NCBI GenBank assembly: GCA_014190235.1
Contig: BJGC01000007.1
Coordinates: forward strand, 19,549-83,548
Reading direction: 5' to 3'
Length of the DNA stretch: 64,000 nucleotides
From: Actinomycetes bacterium
GTDB taxonomy: Bacteria > Actinomycetota > Acidimicrobiia > Acidimicrobiales > Ilumatobacteraceae
Part shown: piece after piece, positions 1-64,000 of the stretch
Position numbering within the stretch: position 1 is the first letter of the stretch
How the letters are laid out: every line of letters begins with the position of its first letter
Translations under genes and position numbers: made by a program
Notes under the pieces: generated by a model
Told to the model about the DNA's origin: nothing
What the model saw: only the letters and a program-made list of their open reading frames with translations
The model's database searches: none

Positions 1-2
1 TC

Positions 3-182
3 GCCTGCAACAGCGACTGCAACGCGGTTTTTATACCAGCCACATGTTGGGCAAACGGTGTGAGGAATCTTGGCAACGCCACAACGAGGACATGTGCTGC
101 GAGCAGGTGCGTCGAGACGCCAGTTGCTTGCGCGACGGGCGCGAGTTTTGCGTTTTGAGGTTTTTCTTTTGGGAACGGCCAC
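3..182 (-). CDS. rpmF: 50S ribosomal protein L32 (partial at left edge)
   Basis: Structural protein of the large ribosomal subunit. The minus-strand reading frame opens with residues V-A-V-P-K-R-K-T-S-K, the classic L32 N-terminus, and has the zinc-binding pairs C31/C34 and C44/C47 around the P-H-T-V core. Sixty codons are visible and the stop lies beyond base 1, so the gene is cut by the window edge, though L32 is usually about 57-66 residues. The start is GTG at 182, with an AGGAA ribosome-binding site at bases 191-195, eight bases upstream. It follows the DUF177 gene, the standard bacterial pairing, after a 107-base spacer that holds repeat structure. Confidence 0.93.
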   Translation of the reverse strand, partial: MAVPKRKTSKRKTRARRASNWRLDAPARSTCPRCGVAKIPHTVCPTCGWYKNRVAVAVAG

Positions 183-204
183 GGCGGTCTTCCTTAATTA
201 GTGC

Positions 205-244
205 GGGACTTGCGTACCACTGTTGTGAACGGGACTTGCGTCCC
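205..244 (-). promoter_or_regulatory. rpmF leader: 11-base direct repeats and GNRA-type hairpin
   Basis: The spacer between the DUF177 gene and rpmF has the 11-mer GGGACTTGCGT (plus-strand reading) at 205-215 and again at 231-241. In the minus-strand RNA the second copy continues into a perfect five-base-pair stem, GGGAC-GCAA-GUCCC (231-244), capped by a GCAA tetraloop of the GNRA class. This may be a ribosomal-protein leader or a processing signal. That role is inferred; only the repeats and stem are seen. Confidence 0.4.
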
Positions 245-289
245 TCTGGCGCTTTGATGTTATCGGGATGAGACAATTACTGGCGCTTC

Positions 290-805
290 TCAGGAATCTT
301 TGGTCAAGTTCTCCCTCAGGGTGTCCAGAACCGCCCATCGAGGGTCTGTCACATCGGTCGTACACGAACAGGATGCCTCTGACAGGTCTGCCCCGCATTG
401 ACTACAAAGCCCAGGGCAATCATCGCGGCATGTAGGCGCCAGCGGAAGAGCAAGCAAGATGTTCTCTCGAACCATGGGCAAAAGCGACACTTGGTCTTGT
501 TCAATAGCAAAGGCGTCGGGGTCTTCAAGAACCAATTGATACATCTCGGAAAACTCAACCGTAAGTGTTGTATCGATGGACTTCAGACACCGCCTGCACG
601 TGCCGTGCCACTGGGCTTGCGCGTTACCGGACACGGCCACCCCATTGGCAAGTGACTCAAGATGCACCGTCACAGGAACCGCAACATCGATGATGCGCTC
701 GTCTGCAAAATCAAAGTCTGCGACCGCAATCAATACTTCGATGTCCTTGATTGTTCCGGGACGCCGCAGAAGTTCGACAATATTTACGAGAAGTGGCGTA
801 GCCAT
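290..805 (-). CDS. DUF177/YceD family protein
   Basis: Member of the DUF177 (YceD) family, found beside rpmF across bacteria and linked in the literature to 23S rRNA/ribosome accumulation; the biochemical role is not settled. The family cysteines are present: a C-R-R-C pair about 70 residues in and a second cluster with a C-P-G-L-C-x-x-C-G core near residues 126-137. About 171 residues, typical for the family. An in-frame TTG lies three codons upstream at 814, but the ATG at 805 is preferred because it leads directly into the conserved A-T-P-L-L start and has a GAAAAG purine tract upstream. It is probably cotranscribed with sepIVA (18-base gap) and rpmF. Confidence 0.85.
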   Translation of the reverse strand: MATPLLVNIVELLRRPGTIKDIEVLIAVADFDFADERIIDVAVPVTVHLESLANGVAVSGNAQAQWHGTCRRCLKSIDTTLTVEFSEMYQLVLEDPDAFAIEQDQVSLLPMVRENILLALPLAPTCRDDCPGLCSQCGADLSEASCSCTTDVTDPRWAVLDTLRENLTKDS

Positions 806-823
806 CAGTTGCAACTTTTCTGT

Positions 824-1423
824 TTATGATCGATCTTGATCAAAAAAACCTGTGACGCCTGCATCCTCGACTCCAGGGGTGGGTTCTGCTTGCTCAGGAG
901 TATTTTGTATTCCGATAGTCAATCGTTGGCGACCATTGGCGACCGTCTTAGTGAGGCGATCTAACAAAATTTCAAAACTTCCTAAACGCTGATCAAGAAA
1001 ATCTTCCGTCTCGTTACGCTGGCGGCGTGACTCTGCATCTGCGGCATCGATCACTTGTTGAGCCCGAGCCTCTGCTGCACGCACAACTTCGGTTCGCTGC
1101 ACCAAGCGCTCTGCTTGTTGACGAGCAGCGCCAAGTAGTTCGTCTGCTTCTCGTTTTGTCTTTTCTAGAAACTCTTCGCGCTCCTTGAGCATCCAGCGTG
1201 CCTGACGGATTTCTTCAGGCAGACGACTGAGAGCATCTTCGAGCAACTCGATGATTTCGTCGCGATCTAATCGCGGAGTGCTCGACAATGGCATATTGGG
1301 CGCAGTGACGATGATGTCCATTGTGCGTCGCAACAGTATCTCGCTATCGCCCAGTCGAGCCTGCGCTTGCACAGGCTGAGGAAATGTTGCATCAACAGAA
1401 TCTTCAAAATTGTCGTCTCTCAT
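824..1423 (-). CDS. SepIVA-like coiled-coil cell-division protein
   Basis: A 199-residue, charged, mostly helical protein. Residues about 55-165 form a long coiled coil rich in Glu, Arg, Ala and Gln, flanked by a short acidic N-terminus and a Pro/Glu-rich tail, with no membrane segment. Its place between coaD and the DUF177 gene is that of mycobacterial SepIVA (Rv2927c type), a DivIVA-like septation factor, and the length and composition agree. Its ATG overlaps the coaD stop by four bases (ATGA), so translation is probably coupled. The assignment rests on gene order plus coiled-coil character, because such sequences drift fast. A DivIVA-domain or ATP-synthase-b-like annotation would describe the same protein. 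Confidence 0.72.
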   Translation of the reverse strand: MRDDNFEDSVDATFPQPVQAQARLGDSEILLRRTMDIIVTAPNMPLSSTPRLDRDEIIELLEDALSRLPEEIRQARWMLKEREEFLEKTKREADELLGAARQQAERLVQRTEVVRAAEARAQQVIDAADAESRRQRNETEDFLDQRLGSFEILLDRLTKTVANGRQRLTIGIQNTPEQAEPTPGVEDAGVTGFFDQDRS

Positions 1424-1911
1424 TTTTTACTCCGTTGGGGATATGTGTTGCGCAGAACAGTTGCTACCGCGCCTGGCACCATTGCTGACGTATCGCCACC
1501 ATAGTGAGCAATCTCGCGAATAAAACGACTGCTAATAAACCCAAAAGCAGGCGAACACGGCACATAGACCGTTCGCACCCCAGACACCGTAAAATTAGTT
1601 TGAGCCATCTGCTGTTCGATCTCAAAATCTGACATCGTGCGCAAACCTTTGACGATGCAGAGCGCCTGACACGAAATTGCTGCATCAACTGCGAGTCCAG
1701 CAAATGATCGCACCGTCACTGAACTGAGATGGCTCACCGAAGATTCGATCATGGCAATTCGCTGCTCAACGCTGAAACTGGCAGAAGATTTCTCAGGATT
1801 GTGCATCACTCCGATGACGACATCGCCAAATAACTTTGTTGCCTGATCCACAACGTCAAGATGTCCCAAGTGGAACGGATCAAAACTTCCGGGGTATAAA
1901 ACGGCACTCAT
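1420..1911 (-). CDS. coaD: Phosphopantetheine adenylyltransferase
   Basis: Catalyses the penultimate step of coenzyme A synthesis, joining 4'-phosphopantetheine and ATP to give dephospho-CoA. The nucleotidyltransferase motif G-S-F-D-P-F-H-x-G-H is at residues 8-17, with H14 and H17 forming the HxGH pair. The late I-S-S-R-F-I-R motif (ISSTxxR type) is also present. The 163-residue length is normal. A longer frame upstream is open, but the ATG at 1911 starts exactly at the family N-terminus and overlaps the rsmD stop by four bases. rsmD-coaD is one of the most widely conserved bacterial gene pairs. Confidence 0.95.
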   Translation of the reverse strand: MSAVLYPGSFDPFHLGHLDVVDQATKLFGDVVIGVMHNPEKSSASFSVEQRIAMIESSVSHLSSVTVRSFAGLAVDAAISCQALCIVKGLRTMSDFEIEQQMAQTNFTVSGVRTVYVPCSPAFGFISSRFIREIAHYGGDTSAMVPGAVATVLRNTYPQRSKK

Positions 1912-2453
1912 ACGCCATTTACCGTACCTGTTATGGCGGGTGTGCGACACAAAAATGTCACGACTGTGCGCCCGTAACGGCGCTCCCGAGTGGCTTCCCA
2001 GCCCTCTGGGGCAACAATGGCACGGTTTGACTCGGCCACCACAATGGGTGCGCAAATGCCAGCGAGCAAGAGATCCCACTGGTCAAAGTCATATGGTGGG
2101 TCAGCAATGACAACATCTGCCTCGAGTCCATGTGCCCCTTGGGTGCCGGCGTCCATCGCCAACACCGTGCACAACGCAGCCGCCCCCATCTCTTGGATGT
2201 TGCGTCGAAGCACAACAAGTGCTTCACGATCATTCTCAACAAAGATGCAGGATGCCGCGCCGCGCGACAAAGCCTCGAGCCCCATCGCTCCCGTACCTGC
2301 AAAGAGATCAAGAATTTTTGCATCCCTCACCACTCCAGAACTGTTGAGTGCGTTAAAAACTGCCTGTCGCACCTTGTCAGTGGTTGGTCGTGTCGCCTCT
2401 GATTGGGGCGATTCAATTCGTCGTCCTCGCCAGTCACCCGCTACCACTCGCAT
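1908..2453 (-). CDS. rsmD: 16S rRNA (guanine(966)-N(2))-methyltransferase
   Basis: S-adenosylmethionine-dependent methyltransferase that modifies G966 of 16S rRNA. The SAM-binding loop L-D-L-F-A-G-T-G-A-M-G lies at residues 48-58 and the amino-methyltransferase motif D-P-P-Y at 118-121. The N-terminal R-V-V-A-G-x-x-x-G-R-R segment is characteristic of RsmD. With start ATG 2453 it is 181 residues, the usual size. The open frame extends 28 codons further upstream but carries no family similarity there. It is translationally coupled to coaD by a four-base overlap. Confidence 0.93.
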   Translation of the reverse strand: MRVVAGDWRGRRIESPQSEATRPTTDKVRQAVFNALNSSGVVRDAKILDLFAGTGAMGLEALSRGAASCIFVENDREALVVLRRNIQEMGAAALCTVLAMDAGTQGAHGLEADVVIADPPYDFDQWDLLLAGICAPIVVAESNRAIVAPEGWEATRERRYGRTVVTFLCRTPAITGTVNGV

Positions 2454-2471
2454 ACAGAGCAGACTACGTCG

Positions 2472-2672
2472 GTGATTAGTCCCCAGGAGTCCATCATCTG
2501 CATTGACTGTGGCGGACCGTGCCATTTGCTCACCCATCCCCCTGAAGATGGCGTCTGGGAGGTGGATGATGTGGTCTCCTACCGCTGCCGCGACTGTCGT
2601 GATATTTGGTACCTACCACTGACCGAGGAAGACACTGACACTGGTCCACAACCCGATATGCCGTCTCTGTAA
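2472..2672 (+). CDS. Small zinc-ribbon protein, function unknown
   Basis: A 67-residue acidic protein with two metal-binding knuckles: C-I-D-C-G-G-P-C near the start and C-R-D-C about 35 residues later, separated by a hydrophilic segment with H-P-P-E. This spacing suits one zinc ion. GTG 2472 is the likely start; the open frame reaches back to 2403, but the upstream part would overlap the rsmD start and looks unlike protein. It sits alone on the plus strand between recG and rsmD, divergent from rsmD and convergent with recG. It could be a small nucleic-acid-binding or adaptor protein; I do not recognise a named family. Confidence 0.6.
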   Translation: MISPQESIICIDCGGPCHLLTHPPEDGVWEVDDVVSYRCRDCRDIWYLPLTEEDTDTGPQPDMPSL

Positions 2673-2684
2673 ACCGTGACGTTG

Positions 2685-4829
2685 CTAACTCTTGAAAAGG
2701 AATTCGATTTCTTCTTCGGTGAGAAGTAATTCCAGTTCATCGCGCAAGGTGGTGTGTGATGTTAGGAGTGGATCTGCATCGACAATTTCAAAGGCAGCAG
2801 CGCGCGCCAGTTCAATCAAATCGCGGTCGCGACGTAGCGAAGCCAAGTTGAGATCACTGCGACCCTTTTGCCGCGTGTCTTTGATCGCTCCTTCTCCGCG
2901 CAAGTCAAGATCAATTTCGGCAAGTTCAAATCCATCCGTTGTTGCCACCAGTGCCTGCACGCGCGGACCTGGCTCTGCGGCAGATGTCACCAGATAGCAC
3001 TCGGATGATATGGCTCCCCGTCCAACGCGCCCACGTAATTGATGCAACTGTGCAATACCAAAACGATCGGCGTCAAGAATCACCATTGCTGTTGCATTAG
3101 GAACATCAACTCCAACCTCAATCACCGTAGTTGCCACCAAGACATCTATTTTTTGGGCGCGAAATGCGTTCATTGTTACTTCTTTTTCAGATGACGACAT
3201 GCGTCCGTGCAGTAATCCGACAACCACAGACTTGAGTTCGCCTGCTTGAAGATCGTGAAATGTTTTTTCTGCTGAAGCAACTTCAAGTTTTTCACTTTCA
3301 TCGATTAACGGGCACACAACATATGCCTGCTGTCCCTCAGCAAGACGTTTACGAATCTCGTCCCACATCATCTTTTCTGATTCAGCACCATTGACCCACC
3401 GTGTTGCGATTGGCGTGCGACCCGGCGGAAGTTCGTCAAGCACGCTCACGTCAAGATCTCCATAGACGGTGAGCGCTGCCGTGCGCGGAATCGGCGTTGC
3501 CGTCATTGTTAATACGTCTGGCATTGAACCATTGGGGTTGTCAATAGCCTTGTCGCGCAAAGCGGCGCGCTGTTCTACGCCGAAGCGGTGCTGTTCGTCA
3601 ATCACGATGACTCCAAGACGAGAGAACACGACAGACTCTTGAATCAGCGCGTGCGTGCCAATCAAGATGTCAATGGTGCCATCGGCTACACCCGTCAGTA
3701 TTTTGCGTCGCGCCTCGCCTGTCACTCGACTCGTGAGTAGCTCCACACACAAAGGACGATCACCCAGCAGATTTGTATCATCAGGAATCTGAAGTCCATC
3801 CAGAAGTTGTCTAATGCTGCTGGCATGTTGTTCGGCTAACACTTCTGTCGGTGCCATGATTGCAGCCTGATGACCTCCTTGCACAGAACACAACATGGTC
3901 TGCACCGCAACGATGGTCTTGCCGCTTCCGACATCGCCTTGCAGTAGCCGATGCATCGGACGCGCCAACACAAGATCTTCGCTGATCTCACGAATGACAC
4001 GCGCTTGCGCACCAGTCAACGGAAACGGCAGCGAACTCGTAAAACGATCGATCAATGACCCTGAGACTCGATGCTGAAAACCTCGCAATTCGCGTTCGAG
4101 TGCGCGTTTGCGAGCAACGAGCACCATCTGCAACCGAAAAACTTCGTCAAAAGCCAAGCGCCGACGTGCTGCGTCGCGAGCCACAAACGATTCGGGCATG
4201 TGAATGTCTCGAAATGCGGTACTACGTCCGACAAGACCAAGGCGCGAGATGACGGTCTCGGGAAGTGTTTCGGCAAAACCGCGAGCAACACAGCGATTAA
4301 GTGATTCTTCCACCCATGCCGCAATGTGCCAAGTAAAAATACGAACCTTTTCGCTCTGGGCATAGATCGGTACAATTTTGCCCGTGCGATCACCGATCAG
4401 ATCAACAATCGGATTCGTCATTTGTAAATATCCGTTGCGCATCTCTGGTTTTCCAAATACCGAGACTTGCATCCCTGGCTCAAGTTGCTTCGCGCGCCAT
4501 GGTTGATTAAAAAAAGTGACAGATAATTTGCCCGAACCGTCTCCGGTGCTGACATTGACCATCATTTTTTTGGTCTTGGTTCGCACGCTTCGCACATTGA
4601 TCACCTTGACAAGCACTAATGAATCGACACCAACCTCTATGTCTGAAATACGCGCCTCATTTGTGCGGTCAATCCAGCGACGCGGATATGTCTGCAAAAG
4701 GTCCAAGACCGAACTAATCTCGAGCGTCTCGAGAGCGTCTTTGCGCTTTGGGCCGACCGCCTTGAGCACCTCTACCCCAAGGCCCTGGAGATCGCCCAGC
4801 GTGAGTGGCTGTGTGCTACTCAACGCCAA
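2685..4829 (-). CDS. recG: ATP-dependent DNA helicase RecG
   Basis: Superfamily 2 DNA translocase that remodels stalled replication forks and Holliday junctions. The 714 residues contain an N-terminal wedge/OB region and then the helicase motifs in order: Walker A G-D-V-G-S-G-K-T around residues 298-305, D-E-Q-H-R-F-G (Walker B), T-A-T-P-I-P-R (motif III), V-I-E-V-G-V-D-V-P-N-A (motif V) and Q-L-R-G-R-V-G-R-G (motif VI). All key residues are intact. Its start overlaps the end of yloV by 14 bases, matching the actinobacterial yloV-recG-rsmD order, here interrupted by a small plus-strand gene. Confidence 0.96.
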   Translation of the reverse strand: MALSSTQPLTLGDLQGLGVEVLKAVGPKRKDALETLEISSVLDLLQTYPRRWIDRTNEARISDIEVGVDSLVLVKVINVRSVRTKTKKMMVNVSTGDGSGKLSVTFFNQPWRAKQLEPGMQVSVFGKPEMRNGYLQMTNPIVDLIGDRTGKIVPIYAQSEKVRIFTWHIAAWVEESLNRCVARGFAETLPETVISRLGLVGRSTAFRDIHMPESFVARDAARRRLAFDEVFRLQMVLVARKRALERELRGFQHRVSGSLIDRFTSSLPFPLTGAQARVIREISEDLVLARPMHRLLQGDVGSGKTIVAVQTMLCSVQGGHQAAIMAPTEVLAEQHASSIRQLLDGLQIPDDTNLLGDRPLCVELLTSRVTGEARRKILTGVADGTIDILIGTHALIQESVVFSRLGVIVIDEQHRFGVEQRAALRDKAIDNPNGSMPDVLTMTATPIPRTAALTVYGDLDVSVLDELPPGRTPIATRWVNGAESEKMMWDEIRKRLAEGQQAYVVCPLIDESEKLEVASAEKTFHDLQAGELKSVVVGLLHGRMSSSEKEVTMNAFRAQKIDVLVATTVIEVGVDVPNATAMVILDADRFGIAQLHQLRGRVGRGAISSECYLVTSAAEPGPRVQALVATTDGFELAEIDLDLRGEGAIKDTRQKGRSDLNLASLRRDRDLIELARAAAFEIVDADPLLTSHTTLRDELELLLTEEEIEFLFKS

Positions 4830-6537
4830 ATAAATACGGGTAGAGCGGCTGGTCGCCGTGATGCACTTCTACTGTGATGTTGGGATGATGCTGTGACACC
4901 CAAGTTGTGATGTGCTCTGTCTGCGTTGTGTTTGCATCGATACCCGTAATCATGGTGAGCAACTCGCCACCGTCAGAAATAAGTTGCTCCAAGAGAGCCG
5001 TTGCTGCACCCGTTAACGAACCACTCACCGCCACTATTCCGTCACCGCGCACAAGACCGATCCAATCTCCAACTGTTACAGCTCCAACGTCACTTGAAGT
5101 ATCGCGCACGGCCTGAGTGATTTCACCAGTAGCGACTGAGTGAGCAGCACTTGTCATATTGCGCGCATTTGTCTCTGCTGATACCTCTGGATCATACGAC
5201 ACCAAGGCGGCAAGTGCCTCGGGCATCGAGCACGTGGGCACCACTCGAACATCTTTTGTTGTCAATGCATCAATTTGATTCGCTACAGGAATAATGTTTT
5301 TGTTGTTCGGCAAGATCACAACTTGAGTCGCATTCATGTGCTCAACAGCATCAAGAAGTTCTTGGGTTGACGGATTGAGTGTTTGCCCACCCGTAACAAT
5401 GCCTTGTACTCCGAGTTGTCCAAATAATTCAGCGAGCCCATCGCCGCTCGCAATTGCCACCACGGCGCAAGTTACCGGCGGAAGCGCACTTTGCGCGTGG
5501 TGTTTGTGTGCAACGCCGCCCAATGTCGCCTCACGTGCCTCGTGCTCTTCGGCAACTTCTTCAAAGAGGTCGGTCACACGAATCTCGCGGGGGCGACCAC
5601 CCAAAAGGAGGGGAACTTCTATGGCTGCTCCGATGTCGTTGGTGTGAACATGACAGTTGTAGAGACCCTCGCCACCCACGACGACAATGGAGTCACCAAT
5701 CTCGCCCCACGCCAATTTGAAATCTCGGCATTTGGAATCATCGAGATCAAGAAAAAACATGACTTCATATCGCAACTCACTCACATCAATCTCTCCAGTT
5801 GATGAAGTGCGATGTGTAATGCGCTCTAGTTGCTCGGCAGTTGGACCATCAATTTCTTCGGGTTCAGGAAGTGGTTCGCCATCAACGACGTATATCGCCG
5901 AATCGAGCAACAATAAAAATCCAGCACCCCCGGCATCAACAACACCTGCCTCTTTAAGAACAAGCAACTGTTCAGGAGTATTAGCCAGTGCAGTTCGACC
6001 AGCAACGCGCGCCGTTCGCAACATGGCAGACAATGTGGCGCCTTGCAACGCTGCTGCTGCCGCTGCATCTGCGGACTCTCGAACGACTGTGAGAATTGTT
6101 CCTTCAATTGGTTTGAGAACTGCTTCGTATGCCGCAACGGATGCCTTCTTCAATGCATCTGCAACATTGGTCGCCGATGCACGCTGATCTTTGACTTCTG
6201 CCAGAGTCGACGCCAACCCACGCAGGATTTGACTCAAGATGACCCCGCTGTTGCCACGCGCGCCCATCAGCGAACCGTGACTGATGGCACGACATGTGGG
6301 CTCCATTCCGTGATCTGCTGTTTCTAATTCAGCCACCACGGCATCAAGCGTGCGAGCCATATTTGTGCCAGTATCGCCATCGGGTACGGGATAAACATTG
6401 AGGCGATTGATCGCTGCGGCGTGCGCTTTCATGGTGTCGCGAAAAGCGATGACGGTCTGGCGGAGGTCATCGGCCCCAAGTTGCTCTAAAATAGGCACGC
6501 CGTCATCGTATCTAGTGCGGAGTTGGGGTCGCTTCAT
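4816..6537 (-). CDS. DAK2/DegV-type kinase-like protein (YloV/FakA family)
   Basis: Two-part protein of 573 residues. The N-terminal DhaL/DAK2 nucleotide-binding domain carries the metal/ATP motif N-V-Y-P-V-P-D-G-D-T-G-T-N-M at residues 47-60, and G-A-R-G-N-S-G-V-I-L-S-Q follows. The C-terminal part is the DAK1-like region of the YloV family. In Firmicutes this family includes fatty acid kinase FakA, which acts with DegV-type FakB lipid carriers; in Actinobacteria the substrate is inferred from that family. A TATAAA element lies 13 bases before the ATG at 6537. An inverted repeat at 6564-6584 lies just upstream of it and could act as an operator. Confidence 0.85.
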   Translation of the reverse strand: MKRPQLRTRYDDGVPILEQLGADDLRQTVIAFRDTMKAHAAAINRLNVYPVPDGDTGTNMARTLDAVVAELETADHGMEPTCRAISHGSLMGARGNSGVILSQILRGLASTLAEVKDQRASATNVADALKKASVAAYEAVLKPIEGTILTVVRESADAAAAAALQGATLSAMLRTARVAGRTALANTPEQLLVLKEAGVVDAGGAGFLLLLDSAIYVVDGEPLPEPEEIDGPTAEQLERITHRTSSTGEIDVSELRYEVMFFLDLDDSKCRDFKLAWGEIGDSIVVVGGEGLYNCHVHTNDIGAAIEVPLLLGGRPREIRVTDLFEEVAEEHEAREATLGGVAHKHHAQSALPPVTCAVVAIASGDGLAELFGQLGVQGIVTGGQTLNPSTQELLDAVEHMNATQVVILPNNKNIIPVANQIDALTTKDVRVVPTCSMPEALAALVSYDPEVSAETNARNMTSAAHSVATGEITQAVRDTSSDVGAVTVGDWIGLVRGDGIVAVSGSLTGAATALLEQLISDGGELLTMITGIDANTTQTEHITTWVSQHHPNITVEVHHGDQPLYPYLFGVE

Positions 6538-6563
6538 GTTCGCTGGTAGTTTTATAGGACGCC

Positions 6564-6584
6564 TGAGGCGCCTTTGGCGCTTCA
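6564..6584. promoter_or_regulatory. Nine-base-pair hairpin between yloV and rpmB
   Basis: Bases 6564-6572 (TGAGGCGCC) pair with 6576-6584 (GGCGCTTCA) through eight Watson-Crick pairs and one G-T pair, around a three-base TTT loop. Outer GGAC (6557-6560) and GTCC (6593-6596) could extend it. It lies in the 89-base divergent spacer, 42 bases before the rpmB start and 26 before the yloV start. It could be an L28 leader structure or a protein-binding site; the sequence does not decide. Confidence 0.45.
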
Positions 6585-6626
6585 GACAAGATGTCCCCAG
6601 TTAGTTCAACAAAGTTAGGTATCACT

Positions 6627-6821
6627 ATGGCTGCAGTATGCGAAGTTTGTGGCAAAGGCCCTTCATGGGGCATGTCCGTATCACACTCCCACGTGCGCAC
6701 AAAGCGCCGCTGGAATCCAAACATTCAACGCGTTCGTGCCATCGTCAAGGGCACACCTAAGCGTTTGTATGTCTGCACTGCGTGCATCAAGTCTGGCAAA
6801 GTCGTCAAGTCCGGTCGATAG
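6627..6821 (+). CDS. rpmB: 50S ribosomal protein L28
   Basis: Large-subunit ribosomal protein of 64 residues. It begins [11 protein letters not shown] and contains [11 protein letters not shown], the L28 core. The CxxC pairs C-E-V-C and C-T-A-C make this the zinc-binding C+ paralogue type. The ATG at 6627 gives the canonical N-terminus, although the frame is open from 6591. No strong ribosome-binding site is visible (only a weak TTAGG). It is followed after five bases by a cold-shock-like gene, suggesting one transcript. Confidence 0.95.
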
Positions 6822-6826
6822 TCGCA

Positions 6827-7048
6827 ATGCAAGGCGTGATCAAGGCCTACGACCCAGTCAGCGGTAACGGTGTCGTCATGCGCGACACAGATCTCTCAGA
6901 GTACGAACTTGCAGCCAATGCCTTAGAAGGTTCAATCTTTCGCATGTTGCGACAAGGTCAACGAGTTGTGTTTAGTCTTGACGCATCTGGCCATGCGACT
7001 ACATTGCGTCTTGGATCAGAAACAGATATGGCAACACCCGGTTCCTGA
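6827..7048 (+). CDS. Cold-shock-domain-like small protein
   Basis: A 73-residue protein whose first two thirds resemble a cold-shock/OB fold: it opens G-V-I-K-A-Y-D-P-V-S-G-N-G-V-V and continues with G-Q-R-V-V-F-S-L-D near residue 50, the beta-strand layout of CspA-type RNA chaperones. The usual RNP1 aromatic motif (K-G-F-G-F-I) is replaced by S-G-N-G-V-V-M, so single-stranded nucleic acid binding may be altered. ATG 6827 lies five bases after the rpmB stop. Such variants beside ribosomal genes suggest a translation-related role, which is inference. Confidence 0.68.
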   Translation: MQGVIKAYDPVSGNGVVMRDTDLSEYELAANALEGSIFRMLRQGQRVVFSLDASGHATTLRLGSETDMATPGS

Positions 7049-7099
7049 AGAGTTTCTTTTCTAGACTTCTCCCTACATCCCCTACTTTTTGAGGTTCCA

Positions 7100-8893
7100 A
7101 TGAGCGCAACGACATCAAACGCACGACTACAAAAATGGGTCAGTGATTGGGCCGCTATTTTGGAACCCACTGACATCTACTGGTGCGATGGGTCAGCCCA
7201 AGAATACGATCGCTTGTGCAACGAACTTGTATCTGCCGGAACTTTTACAAAACTTGACGAAGCAAAGCGCCCAAACAGCTACTGGGCACACAGCGACCCA
7301 GGTGACGTCGCTCGCGTCGAAGACCGTACATATATTTGTTCAGCCAAAAAAGAAGATGCTGGCCCCACAAATAACTGGCGTGAACCAGCAGAGATGCGTG
7401 CCGAACTGACCGCGTTATACACCGGCTCAATGAAAGGACGCACAATGTATGTCGTTCCTTTTTCAATGGGACCACTCGGGTCTCCTATCGCCCACATCGG
7501 TGTGCAACTCACAGACTCTGCCTATGTTGCAGTCAACATGCGCATTATGACACGCATGGGGCAAGGGGCACTCGATGTACTCGGCAATAACGATTGGGTG
7601 CCCTGCTTGCATTCTGTCGGAAGTCCACTTCAGCCTGGACAAGCCGATTCATCGTGGCCGTGCAATCCAGACAATAAATACATCGTGCACTTCCCTGACA
7701 CTCGAGAGATCTGGAGCTATGGCTCCGGATACGGTGGCAACGCTTTGCTTGGCAAAAAATGTTTCGCGTTACGCATTGCGTCTGTAATGGCTCGCGACAA
7801 TGGTTGGCTCGCCGAACACATGTTGATCCTGAAGCTCACAAACCCGCAGGGCGAATTCAAATACATCGCAGCAGCATTTCCGTCTGCTTGCGGCAAGACA
7901 AACTTGGCAATGTTGGTTCCCACAATTAAAGGATGGAAAGCCGAGACAATCGGTGACGACATCTGCTGGATGAAATTTGGAGCCGATGGCCGTTTATACG
8001 CCATCAATCCTGAGGCCGGATTCTTTGGTGTCGCACCCGGAACTGGCTATGACACCAATGCCAATGCAATGGAGACCCTCTGGGGAAACAGCATCTACAC
8101 AAACACGGCCTTAACGCCTGACGGCGATGTGTGGTGGGAAGGAATGAGCCCAAGTCCACCAGCACGCGCCACCGACTGGAAAGGAAACACATGGACTCCC
8201 GAGACCGAGACACCAGCAGCGCATCCCAATGCTCGCTTTACAGCTCCTGCGAGTCAGTGTCCATCGATTGCGCCTGAGTGGCAAGATCCTGCGGGTGTTC
8301 CAATCTCGGCGATTTTGTTTGGCGGTCGACGTCGAACAACGGTTCCCCTCGTGACACAAGCATTCAACTGGCAGCACGGTGTGTTCTTGGGATCAATCAT
8401 GGCGTCTGAAACAACTGCAGCTCAAGCAGGCGCTGTCGGAAACTTGCGTTTTGATCCGATGGCGATGTTGCCGTTCTGCGGCTACAACATGGGTGACTAC
8501 TTCAAACATTGGCTCGAGGTCGGAACAAAAACAGCGCCCGAGAACTTGCCTCAAATCTTTTTCGTTAATTGGTTCCGTCGTGACGAAGATGGTCGCTTCT
8601 TGTGGCCGGGCTACGGCGAGAATAGCCGTGTTCTGAAATGGATCTTTGAACGCATCACCGGAACCGCCAAGGCGACGAAGACTGCGATTGGACATTTGCC
8701 ACTCACCACGGACATCGACACAAGTGGTCTCGCTGTTGACGAAGCAGATCTCAAAGCACTTTTGTCAGTTGACATTGATGGATGGAAAGACGCGCTCCCA
8801 CAAATTCGCGATCACTACGCCAGTTTCGGATCTACTCTTCCGACTCAACTCACTTCGTCATTGAAAGAACTTGAAACTTCACTTAGTTCGTGA
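7100..8893 (+). CDS. pckG: Phosphoenolpyruvate carboxykinase (GTP)
   Basis: Converts oxaloacetate and GTP to phosphoenolpyruvate, GDP and CO2, at the gateway to gluconeogenesis. At 597 residues it is the GTP-type enzyme. The kinase-1a P-loop with its hyper-reactive cysteine, [13 protein letters not shown], is near residue 262. Other family blocks include [14 protein letters not shown] and [18 protein letters not shown] ribosome-binding site lies eight bases before the ATG. It has its own 51-base upstream spacer, so it may be expressed apart from rpmB. Confidence 0.97.
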
Positions 8894-8912
8894 GTTTGAA
8901 ATTAACCCACGA
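8888..8912. terminator. Bidirectional terminator-like hairpin (pckG / membrane gene)
   Basis: TCGTGAGTT (8888-8896) pairs with AACCCACGA (8904-8912) around a seven-base loop, with one A-C mismatch. It contains both convergent stop codons (TGA at 8891-8893 and, on the minus strand, TAA at 8904-8902). No uridine tract follows, so its efficiency is uncertain. Confidence 0.35.
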
Positions 8913-9273
8913 GCATTGCGCGGATTGAGAGTCCCATCAGGAAAAGTCCACCAAAGCCGTACAACAAATAGACTTTTTTCTTGAGTTGTGCTCTGTAGGA
9001 ATAAATGATGGCGACAACAATGATCGCGACAAAACCGTAGAACGCATGAAACTGCGGGAACTCCAATTTGTTGTGATTCACCAAAGCAACTCCCATGGCG
9101 ACCTGTACAAATATTGCAACTTGAACGGCTGCAGTAAACCACCAGAGCGCACGACTTCGCAATTGTGGCAACTTGTGTGCGCCTAGCGCCCATATTCCGG
9201 CCAGGGCATTGCCAAAGATGACGACCCACGCCCAGGATTTGTGGAGATCGACAAGCATGAGACTGAGCATCAT
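8902..9273 (-). CDS. Four-helix integral membrane protein, function unknown
   Basis: A 123-residue hydrophobic protein with about four membrane spans: near residues 15-32, 44-65, 76-95 and 103-120. Short basic loops such as R-A-Q-L-K-K-K lie between. No catalytic motif or cofactor pattern is obvious, although H11, H33, H67 and H77 are scattered near membrane boundaries. Several methionines at the start (M1, M2, M6) make the exact N-terminus uncertain. It is the last gene of a minus-strand run after the histidine phosphatase (six-base gap). Confidence 0.7.
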   Translation of the reverse strand: MMLSLMLVDLHKSWAWVVIFGNALAGIWALGAHKLPQLRSRALWWFTAAVQVAIFVQVAMGVALVNHNKLEFPQFHAFYGFVAIIVVAIIYSYRAQLKKKVYLLYGFGGLFLMGLSIRAMLVG

Positions 9274-9279
9274 GTCAAT

Positions 9280-9834
9280 CTACCGAATCAGGGTGTCTGC
9301 TTCGGCACCATAATCAACGAGCGACAAGCGACCATCGTCACTTCTGTGAATCGTAGTGATCGAGCAATTATCAAAACTGCGAATCAGAACCCGATCGTCT
9401 CCAAGAATTGACCCGACAACGGCATTGATCGCGATGAAGTGGCTGAAAACCACGGTGTCAACAGTGCATGTTGAAAGAAATGCCACCATGTCGTCGCGAT
9501 AGGAGATGTATCGCTGACCCAATTCAGTCCATGTCTGCGTCATTGCGGCTCGTAACCATGTGACGCGATCTTTAAGTTCAACGCCCTCCGGGGAAAGAAT
9601 CTCAGCGACACGTTGCTCGATTGCAACACTCGTCTTCAAGAGCGCAGCGAGTGGTGCCGCAGTTTCTTGGCATCGCAACAGCGGACTTGACACGATCTTT
9701 GCTGGGGCATATTTAGACAATGACAGGCTTGCTTGTTCGGCTTGAGCACGACCCAACTCATCAAGTCCTGGATTGGGGTCAACATCCCAACCAGCAGCAG
9801 CACGACCATGTCGAACTAAATACAACTTGCTCAT
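9280..9834 (-). CDS. Histidine phosphatase superfamily protein (phosphoglycerate-mutase-like)
   Basis: A 184-residue phosphatase whose phosphohistidine motif is L-V-R-H-G-R (RHG at residues 8-10), with the companion arginine in S-S-P-L-L-R-C-Q-E-T and the second catalytic histidine in V-V-F-S-H-F-I-A. This fits the SixA/CobC/GpmB clan; the true substrate cannot be read from sequence. Its ATG overlaps the stop of the upstream PIG-L deacetylase by four bases, so the two are probably made together. Confidence 0.85.
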   Translation of the reverse strand: MSKLYLVRHGRAAAGWDVDPNPGLDELGRAQAEQASLSLSKYAPAKIVSSPLLRCQETAAPLAALLKTSVAIEQRVAEILSPEGVELKDRVTWLRAAMTQTWTELGQRYISYRDDMVAFLSTCTVDTVVFSHFIAINAVVGSILGDDRVLIRSFDNCSITTIHRSDDGRLSLVDYGAEADTLIR

Positions 9835-10631
9835 TCAAAGATCCATCCATCGCGCAATGGTTCGTTGCTTGCTGGGTCGATAAACCACTCAGTTCCAAAG
9901 GCCATTGCGAATTGTTCTTCGCCCATTTTCAAAAAAAATCCAGAGTCGCCGAGTTGGCTTGCGTGACATGCCATTGCCTCTCTCTTCTTGGCGGCGTACG
10001 CCATCACGTCGACACGCAAGTTGATCTCGTCTTCTGTAGTGCCCATCGGGTTTCCGTCGTCCGCGGGACCATCTGGATCAAAACCCTCATCGTCAGTACT
10101 AAATGCGCCCATCTTGCGCGCATAGTCCATGAGTGCACGCATACGGTCACGATTCATTGTTCCTTCTAACACGCGCACGTTGGTTGCTAGTTCTGCAGCA
10201 CGATGTCCGACATGGTGCACCTGAATGTGATCTGGGTGACCATAGCCACCGTGCCAGTCATAGGTGGTGAGAAGGTCTACATTTTCTGTTCGTAATATTT
10301 GGGCAAGTTTTTCGGCTGCTTCATCGATCGGCGCATTCATGAACGCATTCTGATGAGAGTTCTGCTCCCATCCGGTCATTCCGCTATCTGCGTAACCAAG
10401 CCACAGAACCGTATCGATTCCAAGTACTGCTGCCGAAGCTTCAGTTTCTTTTTTGCGGCGGTCCATCAAAGTTTCGCCATCGGCGAGGTCAGAAGGAATT
10501 TCGCCATGATCACCATTTGTTGCGACAACTAATACGACTCGATGTCCTTGCTCTGCAGCACGGGCAATTGTGCCGCCTGTACCGATGCATTCATCATCTG
10601 GGTGTGCATGAAAACAGAGAAGGGTCGACAT
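9831..10631 (-). CDS. PIG-L family deacetylase (Mca/MshB-like)
   Basis: Zinc-dependent N-acetylglucosaminyl deacetylase fold of 266 residues. The signature A-H-P-D-D-E at residues 9-14 supplies metal ligands and the catalytic aspartate, and the G-Y-G-H-P-D-H segment supplies the third ligand. The L-G-Y-A-D-S-G-M stretch is close to that of mycothiol S-conjugate amidase (Mca) and MshB, so it may release mercapturates from mycothiol conjugates or act in mycothiol synthesis. The mycothiol-type DinB enzyme at 59.8-60.5 kb supports use of mycothiol. It directly abuts the upstream CaiB-like gene. Confidence 0.82.
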   Translation of the reverse strand: MSTLLCFHAHPDDECIGTGGTIARAAEQGHRVVLVVATNGDHGEIPSDLADGETLMDRRKKETEASAAVLGIDTVLWLGYADSGMTGWEQNSHQNAFMNAPIDEAAEKLAQILRTENVDLLTTYDWHGGYGHPDHIQVHHVGHRAAELATNVRVLEGTMNRDRMRALMDYARKMGAFSTDDEGFDPDGPADDGNPMGTTEDEINLRVDVMAYAAKKREAMACHASQLGDSGFFLKMGEEQFAMAFGTEWFIDPASNEPLRDGWIFE

Positions 10632-11783
10632 TTATGCTTGTTTCACAGCGCCAGATTCGATCAGGGCTGGGACACCACCAATGCCCCAAGCAGTAAGCAC
10701 TTCTGATGTGTGCTGCCCTGGGTGTGCTGGAGGTTGATCAAGTGAAGTCTTGGTGCGCGAGAAACGAGGCGCTGGTGCTGGTTGCATCACGCCATGAGAT
10801 TCAACAAATGTGTTGCGTTCTTTGTTGTGCGGATGCTGGGCTGCTTCGCTCATTGTCAATACAGGAGCAAAACACACATCAGTTGCTTCCATAATGGCGC
10901 ACCATTCTGCTTGAGTTTTTGTCGCAAATACCGCAGTTACCTTGGGTTTGAGCGACGACCATTTTGTGCGGTCCATGTGCGATGCAAATTCAGGATCAGC
11001 ATCAAGACCAGTGAGGCGCAATAGTTCTGCATAAAACTGTGGCTCGATAGAGCCGATACTGATGAACTTGTCATCTTTGCAGCGGTAGGCGTCATAAAAA
11101 TGTGCCCCTGTGTCGAGCAAATTCGTTCCGGGATTGTTCTCGTCATGCATCCCGATGCTCTTAAATGCCCAAAACATTGTCATCAGTACGGCTGCGCCAT
11201 CCACCATGGCCGTATCAACTACTTGACCTTTGCCGGATTTTTGAGCCTCGAGTAATGCGCACACGACACCGTATGCAAGAAACATTCCGCCGCCGCCAAA
11301 GTCCCCCACCATGTTGAGAGGCGGTAATGGAGTTTCACCTGGTCGAGCAAAATGTGCCAAGGCTCCGGCAAGAGAGATGTAGTTGATGTCGTGACCAGCC
11401 GCCTGACCATACATTCCTTCTTGACCCCAGCCCGTCATGCGCCCAAAGACCAACTTGGGATTGCGCGCAAGACAAACGTCAGGGCCAATGCCAAGTCGCT
11501 CCATGACTCCTGGACGGAATCCTTCAATGACCGCATCAGCTTTTTCGATGAGTTGCAGAAGTGTTTCTACGCCTTGTGGATTTTTCAGATCAATTGCAAT
11601 GTTTTTGCGTCCCCGTTGCAAGAGATCAAAAAAAGGGGCCTCAGGTGCAGGTCCGCGAACAGATTGTGCACGATCAACGCGAATGACCTCTGCGCCCATA
11701 TCTGCCAGCATCATCGCAGCAAACGGCCCCGGTCCGATGCCGGCAATTTCTACAATTCGATAACCACTCAGCGGACCAGCCAC
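10632..11783 (-). CDS. CaiB/BaiF family III CoA-transferase, alpha-methylacyl-CoA racemase-like
   Basis: A 383-residue enzyme of the family III CoA-transferase fold. The N-terminus (R-I-V-E-I-A-G-I-G-P-G-P-F-A-A-M-M-L-A-D-M-G-A) and the residues G-H-D-I-N-Y and M-V-G-D-F-G-G-G-G-M match alpha-methylacyl-CoA racemases, where a His/Asp pair inverts the 2-methyl centre before beta-oxidation of branched chains or sterol side chains. The start is GTG 11783, with an AAGGAG ribosome-binding site five bases upstream. It leads an operon-like run with the PIG-L deacetylase, phosphatase and membrane protein. Confidence 0.85.
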   Translation of the reverse strand: MAGPLSGYRIVEIAGIGPGPFAAMMLADMGAEVIRVDRAQSVRGPAPEAPFFDLLQRGRKNIAIDLKNPQGVETLLQLIEKADAVIEGFRPGVMERLGIGPDVCLARNPKLVFGRMTGWGQEGMYGQAAGHDINYISLAGALAHFARPGETPLPPLNMVGDFGGGGMFLAYGVVCALLEAQKSGKGQVVDTAMVDGAAVLMTMFWAFKSIGMHDENNPGTNLLDTGAHFYDAYRCKDDKFISIGSIEPQFYAELLRLTGLDADPEFASHMDRTKWSSLKPKVTAVFATKTQAEWCAIMEATDVCFAPVLTMSEAAQHPHNKERNTFVESHGVMQPAPAPRFSRTKTSLDQPPAHPGQHTSEVLTAWGIGGVPALIESGAVKQA

Positions 11784-11842
11784 GATGACTCCTTATTTAA
11801 TTCTTGTTTATTTCTTATTTATTAGTTGTTGCTTTACGATTT

Positions 11843-11861
11843 CTAACTCTTGCAGAATTAG
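11843..11861 (-). terminator. Hairpin after the alpha/beta hydrolase gene
   Basis: CTAACTCT (11843-11850) and AGAATTAG (11854-11861) form an eight-base stem with one C-A mismatch and a three-base loop. The stem overlaps the hydrolase stop codon. No uridine tract follows on the minus strand, so this is only a candidate for separating the hydrolase from the racemase operon. The rest of the 74-base spacer is AT-rich and supplies the racemase ribosome-binding site. Confidence 0.25.
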
Positions 11862-12739
11862 AGGTTCCGCTTGACATGCGCAGCGATGGAATCAACCAAT
11901 ATGGGCCAAAGTGGTTGTGGCATATCGTGTCCCATGTCGGAGAGCAGTAGTAAATGTGCTCCAGGAATAACCTGAGACGTGCGTTCTCCACCACTTTGCG
12001 TAATCAAGGCGTCATCGCGACCATGGATGACCAATGTTGGAACGTTCAGTTGACTCAGTTTTTCAGAGCGTCGACCGCTTGCATAGATTGCTGCCAGTTG
12101 CCGACTTGAACCTTCTGGATAAAAACTGCGATCAAACTCTCTCGCCGCGCGTTCTTTGGTGGCCACCGGATCAAAATATTTCTTTGATTGCCATACTGCG
12201 TACTTAACGGAGCCCTCAATGTACGCAGTGCGATCGGTCTCTGGCGGTGCAAATAAAACTGCTGACGCTTCGGGTCCGGGTTGGCCATATTCGGGGTCTC
12301 CGGTTTGAGACATGATCGAGGTCAGTGTTTGAACTCGAGAGGGATGCTCTATTGCGACGGTCTGAGCAATCATCCCGCCCATCGATGCACCAATGACGTG
12401 CGCCCGAGCAATGCCAAGATGATCCAACACGGCAACTGCATCGTTGGCCATGTCCGACAATGTGTAAGGCACAGCAGGTAGTGGGTCTTCAAGCAGGGCA
12501 GCTTTGATGACTGCGTTTGTATCAACAACAACGCCATCAAGTTTGGTTGACAAGCCGCAGTCACGATTATCAAATCGAATAACGAAATAACCAAGGTCAA
12601 CGAAGAGCTGCATGAACTCTTCTGGCCATGCAATCAATTGCGCCGTAAAACCCATTATCCACAACAACGGTGGATCACTGGGGTCTCCCATCACGTCGTA
12701 TTCAATATGTATTCCGTTCGGGGCAATGGCAACTGGCAT
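11858..12739 (-). CDS. Alpha/beta-fold hydrolase
   Basis: Soluble hydrolase of 293 residues. The nucleophile elbow is G-A-S-M-G-G, the acid probably in V-I-H-G-R-D-D-A, and the catalytic histidine in G-H-D-M-P-Q. The oxyanion region W-I-M-G-F-T and the motif R-F-D-N-R-D-C-G-L-S are typical of the aclacinomycin-methylesterase/haloalkane-dehalogenase-like branch. ATG 12739 starts P-V-A-I-A-P-N-G, immediately before the fold; a 12-codon upstream extension is open but basic and unlike the family. It is divergent from galK across a 74-base spacer in which I see no clear operator. The substrate is unknown. Confidence 0.82.
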   Translation of the reverse strand: MPVAIAPNGIHIEYDVMGDPSDPPLLWIMGFTAQLIAWPEEFMQLFVDLGYFVIRFDNRDCGLSTKLDGVVVDTNAVIKAALLEDPLPAVPYTLSDMANDAVAVLDHLGIARAHVIGASMGGMIAQTVAIEHPSRVQTLTSIMSQTGDPEYGQPGPEASAVLFAPPETDRTAYIEGSVKYAVWQSKKYFDPVATKERAAREFDRSFYPEGSSRQLAAIYASGRRSEKLSQLNVPTLVIHGRDDALITQSGGERTSQVIPGAHLLLLSDMGHDMPQPLWPILVDSIAAHVKRNL

Positions 12740-12813
12740 GTAGACAGTCTCGCTTCTTTGACGCCTGCAGGTCAATCTGGAGCGTCCCGTACATCCGCTA
12801 CCGTGTCACAAGA

Positions 12814-13836
12814 ATGAACGAGTCACGCACATTGACACAGGGCAAGGTGTGGGCTCCTGGTCGAGTGAACCTCATTGGTGACCATACTGACTACACGGGT
12901 GGCCTTGTCTTGCCTATGGCGATTGATCTTGGAACCACAATCACATGGCAGTTGACGAATACCCCGAGTCGATTCAGCAGTGATGTTGATGATGTAGTTG
13001 TAGCCCTATACGACGAACCCCAGTCGTCTCATTGGGGAAGATATGTCCATGCGGTGGCACAGTTGCTCGAACAACGACGACACAAGTCACCACAGATTCT
13101 TGCAACGATTTCTTCTACCCTGCCAATTGGTTCTGGATTGTCGTCGAGCGCATCGCTCGAAGTTGCCATTGCACTTAGTCTTGGCGCACATGCAGGAACA
13201 AGAGACGAGATTATTGCTTTAGCGCAACTCTGCCAACAGGCTGAGCACGCGGCAACTGGAGTTCCATGCGGAATCATGGATCAATTGATCGTGTTGGCTG
13301 GACAATCCAAACACGCATTACTCATTGACTGCAGCACACTTGAAATGACACCTGTTCGTATTCCTGCTGATATCAAAATAGTTGTCCAGTTCATCGCCCC
13401 GCGCACATTGGCTGGCAGTGCATACGCCGACCGCGTCACTCAATGTGCTCGTGCACAAGAAATCATTGGTCCACTGCGCAGTGCCAACACAACGGACCTT
13501 GCTGCGATTGATGACCCCATCGTCAAAAAATACGCATTTCATGTAATAACAGAAAACGAAAGAGTGCAAGAGTTTTGCAGTGCCATGACAGATTGCGACT
13601 TTGCTCAGGCGGGTTTAATTATGGTTGATAGCCACAACAGTCTGCGCGACAATTTTTCTGTGTCTACTGATCAGATGAATGCAGCGGTTCTGGCGGCACG
13701 TGCAATACCGGGTGTCTATGGAGCACGCATGACAGGCGGTGGGTTCGGCGGTTGCATCGTCGCGCTCGCAGACCCAGACGCCAAGATTGATGGCTTGATC
13801 GTTGAGGCCTCTAGTGGTGCTCGCCTACTCGAGTAG
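12814..13836 (+). CDS. galK: Galactokinase
   Basis: GHMP-family kinase that phosphorylates galactose at C1 in the Leloir pathway. The 340 residues contain the galactokinase signature G-R-V-N-L-I-G-D-H-T-D-Y (16-27), the ATP loop P-I-G-S-G-L-S-S-S-A-S, C-G-I-M-D-Q bearing the catalytic aspartate, and G-A-R-M-T-G-G-G-F-G-G-C near the end. ATG 12814 matches the family start; a TACCGT -10-like element lies nine bases upstream. No galT or galE is adjacent, so the pathway would need genes elsewhere. The last 12 bases overlap the convergent PH-domain gene. Confidence 0.93.
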   Translation: MNESRTLTQGKVWAPGRVNLIGDHTDYTGGLVLPMAIDLGTTITWQLTNTPSRFSSDVDDVVVALYDEPQSSHWGRYVHAVAQLLEQRRHKSPQILATISSTLPIGSGLSSSASLEVAIALSLGAHAGTRDEIIALAQLCQQAEHAATGVPCGIMDQLIVLAGQSKHALLIDCSTLEMTPVRIPADIKIVVQFIAPRTLAGSAYADRVTQCARAQEIIGPLRSANTTDLAAIDDPIVKKYAFHVITENERVQEFCSAMTDCDFAQAGLIMVDSHNSLRDNFSVSTDQMNAAVLAARAIPGVYGARMTGGGFGGCIVALADPDAKIDGLIVEASSGARLLE

Positions 13837-14433
13837 ACGTCTCTTTTGCTCGATAAATTCTTCTGCGGACAACGTTCCTCGCTGCCGTAAGCCTTCAAGT
13901 TTTTCGAGTTGCGTGGCGATGTCAGCTTTTGTATGGTTTTCTTCGGTTCGAGAGTCACGATTTTGCAATGCCGCATGCACAATATTTTGTACTTCTTCAG
14001 GGTTCTGGATGTCGCTGAATTTCTCTTGTCCGTCGCGACCCGATGACTCAATAATCAAATCTCCTGCTCCTATTAAGCGCTCAAAAATTGTCTGCTTAAA
14101 GTTGACATTGCTCATTCGTTCAAGTGGAATCTCAACACCATGCCGCGCCAGAACTCCTTGGCGATAAATCACACGATGAGACGTCACCACAAAATATGTG
14201 GTGCGCCATTGCACCATTTTGACCACCAACCATGCTGCCGATACGACAAGGGCCCCAATCATCAAATAAATTGCCAATGTCTCCAGCCAGCCATCAAACT
14301 GTGCCAACACGGTGAGCGTCATTACCCCCGACACAGTGGTGGCAGCGCCTGCTGGAGCCAAAAACCACCAATGCGGATGAAGATCCAGAGTGATGGTCTC
14401 ATAATCGTTTAAGAGCCGACGAGGGAAGGGCAT
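13825..14433 (-). CDS. Bacterial PH-domain membrane protein with SHOCT tail
   Basis: A 202-residue protein with two membrane helices (about residues 22-45 and 52-72), then a YdbS-type bacterial PH domain with the motif V-T-S-H-R-V-I-Y-R-Q-G-V. It ends in a short SHOCT-like helical module, residues about 172-202, with G-T-L-S-A-E-E-F-I-E-Q-K-R-R-L-L. Such proteins sit in the membrane and probably scaffold oligomers; the function is unknown. TACCAT lies seven bases before the ATG (leaderless layout). The 3' end overlaps galK by 12 bases. Confidence 0.85.
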   Translation of the reverse strand: MPFPRRLLNDYETITLDLHPHWWFLAPAGAATTVSGVMTLTVLAQFDGWLETLAIYLMIGALVVSAAWLVVKMVQWRTTYFVVTSHRVIYRQGVLARHGVEIPLERMSNVNFKQTIFERLIGAGDLIIESSGRDGQEKFSDIQNPEEVQNIVHAALQNRDSRTEENHTKADIATQLEKLEGLRQRGTLSAEEFIEQKRRLLE

Positions 14434-14440
14434 GGTGTTT

Positions 14441-14446
14441 ATGGTA
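14441..14446 (-). promoter_or_regulatory. -10 element TACCAT, PH-domain gene
   Basis: Seven bases separate this TANNNT hexamer from the ATG at 14433, so transcription would begin at or next to the start codon. No -35 box is evident. Confidence 0.4.
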
Positions 14447-14459
14447 GCCAGCCTCTAGT

Positions 14460-16367
14460 TTGTCTCAGGTGGTTCCTGATGACATTTTGCTTGGCCTTGA
14501 CGCCCAACAACTAGACGCTGTCACGGCGGGCGTCGGGACCGTCATTGTTCGTGCTGGTGCTGGGTCTGGAAAAACCACTGTGCTCACGCGACGGGTTGCG
14601 TGGCGAGTAGCAAACAACACAGCCGATCTCGAACACGTCTTAGCGATTACGTTCACTCGCCAAGCCGCCGGAGAACTCAGGCGGCGCATTCGCACGCTCA
14701 ATCTTGTTGATGATGAAGATGCCCCGCGACGAAGTGAGTTTACGGCGGGCACATTTCATGCGATTGCGCTTCGACTACTGAAGCAACGATTCAACGACAC
14801 CAATCGCGTTGCACCACTTGTCGTTACCAACAGAATGCAGATCTTAAACACCGTGGCTGGTGCCGACAGCCGTGCAGGTGGCGCATTCGAACTATTGACT
14901 TTGATTGATTGGGCTCACGCCCGAAACTTGGGTCCAGTAGAAGCCACAACTGCTTTCCAAGAACTTGGACGGCGAATCCCAGTCACAACTCAGCGGTTTA
15001 CTGAAATATTTACTGATTACGAAAAAGCAAAACGTAAACGCGGAGTTGTTGACCTCAATGATCTCATCTCTCTCGTAGTGCACGAAGCCAAATATGATGC
15101 AGCCTTTGCCGAATCCATCAGATGGCAATACCGTCATATCCACGTTGACGAGGCTCAAGATATGAACCCTCTGCAATATTCATTTCTGCGTGTTCTTGTC
15201 GGCAAGACACCGGATCTATTTATTGTCGGCGACCCACATCAGGCAATTTATGGCTGGAACGGTGCTGACCATACATTGTTTGATGATCTGCCGGATCTCT
15301 CGGCCGGAAGTTACGTCGTTGAACTCCCTTCGAACTATCGCTGCACACCACAGATTGTTGCTGCTGCAGTGCATGTCCTAAAAAATGCTGGACACGATGC
15401 GAACGAAAAATCTTTACGCTCCGATGGCGCACCTATAACCGCCGTGCGTTGTGCCACAGAACAAGAAGAACTCACATCAATTTGTGAACAGGTGCTACGA
15501 CTTCATGCAGTGACTGGCTCATGGGATTCGATAGCAGTACTGTCTCGCACAAATAAGTTGGCATCAGAGATCGTGCTTGCATTACAAGGTGCCCGTGTTC
15601 CAGTTCAAGAAATTCGCTCTGATCGCAAATACGCAGCTGCACTTGCTGAAGCATCATCGCTGAGCAGCAGACACGCATTAGCCGTGTGGGCTGCTGACGC
15701 CATTGATACGCCTGATGACGACACTGATGACGACATTAAGGAAGTCGCTATGTCTATACGAATGTATTTGGCAGAGCATCCCTCTGGGCCTGCTGACGGT
15801 CGCTCGTTTCAAACATGGACAGCAACCACTGCACCATTGACACAACACCACGGAGTCGAGGTTTTGACATTCCATGCCGCCAAAGGTCGCGAGTGGACCG
15901 GCGTGATTGTGTCCGGAGCAGAAACGGGTTTGCTGCCTCATTCGTCGGCCATATCTGCTGAGGCTCGACAAGAAGAAGGGCGACTTGCCTATGTGGCATG
16001 CACGCGTGCTGCCCAACACCTCGTCATCACGTGGACAGACAAACGCGGCGGAAAACGAACAGGGCCGAGCGCACTACTGCGGAAGTTGCCGTTGGGTGAA
16101 TCCCCTCTTGCACCGCCTACCGCTGAGATTCGATCCCGCAGAAGTGTGCCACTCGCGAGCGACCCACTTGCTGTTGCGCTCAAACAGTGGCGTAGTACTG
16201 CTGCACGGGCCTCAAGATGCGAGCCCCAAGCAGTGCTCACTGACGCCGAACTCGAGCGCCTCGTGCGCGCTAATCCACAAAATGATTTGGACATCGTTGC
16301 TGTTTTAGGACCAATCATTGGCGGTCGATATAGCGCCCGAATTTTGGCTGCTATTGCAGATCAGTGA
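14460..16367 (+). CDS. UvrD/Rep-family helicase with HRDC end (UvrD2-like)
   Basis: Superfamily 1A DNA helicase of 635 residues. Its motifs, in order: Walker A A-G-A-G-S-G-K-T-T (about 32-40), T-F-T-R-Q-A-A motif Ia, D-E-A-Q-D motif II, G-D-P-H-Q-A-I-Y-G-W-N motif III, S-N-Y-R-C motif IV, T-F-H-A-A-K-G-R-E-W motif V and Y-V-A-C-T-R-A motif VI. Residues about 565-635 look like an HRDC domain, as in mycobacterial UvrD2, but the tetracysteine linker of UvrD2 is absent. It is shorter than UvrD/PcrA (about 720). The likely start is TTG at 14460, because the nearby upstream ATG is out of frame and closes. Probable role in DNA repair. Confidence 0.88.
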   Translation: MSQVVPDDILLGLDAQQLDAVTAGVGTVIVRAGAGSGKTTVLTRRVAWRVANNTADLEHVLAITFTRQAAGELRRRIRTLNLVDDEDAPRRSEFTAGTFHAIALRLLKQRFNDTNRVAPLVVTNRMQILNTVAGADSRAGGAFELLTLIDWAHARNLGPVEATTAFQELGRRIPVTTQRFTEIFTDYEKAKRKRGVVDLNDLISLVVHEAKYDAAFAESIRWQYRHIHVDEAQDMNPLQYSFLRVLVGKTPDLFIVGDPHQAIYGWNGADHTLFDDLPDLSAGSYVVELPSNYRCTPQIVAAAVHVLKNAGHDANEKSLRSDGAPITAVRCATEQEELTSICEQVLRLHAVTGSWDSIAVLSRTNKLASEIVLALQGARVPVQEIRSDRKYAAALAEASSLSSRHALAVWAADAIDTPDDDTDDDIKEVAMSIRMYLAEHPSGPADGRSFQTWTATTAPLTQHHGVEVLTFHAAKGREWTGVIVSGAETGLLPHSSAISAEARQEEGRLAYVACTRAAQHLVITWTDKRGGKRTGPSALLRKLPLGESPLAPPTAEIRSRRSVPLASDPLAVALKQWRSTAARASRCEPQAVLTDAELERLVRANPQNDLDIVAVLGPIIGGRYSARILAAIADQ

Positions 16368-17046
16368 GACCGCCTTGTTGCTGGTCACGAAATAATCTTG
16401 CCATGACGTCTGGCTTCATTGACAAGAACAAGCCAGTTGCCTCTGCGCAAAGAACATCCCCGTGATGCAAAGTGCCATGAGTAAATATTTTTCTGCCCAC
16501 GATTTCAGTACAGACCCCGCGATAAACAAGCTCTACAAACAAAGGTGTCGGTCGACGATATGTCACGGACAGATTCCCGGTGAGGCCTGGGCGACCACTC
16601 AACGATTGTGCCATCCCAAGTACTTCATCAAAACCTGCGGCAACATAACCGCCATGCACATGACCAGGTGGACCCTCGTACGGCTCAGTAAAAACAGCAC
16701 GACCCACGATTGACCGATCGTCACCTGAGCCCTCGATGGTCATCACGAGTGGTACCGAAAGGGCGTTCATCGCGCCCATCAACGGACTGCGATCAAGGAA
16801 CACCATCTGGGATGCATCCTCGCCTGTTAGGCGTTTATTACTACGCACCTGTTCAACAGCCAACGACACAAGATCTGTCGCTTTTTGAACAGCATCGAGC
16901 CCCGCATTAGTGACAAAGGAATCTCTAATGAGTTCACGCATTTTCTCCGTGAGTTCGACTCGCGCTAGATCAAGCGGAGTCATTTTTTCAGAGCGCTCGT
17001 GAAACGTTGGAAAAGATAGACCTGCGCCAGGCTCTATTTCTGACAT
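16351..17046 (-). CDS. Hotdog-fold acyl-CoA thioesterase (PaaI-like)
   Basis: A 231-residue protein whose second half is a 4HBT/PaaI-type hotdog domain. The active-site helix region is H-V-H-G-G-Y-V-A-A-G-F-D-E-V-L-G, with the catalytic acidic residue in F-D-E, and G-N-L-S-V-T-Y-R-R-P-T-P-L follows. The N-terminal 100 residues are an extra helical region seen in actinobacterial versions. It presumably hydrolyses acyl-CoA esters; the substrate is unknown. It lies three bases after the exonuclease III stop on the same strand and overlaps the convergent helicase 3' end by 17 bases. Confidence 0.82.
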   Translation of the reverse strand: MSEIEPGAGLSFPTFHERSEKMTPLDLARVELTEKMRELIRDSFVTNAGLDAVQKATDLVSLAVEQVRSNKRLTGEDASQMVFLDRSPLMGAMNALSVPLVMTIEGSGDDRSIVGRAVFTEPYEGPPGHVHGGYVAAGFDEVLGMAQSLSGRPGLTGNLSVTYRRPTPLFVELVYRGVCTEIVGRKIFTHGTLHHGDVLCAEATGLFLSMKPDVMARLFRDQQQGGLTDLQ

Positions 17047-17049
17047 CTT

Positions 17050-17826
17050 CTATTTCCCTTCAAACTTGAGCAACACTGGTGCGTGGTCACTCGGCTGTTC
17101 GGCTTTGCGGGCATTGCGATCAATGATTGTCCACGTCGAACGCTTCGCAACGCTTGCACTAGCCAATACATAGTCAATGCGCATGCCGTGACCCTTGTGA
17201 AAATCACCACCGCGGTAGTCCCACCACGAATAAAGTTTATCCTCGTTGTGAAAAAGGCGAAAGGTGTCGGTTAGTCCAAATTCGCAGACAGTGGCAAGGC
17301 TGTCGCGCTCTGCTTGGCTGACATGTGTTGCTCCTTCGAATTTTGTGATGTCAAAGACATCTCGATCTTCTGGGGCAATATTGAAGTCACCTGTGACAAT
17401 GACGTCATCTGACGGACTACATGTTGCATCAAGGTGCTGACGCAACCTAGCCATCCATGACAGCTTGTAGGTGTAGTGATCGTTGTCTAGCGCGCGGCCA
17501 TTTGGGACATACACCGACGACACCCGCACTCCCCCGCATGTTGCCGAAATAATTCGTGCCTCATGGTCTTGTTCGACGCTCGCATCAAAGTTGGAAACAA
17601 CATCTGTTAGACCAACCCTCGACATGATGGCAACGCCGTTCCAGCGACCTTGTCCAAAATGTGCACTCTCATAACCAAGAGCGGTGAGTTCTTCTGTGGG
17701 GAAAACATCTTGAGCCAACTTGGTTTCTTGCACACACAAAATATCTGGTTGTACGTCAGCAAGCCACTCGGTGACCCGAGGCAAACGTGCCTTCAGCGAA
17801 TTGACGTTCCAGGTGGCGATCAGCAC
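17050..17826 (-). CDS. xth: Exodeoxyribonuclease III
   Basis: Endonuclease/exonuclease/phosphatase-fold enzyme of 258 residues that cleaves at abasic sites and removes blocked 3' ends. Visible active-site motifs are W-N-V-N-S-L (N7 region), the metal ligand E34 in C-V-Q-E-T-K-L, G-D-F-N-I-A-P-E-D and the closing S-D-H-A-P-V. The start is GTG 17826, preceded at six bases by TAGCGT, indicating a leaderless message. It is followed directly by the thioesterase gene. Confidence 0.93.
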   Translation of the reverse strand: MLIATWNVNSLKARLPRVTEWLADVQPDILCVQETKLAQDVFPTEELTALGYESAHFGQGRWNGVAIMSRVGLTDVVSNFDASVEQDHEARIISATCGGVRVSSVYVPNGRALDNDHYTYKLSWMARLRQHLDATCSPSDDVIVTGDFNIAPEDRDVFDITKFEGATHVSQAERDSLATVCEFGLTDTFRLFHNEDKLYSWWDYRGGDFHKGHGMRIDYVLASASVAKRSTWTIIDRNARKAEQPSDHAPVLLKFEGK

Positions 17827-17832
17827 ACTGAG

Positions 17833-17838
17833 ACGCTA
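17833..17838 (-). promoter_or_regulatory. -10 element TAGCGT, exonuclease III gene
   Basis: TANNNT hexamer ending six bases before the GTG start at 17826, the spacing for a leaderless transcript. Confidence 0.5.
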
Positions 17839-17868
17839 GTAAAAAATGAGTCTCACAAACTCAGCGGA

Positions 17869-18846
17869 CTACTTCTTTTTTGAAACCTTGGAGCGAGACT
17901 TTTTTGCTGCTGGCTTTTTCTTGGCGACAGGCTTTGCTGCTGGCTTTTTCTTGGCGACAGGCTTTGCTGCTGGCTTTTTCTTGGCGACAGGCTTTGCTAC
18001 TGGCTTTTTCTTGGCGACAGGCTTTGCGACCACTGCAACCATTTCAGGCATGCCTAGTTCAACACTGCGTCGACCTGCATTAAAACCTGCAACAACGACC
18101 GTGACGACTTCTCCTATTTTGAAATGGTCGCGAGCGCTTCGTGGCGCGGGGTTACTAATGAGACGCAGAGGCATGTACCCCAAGACTTCTCCGATTGATA
18201 AATTTGCTCCATGCGACGTGTACGCGTCGACTCTTGCTTTGACCGTTGATCCGACAGGAGATTTTTCTACAAACGTTAAAAACGGCATCACATCGTTTGT
18301 ATCTCGCACGCGCGCCCCTGGAGGCGGGGCCTTTGGAACAGGCATTGGTTTGCTAGCCGAAGCGCTCGTCTTCTTCATATTTTTCTCAACGACTCTTCCG
18401 CCGCTACTCATCGCTCGACGGCTCGTTGATCCGCGCACTGGCAGTCTCTCGACAAACACCCATCCGACATTGGGGACAGGTTTTCCGCCCAGCAGACGAC
18501 CCTCATCAAAGAGCCACTCATATTTGCCGTGAAACTCTTGGTAACTGTCATTGGACAAGATTGTTCCGTTCACCTTGTTGGCAATCGACAAGACAAATGC
18601 ATCACCGCGCCCAATTGCTCCGGCTGGTGGCGCAACTAATTCGTTGTTATTTACTGCGTCGTCAAACTCTGCTTGTTCTTTTTTATTGATCCGATGACCA
18701 AATGTGGCATCGACCACAACGGTGATTGTGACGTTGGGAAACTCTTTCATCAGTGATGCCACGGCTTCGCTGAGTTGAGCCAGGCTGGGCTGAGTGCGAC
18801 CTTCTGTGGCGATATTGGACCCATCGACAATCACGTGATTTTTCAT
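17869..18846 (-). CDS. NYN/Zc3h12a-type RNase domain, S1-like domain and lysine-rich repeat tail
   Basis: A 325-residue protein in three parts. Residues 1-125 form a PIN-like NYN/Zc3h12a ribonuclease domain with the acidic site residues in V-D-G-S-N-I-A (D8), V-V-V-D-A-T-F-G-H, I-G-R-G-D-A-F-V and I-L-S-N-D-S-Y. Residues about 190-270 look like an S1/OB RNA-binding domain. The last 55 residues are four decapeptide units of the K-K-P-A-A-K-P-V-A-K type plus a basic end, like histone H1-like or HupB tails. Together this suggests an RNA-cleaving enzyme held on nucleic acid by its tail. The start ATG 18846 has a GGAG ribosome-binding site. The combination is inferred; I know no named protein with it. 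Confidence 0.75.
   Translation of the reverse strand: MKNHVIVDGSNIATEGRTQPSLAQLSEAVASLMKEFPNVTITVVVDATFGHRINKKEQAEFDDAVNNNELVAPPAGAIGRGDAFVLSIANKVNGTILSNDSYQEFHGKYEWLFDEGRLLGGKPVPNVGWVFVERLPVRGSTSRRAMSSGGRVVEKNMKKTSASASKPMPVPKAPPPGARVRDTNDVMPFLTFVEKSPVGSTVKARVDAYTSHGANLSIGEVLGYMPLRLISNPAPRSARDHFKIGEVVTVVVAGFNAGRRSVELGMPEMVAVVAKPVAKKKPVAKPVAKKKPAAKPVAKKKPAAKPVAKKKPAAKKSRSKVSKKK
17911..18030. repeat. Four tandem 30-base units coding the lysine-rich tail
   Basis: The 30-mer beginning TGGCTTTTTCTTGGCGACAG occurs at 17911, 17941, 17971 and 18001. The first two units are identical; the third and fourth differ only in their last three bases. A shorter partial copy precedes them. Each unit is in frame and codes ten residues, so copy-number change would alter tail length without a frameshift. 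Confidence 0.95.
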
Positions 18847-18862
18847 ACTCCGTCAGTCAAGC

Positions 18863-18876
18863 ACCCCGCTAGGGGT
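18863..18876. promoter_or_regulatory. Inverted repeat between the NYN and HAD genes
   Basis: ACCCC-GCTA-GGGGT forms a perfect five-base inverted repeat in the 52-base divergent spacer. TAAAAT (18876-18881) follows directly and could be the -10 of the HAD gene, placing the repeat at the -15 to -25 region where a repressor could bind. This is suggestive only. Confidence 0.3.
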
Positions 18877-18898
18877 AAAATGCAGACCTCCCCCTACG

Positions 18899-19549
18899 AT
18901 GCCTCAGATGGCAATTCTTCCCCTTCGGGCTGTGCTTTGGGACTTTGGGGGTGTCATTCTGACGAGCCCATTTGAGGCTTTTCGTCGCTATGAGTCAGCC
19001 GCTGGATTGCCTCAGGACTTTATTCGAACGATCAATTCCACCAACCCGCACTCCAACGCATGGGCCTTGCTCGAACGCAGCGATATCTCCACATCAGAAT
19101 TTGATGAACTCTTTGCTCAAGAAAGTTCTGCTCGCGGACATCGAGTCCCAGGTGCCGATGTCTTGGCATTGCTCTCTGGCGACATCAGACCAAATATGGT
19201 TGCCGCACTTGATGCAGTCATTGCGGCAGGATTCAAAACCGCTTGCCTGACGAACAACATGGCGACTACCGGTGAGTCTTCCAACGAACGTTCCTCGGCA
19301 TTAGCCGCAGTGATGAACCGTTTCGATGTCATCGTTGAGAGCAGCAAAGTCGGAGTGCGCAAACCCGAACCCCGGTTTTATGAGATTGCGTGCGAGATGC
19401 TTGAAGTGACTCCCGGCGAATGCGTGTTTCTGGACGATCTAGGAATAAATCTCAAACCAGCGGCGGCCATGGGAATGCGCACAATAAAAGTGGCTGATCC
19501 AGTGGATGCGATCTCGCAATTAGCAGCAATAACAGGAATTGATTTCTAA
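18899..19549 (+). CDS. HAD-superfamily hydrolase (subfamily IA, ACAD10/epoxide-hydrolase-N-like)
   Basis: Phosphatase-type protein of 216 residues. Motif I is D-F-G-G-V-I with the nucleophile aspartate, motif II is C-L-T-N-N, motif III lysine lies in V-G-V-R-K-P-E-P, and motif IV is F-L-D-D-L-G-I-N. The D-F-G-G-V form, in which the second aspartate of DxD is glycine, is characteristic of the epoxide-hydrolase-N-terminal/ACAD10 branch. The cap is the helical C1 type. ATG 18899 or 18908 could be the start; neither has a ribosome-binding site. Its 3' end overlaps kgd by four bases. The substrate is unknown. Confidence 0.85.
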   Translation: MPQMAILPLRAVLWDFGGVILTSPFEAFRRYESAAGLPQDFIRTINSTNPHSNAWALLERSDISTSEFDELFAQESSARGHRVPGADVLALLSGDIRPNMVAALDAVIAAGFKTACLTNNMATTGESSNERSSALAAVMNRFDVIVESSKVGVRKPEPRFYEIACEMLEVTPGECVFLDDLGINLKPAAAMGMRTIKVADPVDAISQLAAITGIDF

Positions 19550-22500
19550 CAACCTGTGAGTGCTTCATCCATCAAGTCGGCGAGTTCTTGATCATGAATA
19601 GTTTTTGAACCAGTCGCCGGACTTCCGGACTCTACTCGTGACACTTGACTCAAGTCGTAGCCTTGATCTTTTAGTCGCCAGATGCGGTGCTCGACAAAAT
19701 GCCATGCGCCCATGTTTTCTGGCTCCTCTTGTAACCACACAACCTCTTTGGCATTTGGATAACCCTTCAAGACTGCGGTGATTTGCTCGAGCGGAAATGG
19801 ATACAACTGCTCAACGCGAATAATTGCGGCACGACTTGTTCTCTTATCGCGCTCCGACATCGCATCCCACGCAACTTTTCCGCTGCACAGCACAACTCTT
19901 TGCACTGATGCACGATCGGCGACAAAGGGGTCATCAAGAACTTCTTCAAATGAACCAGTCGTGAGATCAGTAATAGGTGATCGGCTTTCTTTCATGCGCA
20001 ATGGCTGCTTCGGTGTGAAAACCACCAGTGGTCTGCGGATGTCATGGAGCAACTGTCGTCGCAAGAGATGAAAATACTGTGCAGCCGTCGTGGCGTTGCA
20101 GACCTGGATATTGTCTTCGGCACATGATTGCAAGAAGCGTTCGATGCGCGCACTCGAGTGCTCTGGACCTTGCCCCTCGAATCCGTGTGGCAAGAGCAAG
20201 ACCAACCCGTTGCTCTGCTTCCATTTATCTTCGGCCGCAACAAGATATTGGTCTATGACAATCTGTGCACCATTGATGAAGTCGCCAAATTGTGCTTCCC
20301 AGATCACTAACGAATCTTGATTTGTGTGGGCATATCCGTACTCAAAGGCAACCGCTGCATACTCAGACAACAACGAGTCGTATGTCCAGAACCGACCCGT
20401 GGCATCGGGAATTTCTTGCAGTGGGATCCAGTCCTGCTCGTTTTCGAAGTCAATCAGTGCTGCATGTCGCTGACTAAATGTGCCCCGACGCGTGTCTTCA
20501 CCAGTCAGACGAACATTGAAACCATCCAGCAATAGCGATCCAATCGCAAGTGCTTCTCCGGTTGCCCACTCAATTGTGTGTTCTGTCTCGTAAATCTTGC
20601 TGCGCTGTTCAAACTGCTTGAGCAACTTTGGATGTGGCGTGAAACCCTCTGGATATGCAGTTAGTTGTGAAAATATCTTGTCGAGAGTTGCTTGTGCAAC
20701 ACCCGTGTTGACATGATCCCGCACGCCAATTGGCGTTGGGGGTTTAGCAACTTTTATAGCTTTTTCTGTTTCGGAGCGAGTCTCGTCCAGTGCAATTTGT
20801 AATTTGCTTTGATAATCAATTAACACTTGTTCGGCAACTTCAAGCGTAATGTCGCCGCGTTTTACCAATGTCTCTACATACAATTTGCGCACACTGCGTT
20901 GGTCTGCAATGGCTCGATACATCAGCGGTTGGGTGTAACTAGGGTCGTCACCTTCGTTGTGCCCATGGCGGCGATAACACACCATGTCAATGACAACGTC
21001 TTTATGAAAACGTTGACGATACTCAAAAGCCAATTTGGCAACGCGCACACATGCTTCTGGGTCATCACCGTTGACATGGAAAATTGGCGCCTGCACCGTT
21101 TTGGCCACATCGCTTGAATACAGAGAAGAACGAGCAAACTGAGGCGACGTCGTGAAACCAATTTGATTATTAACGATGAGATGGATGGTTCCGCCAACGC
21201 GATAGCCAGAGATATCACTCATGGCCAAGCATTCAGCCACCACACCTTGGCCAGCAAAAGCAGCATCACCGTGAATCAAGATCGGCAACACGCTGAAAGC
21301 ATTTGGCGGCTCGATGTTGTCTTGCGCCGCACGTGCCATTCCAAGCACAATTCCGTCAACAGTTTCTAGATGACTTGGGTTTGCTGCGAGTTCGATGGGC
21401 AATGACGCACCTGTTGGCGATGCATATATGCCGTGCGCGCCAAGATGGTATTTGACATCACCACTTCCTTGCACTGAAGTCGGATCAACATGACCTTCAA
21501 ACTCACGAAAGATCTGGTCGTAGCTTTTGCCCATGATGTTGGCTAGTACGTTTAGTCGTCCTCGGTGCATCATTCCAAGCACCGCACCATCAAGTTTTTC
21601 GTCTGCAGCCTGAGAGAGAACTTCGTCCAAAATCGCGATCATTGATTCTGCGCCTTCAAGCCCGAATCGTTTGGTGCCGACATACTTTGTAGCAAGAAAC
21701 TTCTCAAATGCTTCCGCGGCATTAAGTCGTCCCAAGATTCGCAACTTTTCGTCGAGCGTGGGCGTAAATGTGACGCCTTCAACTTTGGTCTGCACCCACC
21801 GCTGTTCGTCCGTGTCTTGGATGTGCATGTATTCAATGCCAATTGTTCGGCAATAAGAGTCCCGCAGAACTCCAAGCAATTCTTCGAGTTTCATCTTGGT
21901 GCTACCGGCAACACCACCTGTTAAAAATTCACGCTCAAGATCCCAAATAGTGAGGTCGTATGTGGCGGGGTCGAGTTCGCGAGGCAATCTCGGTTCTTTG
22001 AAATGCAGCGGATCAAGATCGGCTATTAAGTGTCCGCGAACGCGATGTACGCGTACCAATGTGCTGACCTGCATTTGCTTATGCATCTGAGATTCTTCTC
22101 TGTTCAGCGGGCTCGTATCTGGTAGCCACTTCACTGCTTGATACGGCACCTGCAGACTGCGGAACATCTCGTCGTAGAACCCATGGTCGCCTACTAGGCA
22201 CTCGTGCACATGCTTTAAGAAGAGTCCGCTCTCCGCACCCTGGATAATGCGGTGGTCATAGGTGCTCGTGATCGTGACAACTTTAGAAACACCCAACGTA
22301 TTGAGTGTGGTTTCATCGCTGCCCTGAAACTCTGCTGGATAATCAATGCTGCCGACCCCAACGATGACGCCTTGTCCTGGCATCAGTCGTGGCACCGATT
22401 GCACTGTGCCAATGGTGCCGGGGTTTGTAAGACTGACACTGGCCCCTTGATAGTCATCAACGGTGAGTTTGTTGCTCTTGACTTTTCTGATTATTTCGTC

Positions 22501-23163
22501 GTACGACACCAAGAAATCTGCAAATGATAAAAGATCGGCCTGGCGCAACACAGGCACTACCAACGTGCGCGTACCGTTGCCCTTGTCAACGTCAACGGCA
22601 AGACCAATATTGACGTGGGGGTGACGAACTATTTGAGGCTTACCATCTGAATCTGCAAGATATGCATTGTTCATATTGGGAACTGCATCTGCAATCGATC
22701 GAACCACTGCGTACGCAATGATGTGCGTAAAAGAGATCTTGCTGAGTCCGTGCCTGGATCGGTGCTCGTTCATCGCCTTGCGGTTGACCTCAAGCAGACG
22801 CGCAGGAACATTGCGAAAACTCGTCGCCGTTGGAACACCGAGACTGCGTTCCATATTGGCGACAATCGCTGCGCCCACTCCACGAATTGGCTCAGGGACA
22901 GCGTCTGGACTCACTACCTGTGGAGGCTTCGACTTGGCCTGGGTGGCTGTCGTTGCTTCTGCGCTCGTTGCTGCAGGCACGCGCCGAGCAGCGGTTACTC
23001 CATTGATACTTCTTGAGGTGCGAGATGCGCTCCGAAAATCACTAAAGAATTCGCGCCATGGCTCTGACACTGATTGCGCGTCTTTTTGAAACTGTTCAAA
23101 CATTTCTTCAACGAGCCAGGAATTTGCCCCGAACTCCTCTGTTTGATCTGCATTGTCAGCCAT
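19546..23163 (-). CDS. kgd: Multifunctional 2-oxoglutarate decarboxylase/dehydrogenase E1-E2 fusion
   Basis: A 1205-residue actinobacterial Kgd/OdhA enzyme of the citric acid cycle. It feeds 2-oxoglutarate to succinyl-CoA together with the E2/E3 subunits of the pyruvate complex, or decarboxylates it to succinic semialdehyde. Residues 1-45 are the short N-terminal helix segment. Residues about 90-330 are an E2 acyltransferase domain with catalytic H304 in T-Y-D-H-R-I-I-Q-G-A and no lipoyl domain. The rest is the thiamine-diphosphate E1 part, with G-D-A-A-F-A-G-Q-G, N-N-Q-I-G-F-T-T-S and H-G-F-E-G-Q-G-P-E-H-S-S. An AAAGG ribosome-binding site precedes the ATG. In mycobacteria the FHA protein GarA inhibits the enzyme; no garA gene is adjacent here. 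Confidence 0.95.
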   Translation of the reverse strand: MADNADQTEEFGANSWLVEEMFEQFQKDAQSVSEPWREFFSDFRSASRTSRSINGVTAARRVPAATSAEATTATQAKSKPPQVVSPDAVPEPIRGVGAAIVANMERSLGVPTATSFRNVPARLLEVNRKAMNEHRSRHGLSKISFTHIIAYAVVRSIADAVPNMNNAYLADSDGKPQIVRHPHVNIGLAVDVDKGNGTRTLVVPVLRQADLLSFADFLVSYDEIIRKVKSNKLTVDDYQGASVSLTNPGTIGTVQSVPRLMPGQGVIVGVGSIDYPAEFQGSDETTLNTLGVSKVVTITSTYDHRIIQGAESGLFLKHVHECLVGDHGFYDEMFRSLQVPYQAVKWLPDTSPLNREESQMHKQMQVSTLVRVHRVRGHLIADLDPLHFKEPRLPRELDPATYDLTIWDLEREFLTGGVAGSTKMKLEELLGVLRDSYCRTIGIEYMHIQDTDEQRWVQTKVEGVTFTPTLDEKLRILGRLNAAEAFEKFLATKYVGTKRFGLEGAESMIAILDEVLSQAADEKLDGAVLGMMHRGRLNVLANIMGKSYDQIFREFEGHVDPTSVQGSGDVKYHLGAHGIYASPTGASLPIELAANPSHLETVDGIVLGMARAAQDNIEPPNAFSVLPILIHGDAAFAGQGVVAECLAMSDISGYRVGGTIHLIVNNQIGFTTSPQFARSSLYSSDVAKTVQAPIFHVNGDDPEACVRVAKLAFEYRQRFHKDVVIDMVCYRRHGHNEGDDPSYTQPLMYRAIADQRSVRKLYVETLVKRGDITLEVAEQVLIDYQSKLQIALDETRSETEKAIKVAKPPTPIGVRDHVNTGVAQATLDKIFSQLTAYPEGFTPHPKLLKQFEQRSKIYETEHTIEWATGEALAIGSLLLDGFNVRLTGEDTRRGTFSQRHAALIDFENEQDWIPLQEIPDATGRFWTYDSLLSEYAAVAFEYGYAHTNQDSLVIWEAQFGDFINGAQIVIDQYLVAAEDKWKQSNGLVLLLPHGFEGQGPEHSSARIERFLQSCAEDNIQVCNATTAAQYFHLLRRQLLHDIRRPLVVFTPKQPLRMKESRSPITDLTTGSFEEVLDDPFVADRASVQRVVLCSGKVAWDAMSERDKRTSRAAIIRVEQLYPFPLEQITAVLKGYPNAKEVVWLQEEPENMGAWHFVEHRIWRLKDQGYDLSQVSRVESGSPATGSKTIHDQELADLMDEALTGC

Positions 23164-23292
23164 GTGGGGTGCCTTTTAGGTTTTAAGCCCGAACTTGTGG
23201 TTATTGCACGACATTCTTGGGCCTTTGTGTCCGCGTGACAAATGGTACTTGCCAACACCCCTCTCATTCGTGCCAATTGCCCACTCCGGCAC

Positions 23293-23298
23293 TAGATT
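23293..23298 (+). promoter_or_regulatory. -10 element TAGATT, cupredoxin gene
   Basis: Seven bases separate it from the ATG at 23306, which supports that start over the 37-codon upstream open extension. The rest of the 142-base spacer with kgd shows no further clear structure. Confidence 0.5.
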
Positions 23299-23305
23299 TC
23301 GTCAC

Positions 23306-23701
23306 ATGAAACATTTCCGATCACGCTGTGTCTTTACTATTTCTGCCCTGGCTCTTGGTGTTCTCGTGGCCTCGTGTGGAGGAGGTGGCTCAAGTAGCCC
23401 CGCGGCCACATTTGCTCCTGGAGCGGTGATTGTTAATGCTGTCCCAAGCCTGCGCTTTGACGCGACACAGTACGGACCAGTTGCGGCCGGAAACATTACG
23501 TTCGGGTATGCCAATCAAGACACGGTCCGTCACACATTGATCATCGCCAAAGATGATGTCAAAGTTGCAAACTTCAAACTAGTGATTGGCAAAAAGGGTT
23601 CGACCGATACTGCATCGGTCACCCTTGAAGCGGGCTCATATCAGTTGATATGCGATGTTCCTGGACATGGCAACATGAAAGCCACGTTTGCCGTCGAGTA
23701 A
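23306..23701 (+). CDS. Cupredoxin-domain lipoprotein
   Basis: A 131-residue exported blue-copper-type protein. A signal peptide ends in the lipobox L-V-A-S-C with lipidated C24, followed by a Gly/Ser linker. The domain has all four type 1 copper ligands in order: H76 in V-R-H-T-L, then C116, H121 and M124 in C-D-V-P-G-H-G-N-M. That should make it a true electron carrier rather than a ligand-less relative. It is anchored on the outer face of the cytoplasmic membrane. It is convergent with a PuuD-like membrane protein, a possible redox partner. Confidence 0.88.
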   Translation: MKHFRSRCVFTISALALGVLVASCGGGGSSSPAATFAPGAVIVNAVPSLRFDATQYGPVAAGNITFGYANQDTVRHTLIIAKDDVKVANFKLVIGKKGSTDTASVTLEAGSYQLICDVPGHGNMKATFAVE

Positions 23702-23710
23702 GAAAATCTA

Positions 23711-24478
23711 TTAGGCAAGCAGAATTTCTGACGCCAACCACAAGATCAACCACAATACGAACGACGTAATAATTGCGTTCTTGTGGCTCTCGTATGGCCA
23801 TAACATTTTGTTGCCAGCCTTTGGTCCGCCAATCAGCCCGAGGCAATTTATTTCAAGAATTGCCGCGATCACGATGGCAATGATGAAAAATGTCCAGGCA
23901 TTGCTGCTCGTTGCTGACTCAAATGCCCCGCTATAAAAGTGTCCAGCACCGATCATAAAGAACAGCATTGACACTGAAAAAACCATGTTTTGACGCGAAG
24001 CGAGCAATGCTTTACGACCAGACCCTGCAGCATTGGGGTCGGCTTCTTTGCCATCCAGCACATTGACGGCATTTGCAAGAACAACCTTTTGGTTTTTCCA
24101 AATAACCATCCACACGTTGGCGGCCATTGTGATTCCAAGAACCATGCCAATGCTGATTGCCACATTGTGGCCAATGCCATTGCCATTATCTGCCGACATA
24201 AAATCTTTGAAGTAGCCCTTGACTAATCCAGTAATCAAGATTCCGGTGACAAGAGTGGCAACTGATGCCCAGCGAAACCACCACAATGCTCGGCGGGCGA
24301 TCTGGTTAATCGCCATATTGCGCGCTTTACCCTCGTCTCCATACGCCGCAAGAGCAGGCACCTGCACAAAGTTGAAGTAGTACAACAGCCCGATCCATGT
24401 GATGCCGGCCAATACGTGAAGCCAGCGGAAGGCGAAATTGCCGAGGTAATCGCGGGTCAGTAACTCAAGAGCAGTCAT
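23711..24478 (-). CDS. PuuD-like (urate hydroxylase N-terminal) membrane protein lacking cytochrome c
   Basis: A 255-residue polytopic protein with about seven or eight helices that matches the Urate_ox_N membrane domain: L-H-V-L-A-G-I-T-W-I-G-L-L-Y-Y-F-N near residue 20, R-A-L-W-W-F-R-W near 65 and I-G-A-G-H-F near 176. PuuD enzymes carry a C-terminal cytochrome c domain after this part; no CxxCH is present here and the protein ends after the last helix. Histidines in H-V-L-A-G, G-H-N-V and A-G-H-F-Y could bind heme. A urate role is not assured, because many genomes carry this domain without purine genes. A TAAGGG hexamer lies ten bases before the ATG. Confidence 0.75.
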   Translation of the reverse strand: MTALELLTRDYLGNFAFRWLHVLAGITWIGLLYYFNFVQVPALAAYGDEGKARNMAINQIARRALWWFRWASVATLVTGILITGLVKGYFKDFMSADNGNGIGHNVAISIGMVLGITMAANVWMVIWKNQKVVLANAVNVLDGKEADPNAAGSGRKALLASRQNMVFSVSMLFFMIGAGHFYSGAFESATSSNAWTFFIIAIVIAAILEINCLGLIGGPKAGNKMLWPYESHKNAIITSFVLWLILWLASEILLA

Positions 24479-24576
24479 GTCAATACATCCCTTACATGGC
24501 CATCACGGTGACGACCTATAAAGAAATTAGCACCGAAAGGGTGTCCGGGGGTGTAATCAAGTAGCGTCTTTTCACC

Positions 24577-26253
24577 GTGGCACACGAGTTCATTTACACC
24601 TGTTACAAATTGGGACGGTTTTACCCTCCCGACCGCACCGTTCTCGAGGATATCTCGCTGTCTTTTTACCCCGGGGCCAAGATCGGCGTCATCGGAAACA
24701 ATGGCAGCGGCAAGTCCAGCCTGCTGCGCATCATGGCTGGTCTAGACGATGGATTCACTGGCGAGGCTCGACTGACTCCTGGTTTTAGCGTTGGGCTACT
24801 AGAGCAAGAACCTCACCTTGATGCTTCAAAAGATGTTCTTGGAAATGTGATGGATGGCGTTGCCCCAATTCGTGATCTATTGATTCGCTATGACGAGGTC
24901 ATGGCAATGTGGGCAGACCCCGATGCCGACTACGACAAAGTTGGCGTGTTGCAGGCTCAACTCGAAGACAAGATCGCAGCAACTGACGCATGGAGTCTTG
25001 ATCGCAACGTAGAAATTGCCATGGACGCACTTCGATGTCCCCCCAATGATGCCGACGTCACCACATTGTCCGGCGGTGAGGCTCGTCGTGTTGCGTTGTG
25101 TCGATTGTTGTTGAGTCGTCCTGATTTATTGCTACTTGACGAACCCACCAACCACTTAGATGCCGAAAGCGTTGATTGGCTTGAACGTTTTTTGCAGGAA
25201 TACTCAGGCACCGTTGTCGCTATTACTCACGACAGGTACTTCTTAGATAACGCCGCTAAATGGATTCTTGAACTAGATCGCGGTCGTGGTTATCCATTTG
25301 AAGGCAACTACTCGAGTTGGCTCGAACAAAAGCAAACGCGATTGCTGAGCGAAGAAAAAGCCAGTGATTCACGAACTCGCATGTTGGCGCGTGAACTTGA
25401 ATGGGTTCGCATGTCAGCCAAGGCACGACAAGCAAAAGGCAAGGCCCGTCTAGCTGCATATGACAAGTTGCACGCCGAAGCAACAGCCGCCGAACACGGA
25501 CCAGACCGACTTGAGATCACAATTCCGGCCGGGCCACGTCTTGGAGACATTGTCATCGCCGTCGACGGCTTAACTAAAGGATTCGGCGAGCGCATGCTCA
25601 TCGATGACCTGACGTTTTCATTACCTCCTGCTGGCATTGTCGGAATCATTGGCGCTAACGGCGCCGGTAAAACGACATTGTTTCGCATGTTTGCTGGACA
25701 AGAAGCACCTGACTCGGGCACGGTGACAATCGGAGACTCTGTCGTGATGAGTTATGTCGATCAAAATCGTGACTCACTTGACGACACGCTGAGTGTCTAT
25801 GAAGAAATCACTGGCGGCATCGAGCATATGAAGATCGGAAATCGTGAGGTGCACGGACGCGCCTACGTTGCGAGTTTCAATTTCAAGGGCAGTGATCAAC
25901 AAAAACTCGTGGGTGATTTGTCAGGTGGCGAACGCAATAGAGTTCACTTAGCCAAGTTACTCAAGCGTGGCGGAAACCTCTTGCTGCTTGACGAACCCAC
26001 CAACGACCTCGATGTCGACACTCTTCGAGCCCTCGAAGACGCACTTGAGCAGTTTCCGGGATGTGCCGTCGTGATTAGTCACGATCGGTGGTTTTTGGAT
26101 CGCATCGCCACCCACGTCTTGGCCTTTGAGGGCGACAGTTATGTTCGCTGGTTTGAAGGAAACTTCTCGGAATACGAATCCTGGCGTCGCAAAGAGATGG
26201 GAATCGCTGCCGAACAGCCTCATCGCATTAAATACAAACCATTGGCTCGCTAA
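24577..26253 (+). CDS. ettA: Energy-dependent translational throttle protein EttA (ABC-F)
   Basis: Cytosolic ABC-F ATPase of 558 residues that binds the ribosomal E site and gates the first translocation step according to ATP/ADP level. It has two nucleotide-binding domains: Walker A G-N-N-G-S-G-K-S-S with signature L-S-G-G-E-A-R-R-V, and Walker A G-A-N-G-A-G-K-T-T with signature L-S-G-G-E-R-N-R-V. The charged P-site tRNA-interaction linker (residues about 245-310) lies between them. No membrane segments. The start is GTG 24577 with TAGCGT nine bases upstream and no ribosome-binding site. It is followed after three bases by a small membrane protein gene. Confidence 0.94.
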   Translation: MAHEFIYTCYKLGRFYPPDRTVLEDISLSFYPGAKIGVIGNNGSGKSSLLRIMAGLDDGFTGEARLTPGFSVGLLEQEPHLDASKDVLGNVMDGVAPIRDLLIRYDEVMAMWADPDADYDKVGVLQAQLEDKIAATDAWSLDRNVEIAMDALRCPPNDADVTTLSGGEARRVALCRLLLSRPDLLLLDEPTNHLDAESVDWLERFLQEYSGTVVAITHDRYFLDNAAKWILELDRGRGYPFEGNYSSWLEQKQTRLLSEEKASDSRTRMLARELEWVRMSAKARQAKGKARLAAYDKLHAEATAAEHGPDRLEITIPAGPRLGDIVIAVDGLTKGFGERMLIDDLTFSLPPAGIVGIIGANGAGKTTLFRMFAGQEAPDSGTVTIGDSVVMSYVDQNRDSLDDTLSVYEEITGGIEHMKIGNREVHGRAYVASFNFKGSDQQKLVGDLSGGERNRVHLAKLLKRGGNLLLLDEPTNDLDVDTLRALEDALEQFPGCAVVISHDRWFLDRIATHVLAFEGDSYVRWFEGNFSEYESWRRKEMGIAAEQPHRIKYKPLAR

Positions 26254-26256
26254 ATC

Positions 26257-26568
26257 ATGTCGCTACGTGTGCTTCGGTCCGTGTGTATCTGTATTTTTAT
26301 TGCTGGCATTCCAGCCATGATTGTCTCGTCCATTAGAGGCAACAACGAAGGCTACGTCGTGACATTTGGTGTGTTGACTGCCATTGCTGCCATTATTTTG
26401 ATTGCTGTTGCAGCGGCCACAAAAACGCCACGCATCGATGTATTCTCTGATGCACTCGCCGAAAAAATAGAAGCACGAGTCAACGAACTTGTCACTCAAG
26501 GAGCGAACGAAGACACTGCTCGACAACTTGTTCGCCAAACCATCGATCTTGTGCGTGGTTCTGAGTGA
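26257..26568 (+). CDS. Small two-helix membrane protein, function unknown
   Basis: A 103-residue protein with two membrane helices (about 5-25 and 32-54), followed by a soluble helical tail of about 45 residues, K-I-E-A-R-V-N-E-L-V-T-Q-G-A-N-E-D-T-A-R-Q, which looks amphipathic. No family recognised. It lies three bases after ettA and overlaps the CysQ-like gene by four bases (GTGA), so the three are probably one transcript. Confidence 0.7.
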   Translation: MSLRVLRSVCICIFIAGIPAMIVSSIRGNNEGYVVTFGVLTAIAAIILIAVAAATKTPRIDVFSDALAEKIEARVNELVTQGANEDTARQLVRQTIDLVRGSE

Positions 26569-27353
26569 GTACGAACACTGCAGTCGATTGGGACAATCTC
26601 AATGACGACGATCTAGCAACTGCTCTCGCAGTTCACGCTGGTCAGCTCCTGGTGTCTATGCGGGCTGATTTGATTTCTCAGGGGACTTCCATGTGGAACC
26701 TACGTGATTCAGGCGACATGGGTGCTCATCACTTTTTACTTGACATGATCTCGCGCGTCCGACCAGATGACGCCGTACTCTCCGAAGAAGGTGCAGATAG
26801 CAAACACAGGCTCAGCGCCGAGCGCGTCTGGATCATTGATCCACTTGACGGCACCACTGAATACGGCGAAAATCGCCAAGACTGGGCAGTGCATATTGCG
26901 CTCTGGAATCTTGATCATTTTGTAACGGCCGCAGTGTCGTTGCCAGCAGTTGACAAAGTATTCAGCACGACGCCACCTGCAGTATTGCCACTGCGCACAA
27001 GCACCAAGCCACGGCTCGTGACATCTAGGTCACGTGCACCGTATTCTGCAATCATCGTTGCCCAAGAACTTGACTGTGACGCATTTCGACTCGGAAGCGC
27101 AGGCGCAAAGGCAATGTCGGTCGTCATGGGAGATACAGATATTTATTTGCATGATGGCGGAATGCATCAATGGGATTCTGCGGCTCCTGCTGCAGTTGCG
27201 ATGGCAGCTGGTCTACACGCCAGTCGTCTTGATGGCTCGCCTCTCGTCTACAACAAATCCGATACATGGCTACCCGACTTTTTGATTTGCCGCCAAGAGT
27301 TCAAAGAGCCCGTACTTGACGCCCTCTGGGGCGACAAGTGGCGCGACAAGTAA
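26565..27353 (+). CDS. cysQ: Inositol-phosphatase-fold enzyme, probable 3'(2'),5'-bisphosphate nucleotidase CysQ
   Basis: Li-sensitive phosphatase family protein of 262 residues. The metal sites are L-S-E-E-G-A-D near 68, D-P-L-D-G-T-T-E-Y near 92 and H-Q-W-D-S-A-A-P-A-A near 200. The D-G-T-T-E-Y form is usual for CysQ-type enzymes, which remove the 3' phosphate of PAP/PAPS. The cysD-cysNC-cysH set about 3 kb downstream fits PAP recycling in sulfate assimilation. An inositol monophosphatase cannot be excluded. The start is GTG 26565, overlapping the upstream stop. Confidence 0.8.
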   Translation: MSTNTAVDWDNLNDDDLATALAVHAGQLLVSMRADLISQGTSMWNLRDSGDMGAHHFLLDMISRVRPDDAVLSEEGADSKHRLSAERVWIIDPLDGTTEYGENRQDWAVHIALWNLDHFVTAAVSLPAVDKVFSTTPPAVLPLRTSTKPRLVTSRSRAPYSAIIVAQELDCDAFRLGSAGAKAMSVVMGDTDIYLHDGGMHQWDSAAPAAVAMAAGLHASRLDGSPLVYNKSDTWLPDFLICRQEFKEPVLDALWGDKWRDK

Positions 27354-28508
27354 TTACCAGCGGGGCTCGTGCTCGCCGACTCGCGGCACTTGACCTGGGC
27401 GAAATGTGTAGCCATCAAAATCAACAGGGGAATTCACGGCACGATACGGTGCTTCGCCCTCGCGTGGATTCATATCAATAAATGCGCCTGATGCAATAGC
27501 TTGTGCATCGACAACGACATCTGGAATCGAGTTGATTGGAGCCCACCAGACGTCGTGCTCGTCAAACTTGCGTGTCCACTCTGCCATTGGTTGTGTCGCA
27601 AAAATCTCATCGAGTGTGGCAATCAAGGTTTCGCTGTTTACCAAACGAACGCGCGCATCAACGTATCGTTCATCTGCTGCCAAATCTGGTCGATTAATTG
27701 CCGCAACAAGTGCGGGCCAATGTCTGTCAGCCTCTAGTCCGAGCAACCAAAATGCACGACCATCTGCACAACGATACGAATTCATCAACGGAGCACGAAG
27801 TCTTGATCGAGGTTTTGTACTCTCACGTTTTGCGAATCGCAAATACACCCCAATGTCCCAACCCAATGTGTAGATACCAGTGCGCAACAAACTTGTCGAA
27901 ACAAGTCGACCTTGTCCTGTGCGTTGTCGATCAAACAACGCGGCCATCACGCCGCTCACGAGGGTGATCCCAGTGGTGTGATCACCTTGACCCGACCGAA
28001 TGGCTGGTGGCAACTGATCAGGCGCGACCGTGGTGTGGGCCAACCCCGAACGAGCCCAGAATGCCCCGATGTCATATCCGGGTCGATCAACGTCTGGCCC
28101 CTCTGATCCGTAGCCGGTGAGTAGACCGTAAATCAGTCGCGGAAATGCGGCGCGTATCGCATCTGGATCAAGCCCGAGTCGCCGCAATGCTGGGAGTCGA
28201 ACATTTGTAATAAACACGTCTGCATCAGCCAGCAAAGACAACATTGCGCGCTTGCCATCGTCACTGCGCAGATCAAGAACCACTGATCGCTTGCCTCGGT
28301 TATCGATTTCAAATTGAGGCTCACCAATTTGAGCATCAATTCCGAGTGCGCGAAACATGTTGCGCTGCGGATCACCTTGGGCCGGTTCAACTTTGATGAC
28401 ATCGGCTCCCCAGTCAGCCATCAAGCCACCAGCCGCTGGACCTGCCACCCAAACACCTAGTTCGACCACCTTGATGCCAGTCAGTGGTGCTGTGGAGTCT
28501 TGTGTCAT
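27354..28508 (-). CDS. CaiB/BaiF family III CoA-transferase
   Basis: A 384-residue family III enzyme that moves CoA between acids or racemises acyl-CoA. The N-terminus reads G-I-K-V-V-E-L-G-V-W-V-A-G-P-A-A-G-G-L-M, and the active-site aspartate probably lies in G-Q-G-D-H-T-T-G. ATG 28508 is preferred over a long open extension because it starts immediately before the family motif and has TAAGGT seven bases upstream. It is a standalone gene, divergent from the UbiB-like kinase and 3' adjacent to the CysQ-like gene. The substrate is unknown. Confidence 0.83.
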   Translation of the reverse strand: MTQDSTAPLTGIKVVELGVWVAGPAAGGLMADWGADVIKVEPAQGDPQRNMFRALGIDAQIGEPQFEIDNRGKRSVVLDLRSDDGKRAMLSLLADADVFITNVRLPALRRLGLDPDAIRAAFPRLIYGLLTGYGSEGPDVDRPGYDIGAFWARSGLAHTTVAPDQLPPAIRSGQGDHTTGITLVSGVMAALFDRQRTGQGRLVSTSLLRTGIYTLGWDIGVYLRFAKRESTKPRSRLRAPLMNSYRCADGRAFWLLGLEADRHWPALVAAINRPDLAADERYVDARVRLVNSETLIATLDEIFATQPMAEWTRKFDEHDVWWAPINSIPDVVVDAQAIASGAFIDMNPREGEAPYRAVNSPVDFDGYTFRPGQVPRVGEHEPRW

Positions 28509-28515
28509 TAAATGA

Positions 28516-28521
28516 ACCTTA
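28516..28521 (-). promoter_or_regulatory. -10 element TAAGGT, CaiB-like gene
   Basis: Ends seven bases before the ATG at 28508, consistent with a leaderless message and with that start. Confidence 0.5.
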
Positions 28522-28571
28522 CAGTGGCGCACGGCTAGCCAACTCCTAAATCGATACGCCAGAATAGAGAG

Positions 28572-30170
28572 GTGACCCCCGCACATTCGGGCGACCTCGT
28601 TTGGGGCGCCTTCTCCTCTACTGCGCCTTGGCAAGTTCCCGAAGCAAATATTGCGTGGACCACCACGGCAATTACCCTGCGTCAACAAGCCCAAGCAGAA
28701 GTTCCCAAACTCACAAAATCTCGGCGACTACCCCCGCTGATGCGGATGAGTGTTGTTGTAATTGTTTTTTTGATCGCTCTTGTGCCTTGGTATGTACGAA
28801 AACGTCGCGGGTCATTTTCTTCCGATGTCGCCTCACGTGCCAACGTTTCTTTTCGTCTTCGCCGGGCGGTCGAAAAACTTGGAGCGACGTACATCAAATT
28901 GGGTCAAATCATTAGCAGTGGTGAAGGACTGTTCCCTGCAGAACTTGTCGACGAGTTTAAGCGTTGCAGAGATCAAGTGCCAGCCGAAACATTTGCCTCC
29001 GTGCAGCTAACAATCGAGCAAGATCTTGGGGCACGCATCGAAGATGTGTTTTCGTGGTTTGACACCACCCCACTTGCAGCGGCATCAATTGCTCAAGTTC
29101 ATCGTGCACGACTTCTGACGGGTGAAGATGTTGTCGTCAAAGTACAACGACCTGATGTGTCGGTGATGGTACGCAAAGATCTTCGCGTCATGTCATGGCT
29201 TGCCCCGCACCTTATTGGGCGAATCCCTGTCGCAGCACTTGCTAATCCTCCTGCACTCGTAGAATTGTTCGCCGAAACAATCGTCGAAGAACTCGACTTT
29301 CGAATGGAAGCAGCAAACATGCTTGATCTTGCTCGCATGATGCGAGATCTCGGCCAAGAGGGATACGTCATTCCCCGACCACACCCAACTCTGGTCACTC
29401 GGCGCGTTTTGGTGATGGAAGAACTTACTGGCTTTAAATTCGATGATGTCGTTGCCATGCAAGACGCCGGAATTGACACCGAGAACGTCATCCGTACTGG
29501 ACTCATTGCGTTCATGGAAGGCGCACTTATTCATGGCGTGTTTCATGGCGACCTGCATGGGGGAAACCTATTTGTTATGCATGACGGTCGAACTGCCTTG
29601 CTGGACTTTGGAATCGTCGGAAGACTGAGTTCATTGCGAAGAATCGCATTCTTGCGCCTCATGCTCGGAGCATCAACAAATGATCTACATGGTCAAGTCT
29701 CAGCACTACGAGATCTTGGGGCGCTTCCGCTTGATTCAGATATCGATGCCGTTATCCGCGATCTGCGACTTGATCAAACAACGATTGACCCCACCACACT
29801 CACGGGCGAAGAACTAGTCAAAGAAGTACAGCGAATTGTGAAAGCACTCTTGGCCTATGGAGCAAAACTTCCAAAAGAATTAATGCTGTATGTCAAGAAC
29901 ATGGTTTTCCTTGATGGCGCAATCGCACGACTTGCCCCCAACCTTGATCTGCTTGCTGAGGTTGCCACGATCTCGATGGTGTTTACCCAACGACACGGTG
30001 AGACTCTTGGTCGCGATCTCGGCATCGACCCAAGCGCCGTTGAATTTAATTTTGACAGTGTCAAGGCCAGCCTCGGTGTAGAAAATTCAACGAATTCTCT
30101 GACCTACCGAGAATTACAGCAGCGACGTGACCTGATTCAAAAGAGAATGCGCGAACACGTCACCAAATAA
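28572..30170 (+). CDS. ABC1/UbiB-family atypical kinase
   Basis: A 532-residue protein-kinase-like protein with one membrane helix near residues 57-75. The family hallmarks are present: K-L-G-Q-I-I-S-S (KxGQ motif), the Ala-rich nucleotide loop P-L-A-A-A-S-I-A-Q-V-H in place of a Gly-rich loop, V-V-V-K-V-Q-R-P lysine, H-G-D-L-H-G-G-N catalytic loop and L-L-D-F-G metal motif. In proteobacteria UbiB/COQ8 supports ubiquinone synthesis through an ATPase activity. Most Actinobacteria use menaquinone, so here it more likely acts in prenyl-lipid handling or stress; that is inference. The start is GTG 28572. Confidence 0.88.
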   Translation: MTPAHSGDLVWGAFSSTAPWQVPEANIAWTTTAITLRQQAQAEVPKLTKSRRLPPLMRMSVVVIVFLIALVPWYVRKRRGSFSSDVASRANVSFRLRRAVEKLGATYIKLGQIISSGEGLFPAELVDEFKRCRDQVPAETFASVQLTIEQDLGARIEDVFSWFDTTPLAAASIAQVHRARLLTGEDVVVKVQRPDVSVMVRKDLRVMSWLAPHLIGRIPVAALANPPALVELFAETIVEELDFRMEAANMLDLARMMRDLGQEGYVIPRPHPTLVTRRVLVMEELTGFKFDDVVAMQDAGIDTENVIRTGLIAFMEGALIHGVFHGDLHGGNLFVMHDGRTALLDFGIVGRLSSLRRIAFLRLMLGASTNDLHGQVSALRDLGALPLDSDIDAVIRDLRLDQTTIDPTTLTGEELVKEVQRIVKALLAYGAKLPKELMLYVKNMVFLDGAIARLAPNLDLLAEVATISMVFTQRHGETLGRDLGIDPSAVEFNFDSVKASLGVENSTNSLTYRELQQRRDLIQKRMREHVTK

Positions 30171-30197
30171 CACTGTGCCAAAACATTTCAGGCACTC

Positions 30198-30203
30198 TAG
30201 AAT
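30198..30203 (+). promoter_or_regulatory. -10 element TAGAAT, cysD-cysNC
   Basis: Six bases before the GTG at 30210. It is the closest match in the window to a strong TANNNT hexamer and shows no ribosome-binding site after it, so the operon is probably leaderless. No obvious CysB- or Rrf2-type site is seen in the 39-base spacer. Confidence 0.55.
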
Positions 30204-30209
30204 GGTGCG

Positions 30210-31127
30210 GTGAAAGCACAGTCGCAGACTCAACTCAGCCATCTGCAACTGCTTGAGGCTGAAGCAATTCACATCATTCGCGAAGCCGTTGCTGAAGCAG
30301 TCAACCCGGTGATGTTGTATTCCATTGGCAAGGACAGCAGTGTCATGTTGCACCTTGCTCAAAAAGCTTTCTATCCGGCACCTTTGCCATTTCCGCTTCT
30401 GCATGTCGACACAACCTGGAAATTTAAAGAGATGATCGAGTTTCGTGCCAAGATAGTCGACCTTGTTGGTGCAGATCTTCTGGTTCATCAAAACCCCGAG
30501 TGCATCGAACTCGGAATCAATCCGTTCGATCATGGGTCGTCGGTGCACACAGACATGTGGAAGACGCAAGGCCTCAAACAAGCACTCGACAAGTACAACT
30601 TTGACCTCGCGTTCGGCGGGGCGCGACGCGATGAAGAAAAATCTCGTGCTAAAGAGCGTGTCTTTTCGTTCCGCTCCGACAAGCACGTCTGGGACCCCAA
30701 AAATCAACGACCAGAACTCTGGAACATCTACAACGCTCGGCATGGCGCTGGTGAGTCAATTCGTGTATTTCCGCTGTCCAACTGGACAGAACTCGATGTT
30801 TGGCAATATATCTATCTCGAAGCAATTCCTGTTGTGCCTTTGTACTTTGCCAAAGTACGTCCCGTTGTAGAGCGAGACGGAATGCTCATCATGGTTGATG
30901 ACGATCGAATGAAACTTCGCCAAGACGAATCAATTGAGCAACGCATGGTTCGCTTCCGAACACTTGGCTGCTATCCACTCACCGGAGCAGTCGAGAGTGA
31001 GTCAGTAGATCTAGAAGGCATCTTGACTGAGCTTTTTACTGCCACTACATCGGAACGTCAGGGTCGACTCATCGACCATGATGGTGCTGGCTCAATGGAG
31101 AAGAAAAAAATTGAGGGCTACTTCTAA
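30210..31127 (+). CDS. cysD: Sulfate adenylyltransferase subunit 2
   Basis: Catalytic subunit of ATP sulfurylase, making adenosine 5'-phosphosulfate (APS) from sulfate and ATP. The 305 residues contain the PP-loop S-I-G-K-D-S-S-V-M near 38-46, [23 protein letters not shown] and the C-terminal [13 protein letters not shown]. It ends in K-K-K-I-E-G-Y-F as in E. coli CysD. The stop and the cysNC start share one base (TAATG). Confidence 0.96.
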
Positions 31128-33028
31128 TGAGACAGCGTTCATCTCAACCCACAGGTCCTGTCGCAGATTTTTTGGCTGCGCAGGAGTCCAAGGGGCTTTT
31201 GCGATTTATAACGTGCGGGAGCGTTGACGACGGTAAGAGCACGCTCATTGGACGTCTTTTATATGAGTCAAAGCAAATCTTTGATGATCAGTTAGCCACT
31301 TTGTCTCAAGACTCCGAACGCGTCGGAACACAAGGTGGCAACCTTGACTTTGCCTTGCTCACTGATGGACTACAAGCAGAACGCGAGCAAGGGATCACCA
31401 TTGATGTTGCGTATCGCTTTTTCAGTACAGATCGTCGCACATTTATTGTTGCCGACACCCCAGGACACGAGCAATACACCCGAAATATGGTGACTGGGGC
31501 TTCAACGGCCGACCTGGCAATTGTGTTGATTGACGCCCGCAAGGGTGTTCTTACACAAACTCGACGCCACTCGTTTCTTGTGCATCTACTCGGCATAACC
31601 AATGTCATTGTTGCAGTCAACAAAATTGATCTCGTGGACTATGACTCAACAATCTTTCAAGATATTGAGACTTCCTACCGCGAGTTCTCCCAAGAATTTG
31701 GATTCACGAATTTATCGTTTGTTCCAGTGTCAGCGCTCAATGGTGACAACATCACGACTGCGAGCGCAGCAATGCCGTGGTATCACGGCCCTACGCTTCT
31801 TTCTATTCTCGAAGAAACAGACGCTCATGTCTTGTCTCACGACAAACCATTTCGTATGTATGTGCAATCCGTGAGCAGACCGAACCAAGATTTTCGTGGA
31901 TACTTAGGTTTTGTTGCCAGCGGATCTTTGTCTGTCGGTGACAGTATCCAAGTACAGCCAAGCGGAAAAATTTCTCGAGTTGCATCGCTGCCAAGTTTTG
32001 ATGGTGATCGTCAGCACGTTGTAGCGGGCGAAAGCATCCAGATCGTTTTGGATGACGAAATTGACATTAGTCGTGGCGACTTGTTGTGCACACCCGAGTC
32101 AGTACCTGACGTCGGCAATCAATTTGAAGCATTTATGGTCTGGACTGACGAGAACCAGATGATGCCACATCGTTCTTATTTGCTCAAGATTGGCACCAAA
32201 ACAGTCGGTGTCATGATTGATAAACCCAAATACAAGATCAACGTCAACACGCTTGAGCACCTCGCAGCCTCCACTCTTGAGCTCAACGACATTGCTATTT
32301 GCAATCTCGCTACCGACCGACCTGTCGCCTATGACCCATACGTCAACAACAGATACTCCGGAAGTTTTGTCATCATTGATCGCATCACAAGCAAGACAGT
32401 CGGTGCTGGGATGATTCGTCACTCTCTGCGTCGAGATTCAAACATTTCTTGGCAACATACATCAATTGAGCGGCATCATCGCGAAGAACTAAATCATCAA
32501 CGAAGTGCCACTGTTTGGTTTACGGGCCTCTCCGGAAGCGGAAAAAGCACCATTGCCAATGCGCTCGAAGTCCGACTTCATGCGATGGGACTTCGTACAT
32601 ATCTTCTTGACGGCGACAACCTGCGACACGGTTTAACACGGGATCTAGGGTTTACGACTGCTGATCGAATCGAAAACCTCAGACGGGCAAGTCATGTGGC
32701 TCAGATCCTCAACAGTGCTGGTGTCATAGTTCTCGCCTGCTTCATTAGTCCGTTCGAATCTGAAAGAACATCGGCCAAAGAAGTCATCGGTGAAGAAAAT
32801 TTCATTGAGGTTTTTGTTGATGCCCCCATCGCAGTCACAGAGAAGCGCGACCCCAAAGGCCTCTACAAAAAAGCGCGCGCAGGCGAACTTCCAAACTTCA
32901 CAGGCATTGACTCTGATTACGAACGACCAACATCGCCGTCAATTCATATCCACACAGATGAACTAGAAATTGATGCCAGCGTTGAGGCGATACTTCAACA
33001 CTTACGCAACCTGCTGCTACTGCCGTAA
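31127..33028 (+). CDS. cysNC: Bifunctional sulfate adenylyltransferase subunit 1 / APS kinase
   Basis: A 633-residue fusion. Residues 1-440 are the EF-Tu-like GTPase CysN, which drives ATP sulfurylase: G1 G-S-V-D-D-G-K-S-T at 31-39, G3 D-T-P-G-H-E-Q-Y and G4 N-K-I-D. Residues about 455-633 are APS kinase CysC with Walker A G-L-S-G-S-G-K-S-T near 467 and D-G-D-N-L-R-H-G. The kinase adds the 3' phosphate to APS to give PAPS, needed for sulfation or PAPS reductases. Both halves look complete. Translationally coupled to cysD. Confidence 0.96.
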   Translation: MRQRSSQPTGPVADFLAAQESKGLLRFITCGSVDDGKSTLIGRLLYESKQIFDDQLATLSQDSERVGTQGGNLDFALLTDGLQAEREQGITIDVAYRFFSTDRRTFIVADTPGHEQYTRNMVTGASTADLAIVLIDARKGVLTQTRRHSFLVHLLGITNVIVAVNKIDLVDYDSTIFQDIETSYREFSQEFGFTNLSFVPVSALNGDNITTASAAMPWYHGPTLLSILEETDAHVLSHDKPFRMYVQSVSRPNQDFRGYLGFVASGSLSVGDSIQVQPSGKISRVASLPSFDGDRQHVVAGESIQIVLDDEIDISRGDLLCTPESVPDVGNQFEAFMVWTDENQMMPHRSYLLKIGTKTVGVMIDKPKYKINVNTLEHLAASTLELNDIAICNLATDRPVAYDPYVNNRYSGSFVIIDRITSKTVGAGMIRHSLRRDSNISWQHTSIERHHREELNHQRSATVWFTGLSGSGKSTIANALEVRLHAMGLRTYLLDGDNLRHGLTRDLGFTTADRIENLRRASHVAQILNSAGVIVLACFISPFESERTSAKEVIGEENFIEVFVDAPIAVTEKRDPKGLYKKARAGELPNFTGIDSDYERPTSPSIHIHTDELEIDASVEAILQHLRNLLLLP

Positions 33029-33040
33029 AATTATTTTACG
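33024..33040. terminator. Hairpin between convergent cysNC and cysH
   Basis: CGTAAAA (33024-33030) and TTTTACG (33034-33040) form a perfect seven-base stem with a TTA loop, overlapping the cysNC stop. A-rich on one arm and T-rich on the other, it can act on both strands as a bidirectional terminator. Confidence 0.55.
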
Positions 33041-33045
33041 ATTCT

Positions 33046-33735
33046 TTAAACGTGCAGTCCGCACTCAATCTTGTCTTGCCCAGCCCAACGACCCGATCGC
33101 TTGTCTTGCGCACCATCAACAGGTCGCGTGCACGGCCAACATCCGATTGATAAATACCCTTTGTCGACGAGTGGATGCTCTGGCAATTCATTAATGCGTT
33201 CATAGAGTGAAACATCGTCATCAGACATTGCGGCCAACGGATTCACTTTGATCACATTGCGCATAATGTCATACGACATCACCGGCGTCGTTGCACGCGT
33301 CGGCGCGTCGGCCCGTCGGACTCCTGTCACCCAGCCAGTTTTTTCTGCGAGTAAGCGCTCAAGTGGTTCGACTTTTCGTGCAGCACAACATCCTTCGATA
33401 TTTGTTTGCCACAAATTTTCTGACTCCACGAGTGGCTCCATCACGCGCAAATTGAGATTGAACTTATTGCGCAACTCGGTTGCGAACCAATGAGTCTCAG
33501 CAAAAAGAAACTGAGTGTCGAGCATCACGATCTCTATGCCTGGCACTGCAGTTGCTGCTACGTGAGCAAGGACCGCATCAGAAAAACTGCATGTGACGAC
33601 AAGACCGTCGCCGAGCAGGTCGTAGGCGTAGCGCACGATGTCTTGTGGCTGGGCATCTTCAAGTTCACGCGCAGCATGATGAATCTGGGCAAGCGACTGG
33701 CTCAAGGACTCTTTGGAGGTCTGGATTTGAGTCAT
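33046..33735 (-). CDS. cysH: Phosphoadenylyl/adenylyl-sulfate reductase with [4Fe-4S] cysteines
   Basis: A 229-residue thioredoxin-dependent reductase producing sulfite. The catalytic cysteine is C225 in E-C-G-L-H at the very end. Cysteines C116-C117 and C199/C202 (C-W-P-C) make the CC...CxxC set that binds a [4Fe-4S] cluster, the hallmark of APS-reducing enzymes rather than the E. coli PAPS type. The PP-loop-like region is T-C-S-F-S-D-A-V-L near 48-56. TAGGGT lies 11 bases before the ATG, so the message is nearly leaderless. It is convergent with cysNC rather than in its operon. Confidence 0.93.
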   Translation of the reverse strand: MTQIQTSKESLSQSLAQIHHAARELEDAQPQDIVRYAYDLLGDGLVVTCSFSDAVLAHVAATAVPGIEIVMLDTQFLFAETHWFATELRNKFNLNLRVMEPLVESENLWQTNIEGCCAARKVEPLERLLAEKTGWVTGVRRADAPTRATTPVMSYDIMRNVIKVNPLAAMSDDDVSLYERINELPEHPLVDKGYLSIGCWPCTRPVDGAQDKRSGRWAGQDKIECGLHV

Positions 33736-33792
33736 CCAGAGAGCATACCCTAAAGGTGACTATTCCTATCGGGTTTTGCGACAATAGGCTAA

Positions 33793-34644
33793 TTACCCCT
33801 GAAACCGCACCAATCCTTGGTCAATCACTAGCCGATCTGCGACCGAGGTAGAAAAAACGGCCTCGCCTGCCACGGTCACCCACATTCGCACGGTGAGCTC
33901 TTCTCCAGGCAAAACCGGCGATGCGAATCGGCCTTCAATATGAGTGAACTTTGCTGAATCGCTCCCGCAGAGCGAGTGCAACAATGCTCGGCCCGTGAAA
34001 CCATAGGTGCAGAGTCCATGCAGAATTGGCTGATCAAATCCGCCCATGGCTGCAAATGATGGATCGCTGTGCAGTGGATTGCGGTCGCCATTGAGTCGAT
34101 AAATGAGTGCTTGTTCGGGAAGTGTTTTGTATGAGACCACATGATCAGGCGCGCGATCTGGAGCAACGTTCTGAGGTCCGCTTGGTCCGCGCTCGCCACC
34201 CCAACCACCTTCACCGCGAATAAACACTGACGAAGTATTTGTAAACATTGGCTTGCCATCTGCTTTATCGACTGCTTCTGTAGATGTCACGACAACTGCG
34301 GCTTTGCCCTTGTCGTACATCGCGGTGATGCGACCTTTCATGATGACTGTTCCGGCGACAGGTAGAGGGCGGTGCAGCGTGACTGCTTGTTGGCCGTGCA
34401 CCAACATGGCCGGATTGAACTGACCAATATTTCGCATTGGACTCGCTCCGCCACCAGCCATGCCGACAACGACGGGAAATGTTGGAAGCACCTGCTGTTG
34501 AACGTCTTTTGTGTTTTCCGTGGTGTAAGACAATTCATTGTTTTTAGCGCCGACGCCGACGGCATACAAGAGCGCGTCTTTGCTGGTCCACGATGCTTCA
34601 AACGCATCGCCTTCGGTTCCTACTGCTTCTGGATTAAGTGCCAT
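33793..34644 (-). CDS. MaoC-like enoyl-CoA hydratase 2
   Basis: A 283-residue double-hotdog hydratase. The C-terminal hotdog carries the hydratase-2 motif Y-R-L-N-G-D-R-N-P-L-H-S-D, with the catalytic Asp/His pair, followed by P-I-L-H-G-L-C-T-Y-G. It hydrates trans-2-enoyl-CoA to (R)-3-hydroxyacyl-CoA, as in peroxisomal MFE-2 and actinobacterial steroid/fatty acid routes. It follows the SDR gene by 58 bases on the same strand. The two equal the first two domains of MFE-2 as separate proteins. Confidence 0.88.
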   Translation of the reverse strand: MALNPEAVGTEGDAFEASWTSKDALLYAVGVGAKNNELSYTTENTKDVQQQVLPTFPVVVGMAGGGASPMRNIGQFNPAMLVHGQQAVTLHRPLPVAGTVIMKGRITAMYDKGKAAVVVTSTEAVDKADGKPMFTNTSSVFIRGEGGWGGERGPSGPQNVAPDRAPDHVVSYKTLPEQALIYRLNGDRNPLHSDPSFAAMGGFDQPILHGLCTYGFTGRALLHSLCGSDSAKFTHIEGRFASPVLPGEELTVRMWVTVAGEAVFSTSVADRLVIDQGLVRFQG

Positions 34645-34702
34645 GTCATGTTTCTTTCTGTGTTGTGTTGCATGTCTGAAATTGCGTGAGTGATGTGCTG
34701 AA

Positions 34703-35629
34703 TTATTTTCTTAGTGTTGTCTGGGGATACGAGCCTTCTTCGCCATCCATGCCCGCGTTTGGTCGAGATTGAGCAAGCAATTGCTCAACGATTGGACCAA
34801 GACGCGTAGGGTCTGCCACGGGTTCAATGCGCGGACCACGATGCCAGCCTTCAGCAATGGCTAGCACCTGACCACTTGCCTCAAAAACGCATCCTGAAAC
34901 GGCAGCGCTCTCTTCTGATGCAAGCCATGTCACAATCGGAGCAATCCATTTTGGTGAACGCATGTCGCGTTCGTGATCTGTCTCAGGAGCAGCACCGAGT
35001 CCTTCTGTCATTCGCGTGAGCGCAACTGGTGCAACAGCATTGACCGTTACGCCATAACGCGCAAGTTCAAGCGCAGCAATGTTGGTGAACGCAGCAATTC
35101 CTGCCTTTGCAGCACCGTAGTTTGTTTGTCCGATGTTGCCGTAGATACCCGACACTGATGTGGTGTTGATAATGCGTCCACTCACAGCATGGCCGTCTTT
35201 AGAACGGTCACGCCAGTATGCGGCGGCCCAGCGTGCTGGCGCAAATGTTCCTTTGAGATGAACTTTGATGACAGCATCCCATTCTGCTTCGCTCATGTTG
35301 GCAAGCATTCTGTCGCGCAAGATTCCGGCATTATTAACGACAACATGCAAATCACCAAAGGTCGTGATGGCAGTATTAATTAATCGCTCTGCCCCCTCCC
35401 AACTTGAAATATCGTCGCCATTGGCAACGGCTTCGCCACCCATTGCAAGAATTTCATTGACAACGGACTGCGCTGGCGAAAGATCTCCACCAGATCCGTC
35501 AATGCCGCCACCAAGATCGTTCACCACAACTCGAGCGCCATGGGTGGCCAAACTCAGCGCATGCTCGCGTCCTATTCCTCGACCAGCACCCGTGACAATC
35601 GCCACGCGCCCCTCACATAACCGTGCCAT
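34703..35629 (-). CDS. SDR dehydrogenase, MFE-2 (17beta-HSD4) type
   Basis: A 308-residue short-chain dehydrogenase. The Rossmann motif is T-G-A-G-R-G-I-G-R, the MFE-2-type insert N-D-L-G-G-G-I-D-G-S-G follows, and the catalytic set is N-N-A-G, S-V-S-G and Y-G-A-A-K (YxxxK). It probably oxidises (R)-3-hydroxyacyl-CoA produced by the adjacent MaoC hydratase, using NAD+. The C-terminus continues about 50 residues past the SDR fold. ATG 35629 has an AGAAGG ribosome-binding site and starts right before the fold. Confidence 0.88.
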   Translation of the reverse strand: MARLCEGRVAIVTGAGRGIGREHALSLATHGARVVVNDLGGGIDGSGGDLSPAQSVVNEILAMGGEAVANGDDISSWEGAERLINTAITTFGDLHVVVNNAGILRDRMLANMSEAEWDAVIKVHLKGTFAPARWAAAYWRDRSKDGHAVSGRIINTTSVSGIYGNIGQTNYGAAKAGIAAFTNIAALELARYGVTVNAVAPVALTRMTEGLGAAPETDHERDMRSPKWIAPIVTWLASEESAAVSGCVFEASGQVLAIAEGWHRGPRIEPVADPTRLGPIVEQLLAQSRPNAGMDGEEGSYPQTTLRK

Positions 35630-35687
35630 AACTCCCCTTCTGGCCACATCCAAAATGTGACGATGACCTTCTTATCCTAGAGAATCT

Positions 35688-35702
35688 TGCTCCACAGGAG
35701 CA
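35688..35702. promoter_or_regulatory. Inverted repeat between SDR and GGR-like genes
   Basis: TGCTCC-ACA-GGAGCA is a perfect six-base inverted repeat in the 104-base divergent spacer, 32 bases before the flavoprotein start. A TAACCT hexamer (35720-35725) lies eight bases before that GTG. The repeat is a candidate operator. Confidence 0.3.
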
Positions 35703-35733
35703 CAGCCGAAGAAGCGCTCTAACCTGATTTATC

Positions 35734-36951
35734 GTGTCTAGATCTGTTCTCGTCGTTGGTGCCGGTCCCGCCGGAATCGCTAGTGCCCTCACGTTGAACA
35801 AGCACGGCCACACAGTCACCGTCCTTGATAAGGCAAAATTTCCGCGAGATAAATGTTGTGGGGACGGACTCACAACTGGGGCCTTGCGACTCCTTGAGCA
35901 ACTAGGTCTGGTTCCTGACATGGTGCCTGACTGGCATCAGTGTGACTCTGCTTGGTTGCGCTCTCCGTCTGGGCGAGAAATTTTGTTACCACTGCCCTCT
36001 GACGGTGGGCAATTCGCGGCCATTGCGCCGCGTCTCCAGCTCGACAATGCACTCGTTGTGCTCGCTCGATCACGCGGGATAAATATTCTTGAAAATATTT
36101 CATTCGAGTCTGTTCTTCGCAACGACAGCGATTGCGTCGAGATTCAAACCTCAGGTGGCCCAATGACTGCAGACTTCGTCATCGCCGCTGACGGAATGTG
36201 GTCTCCCGTGAGACGCGCACTTGGCTTGAGCACACCGTCATATCTGGGCGAGTGGCACGCGTTTCGTCAATATTTGGGCAATGTGACGGGTCCTGCAAGC
36301 ACACAACTTTGTGTGTGGTTTGAGCCAGACCTTCTGCCAGGTTATGCATGGTCTTTCCCATTGCCTGGCAACCGTGTGAATTTTGGTTTCGGTGTGTTGC
36401 GAACTTCTGACCACAGCGTGCAATACATGAACTCGCTATGGCAAGAACTTCCAACGCGTGCGCACATTGTCGGAGCACTTGGTCCTGATGTCACATTTCT
36501 TGGACGTCACACAGCATGGCCAATTCCGGCGCGCATTGATACTGCCACTCACAGTTCAGGTCGCGTGCTTTTCGTTGGTGATGCCGTGTGCGCCACTGAC
36601 ACTTTGACAGGAGAAGGAATCGGCCAGGCATTGCTCACCGGAATACTTGCTGCTGATGTCATCAACTCTGGTGCGACACCACGCGATGTACGCGATGCGT
36701 ATTCTCGAGCGCTTGACCAAGATCTGCTGGCTGATCATCGAATGTCTCAACTGCTCGGAAAAATTTTGGCACGTCCTATCGGTGCGCGTGCTGCTCTTCG
36801 AGTGGCTGACACAAGCGCGTGGACACGACGAAACTTTGCTAGATGGATGTTTGAAGACGAACCCCGTGCAGTACTACTGACTCCGCGACGATGGCATCGT
36901 AAGTTTTTTGCCCGATCTGGCGCATTTGACGCTACCCACTCGCCCAACTGA
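35734..36951 (+). CDS. Geranylgeranyl-reductase-family FAD-dependent oxidoreductase
   Basis: A 405-residue flavoprotein. The FAD-binding motif is V-V-G-A-G-P-A-G-I-A-S-A at residues about 6-17, then D-K-A-K-F-P-R-D-K-C-C-G-D-G, the GGR-family signature, and G-D-A-V-C-A-T-D-T-L-T-G-E-G-I-G-Q-A-L for the second FAD contact. In Actinobacteria such enzymes reduce double bonds in menaquinone side chains (MenJ) or other prenyl lipids; an assignment to MenJ would be inference. The start is GTG 35734, with TAACCT eight bases upstream. Confidence 0.86.
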   Translation: MSRSVLVVGAGPAGIASALTLNKHGHTVTVLDKAKFPRDKCCGDGLTTGALRLLEQLGLVPDMVPDWHQCDSAWLRSPSGREILLPLPSDGGQFAAIAPRLQLDNALVVLARSRGINILENISFESVLRNDSDCVEIQTSGGPMTADFVIAADGMWSPVRRALGLSTPSYLGEWHAFRQYLGNVTGPASTQLCVWFEPDLLPGYAWSFPLPGNRVNFGFGVLRTSDHSVQYMNSLWQELPTRAHIVGALGPDVTFLGRHTAWPIPARIDTATHSSGRVLFVGDAVCATDTLTGEGIGQALLTGILAADVINSGATPRDVRDAYSRALDQDLLADHRMSQLLGKILARPIGARAALRVADTSAWTRRNFARWMFEDEPRAVLLTPRRWHRKFFARSGAFDATHSPN

Positions 36952-36972
36952 CACCCCTGTGTTGCCAACAGG

Positions 36973-36978
36973 TACGGT
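36973..36978 (+). promoter_or_regulatory. -10 element TACGGT, nitronate monooxygenase operon
   Basis: Exactly six bases lie between this hexamer and the ATG at 36985, the leaderless spacing. Confidence 0.5.
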
Positions 36979-36984
36979 TACATC

Positions 36985-37953
36985 ATGCGCACACGACTGA
37001 CTGAACTTCTTGACATTGAACTTCCGATCATGTTGGCGGGCATGGGCGGAGTCTCCTACCACGAACTTGTCGCAGCAGTCTCTGAGGCAGGCGGAATCGG
37101 AACGCTTGGCGCATCAACAATGTCTGCCGACCAACTCGTCGAAGAAATGGCTCTTGTTCGACGGCTCACAAAGAAACCTTTTGGAGTTGATCTGCTGACT
37201 GCGTCTCCCGCAAGTGTTGAGGCGGGTATCGCTGCAGTCATTAGTGGAGGCGCGCGCATCTATGTAGCAGGACTTGGTGTACCGCGCGAAGTTATTGGGG
37301 CTCTGCATAAGAACGGAATCCTCGTCGGATCAATGTGTGGCAAAGTGCGTCACGCAATTGCTGCAGTTGCGACTGGTTGCGACTTTGTGGTTGCCCAAGG
37401 CACGGAGGCTGGCGGTCATACCGGCACCGTTGCCACGATGGCCCTTGTGCCACAAGTTGTCGATGCAGTCGGAGACAAAGTTCCTGTCGTCGCTGCTGGT
37501 GGATTATTTGATGGACGTGGCTTGGCCGCAGCACTCGCGCTCGGAGCAGACGGTGTGTGGATCGGAACACGATTCATCGCCACTCCAGAAGCACGCACTG
37601 TCAACGGATACAAAGAGACTCTTATCGGTCTTACTGAAGACGGAACAGTGATCAGCCGCGGATTCACTGGCAAGACCTGTCGTGTCGTACGAAACGAATG
37701 GACACAGCACTACGAAGAACATCCTGAAGAACTCAAGTCATTCCCTGAGCAATTCATAGTGTCAAGTCGCGCAGGAGCAAATCATCTCGGACCATCTGAT
37801 GGCGTGACTGCAGATTTGACCAAAGAGTTCATGCCAGCAGGTCAAGGTGCTGGCGCGATTAATGGACTCATTCCGGCCGCAACGCTTGTTCAGCAAATCA
37901 TGGACGAAGCAGAGCAGGTTTTGTCTCGCATGTCTGGTCTTCGTCACAACTAA
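36985..37953 (+). CDS. Nitronate monooxygenase / enoyl-reductase-like FMN protein
   Basis: A 322-residue TIM-barrel flavoprotein of the NMO/2-nitropropane dioxygenase family. It shows the N-terminal P-I-M-L-A-G-M-G-G-V, the G-T-E-A-G-G-H-T-G block with the catalytic histidine, and P-V-V-A-A-G-G-L-F-D-G-R-G-L-A-A-A and G-A-D-G-V-W-I-G-T-R for FMN phosphate binding. It oxidises nitronates, or may act on other small compounds, because many actinobacterial members are uncharacterised. Its stop shares one base with the MFS gene start. Confidence 0.88.
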   Translation: MRTRLTELLDIELPIMLAGMGGVSYHELVAAVSEAGGIGTLGASTMSADQLVEEMALVRRLTKKPFGVDLLTASPASVEAGIAAVISGGARIYVAGLGVPREVIGALHKNGILVGSMCGKVRHAIAAVATGCDFVVAQGTEAGGHTGTVATMALVPQVVDAVGDKVPVVAAGGLFDGRGLAAALALGADGVWIGTRFIATPEARTVNGYKETLIGLTEDGTVISRGFTGKTCRVVRNEWTQHYEEHPEELKSFPEQFIVSSRAGANHLGPSDGVTADLTKEFMPAGQGAGAINGLIPAATLVQQIMDEAEQVLSRMSGLRHN

Positions 37954-39188
37954 TGCTCTCTCTGCTCCGACGTAATCGTGAGATTCGTTTAGTTTTCGCC
38001 GCTCAAGTTATTTCCTACCTTGGTGACTGGTTCACCTTTGTTGCACTTGCTGGACTAGTTGAAGACTTAACAGGCTCAAAGTTCTTAGTCTCGCTAGTAC
38101 TGGTTTCATTTACATTGCCAGCATTTTTTACATCGCCGATTGCAGGTGCAATGGCAGACCGCTACGACCGTCGACGAATTATTATTGTTGTCTCTCTTGG
38201 TCAAGGTGTGGCTGCCTTGTCAATGTTGCTCGTCACTGATAGCCGAGTGTGGTTGGCTTTTGTGGCACAATCCATCATTTCGGGGCTTGGTGCATTTGTA
38301 CGACCAGCGAGTGAAGCAGCGATTCCTAATTTGGTGGACAATGACGACGACCTACGCACCGCCAACTCGGTCTTTGGCAGCACATGGGGAGTCATGCTGG
38401 CCTTAGGAGCAGCACTTGGTGGTATTTTCTCCCAAACATTTGGACGCAACGCAGCATTTTTATTTGACGCAGTGAGTTTTGCTATAGCCGCTGGGCTGAT
38501 TGCACTCGTGCATCGTGCAATGCAGAGTCATGAGACAGGTACAGGATCCGGCAAACGCATTCAGCCCATTGCCGACATGAAAGAGGCCGTGACTCTGGCT
38601 CGTCAAGATCCGATCATTTTGGCGCTCCTGAGTTCTAAGGTCACCTTTGCAGTTGGTGCCGGAATAGTGAGCCAGTTGCCGATTCTTGCGTCGAACGCAT
38701 TTAATACTGGCGATGCAGGGAGAGGCTTGCTCATTGGTGCACGAGGTGTTGGTTCTGGTCTTGGTCCTCTTATTGCCATGCGCCTAGTCGGCAACGACAT
38801 GTCGAAACTTTTGCGTGTCTGTGGTTTTGCCGGACTAGTTTTTTCTGGCTGTTATTTTGGGGCAGCAATCAGCCCGGTAATGCCACTCGCATGTCTTTTT
38901 ATTGGACTTGCCCATCTTGGTGGTGGCGCGCAGTGGACACTTTCTACATACGGTCTACAAGTTGAGTCTCCCGATCATTTGCGTGGCCGCGTAATGGCTG
39001 GCGACTTCGCACTTGTCACGCTCATGTTGGGGCTAACAAGTATTTTGGCAGGACTGACATCGGACGCGATTGGAGTTCGCCCTACGATTGCAATTTTCGC
39101 CGCTGCTGCCGCAGCAGCGTCACTAACCTATTTGCTGCTCACGAAAAAACTGGTCCGACAGATTCGCACTCGTTCTTTGTCAAAATGA
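37953..39188 (+). CDS. Major facilitator superfamily transporter
   Basis: An integral membrane protein of 411 residues with about 12 helices. The loop A-M-A-D-R-Y-D-R-R-R-I-I between helices 2 and 3 is the MFS motif A region. The N-terminal R-N-R-E-I-R-L-V-F-A-A-Q-V-I-S-Y-L-G-D-W-F-T-F matches the enterobactin-exporter EntS/DHA3-type efflux branch. The substrate is unknown. It begins at TAATG overlapping the NMO gene, so they are coexpressed. Confidence 0.87.
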   Translation: MLSLLRRNREIRLVFAAQVISYLGDWFTFVALAGLVEDLTGSKFLVSLVLVSFTLPAFFTSPIAGAMADRYDRRRIIIVVSLGQGVAALSMLLVTDSRVWLAFVAQSIISGLGAFVRPASEAAIPNLVDNDDDLRTANSVFGSTWGVMLALGAALGGIFSQTFGRNAAFLFDAVSFAIAAGLIALVHRAMQSHETGTGSGKRIQPIADMKEAVTLARQDPIILALLSSKVTFAVGAGIVSQLPILASNAFNTGDAGRGLLIGARGVGSGLGPLIAMRLVGNDMSKLLRVCGFAGLVFSGCYFGAAISPVMPLACLFIGLAHLGGGAQWTLSTYGLQVESPDHLRGRVMAGDFALVTLMLGLTSILAGLTSDAIGVRPTIAIFAAAAAAASLTYLLLTKKLVRQIRTRSLSK

Positions 39189-39190
39189 AT

Positions 39191-40387
39191 CTAGTGAGCG
39201 TCGTCAGCGCATTTTGCTGCGGCGTCCATTAGTCGTTGCGCACGCATGTCAGCGGCAAGGTTGGCAGCCATTTGATTCATGACATATGCAAATGACATCT
39301 GACGTGACTCTTGGGCAAAAGCCACTGAACCGCCAGCACCTGGATGTCCGTAGCTTCCGCTTCCGGCATACGGACTGAATTGTCCATGAGTCATGAATCC
39401 CATCCCGAAAGTGGTCGGCATGATCAAACACGTATCGGCCTCACCAACAGGAGTAACCGTGGTACTCACACACTCACGAATACTGTCGTTCATTAACTGC
39501 ACACCGTTCACGGGCCAAAGTGTTGCCGCATACATTGTTGCTAGCGACCGCGCGTTTGAGATTCCGTTTGCTGCAGGAATTTCTGCTGCATGAACTGCGC
39601 GCGTATTGAACACTCCCTCAGTCGAAGTGATCTCACCAAACGCACCGTTAAGCGATAGCGCCCGACCTCCTGGACTATCTGGACCCATCATGTCGGCAAT
39701 CATTTTGGCAATAGCGGGGTCAACCGCTGGTGCGTTGGGGTCGACAGGCTCGTTCGTCAGTCGCGACACCCGTGGTTCGTATTGCTCTGGAAGACCAATG
39801 AATATTTCTACGCCGAGTGGTCCCGCGATTTCTTCTGCGACAAAGCGCCCCGGCCCGCGACCGTCAACACGTCGAATGAGTTCACCCGCAAGCCAACCAT
39901 ACGTAAGAGCGTGGTAGCCGTGTTTTGTACCGATTGGCCATGCTGGTGCAGTGGCAGCAAGTCGAGACGTAATCGTGTTCCAGTCCAATGCTTCTTGCAG
40001 GCTAATTTTGCCGTCAACGGTGTAGAGCCCGCACTGGTGAGATAACAACTGAGCCACTGTCGCATCTTGCTTGCCATGTTGAGCAAACTCTGGCCAATAC
40101 TGCGCAACGGGCGCTCCGTAATCAAGGAGTCCTCGCTGCACCAACATCGCAATGGCGATCGCGGTTACTCCCTTTGTTGTACTGAAAACTAATTGCAACG
40201 CGTCGCTGGTGTATTCAGTTGTTTTGTCTTTGTCGAACCAACCTCCAGTTAAATCAACAACACATTCTCCGCGGTGAAATGCGCTAACGCCAGCACCAAG
40301 ATCAGCTCCGCTATCTAAGTTCGCCTGAAATGCATCTTTGACGGCTTCCCAGCCAGGGGCAACATATCCGTTGACGGGGGCACTCAT
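39191..40387 (-). CDS. Serine hydrolase of the beta-lactamase/EstB family
   Basis: A 398-residue class C beta-lactamase-like esterase. The nucleophile motif is S-T-T-K (SxxK), in F-S-T-T-K-G-V-T-A, near residue 69. The second motif tyrosine is in the Y-H-A-L-T-Y-G-W-L segment, and G-H-P-G-A-G-G-S stands for the KTG-type element. No signal peptide is seen, so it is cytosolic. It is likely an esterase or lipase rather than an antibiotic-resistance enzyme. Its ATG overlaps the stop of the luciferase-like gene by one base. Confidence 0.86.
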   Translation of the reverse strand: MSAPVNGYVAPGWEAVKDAFQANLDSGADLGAGVSAFHRGECVVDLTGGWFDKDKTTEYTSDALQLVFSTTKGVTAIAIAMLVQRGLLDYGAPVAQYWPEFAQHGKQDATVAQLLSHQCGLYTVDGKISLQEALDWNTITSRLAATAPAWPIGTKHGYHALTYGWLAGELIRRVDGRGPGRFVAEEIAGPLGVEIFIGLPEQYEPRVSRLTNEPVDPNAPAVDPAIAKMIADMMGPDSPGGRALSLNGAFGEITSTEGVFNTRAVHAAEIPAANGISNARSLATMYAATLWPVNGVQLMNDSIRECVSTTVTPVGEADTCLIMPTTFGMGFMTHGQFSPYAGSGSYGHPGAGGSVAFAQESRQMSFAYVMNQMAANLAADMRAQRLMDAAAKCADDAH

Positions 40388-41445
40388 CAGCCAACCTCAT
40401 CGACAATTGAACGCAGCGTTTCCATTGTCTTGACAGCATCTGGCCCAACAGGGTTAACCGACAACACGGTGACGCCAGCCTCTTTAAATGCTCCGACCCG
40501 CTCTTTGATGTATCCGCGCGGTCCGACCAAGTTGGATAGCTCCAGCCATTCGCCAGGAACTTCGGCAGCAGCTTCTTTCTTCTTGCCGTCCAAATAGAGA
40601 TCCTGAATTGCAACTGCTTCTTTTTCATAGCCATACGCATGGGCAATATCGTTGTAAAAGTTTTTGCCGCGCGCTCCCATGCCACCGACATAAAGCGCCG
40701 TCGTCGGACGTGCGAAATCTAAAATCTTTGCTTGTGCGTCTCCGGTGAGTGACTCATCAATTGCCAACATTCCGCCGGCACTGATTTCAAGACGTCCGAG
40801 CGATGGGTCGCGCTTTGCTAAGCCAGCCTTGAGTGGATTGCCCCACACATTTTGAAACTTCTCCGGAATAAACATGATCGGCAACCAACCGTCTGCGTAT
40901 GCAGCAGTTGCTTCAACACTTTTTTCCATCAGCGACGCCCACCAGATAGGGATGCTCGAACGCAATGGATGATTAATAATCTTGAGCGGTTTTCCGAGTC
41001 CTGTTCCTTCGCCTGCTGGTAGCGGAATTTGAATTGTTTTACCGGAGTATTCGAGCGCCTTCTCGCGCTTCCAGATTTCGCGACACACGTCCATGTATTC
41101 CTTGGTGCGTTGCATCGGCTTCTCGTACGGGATTCCGTGAAAACCTTCAATCACCTGCGGACCAGATGCGCCAAGTCCTAAAATAAAACGGCCGTCGCTG
41201 ACATAGTCACAGCCAGCAGCTGTCATCGCCATCAGCGCAGCAGAGCGCGAGTAGATATTGACGATCCCTGTTCCGATCTCGACACGATTAGTAACAGCCG
41301 CCAGATAGCCAATCTGGGAGATTGCATCAAAGCTGTACGCCTCAGCCACCCAGACCTGATCAAGGCCAGCCTTTTCGAGTTCAACAACACGGGCGGCAGA
41401 CTCTTTGAAACCACCTGCGTAATTAATCATCATTGACAACTTCAT
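40387..41445 (-). CDS. LLM-class F420-dependent oxidoreductase
   Basis: A 352-residue luciferase-like monooxygenase TIM-barrel protein, probably using reduced F420 as in most actinobacterial members. It begins K-L-S-M-M-I-N-Y and has E-K-A-G-L-D-Q-V-W-V-A-E-A-Y, R-F-I-L-G-L-G-A-S-G-P-Q-V-I-E-G and P-I-W-W-A-S-L. ATG 41445 with a GGGGA ribosome-binding site is preferred over an upstream open extension of 49 codons. It is cotranscribed with the serine hydrolase. The substrate is unknown. Confidence 0.87.
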   Translation of the reverse strand: MKLSMMINYAGGFKESAARVVELEKAGLDQVWVAEAYSFDAISQIGYLAAVTNRVEIGTGIVNIYSRSAALMAMTAAGCDYVSDGRFILGLGASGPQVIEGFHGIPYEKPMQRTKEYMDVCREIWKREKALEYSGKTIQIPLPAGEGTGLGKPLKIINHPLRSSIPIWWASLMEKSVEATAAYADGWLPIMFIPEKFQNVWGNPLKAGLAKRDPSLGRLEISAGGMLAIDESLTGDAQAKILDFARPTTALYVGGMGARGKNFYNDIAHAYGYEKEAVAIQDLYLDGKKKEAAAEVPGEWLELSNLVGPRGYIKERVGAFKEAGVTVLSVNPVGPDAVKTMETLRSIVDEVG

Positions 41446-41519
41446 AAAATTCCCCTTTGTTCGTGCCATAACCTTAGGGTGCAATTGCGTTTCTGCCGAA
41501 GTCCTGCGACACTCACTAG

Positions 41520-42410
41520 GTGTCAATCGTGCCTCAGATCGCTCAGCGTTCGCTAATAACTGGACTTTCTTTGAATACCGTTCAATGGTCAAGCCCGCTC
41601 ACGCATTCAGGCACTCCACTGGTGTTAGTGCATGGCCTGGCCTCTAACGCCAGATTGTGGGACGGTCCAGCCCGTGCACTCGCTGCGCTGGGTCATCCTG
41701 TGATCGCGATCGATCAGCGCGGACATGGCCACAGCGATAAAACCGAATCTGGCTACGACATGGCAACGATCACCGATGATCTCGCCACCTTGCTTGAAGA
41801 TCTCCGCACAGATGGCTGGGATCGCCCAGTTGTTATCGGTCAATCCTGGGGTGGCAATGTCGTGATTGAACTCGCATGGAAATATCCGTCGCTCGTGCGA
41901 GGAGTCTGTGGGGTCGATGGCGGAACAATTGAGTTGTCTGAGTATTTTCCAGATTGGAACGACTGCAAAAAAGTAATGGCACCACCGCGAATTGCTGGCA
42001 TGAAACACGACGCGCTACGTGCTGCTATTGCGGCATCTCACTCAGACTGGTCCGCAGAGGCGATCGCTGGAGCGATGAGCAACATGGAGCGACTTGATGA
42101 TGGCACAATCAGGCCGTGGCTGACATTTGACCGACATATTTTAGTGTTGCACGGCTTATGGCAACATCGTCCGTCAGAACGTTTTGCTCAAATCAGCGTC
42201 CCAGTGATGTTCACACCAGCAGCAAGTTCTGCCACGATCGATGACGACATGACACGTAACAAAATTGCTGCACTCGATCTTGCTAATAGCCAACTCTCAT
42301 CGTGTCGCGTGGAATGGTTTCGTCCTGCCGATCACGATCTGCATGCTCAGCATCCGCAGCGATTTGCCGACGTTATCCACGCTGCCTGTTCAGACGGATT
42401 TTTCTCATGA
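41520..42410 (+). CDS. Alpha/beta-fold hydrolase
   Basis: A 296-residue hydrolase. The oxyanion element H-G-L-A-S-N-A is near residue 40, and D-Q-R-G-H-G-H-S-D follows. The nucleophile elbow is G-Q-S-W-G-G, and the histidine is probably in A-D-H-D-L-H near the end. GTG 41520 or GTG 41529 may be the start. Its stop overlaps the next gene by four bases (ATGA), so it is cotranslated with the S51-like fusion protein and may share its pathway. Confidence 0.83.
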   Translation: MSIVPQIAQRSLITGLSLNTVQWSSPLTHSGTPLVLVHGLASNARLWDGPARALAALGHPVIAIDQRGHGHSDKTESGYDMATITDDLATLLEDLRTDGWDRPVVIGQSWGGNVVIELAWKYPSLVRGVCGVDGGTIELSEYFPDWNDCKKVMAPPRIAGMKHDALRAAIAASHSDWSAEAIAGAMSNMERLDDGTIRPWLTFDRHILVLHGLWQHRPSERFAQISVPVMFTPAASSATIDDDMTRNKIAALDLANSQLSSCRVEWFRPADHDLHAQHPQRFADVIHAACSDGFFS

Positions 42411-43675
42411 CTTTGCCTCGCATGCTTGCCATTATGGGATCAGGTGAAACTGCTCCCACGATGGTGACAACACACCGACGCCTGACAGCGCTACTCCCCT
42501 CACCTGTTCAGGCAGTCGTGCTTGACACGCCATATGGATTCCAAGAAAATGCCCCAGATCTGGCGCTCCGTGCTGTCGAATATTTCAAAACAAGCATCAA
42601 CGTCGACCTTCAAGTAGCCGGATTAGTGCGAATGAAAGATACGCACATTGCCGCAGACCCCGTTGAGACAGAACGTGGTCTTCGCCGTCTTGCAGATGCT
42701 GATTACATTTTTGCGGGGCCAGGATCGCCGACGTATGCGTTGCGTCAATGGAGCGGAACAACCGTGGCCACTCTGCTTGCAGACAAATTACGCACCGGCG
42801 GCATCGTTGTTTTTGCGTCTGCTGCAGCGCTTACTCTGGGCAAAGCAACTGTCCCTGTGTATGAGATCTACAAAGTAGGTGAAGACGTTCGACGCCTTGA
42901 TGGACTCGACCTCTTGTCCGTCATCGGTATTAATGCGGCCGTCATCCCCCACTACGACAACGCCGAAGGCGCCAACCATGACACTCGCTTTTGTTATCTG
43001 GGTGAGGCACGTCTGGTCATGTTTGAATCGATGCTTGACGACGACACGTTCGTACTCGGAGTCGACGAACACACCGGGCTAGTCATTGATCTTGATGCCC
43101 AGATCGCCACAGTTGTTGGCAATGGCACGGTCACAGTGCGCTTGCGTGGGCAATCACATGTCTTTGAAACTGGCGCGACATTGTCACTGGAATATTTACG
43201 AAATCCATGGGCACAGAATGCCGATGCACCCCAAGCCCCGCAACTGGCCATCGTCCCACTCGATCATGTTGACCCTCAGGCGTTGTCACTTGCTGCCGAC
43301 ACTGACAAGGCAATTGCTGAATTTGATCTGGCGATTGCTGGCGCCGATGCACTAGGGGCGGTGCGCGCTGCACTCACACTTGAATCGTGTATTCGTTCGT
43401 GGTCGGCCGACACACTGCAGAGCGATTCTGCCGATCGAGCCCATGCAACATTGCGATCAATGATTAGCCGTCTCGGAGACGCTGCAACAACTGGCTTGCA
43501 AGACCCACGACAAGTTCTTGCACCATTTGTTGACGCATTAATTACAGTACGCACAATTGTGCGCGCCGAAAAGCGATACGACCTCTCCGACATAATTCGA
43601 GATATTTTTGCAGCACAAGGTATTGAAGTCCGCGACACACCAGATGGTGTGGAGTGGGATCTACACGTGATGTAG
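42407..43675 (+). CDS. S51/cyanophycinase-like domain fused to a CysS-type C-terminal domain
   Basis: A 422-residue protein with two parts. Residues 1-260 resemble the peptidase S51/dipeptidase E (class I glutamine-amidotransferase-like) fold. They show I-M-G-S-G-E-T at 9-15, D-T-P-Y-G-F near 40, I-F-A-G-P-G-S-P-T-Y at 101-110, the probable nucleophile S138 in V-F-A-S-A-A-A-L (GxSAGA-like) and H182 in I-P-H-Y-D-N. The last 95 residues are helical and end R-D-T-P-D-G-V-E-W. Together with Y-D-L-S-D-I-I-R-D-I-F this matches the C-terminal anticodon-side domain of cysteinyl-tRNA synthetase and MshC. There is no synthetase core. Function unknown; a peptidase or amidohydrolase acting on a Cys- or tRNA-linked substrate is speculation. 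Confidence 0.7.
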   Translation: MTLPRMLAIMGSGETAPTMVTTHRRLTALLPSPVQAVVLDTPYGFQENAPDLALRAVEYFKTSINVDLQVAGLVRMKDTHIAADPVETERGLRRLADADYIFAGPGSPTYALRQWSGTTVATLLADKLRTGGIVVFASAAALTLGKATVPVYEIYKVGEDVRRLDGLDLLSVIGINAAVIPHYDNAEGANHDTRFCYLGEARLVMFESMLDDDTFVLGVDEHTGLVIDLDAQIATVVGNGTVTVRLRGQSHVFETGATLSLEYLRNPWAQNADAPQAPQLAIVPLDHVDPQALSLAADTDKAIAEFDLAIAGADALGAVRAALTLESCIRSWSADTLQSDSADRAHATLRSMISRLGDAATTGLQDPRQVLAPFVDALITVRTIVRAEKRYDLSDIIRDIFAAQGIEVRDTPDGVEWDLHVM

Positions 43676-44515
43676 GGCCGAGATTCTTACTCGCCCTCGA
43701 ACACCTGTTGCACCATAGACAACGGCAAACATCGCTGCAGCAACAAGAATAATTGTTGCACTGACAGATGTATCGAGATGGTACGCCATATTCATTCCGA
43801 TGAATCCTGATGCGGCTCCGACAATCGGAGACACCCACAACATGCGCGCGATCGAGTTGGTAGTCATTCGAGAAACTGAGGCTGGTATGACGAGCAGTGC
43901 AGAAATCAACAATGTGCCAATTACACGCATCGTGACCAAAATTGTCAATGACAACATCACCATCAAGAGCGCTTCAACCCATTGCACTTGAACACCAGTA
44001 ACTTCGGCAACATCTGGGTCAAATGTGGCAAATACCATTTTGCGATACGCCATGACGACGATGATGACAACCACAACTGTCACAACCGTCACCGCAATGA
44101 TGTCGCTTGTCTTGACCCCCAGAACGCTCCCGAACAACACTGCCTCAATGCTCTTTTTTGCTTGTCCATAGCGATTCAGTAGAGCAAGCCCCAGCGCAAA
44201 AGATGCCGTTGTGACAACCCCAATGGCTGCATCGGCGCCGATAATGCGCCTGCGCGCTATTCGCCCAATCAGGACTCCAGACCACACACCCCAAACACCT
44301 GCACCAACAAAATAATTTAAACCCATTACTGCCGACGCTGCAGCACCACCAAATACTGCATGCGACAAGCCATGGCCGATATAACTCATGCCACGAAGAA
44401 CAACGAATACTCCGAGCACTCCACACAACGCCCCGGCAATCGTCGCTACCAACACTCCGTTGCGAAAAAATGCAAAGTGATACGGCTCAAATAGATCAAG
44501 CCCAAGCAGGATCAT
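43661..44515 (-). CDS. Metal ABC transporter permease (ZnuB/TroC-like)
   Basis: A 284-residue ABC-3 family permease with about eight helices. It has an F-V-V-L-R-G-M-S-Y-I-G-H-G-L-S-H-A-V-F-G-G-A motif, typical of Zn/Mn importers, where it contacts the ATPase. It works in the membrane with the adjacent ATPase and binding protein. Its start coincides with the ATPase stop by one base. The 3' end overlaps the convergent S51-like gene by 15 bases. Confidence 0.9.
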   Translation of the reverse strand: MILLGLDLFEPYHFAFFRNGVLVATIAGALCGVLGVFVVLRGMSYIGHGLSHAVFGGAAASAVMGLNYFVGAGVWGVWSGVLIGRIARRRIIGADAAIGVVTTASFALGLALLNRYGQAKKSIEAVLFGSVLGVKTSDIIAVTVVTVVVVIIVVMAYRKMVFATFDPDVAEVTGVQVQWVEALLMVMLSLTILVTMRVIGTLLISALLVIPASVSRMTTNSIARMLWVSPIVGAASGFIGMNMAYHLDTSVSATIILVAAAMFAVVYGATGVRGRVRISALHHV

Positions 44516-45294
44516 TACGAAGCGCTGCGGCGGCTAAGTCGACGACTGATCTCGTCCGCTCCATGCTCAAGGACAACTGGCATTCCACCGTGAATCAATA
44601 CTTCCATCGGTGCGCCATATGTTTGTTCTAGAACAGATGAAGTTAAGACTTCATTGGGTGCACCATCGGCAATAACAGTCGTGTTCAGACACACAAGTCT
44701 CGGAAGATGTGCTGCTAAGCCATTGAGATCGTGCGTTGTGAGCAAAATCGACATTCCACCCTCATTGAGTTCTGCGAGCAGGTGCATCAAATCATGACGC
44801 GTGCGCACATCAACCCCAGAGGTTGGTTCGTCAAGCACCAACAGATCGGGTTGATGAAATAACGCCCGCGCAATAAACACTCGCTGTTGTTGTCCACCCG
44901 ATAGTTCTCGAATGTGGCGATTTCCGAGTCCGCCAAGACCAAGACGTTCGAGCACTTGTTCGGTTGCAGCGCGTTCTGCATTGGTGATGCGTGGCCACCA
45001 GCGTCCTTGTGATTGCGTCATCACGACAACTTCTGTCACCGTAACTGGGAAGTTCCAGTCAACGGTTTCTACCTGTGGAACATAGGCAAGTCGCAAGCCT
45101 GGCGAGTGATCAATGTGTCCATGAGAGGGCGCAATTGCTTTGAGTATTGCTTTGAGCAATGTTGTCTTACCAGAACCCGACGGACCAACAACTCCGACAA
45201 ACTCGCCTGATGTAATTGTGAGGTCAACATCTTTGACAACTATTGTGTTGCCATATGCACAACTGAGATGTCGGCACTCAATCAGTTTTGTCAT
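44515..45294 (-). CDS. Metal ABC transporter ATP-binding protein
   Basis: A 259-residue ATPase with Walker A G-P-S-G-S-G-K-T-T near 38, signature L-S-G-G-Q-Q-Q-R-V, Walker B L-L-V-L-D-E-P-T-S-G-V-D and switch histidine in L-L-T-T-H-D. This is the ZnuC/TroB/MntB-type energiser of the neighbouring permease. Its start overlaps the znuA-like stop by four bases. Confidence 0.92.
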   Translation of the reverse strand: MTKLIECRHLSCAYGNTIVVKDVDLTITSGEFVGVVGPSGSGKTTLLKAILKAIAPSHGHIDHSPGLRLAYVPQVETVDWNFPVTVTEVVVMTQSQGRWWPRITNAERAATEQVLERLGLGGLGNRHIRELSGGQQQRVFIARALFHQPDLLVLDEPTSGVDVRTRHDLMHLLAELNEGGMSILLTTHDLNGLAAHLPRLVCLNTTVIADGAPNEVLTSSVLEQTYGAPMEVLIHGGMPVVLEHGADEISRRLSRRSAS

Positions 45295-46358
45295 TGCGGA
45301 TACTCCGCTCGATCCGGAGCAGTAAGTACCAACTCAAGAGACTTCAGAGCAGTGGCGTCGCCGCCAAGAGACTCGACCATGGTGACGAAGTCAAAACGCA
45401 TGAGTCCAGCATAGGAGTGCTCGGGAGAACCTGGTTCGCCAGGCAAGTCATCATCTCGCAAAACATCAACATATTTCACGCCAGTTTCCTTGCCTATCTG
45501 CTCAAGGATCGGCGAAGGGAACACTTCAGAGCCAAAAATTGCGCGAACCTCTTCGCTCCTGACCTGTCGAATCAAGTCAACAACATCCTTGGCGGTGGGT
45601 TCTTCAAATGATGCTGGCTGAATCGCTCCGATAACTTGCCAGCCATAGTGAAGGGCCAAATAGGCGTATGCGTCGTGATATGTGAGGAGTTTTCTGCTCT
45701 CAATAGGCAAAGAGGCCGTTGCGACTTTTGTCGCGTCATCAAGACTCCTGATCTGGGCGACAAACGCCTCATAATTAATCTTGTACGCATCGGTGTTGGT
45801 GGGGTCAATATGCGTCAGTGTGTCGAGGATGACCGTTGCATAATCAATTGCCATTGGTGGATTCGTCCAGAGATGAGGATTGGGTTTGCCACCCGACTTG
45901 GGAAAGGAGAAGTCAAAGATCCAATCAGTCTCTGGGAGAACTGCTGTGGCAAGTTCACAGACAACCGCGCCTTTGCGCAAGTTCGCCCTTGCAAGATTTT
46001 TCGTGGGCTCTTCTAAAACAAGACCGTTGATAAACACAACATCTGCTCCCTCGAGAACTGCTGCCGCACTTGGCGGCGGCTCAAAAGTATGTGAGTTTGT
46101 TCCCTCAGGTACGAGACCAGTAATAATTGCGCCAGTGTCTCCAACAATAGAAGACACGATGCTCGTGATCGGCGCAACAGTTGTCACAATATTTACAGCA
46201 CGATCAGCAACGACTGTTCCTGACGCACAATTTTGAGAAGCAATTTGCGTCCCTGTGAGCGTTGCAACACCGTCTGAGCTCTGGGTTAAACTTGTAGATG
46301 AGCCCGAACAACCCAGCAGCCCAATCAACATGGCAAAGGTGACTAGGAGGCGCCGCAT
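45291..46358 (-). CDS. Metal ABC transporter substrate-binding lipoprotein (TroA/ZnuA family)
   Basis: A 355-residue cluster 9 binding protein. The lipobox is L-L-G-C with C17. Candidate metal ligands are the histidines in N-S-H-T-F-E-P, N-P-H-L-W and Y-H-D-A-Y-A-Y, plus an aspartate in L-R-D-D-D-L, the three-His/one-Asp set seen in TroA. That fits Zn(II) or Mn(II), and the sequence does not decide which. There is no His-rich loop as in ZnuA. It is only 18 bases after the acyl-CoA ligase stop, so it is likely expressed with the upstream catabolic genes. No Zur or MntR box is visible. Confidence 0.9.
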   Translation of the reverse strand: MRRLLVTFAMLIGLLGCSGSSTSLTQSSDGVATLTGTQIASQNCASGTVVADRAVNIVTTVAPITSIVSSIVGDTGAIITGLVPEGTNSHTFEPPPSAAAVLEGADVVFINGLVLEEPTKNLARANLRKGAVVCELATAVLPETDWIFDFSFPKSGGKPNPHLWTNPPMAIDYATVILDTLTHIDPTNTDAYKINYEAFVAQIRSLDDATKVATASLPIESRKLLTYHDAYAYLALHYGWQVIGAIQPASFEEPTAKDVVDLIRQVRSEEVRAIFGSEVFPSPILEQIGKETGVKYVDVLRDDDLPGEPGSPEHSYAGLMRFDFVTMVESLGGDATALKSLELVLTAPDRAEYPQ

Positions 46359-46376
46359 CGCCCGACAAAACTATCG

Positions 46377-47945
46377 TCAGTTGACCTGGCGTTCCATTCC
46401 TGCCCAGTACGGAGCACGCAAATCTTTCTTTAAAATCTTGCCCGTGGGGTTTCGGGGCAAGACATCTATCCACGTCACGCTGGTGGGGCACTTGAACTTG
46501 GCGAGTCGCTCAACGCAGTACGCGATGATCTCGGCTTCGGATGCATTAACCCCTGCTCTTTTGACGATGATTGCCTTGGCTGTCTCGCCCCATCGCTCGT
46601 GCGGAACCCCGATCACGGCCACATCAGCAACGGCTGGATGAGCCATCAGTACATTTTCAACCTCTGCTGGATACACGTTCTCACCGCCGGACACGATCAT
46701 GTCCTTGACCCGGTCATGAATATAGACATACCCCTCGGCATCCATGTAGCCAGCATCTCCGGACTTAAACCAGCCCTCTGGCGTGATTGATTCTGCAGTT
46801 GCTGCTGGATTGTTCCAGTACCCCTTCATGACCTGAGCCGAACGGCACCATATTTCTCCGACTTCACCAACTGGCATGTCCAGAGCTGTCGCCGTGTCAA
46901 CGATTCTGACTTCAACACTCGGAATTGCTCTTCCGCACGAACGCAACAGGTGTTTTCTTGGACCACTTGGATCATGATCGTGTGGTGGCAAATCAGTGAT
47001 AGAGCCAGTTGTCTCAGTAAGACCATACGCTTGTCCAAAGATTGAACCAAAAGTTTCTATCGCTCTGACTAAAACTTCTTCTGAGATCGGTGATGCGCCG
47101 TACATAATCAATTCCAAACTTGAGAAATTACTAGAAGCAACATCTGGCACTGCCAACATGAATTGAATGACTGCTGGTACTAAAAATGCGTGGGTTATAT
47201 TGTGCGCGCCAATCAACCTGACTACCTCTGCTGGATTCATCTCTCGAAGCACAACGGTCGTGCAGCCGGCATATTGACCTGCAGTCGCCCATCCACCTCC
47301 GCCGATATGAAACAACGGCATCGCTGCCAAATTAATTGCGCCAGCATTAAAGTGCCACACGTCGACCGTCAGAGGTATGAGTGAAAGGAAGTTGGTATTT
47401 GTCAACATGACTCCCTTGGGCCGACCAGTGGTGCCGCTTGAGTACAACTGAAATGCAACGTCATCTGGTCCACTCGTAATCGCTGGATCAGTGGTCAGTT
47501 GCGAGGAAACCCAGTCGTTGTAGTCAGCAAACTGACCAGCACTATTGATGACGAGAATCATCTTTGCATGAGTCAAATTCGGCAAAATTGCTTCAAGAAC
47601 AGCAACAAAATCAGCGTGCACAATAAATACTTTTGCCTCTGCATCATTGACGATATATTCGACTTCCTGAGGTGCTAGTCGCCAATTGACGTCGACTGCG
47701 ACGGCATTTATAAGTGCACATCCGTAGAAAACCTCAAAATGCTCAATGCTGTTCTTGTCGAGAAATGCGACACGATCTTGACTACCTACTCCCGCCGCTT
47801 GCAACCCGTTTGCTACCTGTTTTGACCGCGAATAGAGCTGACCCCATGTCTCGGAATTTGTGCCTTCGATGAGAGCGACCTGGTCTGAGCGTTGTGCCCC
47901 GTGCGTGCGAATGATGTCAACGACTGAGGAAATTTGGCTTGTCAT
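46377..47945 (-). CDS. Acyl-CoA synthetase (AMP-forming, FadD-like)
   Basis: A 522-residue ANL-superfamily ligase that activates carboxylic acids to acyl-AMP and then acyl-CoA. The A3 motif is L-Y-S-S-G-T-T-G-R-P-K-G-V near 168-180. A Y-G-L-T-E-T-T-G core and G-E-I-W-C-R-S follow. The hinge F-K-S-G-D-A-G-Y and V-S-G-G-E-N-V-Y-P-A-E-V-E come next, and the catalytic lysine is in N-P-T-G-K-I-L-K-K. It is third in the minus-strand run ACAD-P450-ligase. The substrate is unknown. Confidence 0.9.
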   Translation of the reverse strand: MTSQISSVVDIIRTHGAQRSDQVALIEGTNSETWGQLYSRSKQVANGLQAAGVGSQDRVAFLDKNSIEHFEVFYGCALINAVAVDVNWRLAPQEVEYIVNDAEAKVFIVHADFVAVLEAILPNLTHAKMILVINSAGQFADYNDWVSSQLTTDPAITSGPDDVAFQLYSSGTTGRPKGVMLTNTNFLSLIPLTVDVWHFNAGAINLAAMPLFHIGGGGWATAGQYAGCTTVVLREMNPAEVVRLIGAHNITHAFLVPAVIQFMLAVPDVASSNFSSLELIMYGASPISEEVLVRAIETFGSIFGQAYGLTETTGSITDLPPHDHDPSGPRKHLLRSCGRAIPSVEVRIVDTATALDMPVGEVGEIWCRSAQVMKGYWNNPAATAESITPEGWFKSGDAGYMDAEGYVYIHDRVKDMIVSGGENVYPAEVENVLMAHPAVADVAVIGVPHERWGETAKAIIVKRAGVNASEAEIIAYCVERLAKFKCPTSVTWIDVLPRNPTGKILKKDLRAPYWAGMERQVN

Positions 47946-47975
47946 GATTATTTTTATAGCACAAGATTTCTATAC

Positions 47976-49172
47976 CTAGCGAGGTATTAGCGAAATAGTA
48001 AAAGATTTTACGGCTCGCGCAAATATATTTGCTTCGACATCTGGCTCGGTGACCACGGTCAACTCTGTCGCCCGCGCAGACAGTTCTCGAAACACTGTCC
48101 GCAACACGAGTCTGGCCATGTTGGCTCCAACACATAGGTGTGTTCCGAACCCAAAAGAGAGATGCGGATTGGGATGACGGCTGATATCAAAAGCAAAGGG
48201 TTCGTCAAACACATTTTCATCACGATTAGCCGAGGGATAGATCATCATCAAACGATCGCCTCGTGAGATGGCTTGTCCTCCTACTTCAGTGTCGGCGATT
48301 GCGCGCCGAAAGAAGTTGTTCAGTGGCGTCACCCAGCGCAGAACTTCTTCGACTGCACTATCCACAAGATCTGGATTTGTCGACATTGCCTCCCACTGCT
48401 CGGGGTGGTCGCAAAAGATTCGCAGACCGTGGCTGATGGCTGTTCGTGTTGTCTCTGCCCCGCCAGCAATGAACAGACCGATTTCGTGCACAATCGACTC
48501 AGGCGGCAATGGTTGTCCATCTATTTTGGCGTGCAGCCAGATTGACAAAAAGTCATCTTTAGGGCATGTCATGCGATCAATTGCGATTGGTTGCATCGCA
48601 CCGATGAACTCTTGGTTTGCCGCAACAAATTCACTAAAGACTTCACCGCTGCGATCACGCATATCAGTGCGCATCAGGCGTTCGCTCCATGACTTTAATT
48701 GTGGCCACATGTCTTCTGGATAACCCAACAACTTTGCCGTCAATCGAGCAGGCAACTGTCCAGCAAGTTGATCTACTACTTCGAACTCACGCTTTTGAAG
48801 CAGTTCGTCAATCAGTTCTTTTACCGTGTCTTCGATCTCATCTCGGCGTTCTTCGACGCCTGCACGAGTGAGTTTGGGTTGCACAAGCATTCTTTGTTGA
48901 CGGTGTCGCGGATCATCCTGGGCAATCATGTTTGATTCGTTAGGGGCCCACACCGCTCGGTATCCAAGGCCTGATACAAACACCGTTGACCGCCGCTCGA
49001 CATCCATCACATCGGCATGGCGCGAGAGCCCCCACAAACCATTGCGTTCATCGCGATACACCGGCTCGTTGGCGCGCATCCATGTCCAAATATCGTGAGG
49101 ATTGCGCTGATACAACGCTGGGTCTAAAAGATCAACTTCCGGTCTGTCTGTTGCAACGTCCGATTGTTTCAT
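47976..49172 (-). CDS. Cytochrome P450
   Basis: A 398-residue soluble bacterial P450 with heme ligand C347 in F-G-F-G-T-H-L-C-V-G. The I-helix is A-G-G-A-E-T-T-R, and E-E-V-L-R-W holds the ExxR pair. Length and motifs place it with the CYP125/142/107-like actinobacterial soluble class. The neighbours (acyl-CoA dehydrogenase, ligases, SDR) suggest oxidation of a lipid, sterol or terpenoid chain, which is inference. TAGGGT lies six bases before the ATG, so it has its own leaderless promoter within the run. No ferredoxin gene is adjacent. Confidence 0.93.
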   Translation of the reverse strand: MKQSDVATDRPEVDLLDPALYQRNPHDIWTWMRANEPVYRDERNGLWGLSRHADVMDVERRSTVFVSGLGYRAVWAPNESNMIAQDDPRHRQQRMLVQPKLTRAGVEERRDEIEDTVKELIDELLQKREFEVVDQLAGQLPARLTAKLLGYPEDMWPQLKSWSERLMRTDMRDRSGEVFSEFVAANQEFIGAMQPIAIDRMTCPKDDFLSIWLHAKIDGQPLPPESIVHEIGLFIAGGAETTRTAISHGLRIFCDHPEQWEAMSTNPDLVDSAVEEVLRWVTPLNNFFRRAIADTEVGGQAISRGDRLMMIYPSANRDENVFDEPFAFDISRHPNPHLSFGFGTHLCVGANMARLVLRTVFRELSARATELTVVTEPDVEANIFARAVKSFTISLIPR

Positions 49173-49178
49173 AGCTTT

Positions 49179-49184
49179 ACCCTA
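49179..49184 (-). promoter_or_regulatory. -10 element TAGGGT, P450 gene
   Basis: Six bases separate it from the ATG at 49172. It lies in the 25-base gap after the acyl-CoA dehydrogenase stop and would allow separate expression of P450, ligase and metal-transporter genes. Confidence 0.55.
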
Positions 49185-49197
49185 GACAGTCTTTGCC

Positions 49198-50385
49198 TTA
49201 GGCAGTCGTTTCAGGGCGACGAGACTCAGACCACGACATTCCCTGTTGTGTATTTGGCTCGCTCGGCAAGCCCAATACTCGTTCTCCCAAAATATTTCGT
49301 TGCACTTCTCCGGTGCCGCCGCCAATAGTAAGTGCCTGCGAGAACATATACCCGCTATACCAGGCTCGGCTCTGCAAGGTCTTGGCCTGTGAAAACTCTT
49401 CTGTTCTGTCATCACCAGTTAAAAGAGCATGTGCCCCGATCAAATCTCGAGCCAACTGCATTGTGTGTTGCCCGTGCTCGTCAGCAATTATTTTGCGCAC
49501 GCTCGACTCAGGGCCTGGTTGCTCGCCTCGCAAACGCGCCGTGAGCGTTCGCATTCGAATGATTTCGAGCACAGTGTGTTCGGTATACAAAGCAGCAATG
49601 CGCTGGCGCATCACGGGATCTGTAATCGGGCTTTGTTGTTTTGCTGATTCAATCAAATCAAGTGCAGTTGGTCCCCCGCCCCACAACACGCCGCCTGTTG
49701 ATAAAGACACTCGCTCATTTCCGAGAGTTACCTTGGCAAGTCTCCATCCGTCATTGACATCTCCCACCACGTTGATGTGCGGAATCCGAACGTCCGTAAA
49801 AAATACTTCGTTAAACGATTCTGCGCCGGCCATTGACTTGATTGGTCGAATCTCAATTCCGGGGGCATCCATCGGACAAATAAAATATGTGACTCCTTTG
49901 TACTTTGAGACATCCGGGTCTGTGCGTGCAATCAAAATTCCAAACTGCGAATACTGCGCTCCGGATGTCCAAATTTTTTGCCCGTTCACAATCCACTCAT
50001 CACCGTCTCGCACTGCGCGCGTGCCAAGACTCGCTAAATCACTTCCGCTTCCGGGTTCGCTAAATAGTTGGCACCAAAATTCTGCACCCGACAACATCGG
50101 TCGCAAGTAGCGCTCTTTGAGATATTCGCTTCCAGCAAACAAAATTGTCGGCCCCGCCCATCCAATTCCGATTGGATTTGATGGTCGAGAAACTCCTGCT
50201 ATCTGCAGTTCTTCGTCGATTATTAGTTGATGCACGGGATCAGCGCCGAGACCGTATGGCGCTGGCCAATGCGGCGCTACAAGACCTGCTTGAGCAAGTT
50301 GCTCCGCGCCTGGTCGCGGATTATCTGTGAGCCACTTCTGAATCGCTTGCCGACGAGCGTCGTCTTGGCCAGGCAGAAGTTCCAT
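49198..50385 (-). CDS. Acyl-CoA dehydrogenase family protein
   Basis: A 395-residue FAD-dependent dehydrogenase that introduces a 2,3 double bond in an acyl-CoA. Signature blocks are L-F-S-E-P-G-S-G-S-D-L-A-S-L near 126, W-I-V-N-G-Q-K-I-W-T-S-G-A, and G-G-G-T-G-E-V-Q-R-N-I-L-G-E-R-V-L-G-L-P near the end. It matches the larger FadE set used by Actinobacteria for sterol and branched substrates. TAAGGT lies eight bases before the ATG. It is divergent from the second ligase with a 38-base spacer, so the two promoters are back to back. Confidence 0.92.
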   Translation of the reverse strand: MELLPGQDDARRQAIQKWLTDNPRPGAEQLAQAGLVAPHWPAPYGLGADPVHQLIIDEELQIAGVSRPSNPIGIGWAGPTILFAGSEYLKERYLRPMLSGAEFWCQLFSEPGSGSDLASLGTRAVRDGDEWIVNGQKIWTSGAQYSQFGILIARTDPDVSKYKGVTYFICPMDAPGIEIRPIKSMAGAESFNEVFFTDVRIPHINVVGDVNDGWRLAKVTLGNERVSLSTGGVLWGGGPTALDLIESAKQQSPITDPVMRQRIAALYTEHTVLEIIRMRTLTARLRGEQPGPESSVRKIIADEHGQHTMQLARDLIGAHALLTGDDRTEEFSQAKTLQSRAWYSGYMFSQALTIGGGTGEVQRNILGERVLGLPSEPNTQQGMSWSESRRPETTA

Positions 50386-50393
50386 AGTGTGTC

Positions 50394-50399
50394 ACCTTA
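50394..50399 (-). promoter_or_regulatory. -10 element TAAGGT, acyl-CoA dehydrogenase gene
   Basis: Eight bases before the ATG at 50385. The opposing TAAGAT at 50410-50415 lies eight bases before the divergent ligase ATG at 50424, so two near-leaderless promoters share a 38-base spacer. Confidence 0.45.
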
Positions 50400-50423
50400 G
50401 TTTTTTCTCTAAGATTGTGCGTC

Positions 50424-52046
50424 ATGGAAAATCGTTCAATCGGCTGGAACTTTGCCGACATCTGGGAGCACCAAGCAGATCGTTACCCTCTATCACTCGC
50501 GCAATCCCAAGGAGACAGAACATTTACATGGGCGGAGTTTGACCGACGGGCAGACGGCATTGCATTGACTCTTCTGAACGCCGGAGTTGGTCACCAAGAC
50601 AAAGTTGCGCAATACATGACTAACTGCCCAGAGTATGTGGAGTCGATGTTCGGGTTGTTTAAAGCAGCACTGATTCCGATTAACACTAATTACCGATACA
50701 CCCAAGATGAACTCGTCTACATCTGGGATAACTCCGACGCGGTCGCAGTGATCTTCCACGGATCATTCACTGATACCTGTGACACGGTTCGCTCTCGTGT
50801 CCCAAGAGTCAAGACCTGGATCTGGGTCGACGATGCAACGTCTGCGTGTCCAGAGTGGGCGATTCCATACGAGACCGCAGCGGCTAGCGCAACAACACGC
50901 GTGACTGGTCCGTGGGGCCGCAGTGGTGACGATATGTATTTCTTGTACACCGGTGGCACAACAGGAATGCCAAAGGGGGTTATGTGGTTGCAAGACGACA
51001 TGGTGTCAAGCCTTGATGCGGCATCCAAAAATCCGTTGCCAGCTCATGTGGATTGGAGCGCACTCGACGCACGCAGTACAAAACCTGGTCCCATGAACTT
51101 GCCTGCTGCGCCGCTCATGCACGGCACCGGAGCATTCAACGCAATGTGGAACCTTGTTCTCGCCGGTTCTGTCACAACAATGATGGGCCGAAGTTTTGAC
51201 GCCATTGAATTGCTCGACACAGTGCAGCAACATCGCGTCAACAGCATCTCAATTGTTGGAGATGCATTTGCCAAACCAATCCTGCGAGCACTCAATGAAC
51301 ATCCCAACAAGTGGGATATCACAAGTTTGCGCGTAATTATTTCGAGTGGCGTGATGTGGTCGTCCGAGACCAAAGCAGGCTTACTTGAGCACAATCAGCG
51401 ACTCATCATGATTGATAGTCTTGGTTCTTCTGAAGCTGTCGGTATGGCATCCTCTACGACAACAGCCGACGGAAAAGCCGACACTGCCAAATTTAAGTTG
51501 TCGCCAAACACAAAAGTCATCACCGAAGATGGTCGCGAAGTTGTTCCTGGTTCTGGTGAGCGTGGTCGAGTTGCCCTTCGTGGCAGAACATCGATTGGTT
51601 ACTACAAGGACCCAGCAAAGACTGCTGGAACATTTATAGAAATCGGCGGCATTCGCTACACAATTCCGGGTGACTGGGCCGAAGTTGACGCCGATGGCAC
51701 TGTTCGACTCTTGGGTCGAGGCAGTCAATGCATTAACACTGGTGGTGAAAAGGTGTATCCAGAAGAAGTTGAAGAAGCCCTTAAATTGCATCCCTCAGTT
51801 GCTGATGCGGCAGTCGTTGGCGTGCCAGATGAGCGCTTTGGTGAGGCCATCACCGCACTTGTTGAAGCTCGCGACGGACACACCATTGATGAGGCCACCT
51901 TGATTAATCATGTGCGCCAAACTCTGGCTGCCTATAAATCGCCCAAGCGGATCCTTGAGATCGCCACGATCGGACGCGCTCCGAACGGCAAACTGGATTA
52001 CAAGCGCCTCAAATCAGAAGCCTTGGACCGACTCGGACTACTCTAA
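50424..52046 (+). CDS. Acyl-CoA synthetase (AMP-forming)
   Basis: A 540-residue ANL ligase with A3 motif Y-T-G-G-T-T-G-M-P-K-G-V near 178. D-S-L-G-S-S-E-A follows, then G-D-W-A-E and N-T-G-G-E-K-V-Y-P-E-E-V-E. The C-terminal catalytic lysine is in A-P-N-G-K-L-D-Y-K. The ATG at 50424 is preferred over TTG 50415. It activates an acid for the pathway whose divergent partner is the acyl-CoA dehydrogenase. It is followed by a strong hairpin and an SDR gene. Confidence 0.91.
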   Translation: MENRSIGWNFADIWEHQADRYPLSLAQSQGDRTFTWAEFDRRADGIALTLLNAGVGHQDKVAQYMTNCPEYVESMFGLFKAALIPINTNYRYTQDELVYIWDNSDAVAVIFHGSFTDTCDTVRSRVPRVKTWIWVDDATSACPEWAIPYETAAASATTRVTGPWGRSGDDMYFLYTGGTTGMPKGVMWLQDDMVSSLDAASKNPLPAHVDWSALDARSTKPGPMNLPAAPLMHGTGAFNAMWNLVLAGSVTTMMGRSFDAIELLDTVQQHRVNSISIVGDAFAKPILRALNEHPNKWDITSLRVIISSGVMWSSETKAGLLEHNQRLIMIDSLGSSEAVGMASSTTTADGKADTAKFKLSPNTKVITEDGREVVPGSGERGRVALRGRTSIGYYKDPAKTAGTFIEIGGIRYTIPGDWAEVDADGTVRLLGRGSQCINTGGEKVYPEEVEEALKLHPSVADAAVVGVPDERFGEAITALVEARDGHTIDEATLINHVRQTLAAYKSPKRILEIATIGRAPNGKLDYKRLKSEALDRLGLL

Positions 52047-52061
52047 TAATTCGCACAACCC

Positions 52062-52082
52062 CTCAGAATCTCCGATTCTGAG
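52062..52082. terminator. Nine-base-pair perfect hairpin between ligase and SDR
   Basis: CTCAGAATC (52062-52070) pairs perfectly with GATTCTGAG (52074-52082) around a TCC loop, 15 bases after the ligase stop and 19 bases before the SDR start. No uridine tract follows, so it may be a weak terminator, an RNA-processing or stability element, or an operator. An AAGGA ribosome-binding site for the SDR lies just downstream. Confidence 0.5.
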
Positions 52083-52101
52083 CTGACCACACAAGGACAT
52101 T

Positions 52102-53001
52102 ATGAGCACACTCGGATTTGATGGAAAAGTTGCCGTTATCACAGGCGCCGGAGGCGGCCTTGGCCGTCAACACGCATTGCTGTTGGCAAGTCGCGGAGCA
52201 TTTTTGGTCATCAATGATCTTGGTGGCTCTGTTGACGGAAGCGGCTCCGATGCCAGCGCTGCACAAAAAGTTGTCGATGAGATTGTGGCCGCGGGTGGCG
52301 AGGCAGTTGCCAACCATGACAGCGTCTCAACCCCCGAGGGTGGCGAAGCGATTATCAAAACTGCTGTTGACGCCTACGGTCGCGTCGACATTGTGATTAA
52401 CAACGCAGGCATCTTGCGTGACAAAACATTTCACAACATGACGCCTGATCTCGTTGATGCAGTAATTGATGTTCATCTACGCGGGGCATTTAATGTCACG
52501 CGCCCTGCATGGATCTTGATGCGCGAACAAAAATACGGGCGCATTATTAGCACCTCATCTGCCGCCGGAATATTTGGTAATTTTGGTCAGGCCAACTACG
52601 GCGCAGCAAAAATGGGGCTCGTCGGATTCACTCGCGTGTTGGCTCAAGAAGGAGCCAAGCACAACATCAAGGCAAATGCCATTGCGCCACTTGCGCTCAC
52701 TCGCATGACAGAAGCACTGCTCGGACCACTCGGAGAAAAACTCGAACCCGGCTTGATCTCCCCAATCGTTGCTTGGCTTAGCCACGAAGACTGCGATGTC
52801 AGCGGCGAGGTGTATTCGGTCGGTGGCGGTCGTGTTGCTCGCGTGTTCATTGGCGAAACGCCCGGTTATTTCAAGCGCGATCTCACTCTTGAAGATGTTC
52901 GCGATAACTGGGAACAAATTCGCAACACCGAAGGATACGAAATTCCCAATGGAGTTCCGGACGAAACAAAACTCTTCTGGAACGTCCTCAAAGACGCATG
53001 A
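52102..53001 (+). CDS. SDR dehydrogenase, MFE-2 type (second copy)
   Basis: A 299-residue short-chain dehydrogenase: T-G-A-G-G-G-L-G-R Rossmann motif at 15-23, N-D-L-G-G-S-V-D-G-S-G insert, N-N-A-G, S-S-A-A-G and Y-G-A-A-K catalytic set. It is clearly related to the SDR at 34703-35629 through the N-D-L-G-G insert and I-R-A-N/V-N-A-type strand, and likewise probably acts on 3-hydroxyacyl-CoA. The C-terminal 50 residues differ. It is led by an AAGGA site four bases before the ATG. It stands 10 bases before the alpha/beta hydrolase gene. Confidence 0.88.
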   Translation: MSTLGFDGKVAVITGAGGGLGRQHALLLASRGAFLVINDLGGSVDGSGSDASAAQKVVDEIVAAGGEAVANHDSVSTPEGGEAIIKTAVDAYGRVDIVINNAGILRDKTFHNMTPDLVDAVIDVHLRGAFNVTRPAWILMREQKYGRIISTSSAAGIFGNFGQANYGAAKMGLVGFTRVLAQEGAKHNIKANAIAPLALTRMTEALLGPLGEKLEPGLISPIVAWLSHEDCDVSGEVYSVGGGRVARVFIGETPGYFKRDLTLEDVRDNWEQIRNTEGYEIPNGVPDETKLFWNVLKDA

Positions 53002-53011
53002 TTCGTTGCAC

Positions 53012-53872
53012 ATGAGTACTACTACGTACATCAGTTCAACAAATAACGTACAACTTGCCCTTCACGATTTCGGCGGCTCTGGTGGTCCAGTATTCCTTTC
53101 GCATGCCACGGGTTTTCATGCGCATTGTTTTGATCCAATAGCAACACTGCTCCGTGAATCATTTCATTGCATGGGTATCGACTACAGAGGGCATGGCGAT
53201 TCTGAGACAATTGATCCAGGAGACCTGCAGTGGACAGACTATGGCGACGATGCCATTGCTGCTGCACGTGTGATGTTTGCCAACTCCGCAAACACACCTC
53301 TCATTGGAGTCGGACATTCAATGGGCGGTGCTGCGTTGCTCTACGCGGCTCTCCATGAACCACATCTATTTCGCGCGTTATTTGTGTACGAGCCAATTGT
53401 GTTTCCGCCAGACGGTTTTCGCCCACAAGGCACGCCAAATCCAATGATCGAAGCAGCCCGAAAGCGTCGCACCACGTTTGACTCCTACGACGCAGCAATT
53501 GCAAACTTTGCATCCAAACCGCCGATGATAAGTTTCGATCCAGTGGCTCGCGAATCATACGTTCGTCATGGTTTTGCTCAAATGCCCAACGGAACAGTTG
53601 AACTAAAATGTCGTCCCGATACAGAGGCACGCACATACGAAACAGGTGGCAGTGCTCCGCAGTGGCATGAGTTGTCGCGTATCACCACACCAACATGGGT
53701 AATGGCCGGAGTACAACAACCATTTCAAGTATCGTCAATTGCTCCGCTGGCGGCCGCTGAGATGCCCTCATGTACTTATGTTCAATGGGATGAGCTCGGA
53801 CACTTTGGTCCATTCGAACATCCTGCCCACATTGCCGGTTTTGTGGGTCGCACGGCGATGACCTTGCGATGA
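53012..53872 (+). CDS. Alpha/beta-fold hydrolase
   Basis: A 286-residue hydrolase: H-A-T-G-F-H-A (oxyanion side), D-Y-R-G-H-G-D-S-E, nucleophile elbow G-H-S-M-G-G, and a late G-H-F-G-P-F with the histidine. ATG 53012 opens S-T-T-T-Y-I and lies 10 bases after the SDR stop; the longer upstream frame overlaps the SDR and should be ignored. Its stop overlaps the PAP2 gene by four bases. Likely a carboxylesterase or thioesterase; the substrate is unknown. Confidence 0.84.
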   Translation: MSTTTYISSTNNVQLALHDFGGSGGPVFLSHATGFHAHCFDPIATLLRESFHCMGIDYRGHGDSETIDPGDLQWTDYGDDAIAAARVMFANSANTPLIGVGHSMGGAALLYAALHEPHLFRALFVYEPIVFPPDGFRPQGTPNPMIEAARKRRTTFDSYDAAIANFASKPPMISFDPVARESYVRHGFAQMPNGTVELKCRPDTEARTYETGGSAPQWHELSRITTPTWVMAGVQQPFQVSSIAPLAAAEMPSCTYVQWDELGHFGPFEHPAHIAGFVGRTAMTLR

Positions 53873-54402
53873 GAGAGAATAATTTCGTGAGACTCGACTC
53901 GTTAGGCGATCGTCTGCTCGAACCACTGCGCAATCACCGAGTGTCCGTGGCGATCTTTGGCGCGGCAAGCACAATTGGTGACTTCAGCATCATCTGGCAT
54001 GCCATTGGACTGATCCGCTCCATCGGGAGCGTTCATCGATTCGGCCAGGCCCTCGTGCTATCTGTCGTCTTGGGCATTGAAAGTTTGGTTGTCAATCAAG
54101 GAGTCAAGCGACTCTTTAAACGCCAACGTCCCACCGTGTCTGGCGATGATCGTTTCGCCGTGCGCGAGCCACGGACGTCAAGTTTTCCGAGCGGACACGC
54201 ATCGTCTGCTGTTTGTGCAGCAATCGTGCTCACCGCATTTTCTGGATGGCCACTCGGTGCACTGTGGGTTTTCATCGCATTAATTGTTGCCCTAAGCCGA
54301 GCAGTTGTTCGGATTCATCACTTCTCTGACATACTCGGAGGACTCGTCATCGGAGCACTTCTAGGGCTGATTGCACTTCCGTTTGTTCATCAGTTTTCTT
54401 GA
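53869..54402 (+). CDS. PAP2-superfamily lipid phosphatase
   Basis: A 177-residue membrane phosphatase. Its three motifs are all present: K-R-L-F-K-R-Q-R-P (KX6RP), P-S-G-H near 103, and S-R-A-V-V-R-I-H-H-F-S-D with the catalytic histidine. About five helices are predicted. It likely dephosphorylates phosphatidate, prenyl diphosphate or a similar lipid at the membrane. ATG 53869 overlaps the hydrolase stop. It ends the plus-strand run; a hairpin follows. Confidence 0.87.
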   Translation: MRENNFVRLDSLGDRLLEPLRNHRVSVAIFGAASTIGDFSIIWHAIGLIRSIGSVHRFGQALVLSVVLGIESLVVNQGVKRLFKRQRPTVSGDDRFAVREPRTSSFPSGHASSAVCAAIVLTAFSGWPLGALWVFIALIVALSRAVVRIHHFSDILGGLVIGALLGLIALPFVHQFS

Positions 54403-54407
54403 CATCG

Positions 54408-54425
54408 TGTGGAGCGTCCTCCACA
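54408..54425. terminator. Hairpin between PAP2 gene and small convergent gene
   Basis: TGTGGAG (54408-54414) pairs perfectly with CTCCACA (54419-54425) around a CGTC loop. AGCGT/ACGCT (54413-54417 and 54426-54430) offers an alternative stem. It lies between the stops of two convergent genes, consistent with a bidirectional terminator. Confidence 0.5.
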
Positions 54426-54432
54426 ACGCTGA

Positions 54433-54600
54433 TTAAGCGACGGTACTTGTGCTAGTTGCAGTCAACAAACTGCGAACATCAAGCAACACATCTGCGACTT
54501 CACCAGATGACACCAACTCTCGACGCAACATTTCTGCAAGCGCTTTATCAATGACGCTAAGCGCCTCAGTAATTACCGCTGCTTCTTGCTGATCGGTCAT
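54433..54600 (-). CDS. Small 55-residue helical acidic protein, function unknown
   Basis: A short gene reading M-T-D-Q-Q-E-A-A-V-I-T-E-A-L-S-V-I-D and ending with R-S-L-L-T-A-T-S-T-S-T-V-A. It is acidic and strongly helical, with heptad-like Leu/Ala spacing, no membrane segment and no Cys. Evidence that it is real: an AAGGG ribosome-binding site eight bases before the ATG, a clean stop just past the PAP2 terminator-type hairpin, codon use like its neighbours, and its presence in an otherwise unexplained 350-base gap. It could be a small regulator or a protein-protein adaptor. Family unknown. Confidence 0.6.
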   Translation of the reverse strand: MTDQQEAAVITEALSVIDKALAEMLRRELVSSGEVADVLLDVRSLLTATSTSTVA

Positions 54601-54631
54601 TTGCGTCGCCCTTCGTATGGTGTGCTCTTGA

Positions 54632-54686
54632 TTCAGAGATTTTCTGAACTGCTTCTACGGTATCTCGTGCGAGATCCCTAATACCG
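54632..54686. promoter_or_regulatory. Cluster of inverted repeats in the divergent spacer
   Basis: Three overlapping symmetries are visible: TTCAGA/TCTGAA (54632-54637 and 54643-54648), ATCTCG-TG-CGAGAT (54662-54675) and CGGTAT/ATACCG (54658-54663 and 54681-54686). They lie between the small gene (start 54600) and the SDR (start 54754), where regulator-binding sites would be expected. The rest of the 153-base spacer shows only the SDR -10 element. Confidence 0.4.
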
Positions 54687-54741
54687 CATCGTACTCAGGA
54701 CTTCCGTCACCCGCAGTGCATGGTCATCATGTTGAACCTTC

Positions 54742-54747
54742 TAGTCT
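54742..54747 (+). promoter_or_regulatory. -10 element TAGTCT, SDR gene
   Basis: Six bases before the ATG at 54754, with no ribosome-binding site in between, as for a leaderless message. Confidence 0.5.
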
Positions 54748-54753
54748 CAGATT

Positions 54754-55626
54754 ATGGATTTTCAAGGACGTACAACCGTGGTCACTGGAGCAGCAAACGG
54801 CATCGGAGCTGCCCTTTCGAGGCGATTTCATGCTGCCGGAGCAAACGTGGTTCTTGCTGACAGAGATGCGGCCCCTCTTGAGCGGGTGACACAAGAACTA
54901 AACGACATTCGTCTCGGAAGCGCGATTGGCGTTGTTGCTGACATCGGAACCGAGTCCGGAAACATTGCACTCATTAATGCTGCTCGCGCCAAGTTTGGTT
55001 TCATTGATCTGTTTTATGCAAACGCCGGAATCGGTGGCGGAACGGACCTTGAGTCAACTGATGAAGCAATGTGGGAAGCGACCTTCAACATTAATTTGAA
55101 CGCACATCGTTGGGCGGCAAAACACTTACTCGGTGAATGGCTCGCCGAAGGGCGCGGATATTTTTGCAGTACGGCTTCCGCTGCAGGGTTACTCTCGCAA
55201 ATCGGATCTGCTCCGTACTCGGTCACCAAGCATGGTGCGGTGGCATTTGCTGAATGGCTGTCAATCACATATGGAGATCGTGGATTGCGCGTGAGTTGCT
55301 TGTGCCCTCAAGGGGTGAACACCAATCTTTTGAACCCACCCACGACAGATTCAGCCGGCGCTATTGCGCCAAATGCAAGCAGCGCTATTGCGCCAAATGC
55401 AAGCAGCGCTATTGCGCCAAATGGCGGTGACGTTGTGAAGTTTGCTGGAGTGGTTCTTGAGCCTAGTGATGTCGCTGAAGTCGTTTATCGAGCCATTGTC
55501 GACGAGCGCTTTTTGATTCTCCCCCACCCTGAAGTTGCCATTTACGAGCAGCGCAAGGCCGCCGACCGTGACAGGTGGCTTGCTGGCATGCGCAAACTAC
55601 AAGCACGCGTATTTGGGACCCTGTAG
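54754..55626 (+). CDS. SDR oxidoreductase with repeat insert
   Basis: A 290-residue short-chain dehydrogenase: T-G-A-A-N-G-I-G-A Rossmann motif, D-R-D-A after the second strand, A-N-A-G-I-G, S-T-A-S-A-A-G and Y-S-V-T-K as the YxxxK pair, followed by C-P-Q-G-V-N-T. The substrate-binding loop region after N-T-N-L-L-N-P-P carries an odd repeat, A-I-A-P-N-A-S-S repeated two and a half times (residues about 203-224). The DNA repeat is nearly perfect, so this looks like a recent expansion in a tolerant loop. The substrate is unknown. Confidence 0.85.
   Translation: MDFQGRTTVVTGAANGIGAALSRRFHAAGANVVLADRDAAPLERVTQELNDIRLGSAIGVVADIGTESGNIALINAARAKFGFIDLFYANAGIGGGTDLESTDEAMWEATFNINLNAHRWAAKHLLGEWLAEGRGYFCSTASAAGLLSQIGSAPYSVTKHGAVAFAEWLSITYGDRGLRVSCLCPQGVNTNLLNPPTTDSAGAIAPNASSAIAPNASSAIAPNGGDVVKFAGVVLEPSDVAEVVYRAIVDERFLILPHPEVAIYEQRKAADRDRWLAGMRKLQARVFGTL
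55360..55423. repeat. 24-base in-frame minisatellite inside the SDR gene
   Basis: The 24-mer GCTATTGCGCCAAATGCAAG plus CAGC occurs at 55360-55383 and 55384-55407 with no differences. A 16-base third copy follows at 55408-55423. Perfect identity and a length divisible by three suggest replication slippage with coding continuity. Confidence 0.93.
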
Positions 55627-55640
55627 TTCTGATGAATTAA

Positions 55641-55654
55641 CCCCGCCGTCGGGG
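55641..55654. terminator. Short GC hairpin after the SDR gene
   Basis: CCCCG (55641-55645) and CGGGG (55650-55654) pair around a CCGT loop, 14 bases after the SDR stop. It has no uridine tract. It may separate the SDR from the downstream gene, which has its own -10 element (TAATGT) four bases further on. Confidence 0.3.
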
Positions 55655-55657
55655 TCG

Positions 55658-55663
55658 TAATGT
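55658..55663 (+). promoter_or_regulatory. -10 element TAATGT, AttH-like gene
   Basis: Seven bases before the ATG at 55671, which is therefore preferred over TTG 55665. Confidence 0.45.
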
Positions 55664-55670
55664 CTTGGTC

Positions 55671-56696
55671 ATGGCAATACGACTAGATCCTGCTGACGAA
55701 TACATGCACGAGTTAGGACCCGAGTCCAACTTCAACGAAAGCATGTACATCAATTGTTTCGATCCCGCATCAAAAATTGGTGGTTGGTTTCGGATGGGCA
55801 ATCGCGCCAACGAGGGCACTGCAGAGATGACAATCTGTATCTACTTGCCCGATGGTCGAGTTGCTTTTATTTTTAAACGTCCGAGCATCGACAACAACGA
55901 CGCACTCGATGCTGGTGGACTGACTTGGACAATGGTGAAACCATTCGAAGAATTGCGCATCGATTATGTCGGCAAAGTTGTCGTGCTTGATGAACCACAT
56001 CAGATGGCAAATCCAAAAGAAGCATTCGCTAACAATCCATTTTCCGAAGCAGAAGTCCATCTCACATTTACCGGACAAGGAAAGCCAAGCATGTTTGGCG
56101 GAGAACCTGATGTTGCGCACGAAAAACCAGGCGAAGAGTTCGCCAAGGGACACTACGAACAACTCGTCGAAGCAACTGGCAGTATCAGAGTTGGATCAGA
56201 AGAATGGCAGATTAACGGCTGCGGATTACGCGATCATTCGTGGGGGCCACGATATTGGCAAGCACCTTGGTACTACCGTTGGCTGACTGCCAACTTTGGA
56301 AGCGACTTAGGTTTTATGGCCTCTCGTGTCGCCAAAAAAGATGGTCCCGGATCTCGTGGGGGTTTTGTGTGGGACAAAGGTCAAATGCACCTCTGTGACG
56401 ACTGCGAAGTGAGCACCGAGTTTGTCGGAGACGATCAATACCATCAAAAAGTCACAGGCATCTTGCGTTCGTCTCGCTCCAGTAAAGAGTGGCGCTTTGA
56501 AGGCAACGTGATGAGCCTGATTCCGTTGCGCAATCGTCGCCAAGACACAGACGGCAATTGGCTCATGACCCGCATCAGCGAAGGCATGACCCAGTGGACC
56601 ATGACCTCTGGTGAGCACTCTGGTGCAGTGGGTTATGGCTTGTCGGAATACCTTGACCAGATCATCGACGGATCTCCTGTGGGGCTGGCTGAATAG
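55671..56696 (+). CDS. AttH/hydroxyneurosporene-synthase-like (lipocalin-type) protein
   Basis: A 341-residue soluble protein rich in beta strands and aromatic residues. The segment G-L-R-D-H-S-W-G-P-R-Y-W near 185 is the conserved core of the DUF7064/AttH/CrtC-like group, which includes carotenoid 1,2-hydratases. The G-H-Y-E-Q motif, typical of the first calyx, is near 160. No signal peptide. In such families the barrel pair binds a hydrophobic isoprenoid or sterol ligand; that function here is inference. It sits within the lipid-type gene district. Confidence 0.68.
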   Translation: MAIRLDPADEYMHELGPESNFNESMYINCFDPASKIGGWFRMGNRANEGTAEMTICIYLPDGRVAFIFKRPSIDNNDALDAGGLTWTMVKPFEELRIDYVGKVVVLDEPHQMANPKEAFANNPFSEAEVHLTFTGQGKPSMFGGEPDVAHEKPGEEFAKGHYEQLVEATGSIRVGSEEWQINGCGLRDHSWGPRYWQAPWYYRWLTANFGSDLGFMASRVAKKDGPGSRGGFVWDKGQMHLCDDCEVSTEFVGDDQYHQKVTGILRSSRSSKEWRFEGNVMSLIPLRNRRQDTDGNWLMTRISEGMTQWTMTSGEHSGAVGYGLSEYLDQIIDGSPVGLAE

Positions 56697-56725
56697 ATTT
56701 GGTTTCCCCCGACACACCGCCGCCT

Positions 56726-56731
56726 TAGGGT
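56726..56731 (+). promoter_or_regulatory. -10 element TAGGGT, RCC1-repeat gene
   Basis: Exactly six bases before the ATG at 56738. The same hexamer and spacing are found at the P450 gene. Confidence 0.55.
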
Positions 56732-56737
56732 GGGCGT

Positions 56738-59700
56738 ATGGCTATTCATTTCAGCAATATTCGTCGGTCCCTGTGTCTTGGTCTTGTCAGTTTTTTGACA
56801 GCCGTGTCAGCACTTGTCGCAGTCGCCCCAAACACTGCGTTAGCTGATCCGTTCACATACTCCGACGTCTCGGCTGGTTTTCACAGCAGTTGCTCTCTCT
56901 CCACAGACGGTCGCGCATTGTGTTGGGGCTGGAACTACCAGGGGTACTTAGGAATCGGCAGTCGAGAAACATCAGTCACAGTGCCATCAGTTGTCGCTAC
57001 ACCCGCCGGCGTGCGATTTGTTTCAATCGAAGCCGGAAGCTATTTCACAACATGTGGTCTCACCACAACTGGCGCAGTGTATTGCTGGGGAGAATCTGCT
57101 CTTGGGCGCTGGACAGGTGCGCCATCAATCACCCCCGTGTTGGTCGATCTTCCTTCTGGTGTTGTGGCCACGCAACTCAGTGTTGGCGCAACTCATGCAT
57201 GTGTGATCAGCAACGACGGCGTGTATTGCTGGGGCAACTGGAGCACCGGCGAGTTGGGTGTTGGCGAAATCGAACCAACTGTTACTCCCGTGCATGTCAC
57301 ATTGCCAAATAATCAAGTTGCAGTTTCAATTGCAGCCGGCGTCGCATTTACGTGTATCGCCACAACAACTGGTTCGGCATATTGCTGGGGCACAAACACA
57401 GACGGCCAAACCGGAATCGGATACAAATCCAATCAGAGTTCCCCCATCATGGTGCCAACTGCTGTAGTGGTTCCCGACGGCGTCAACTTCGTACAAGTCA
57501 CAACCGGTCTTAATCGAGCCTGTGCTGTTGACTCCACCGGAGGTGCATGGTGTTGGGGCCACAACTACAACGGAACATTTGGCAATGGGACATACGACAG
57601 CAACTCTTCGCCACAGCGCGTGCTACTTCCGGCAGGAACTTCTTTGTCAAGCGTTTCAACTGGCTGGTATCACACATGTGGCTTGACAACAACAGGGACA
57701 TTATTGTGCTGGGGCACCAACGACAATGGCGAACTCGGCACCGGCACAACGCTTGGTGGCAAGACAATTCGCCAGACAGTGTTGCCAGACGGAGTCGTTG
57801 CCGCCAGCATCAGTGCCGGACTCGGCCAAACCTGCATGCTCTCAACAACCCACGAAGCATGGTGTTGGGGAGTTAATTATTTCGGTTCACTTGGACAAGG
57901 AACCCTTGTTGGCTCAAAACTTCCAGTAAAAATCTTGCCTGTTGGTACACCTACCGTTGCATCGCCTGCTGCGTCCAGTGTTGGTGCCGAACAAGCAACC
58001 GTCGGTGCAACTATTAGTCCCAATGGCCATATTGCATCTGTCGTGTTGGCATTATCAAAAAATTCAACACTTGCCGAATCAACGGTTCGCACCATCGCGT
58101 TGTCGGCTTCTTTGCAAAATACGCCAGCCAAGCGATTTTCATCTTTTGCAATCAGAACTTCGCTCACCGATCTAGATCCAAAGACCACCTACTACTTCGA
58201 GTTTCGTTCAACTAATGCTCTCGGCTCTACCACTTCTGCAATTGGTTCTTTTACAACTACAGGTGATATTCCCGCCGTCAACATTGATCCAATCTCTGAT
58301 ATCCATGGTGACTCAGGCATGGCATCAATGCGCGTGCACCCACATGAGCTCGCCACCACCGCAGAACTCACCTATGCCCAAGATGCATCTTTCACGCGGG
58401 ACGTCCACACCATCGGTCTCGGAACACTTAGGGGCAATGACGCTGTCGCTCTCAGCGCACTCATGCCCGAACTAGATGCACGCACTCAATACTTCGTGCG
58501 AATCAGCGCCACCAACAGACTCGGTACCACTCTTTCATCGGTGATTTCATTTACGACGGTTGGTGCATTACCCACCGCTACCACCGGCGCAGCAACCACC
58601 ACAGGCACAGGTGCCACGATCGAAGCCACTGTCAATGCAATGGACACTCGGGTCACCGCATCTGTTCAATATTGGCTCACGTCATCAAGCCCCGATCTCG
58701 CACAACACACAACAAGCCGCGTGATCAATGGCGCCACAGATCAATCCCTTTCATTTGCCGTCACCGATCTCGCGATTGCTACTAATTACTCGTATCGAGT
58801 CGTGGCCACCAACAACCTGGGCACTGTCATTGGCGACACTCGCACATTGCGCACCCGCGGCGGTTCTCCAATTGTTAGTGCCATCTCTGCCACAGACATC
58901 ACTCAAACTGGTGTCACTGTCAAAGCAACCATCGACTCCAACGAGTTCAGCACATTTACCAAAATGCAACTATCAACTGATCGTTCTTTTGTCGATGACG
59001 TCAGCGAGTACTACGTCGCCCGCACACCTGCGGGATCAACGCGCCAAGCAATTATCCCCGTTGACAACCTCACGCCACGCACTATCTACTTTGCACGTTT
59101 TGTTGCCACTAACAGTAGGGGCTCTACGACAAGTGCGAGCACGAGCTTTGTCACGCGCACTCCAATCGGAGTCTCTATCAACAATGGTGACTCCAGCACC
59201 GATTCTGCCCGTGTGATTCTCAGTATTACTGCGCCAGACAACGCCGACTCTGTCATCATCTCTCACACCCGCACCTTTACAAACCAACGAGTCTTTGATC
59301 TCGATTCCAAGATCGACTGGACACTCGTTGCGCTAACTGGTACCGAAGCAGCCACGCGCACGGTGTATGTCAAATTTGTTCTTACCGACGACACCACTTC
59401 ACCAGTCTTTAGTGACAGCATCACCCTCACGACTCCGACAAGTCTGCCTCGCGACCCTGACTCACCGGTGGGTACCACTACTACCACTGCTGCTCCGACT
59501 ACTGATGTTGTGGCCCCAACTATTGCGGCCGCAACAGTTGGTCCGCAGTTTGCCCTTAAAAAAGGTGTAGCCACTTCGAGTGTGCGCACTCGCTTAACAG
59601 TGTCCACTCGCGACGCAGCATCTGGTGTCGCTCGCATCGAAGTGCGTGACGCATCCAAAAAGAAGACCGTTCTTCGTTCATCAGTTCCGCGCAATTCTGC

Positions 59701-59803
59701 TCGATACTCAGTCAAAGTGCCAGTAGGTTCACGCAGTATTCAATTCAGGGTTATCGACCTTGCCGGCAATGCAACCGCTTGGAGAACAATCGAGTTTCGT
59801 TAA
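56738..59803 (+). CDS. Secreted protein with seven RCC1 blades and FN3-like repeats
   Basis: A 1021-residue exported protein. A signal peptide is predicted to be cut after A-L-A near residue 36. Residues about 40-400 form seven RCC1-type repeats, one full beta-propeller. Each blade has a Cys about nine residues before a C-W-G motif, suggesting one disulfide per blade. Residues about 400-800 hold four FN3-like domains, each closing near a T-x-Y-x-F/V-R-x-x-A-T-N motif. The fifth region is more diverged, and then a Thr-rich linker (T-T-T-T-A-A-P-T-T) leads to a final domain similar to other exported actinobacterial tails. No LPxTG, membrane anchor or enzyme motif was seen. It is probably a surface or matrix protein. 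Confidence 0.85.
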   Translation: MAIHFSNIRRSLCLGLVSFLTAVSALVAVAPNTALADPFTYSDVSAGFHSSCSLSTDGRALCWGWNYQGYLGIGSRETSVTVPSVVATPAGVRFVSIEAGSYFTTCGLTTTGAVYCWGESALGRWTGAPSITPVLVDLPSGVVATQLSVGATHACVISNDGVYCWGNWSTGELGVGEIEPTVTPVHVTLPNNQVAVSIAAGVAFTCIATTTGSAYCWGTNTDGQTGIGYKSNQSSPIMVPTAVVVPDGVNFVQVTTGLNRACAVDSTGGAWCWGHNYNGTFGNGTYDSNSSPQRVLLPAGTSLSSVSTGWYHTCGLTTTGTLLCWGTNDNGELGTGTTLGGKTIRQTVLPDGVVAASISAGLGQTCMLSTTHEAWCWGVNYFGSLGQGTLVGSKLPVKILPVGTPTVASPAASSVGAEQATVGATISPNGHIASVVLALSKNSTLAESTVRTIALSASLQNTPAKRFSSFAIRTSLTDLDPKTTYYFEFRSTNALGSTTSAIGSFTTTGDIPAVNIDPISDIHGDSGMASMRVHPHELATTAELTYAQDASFTRDVHTIGLGTLRGNDAVALSALMPELDARTQYFVRISATNRLGTTLSSVISFTTVGALPTATTGAATTTGTGATIEATVNAMDTRVTASVQYWLTSSSPDLAQHTTSRVINGATDQSLSFAVTDLAIATNYSYRVVATNNLGTVIGDTRTLRTRGGSPIVSAISATDITQTGVTVKATIDSNEFSTFTKMQLSTDRSFVDDVSEYYVARTPAGSTRQAIIPVDNLTPRTIYFARFVATNSRGSTTSASTSFVTRTPIGVSINNGDSSTDSARVILSITAPDNADSVIISHTRTFTNQRVFDLDSKIDWTLVALTGTEAATRTVYVKFVLTDDTTSPVFSDSITLTTPTSLPRDPDSPVGTTTTTAAPTTDVVAPTIAAATVGPQFALKKGVATSSVRTRLTVSTRDAASGVARIEVRDASKKKTVLRSSVPRNSARYSVKVPVGSRSIQFRVIDLAGNATAWRTIEFR

Positions 59804-60526
59804 TCAGAGCGCAGTGTGTTCAATAAACCTTTGCGCAACTCCAGCATCTCCAATTATCTCTACCTGTGACAGCGGTAGTCGGCGCCACAGTGCCAACAAC
59901 ACATCACTCGCCGCTCCTCGAATGGCACAGGTTCCTTTGGCGTGTTCGCGAGCCACAACAAATGTCCTCGCATCAGGCTGAGTAATTGTCCATTCGCCTG
60001 CGATGTCTGTGCAATGAATATGCACACTGCCTCCCACCGCCGGAACACCTTCTCGACCACGCGGCAAGAAATTAGACAAGAACTCATCAATGCCATCGCT
60101 GGCCAGGGCTGCTTCGATCGTGGTGCTTGTGCCTGTCGCATTCACTGCATCCCACGCATGCACTGCGGTTTCTTGCGCCATTCGTCGAACTGCCCAAGTT
60201 GACACCACTGGGCCAGTCCAAGACCAGATCATCGCCGTTGGATCTGCCTGAGTTGCGACGTTGATGAGATCCTGCAGACCTGCTGAATATGTCTTAATTA
60301 GAGCATCGTCGTCAGCACGTTTGACAGGAACCAACTTGTCAAAGCCCTGAACTCCGTCTCGAATAATCTGAACTATCGCGTTGTGTACTCGCGTGGTGTG
60401 CCACACCAGATCCGACATTGTCCAGCCAGGACACGACGACACCACACGTGTGAGATGTTGATCGGCCGCAGTCGCAAGCACTGTTCCGTCGCGCTGAAGT
60501 GCTCGTATCAATTCTGCTTTTTCCAT
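59804..60526 (-). CDS. Mycothiol-dependent maleylpyruvate-isomerase family (DinB_2-type) protein
   Basis: A 240-residue metalloprotein of the MDMPI/DinB fold. The metal ligands are likely the histidine in V-W-H-T-T-R, and the E/H pair in Q-E-T-A-V-H-A-W-D. The N-terminal helix-bundle motif W-T-M-S-D-L-V-W-H is diagnostic. Family members catalyse mycothiol-dependent isomerisation or S-transfer; the substrate here is unknown. It is preceded by the luciferase-like gene (six-base gap) on the same strand and is convergent with, and directly abutting, the RCC1-repeat gene. Confidence 0.83.
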   Translation of the reverse strand: MEKAELIRALQRDGTVLATAADQHLTRVVSSCPGWTMSDLVWHTTRVHNAIVQIIRDGVQGFDKLVPVKRADDDALIKTYSAGLQDLINVATQADPTAMIWSWTGPVVSTWAVRRMAQETAVHAWDAVNATGTSTTIEAALASDGIDEFLSNFLPRGREGVPAVGGSVHIHCTDIAGEWTITQPDARTFVVAREHAKGTCAIRGAASDVLLALWRRLPLSQVEIIGDAGVAQRFIEHTAL

Positions 60527-60532
60527 AATGGA

Positions 60533-61423
60533 CTACAGACCTTTTGTTGCGTCAGCAAGTTCTTTCCATTGCGCCATCGGAAGAACTCCTGGTGTGTCGG
60601 TGAGTACTTGCACACAGACGTGATTTGCACCAGCATCTAGATGGGCTTTGATGCGAGCGACGACCTGCTCAGTTGAGCCCCACCCAACAATGGCATCAAC
60701 AAGCGCGTCAGATGGTCCGTCAATATCTTCTTGAGTCCATCCGAGGCGTTTTAAGTTGTTCGTGTAGTTAGGTAATCCCAGATATGTCTTCATGTGTTGT
60801 CGCGCCACGTTGCGCGCCTTAGTGGGGTCCGTTTCAAAAACGACGGCCGTTTCAGGGGCCAACATTGCATCTGGCCCCAAAGCCTGACGTGCAATCACCG
60901 TGTGTTCAACGGGAACAAAATACGGATGCGCACCCATTGTGCGATCGGCTGCCAACTTCAGCATTTTTGGACCCAACGCCGCAAGCATTCGACGTGGCTG
61001 CGTACTGGGTTGAGCAGCAAAATACATTCCACGATCCATTGCGTCAAGAAACTGCACCATCGTGGAATACGGCTTGTCATATGCATGGCCATGAATATTT
61101 TCGACCATGGGCTGATGACTGACTCCGATTCCAAGCACAAACCGCTCGGGAAACGCTTCGGTCAGCGTTTTCCATCCTGCTTGCATTGTCATTGCTGTTC
61201 GTGCATGCAAACTTGCGATGCCAGTTGCCAAAATCAGATTCTGTGTTGCCGACAACAAAAGTGCTGTTGATGCAAATGGCTCGCGCCCCACAGCCTCGGG
61301 CACCCACACAGTGCCGAATCCCATTTCCTCAATGCGCGCTACTGCTTTTTGAGCAGCCGCCATGGGCTGCAAATCAAAGTCAAATGCCCACAGGCCAACA
61401 CGTCCAAGATCAAGATTGCTCAT
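60533..61423 (-). CDS. LLM-class F420-dependent oxidoreductase
   Basis: A 296-residue luciferase-like enzyme of the smaller actinobacterial subfamily. Features include G-R-V-G-L-W-A-F-D-F near the start, R-F-V-L-G-I-G-V-S-H-Q near 97 and L-A-A-L-G-P-K-M-L near 142. It ends with the C-V-Q-V-L-T segment. It likely uses F420H2. TAGTGT lies six bases before the ATG. It is likely cotranscribed with the mycothiol enzyme, which suggests a shared substrate. Confidence 0.87.
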   Translation of the reverse strand: MSNLDLGRVGLWAFDFDLQPMAAAQKAVARIEEMGFGTVWVPEAVGREPFASTALLLSATQNLILATGIASLHARTAMTMQAGWKTLTEAFPERFVLGIGVSHQPMVENIHGHAYDKPYSTMVQFLDAMDRGMYFAAQPSTQPRRMLAALGPKMLKLAADRTMGAHPYFVPVEHTVIARQALGPDAMLAPETAVVFETDPTKARNVARQHMKTYLGLPNYTNNLKRLGWTQEDIDGPSDALVDAIVGWGSTEQVVARIKAHLDAGANHVCVQVLTDTPGVLPMAQWKELADATKGL

Positions 61424-61429
61424 GTCTCA

Positions 61430-61435
61430 ACACTA
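61430..61435 (-). promoter_or_regulatory. -10 element TAGTGT, second luciferase-like gene
   Basis: Ends six bases before the ATG at 61423, leaderless spacing. The remaining 46 bases of the gap to nudC show nothing else. Confidence 0.5.
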
Positions 61436-61481
61436 AAGGCTTCGAGATCAGCGCGTCGCACCGAACACGCACTGACGATAC

Positions 61482-62312
61482 TTAGCTAGCCACCCAATCA
61501 TCAATGAGTCGACGTGCAATTGAGATTCCTGGGGGGATCATTGGTAATGCATCACGCCGATACCAGTTGGCGTCCATTATCTCTGTGGCATCGCACACAA
61601 TGTCTCCATGGTCGTAGCGTGCGCGGAATCCAAGCATCAAAGAGTGCGGGAACGGCCATGGCTGGCTCGCCACATACTGCACATCGGCGACCCAGATGCC
61701 AACCTCCTCCAAAATTTCACGCGCCACGGCCTGCTCCAAGTTTTCACCGGGCTCAACAAAACCAGCCAGACACGAATACATCGGAATTTGCCACTGCACT
61801 CCGCGCGCCAACAATGCTTCTTCGTCGTCTCCTTGACCACGAGTCACAAGGGTGATCACTGCAGGTGCAAGTCGCGGAAACGACATCAACCGACATGTTG
61901 GACACGTATAGGCACGCTCATGATCGGCGATCTGGGTGGGCGTTGCACAACGACCACAAAACTTGTGAGTGCGCCCCCACTCCACCAACTGCACCGCACG
62001 TCCCGCTACTGCCCATTCGGTCTCTGTCGCCCTGCCAAAAAAAGTGCGCAGATCAACGGCTGCTCCGTCGGCAGGGTCGTGTCCGTGCGGAACATCGACC
62101 CCCCAACACGCCGTGTCGCCGTGCATCCCCAAAAAATGTGTCGTCCATTGCGTATCGGCGCAGGATTCGTGCACCCACACCGAACTGCCCACGACATGCA
62201 CATAGCGGTGACCAGAGGCGTCATTGCTGGGTTGCATCGTCGGGACAAAGTCAGATTCGTGAGCAGCCATCGCCCACTGACGGTAGTTGTCGCAGAGACC
62301 AATAAGATGCAT
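61482..62312 (-). CDS. nudC: NAD(+) diphosphatase / NAD-capped RNA hydrolase
   Basis: A 276-residue Nudix enzyme that splits NADH/NAD+ to NMNH/NMN and AMP and removes NAD caps from RNA. It shows a zinc ribbon (C-G-R-C near 118 and C-P-T-C near 136), a Nudix box G-F-V-E-P-G-E-N-L-E-Q-A with R-E-I-L-E-E-V-G, and the NudC motif S-Q-P-W-P-F-P-H-S-L-M. All catalytic glutamates are intact. It is divergent from the thiolase; the two start codons are only three bases apart, so their promoter regions must overlap the opposing gene. Confidence 0.93.
   Translation of the reverse strand: MHLIGLCDNYRQWAMAAHESDFVPTMQPSNDASGHRYVHVVGSSVWVHESCADTQWTTHFLGMHGDTACWGVDVPHGHDPADGAAVDLRTFFGRATETEWAVAGRAVQLVEWGRTHKFCGRCATPTQIADHERAYTCPTCRLMSFPRLAPAVITLVTRGQGDDEEALLARGVQWQIPMYSCLAGFVEPGENLEQAVAREILEEVGIWVADVQYVASQPWPFPHSLMLGFRARYDHGDIVCDATEIMDANWYRRDALPMIPPGISIARRLIDDWVAS
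62303..62308 (+). promoter_or_regulatory. -10 element TAAGAT, thiolase gene
   Basis: Seven bases before the ATG at 62316. It overlaps the upstream in-frame ATG at 62307, so the true start should be 62316. It also lies inside the first codons of nudC on the other strand. Confidence 0.5.
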
Positions 62313-62315
62313 CGC

Positions 62316-63503
62316 ATGTCAACTTCATCTTCTGTCGTCATTGTCGATGCTCTCCGCACTCCAGTTGGTCGCCGCGGAGGCGGTCTGGGCTCAATGCACC
62401 CCGGAGACCTACTGGGTCTCGTCCAAAAGGGTGTGCTTGACCGCACCGGACTCGATCCTGCGCTTGTCGAACAAGTTGTTGGTGGTTGCGTGAGTCAAGT
62501 TGGCGAGCAAAGTTTCAACATCACCCGAACGGCATGGTTGGCAGCAGGACTGCCCCTCACAACTGCTGCCACAACACTCGACACACAATGTGGGTCATCC
62601 CAACAAGCAACCAATGTCGCAACGTCGATGCTGGGCTCTGGCGTCGTAGATATTGCCATGGCATGCGGTGTCGAGGTCATGACGCGTATTCCGATCGGTA
62701 TCAACTCCAGCAAAAAACTTGGTCTGGGTGTTCCGATTCCAAAATCATATTTTTCACAATACGAATTCACTTCTCAATTTGAAGGCGCAGAACGAATCGC
62801 TGAGTTGTACAACATCACCCGAGACGACACAGATGCACTCGCATTATCGTCACAACAACGTGCTGCGCGAGCATGGGCTCAAGGACACTTTGACGGACAA
62901 TGGATACCCGTCACTGCTCCAGACCTTGACGAAGAAGGTAAGCCAACCGGCACCACTCACACTGTGTCTCGAGACGAAGGCATCCGCGAAAGCTCACTCG
63001 AATCACTTGCCAAACTGAAACCTGTTGGCCGAGAAAATGGTGTCCACACAGCAGGCAACTCGTCGCAGATCTCTGACGGTGCAGCAGCACTTCTCATGAT
63101 GACAGAGCAAAAGGCAACAAAACTTGGTCTCACTCCTCGTGCCCGCGTCGTTGATACATGTCTGGTTGGCGTCGATCCAGTACTCATGCTCACGGGCCCG
63201 ATCGAAGCAACTAAGCGATTGCTCGAGCGCAACAAACTTGGCATCGACGACATCGATACGTTCGAAATTAACGAAGCGTTTGCGTCAGTTGTATTGGGAT
63301 GGGCACGTGCTACTGGTGCAGACCTTGAAAAAACAAACCCCAACGGTGGAGCGATTGCACTTGGACATCCACTTGGCTGTACCGGATCCTTTCTCATCAC
63401 AAAGGCGTTATACGAACTCGAGCGCATCGGTGGCAGATACGCGCTCATCTCAATGTGTTGTGGTGGCGGACTCGGCACCGGAACACTCATCGAACGCATC
63501 TAA
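62316..63503 (+). CDS. Acetyl-CoA C-acyltransferase (thiolase)
   Basis: A 395-residue thiolase for the last step of beta-oxidation or for acetoacetyl-CoA formation. The acylated cysteine is in T-L-D-T-Q-C-G-S-S near 90. N-E-A-F-A-S, G-G-A-I-A-L-G-H-P-L-G with the histidine, and M-C-C-G-G-G-L-G-T-G with the second cysteine complete the site. The frame is open 236 codons upstream, but that part is antisense to nudC and has no thiolase similarity. The annotation as a steroid or fatty acid thiolase cannot be separated by sequence alone. Confidence 0.94.
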   Translation: MSTSSSVVIVDALRTPVGRRGGGLGSMHPGDLLGLVQKGVLDRTGLDPALVEQVVGGCVSQVGEQSFNITRTAWLAAGLPLTTAATTLDTQCGSSQQATNVATSMLGSGVVDIAMACGVEVMTRIPIGINSSKKLGLGVPIPKSYFSQYEFTSQFEGAERIAELYNITRDDTDALALSSQQRAARAWAQGHFDGQWIPVTAPDLDEEGKPTGTTHTVSRDEGIRESSLESLAKLKPVGRENGVHTAGNSSQISDGAAALLMMTEQKATKLGLTPRARVVDTCLVGVDPVLMLTGPIEATKRLLERNKLGIDDIDTFEINEAFASVVLGWARATGADLEKTNPNGGAIALGHPLGCTGSFLITKALYELERIGGRYALISMCCGGGLGTGTLIERI

Positions 63504-63515
63504 TCCAAGGCGGGC

Positions 63516-64000
63516 GTGACGAATAATCCCTTTACGTTCGTTCGCTCTTGTGTCCTTCTGACAACAATATTCATCGTAGGCGCATGCAGTTCTTCTGATA
63601 ACGCCGCAACTTCGTTATCTTCTTCAACTGCAACTGTCACCGTAGATCGTGTCGTTGACGGCGACACCGTGGTGTTAATGATTGACGGCAAAAAAGAAAA
63701 AGTACGACTCATCGGCGTTGACACTCCAGAAACTGTCAAACCCAACATGCCAGTGCAGTGCTACGGCCCAGAGGCATCCAACGCGCTCAAGTCCATGTTG
63801 CCCAAGGGCACTCCAGTTCGCGTTGAACGAGACGAAGAAGCCCGCGACAGATATCGCCGACTATTGCTGTACATCTATCGTCTGCCCGACAATGTCTTTA
63901 TCAACTTGCAATTAGTACAGCAAGGTTTCGCACGCATTATGTCGATTGCCCCCAACACAGCCCATGCCGCTGACTTTGCCGTTGCTGCGAGCAGCGCTGA
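63516..64000 (+). CDS. Thermonuclease (staphylococcal nuclease-like) lipoprotein, partial at right edge
   Basis: An exported nuclease beginning at GTG 63516 with an AAGG ribosome-binding site about nine bases upstream. The lipoprotein signal ends I-F-I-V-G-A-C-S-S-S, with the lipidated Cys about residue 21. The SNase domain then starts V-V-D-G-D-T-V-V with the calcium-binding aspartate, R-L-I-G-V-D-T-P-E-T carrying the catalytic Arg and Glu, and D-R-Y-R-R-L-L with the second catalytic Arg. The reading frame runs off at base 64000; about 161 codons are seen and the domain is nearly complete. It probably degrades DNA or RNA outside the membrane for nutrient scavenging. Confidence 0.88.
   Translation, partial: MTNNPFTFVRSCVLLTTIFIVGACSSSDNAATSLSSSTATVTVDRVVDGDTVVLMIDGKKEKVRLIGVDTPETVKPNMPVQCYGPEASNALKSMLPKGTPVRVERDEEARDRYRRLLLYIYRLPDNVFINLQLVQQGFARIMSIAPNTAHAADFAVAASSA

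Follow-up and report, generated by a model that had tools for sequence, protein, structure and literature searches.

A small acidic protein family of the Acidimicrobiia, encoded behind sufU in some orders and apart from it in another

Introduction

The closest described counterparts of the protein family reported here are small proteins encoded with the cysteine desulfurase systems of Fe-S cluster assembly. PMC8593673 describes IscX, of the E. coli ISC system, as binding the desulfurase IscS, forming a complex with IscS-IscU and inhibiting the desulfurase. SufT, a DUF59 protein, is described in PMC9045647 as the product of the last gene of M. tuberculosis sufRBDCSUT, binding both SufS and SufU and working through a reactive cysteine.

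The present family, met as a short frame in a 64,000-nucleotide stretch of Ilumatobacteraceae DNA (hereafter the window), resembles IscX in that it is a small protein encoded, in several orders, with a cysteine desulfurase system, and a similar action is proposed for it here. It differs from IscX in belonging to a SUF rather than an ISC context and in its predicted alpha-hairpin, a shape from which the fold of IscX differs, and none of the Fe-S assembly families of Pfam, that of IscX included, matches the 37 + 37 members searched up to an E-value of 1. With SufT the family has in common its small size and its slot immediately after sufU, which is held in sister orders of the window's own. The two are, however, not homologous, with the SufT family PF01883 unmatched in the 37 + 37 members and the reactive cysteine missing in nearly all of them. 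When the family was considered as a replacement for SufT, PF01883 itself turned up in 40 of 40 genomes, mostly within frames of at least 380 residues which, judged by frame length, look like Mrp-type ATPases; since the matches fall mostly in such long frames, they give no verdict on the loss of a stand-alone SufT.

Two further likenesses lie outside Fe-S assembly. Rop (Rom) of ColE1 matches the window protein in size and in its hairpin of two helices (Z 7.0, with 55 residues superposed at an rmsd of 2.2), however the best Foldseek E-value is 1.5 and the identity ~9%, and with so common an arrangement no relationship is claimed. Members encoded near the suf genes carry the literal string IDEAL and a short helix-turn-helix reminiscent of the IDEAL domain (PF08858), however only two of 37 members match that domain, at a best E-value of 0.02 that fails the curated threshold and is no better than chance over 37 scans; the window protein does not match it, and no kinship is claimed.

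Results

A short gene between PAP2 and SDR genes

The frame and the features that surround it in the window are as follows.

54433..54600, minus strand: small protein gene of 55 codons plus stop, ATG start (open reading frame, conservation, dN/dS, AlphaFold2)
53869..54402, plus strand: PAP2-superfamily phosphatase, convergent neighbour, context only (Pfam PF01569, E 7.9e-20)
54754..55626, plus strand: short-chain dehydrogenase (SDR), divergent neighbour, context only (Pfam PF00106, E 1.9e-39)
54609..54613, minus strand: AAGGG, resembling a Shine-Dalgarno site, set 8 nt from the ATG (sequence; genus relatives)
54408..54425, no strand: 7-bp inverted repeat with a 4-nt loop, between the stops of the two convergent genes (fold z -2.25)

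The original prediction placed here an overlooked minus-strand gene of 55 codons with an ATG start, an AAGGG site eight bases upstream and a hairpin at its 3' end, filling a gap otherwise empty of genes. The ATG frame is present as described, and is the longest such frame inside the 351-bp gap (54403-54753) that separates the PAP2 stop at 54402 from the SDR start at 54754; the AAGGG likewise ends eight bases before the ATG. In genus relatives GAAGG, GAAAGG or GAGAGGAG stands at the position of the AAGGG; the start codon and a GGAG-like site are retained in most relatives. The hairpin holds in part: an inverted repeat does lie past the stop, with a 46-nt segment around it folding at -14 kcal/mol (z -2.25), but it is not specific to the small gene, since it sits at the junction of two convergent genes and is thus equally a feature of the PAP2 gene, and it is followed by no T run, the count of terminator-like sites being zero. 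Stems past the stop of the small gene also fold in most of 30 relatives, but with differing, unrelated sequences. At Rfam cut-offs no RNA element was found in the window or near sufU.

Conservation and selection

An open frame is by itself weak evidence for a gene: of 2000 sequences as long as the gap that were drawn from a first-order Markov model, 615 carry an ATG frame of at least 55 codons on one strand or the other. That such lengths are common in such a gap favours a chance open frame with no gene behind it, however the start and the frame are conserved and purifying selection acts on the sequence, leaving this explanation a vanishingly small probability. It was rejected on conservation and dN/dS, which the bare frame alone would not have allowed.

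The window protein is single copy in its own genome, its only match there being itself. In a search of 61 nearby genomes, the window's included, 53 yield a hit at E <= 1 and 48 still do so at E <= 1e-3, a conservation that is not due to chance. A break of the frame in relatives had been named as the outcome to look for against a real short gene; within the genus the frame is kept, not broken, in 31 of 32 genomes (window included). The Ka/Ks comparison of homologues, proposed at the same time, points the same way, with a median dN/dS of 0.13 and a maximum of 0.51 over the 114 of 378 pairs that passed a filter for unsaturated synonymous change, drawn from 28 distinct coding sequences at 30 loci. 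Pooled over those 28 distinct coding sequences, pN/pS is 0.28, and in the ungapped core it is 0.19 in the gene's own frame, the strand's two remaining frames giving 1.10 and 3.09. Differences between the coding sequences of the small gene fall at codon positions 1, 2 and 3 in the numbers 2918, 1234 and 7622. One antisense frame is also low in pN/pS (0.30), as expected from the silent positions that it shares with the gene's frame. Comparison of the sequences therefore strongly supports a real small protein gene under purifying selection.

Protein properties and predicted structure

The window protein is acidic (pI 4.2), as is the family, with median pI values of 4.21 over 37 proteins and 4.08 over 46. 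AlphaFold2 predicts helices at residues 2-26 and 30-54 (mean pLDDT 85.4, pTM 0.66), so that the protein is predicted to be an acidic two-helix alpha-hairpin, in keeping with the helical, acidic character that had been expected of it. A regulatory or adaptor role, as suggested alongside, would also fit. For one member encoded beside suf genes, the model shows a comparable hairpin plus an extra helix at the C-terminus (pLDDT 86.7). Neither of the two helices predicted for the window protein contains a membrane segment or a signal.

In a mixed alignment of 37 sequences, comprising the window protein and 36 others, eight residues are invariant: D18, R27, E34, D37, L39, L40, D41 and R43 in window numbering, or D11, R20, E27, D30, L32, L33, D34 and R36 in the numbering of the first row. 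Six of the eight are charged. The window protein matches the core pattern of the family, ID-x-aL ... R-[ED]-L-V-S-x-x-E-V-x-D-x-LLD-x-R, in which D, R, E, D, LL, D and R are invariant. Cysteine is present in one of 37 members and three of 46, and the window protein has none; with cysteine so rare, the small protein cannot itself carry sulfur.

Among solved structures, Rop and designed hairpins or bundles come nearest, at Z ~7, a level common for helical bundles; no Foldseek match falls below E 1, and solved structures of Suf proteins are absent from the list of structural matches. A search of PDB sequences returned nothing above chance.

Spread of the family

Two profiles, A1 and A2, were built from 37 rows each, hand-picked out of more sequences and with start codons partly chosen by eye (as in the 76-residue row from L013/L035), A2 being the richer in members from other orders. 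Of 395 class genomes, 128 hold a member by A1 at E <= 0.01, 82 from the window's order and 46 from other orders, and across the phylum A1 finds 21 of 396 genomes at E <= 0.001, all within the class. A2 reports 44 of the 396 phylum genomes at E <= 0.05, comprising 21 in-class genomes at E 1.4e-11 or better and 23 outside the class at E 7.6e-4 to 0.048. These 23 matches are weak, short and partial, mostly within long frames, and were taken as chance. As far as searched, the family thus appears confined to the class Acidimicrobiia, and the named relatives in the GTDB species collection point to Ilumatobacteraceae and other Acidimicrobiia. Contigs L084, L089, L096 and others are titled Bifidobacterium breve, and L118 Acidobacteria; these contigs show the gene order typical of Ilumatobacteraceae, so these organism names look wrong.

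The proteins of the window's order and those encoded behind sufU in other orders form one family. A profile made from 35 sequences of the window's order alone recovers all 46 of the SUF-linked proteins at 29.0-47.6 bits, compared with a maximum of 7.4 bits among 966 shuffled or reversed decoys, and an hhalign comparison of the two alignments gives an E-value of 1.7e-13 at a probability of 98%; common descent follows from these two results. The members are not accounted for by any family of Pfam, NCBIfam or PHROGs, and a literature search of open-licence papers found no publication on such a protein. A phage origin was considered and dropped, the PHROGs matches being weak and scattered (best E 0.013).

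Gene context in other orders

Gene order outside the window's order was examined in all 46 carrier genomes from the A1 search of the class. In every one of them sufU (NifU_N in Pfam) lies upstream of the small gene on the same strand, with a gap of no more than 300 nt in 40 (median ~158 nt) and of 356 to 2088 nt in the remaining six; automatic start choice took inner GTG codons at some loci, so that gaps are overstated by up to ~30 nt, and a single value of -89 arises from an extension of the sufU frame. The usual order is sufC (ABC_tran), sufS (Aminotran_5) and sufU, then the small gene, then an L,D-transpeptidase gene (YkuD). SufS is encoded ahead of sufU in 42 of the 46, with three of the other four belonging to one genus (f40/g62) and the fourth at a contig end. 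G069, G137 and G217 (loci L185, L240 and L253), of one genus, keep sufU and the small gene together with sufS not upstream. In G234, G648 and G118 (L262, L263 and L261) a second, diverged copy of the family lies away from the suf genes.

On the same strand, 39 of the 46 have the transpeptidase gene downstream, several of the seven misses being at contig ends. This arrangement, and the PAP2 gene adjacent in the window, could be read as pointing to a partner of the L,D-transpeptidase or of the cell envelope, however the window's genome keeps its transpeptidase gene beside sufU without the small gene, and the small protein, unlike the YkuD enzyme with its N-terminal hydrophobic stretch, shows neither a membrane segment nor a signal in its two predicted helices. 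We regard an envelope role as very improbable.

Gene context in the window's order

The window's genome carries an uninterrupted run of sufC, sufS, sufU and the YkuD gene that lacks the small gene, and in none of 15 carrier genomes of the same order that were examined does the small gene lie within 1.5 kb of sufU. The window's gene therefore lies apart from the suf genes, and the SUF link is absent in the very order to which it belongs. The order sufU-transpeptidase is common to both groups, so the small gene has either left that junction or joined it. In a genome of the same order without the small gene (G044), a frame named by eye as ferredoxin-like lies between sufU and the transpeptidase gene (L267:4190-4500), occupying the slot that the small gene fills elsewhere.

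Here the small gene is co-directional with none of its neighbours, which vary. On its 3' side lies a convergent block made up of WS/DGAT, DsbA-like and PAP2 genes, or the remnant of that block, which in the window's genome and its near kin is reduced to PAP2. A gene of WS/DGAT, DsbA-like or PAP2 type is faced at 30 of 30 loci in L001-L030, a gene of the lipid block at 20 of 20 in L031-L050 (from genomes partly common with the former) and at 75 of 80 in L081-L160, the other five ending at a contig edge. So regular a position is what a partner of these genes in lipid metabolism, namely the synthesis of storage lipid, would lead one to expect, however genes set tail to tail have no common transcript. 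Of 395 genomes in the class, 264 contain WS/DGAT (PF06974), but the window's genome as a whole lacks it, as do at least 11 other carriers; the small gene, being kept where WS/DGAT is absent, does not depend on it. In addition, queries from the lipid block are unmatched in 20 stretches around the small gene from other orders. A WS/DGAT partner was accordingly rejected despite the striking order, carriers including the window's having lost that gene, and a lipid-metabolism role seems improbable to us.

Discussion

Gene order in the sister orders hints at a SUF role for the family. The interpretation that we favour, tentatively, is that of a small soluble docking or tuning factor for the transfer of sulfur from SufS to SufU in SUF Fe-S assembly. 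The hairpin protein would dock on the cysteine desulfurase SufS and the sulfur acceptor SufU through an invariant charged face (D18, R27, E34, D37, D41 and R43) and, once bound, may adjust the flow of sulfur or the stability of the complex, as IscX does on IscS-IscU. In the window's order, the product of the stand-alone gene would act in trans on the SUF operon elsewhere in the genome.

Support for this SUF role comes from the unbroken presence of sufU upstream in the other-order carriers together with the homology of the two groups. Against it weigh the unlinked position of the gene in the window's order and, in the other orders, the distance between sufU and the small gene, usually ~100-200 nt, so that operon membership is putative. 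Genomes of the class in which no member was detected still have sufU, and the small protein is therefore not an essential SUF part everywhere. No match in sequence or structure to a known Fe-S accessory protein was obtained.

A small, clade-specific helical protein that regulates or adapts without any particular connection to SUF, its partner lying elsewhere and both of its locations reflecting inherited gene order, would account for a gene found in two unrelated neighbourhoods, with neighbours in the window's order that differ and none that is co-directional, and for a predicted hairpin of the common arrangement seen in Rop and designed bundles (Z ~7). The close spacing of sufU and the small gene in many families of the other orders is less easily accommodated, as it appears to outlast the usual neutral persistence of gene order. 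We give this regulator the same standing as the SUF factor, each falling well short of an even chance, so that the SUF role is level with the alternative that the partner is something else.

Doubtful as a whole is the fuller version of the SUF proposal, in which the family would be an undescribed SUF accessory of the Acidimicrobiia, a cysteine-free acidic alpha-hairpin that docks on SufS-SufU to set the flow of sulfur, standing as an independent counterpart both of IscX and of the SufT slot, and moved in one order from the operon to separate control.

The gene itself is real, whilst its function is something that we infer, and the family, small, uncatalogued and tied to SUF across a lineage, holds moderate interest. 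What was a hunch about a 55-codon frame has become a defined protein family of abundant, mostly uncultured actinobacteria of freshwater, marine and soil habitats, and its proposed tie to Fe-S cluster assembly, an essential process, is open to test. Should the tie to SUF prove true, actinobacterial SUF systems gain one more lineage-specific partner, and the class becomes a natural comparison of one gene within the operon and away from it; otherwise there is still a conserved small protein left unnamed by current family libraries.

Beyond the small gene, the SDR gene of the window is adjoined by a gene for a DUF7064/DUF7065 protein (55665-56696, plus strand), a pair kept in most genus relatives, and this is followed at 56738-59803 (plus strand) by a gene for a protein of 1021 residues that combines RCC1-type repeats with fibronectin-like domains. 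Within the SDR frame itself, a 24-bp unit is repeated 2.8 times at 100% identity (55358-55423), encoding in-frame AIAPNASS repeats near the C-terminal part of the enzyme, with the core 12-mer of the repeat present three times in the window and once in the relative L003.
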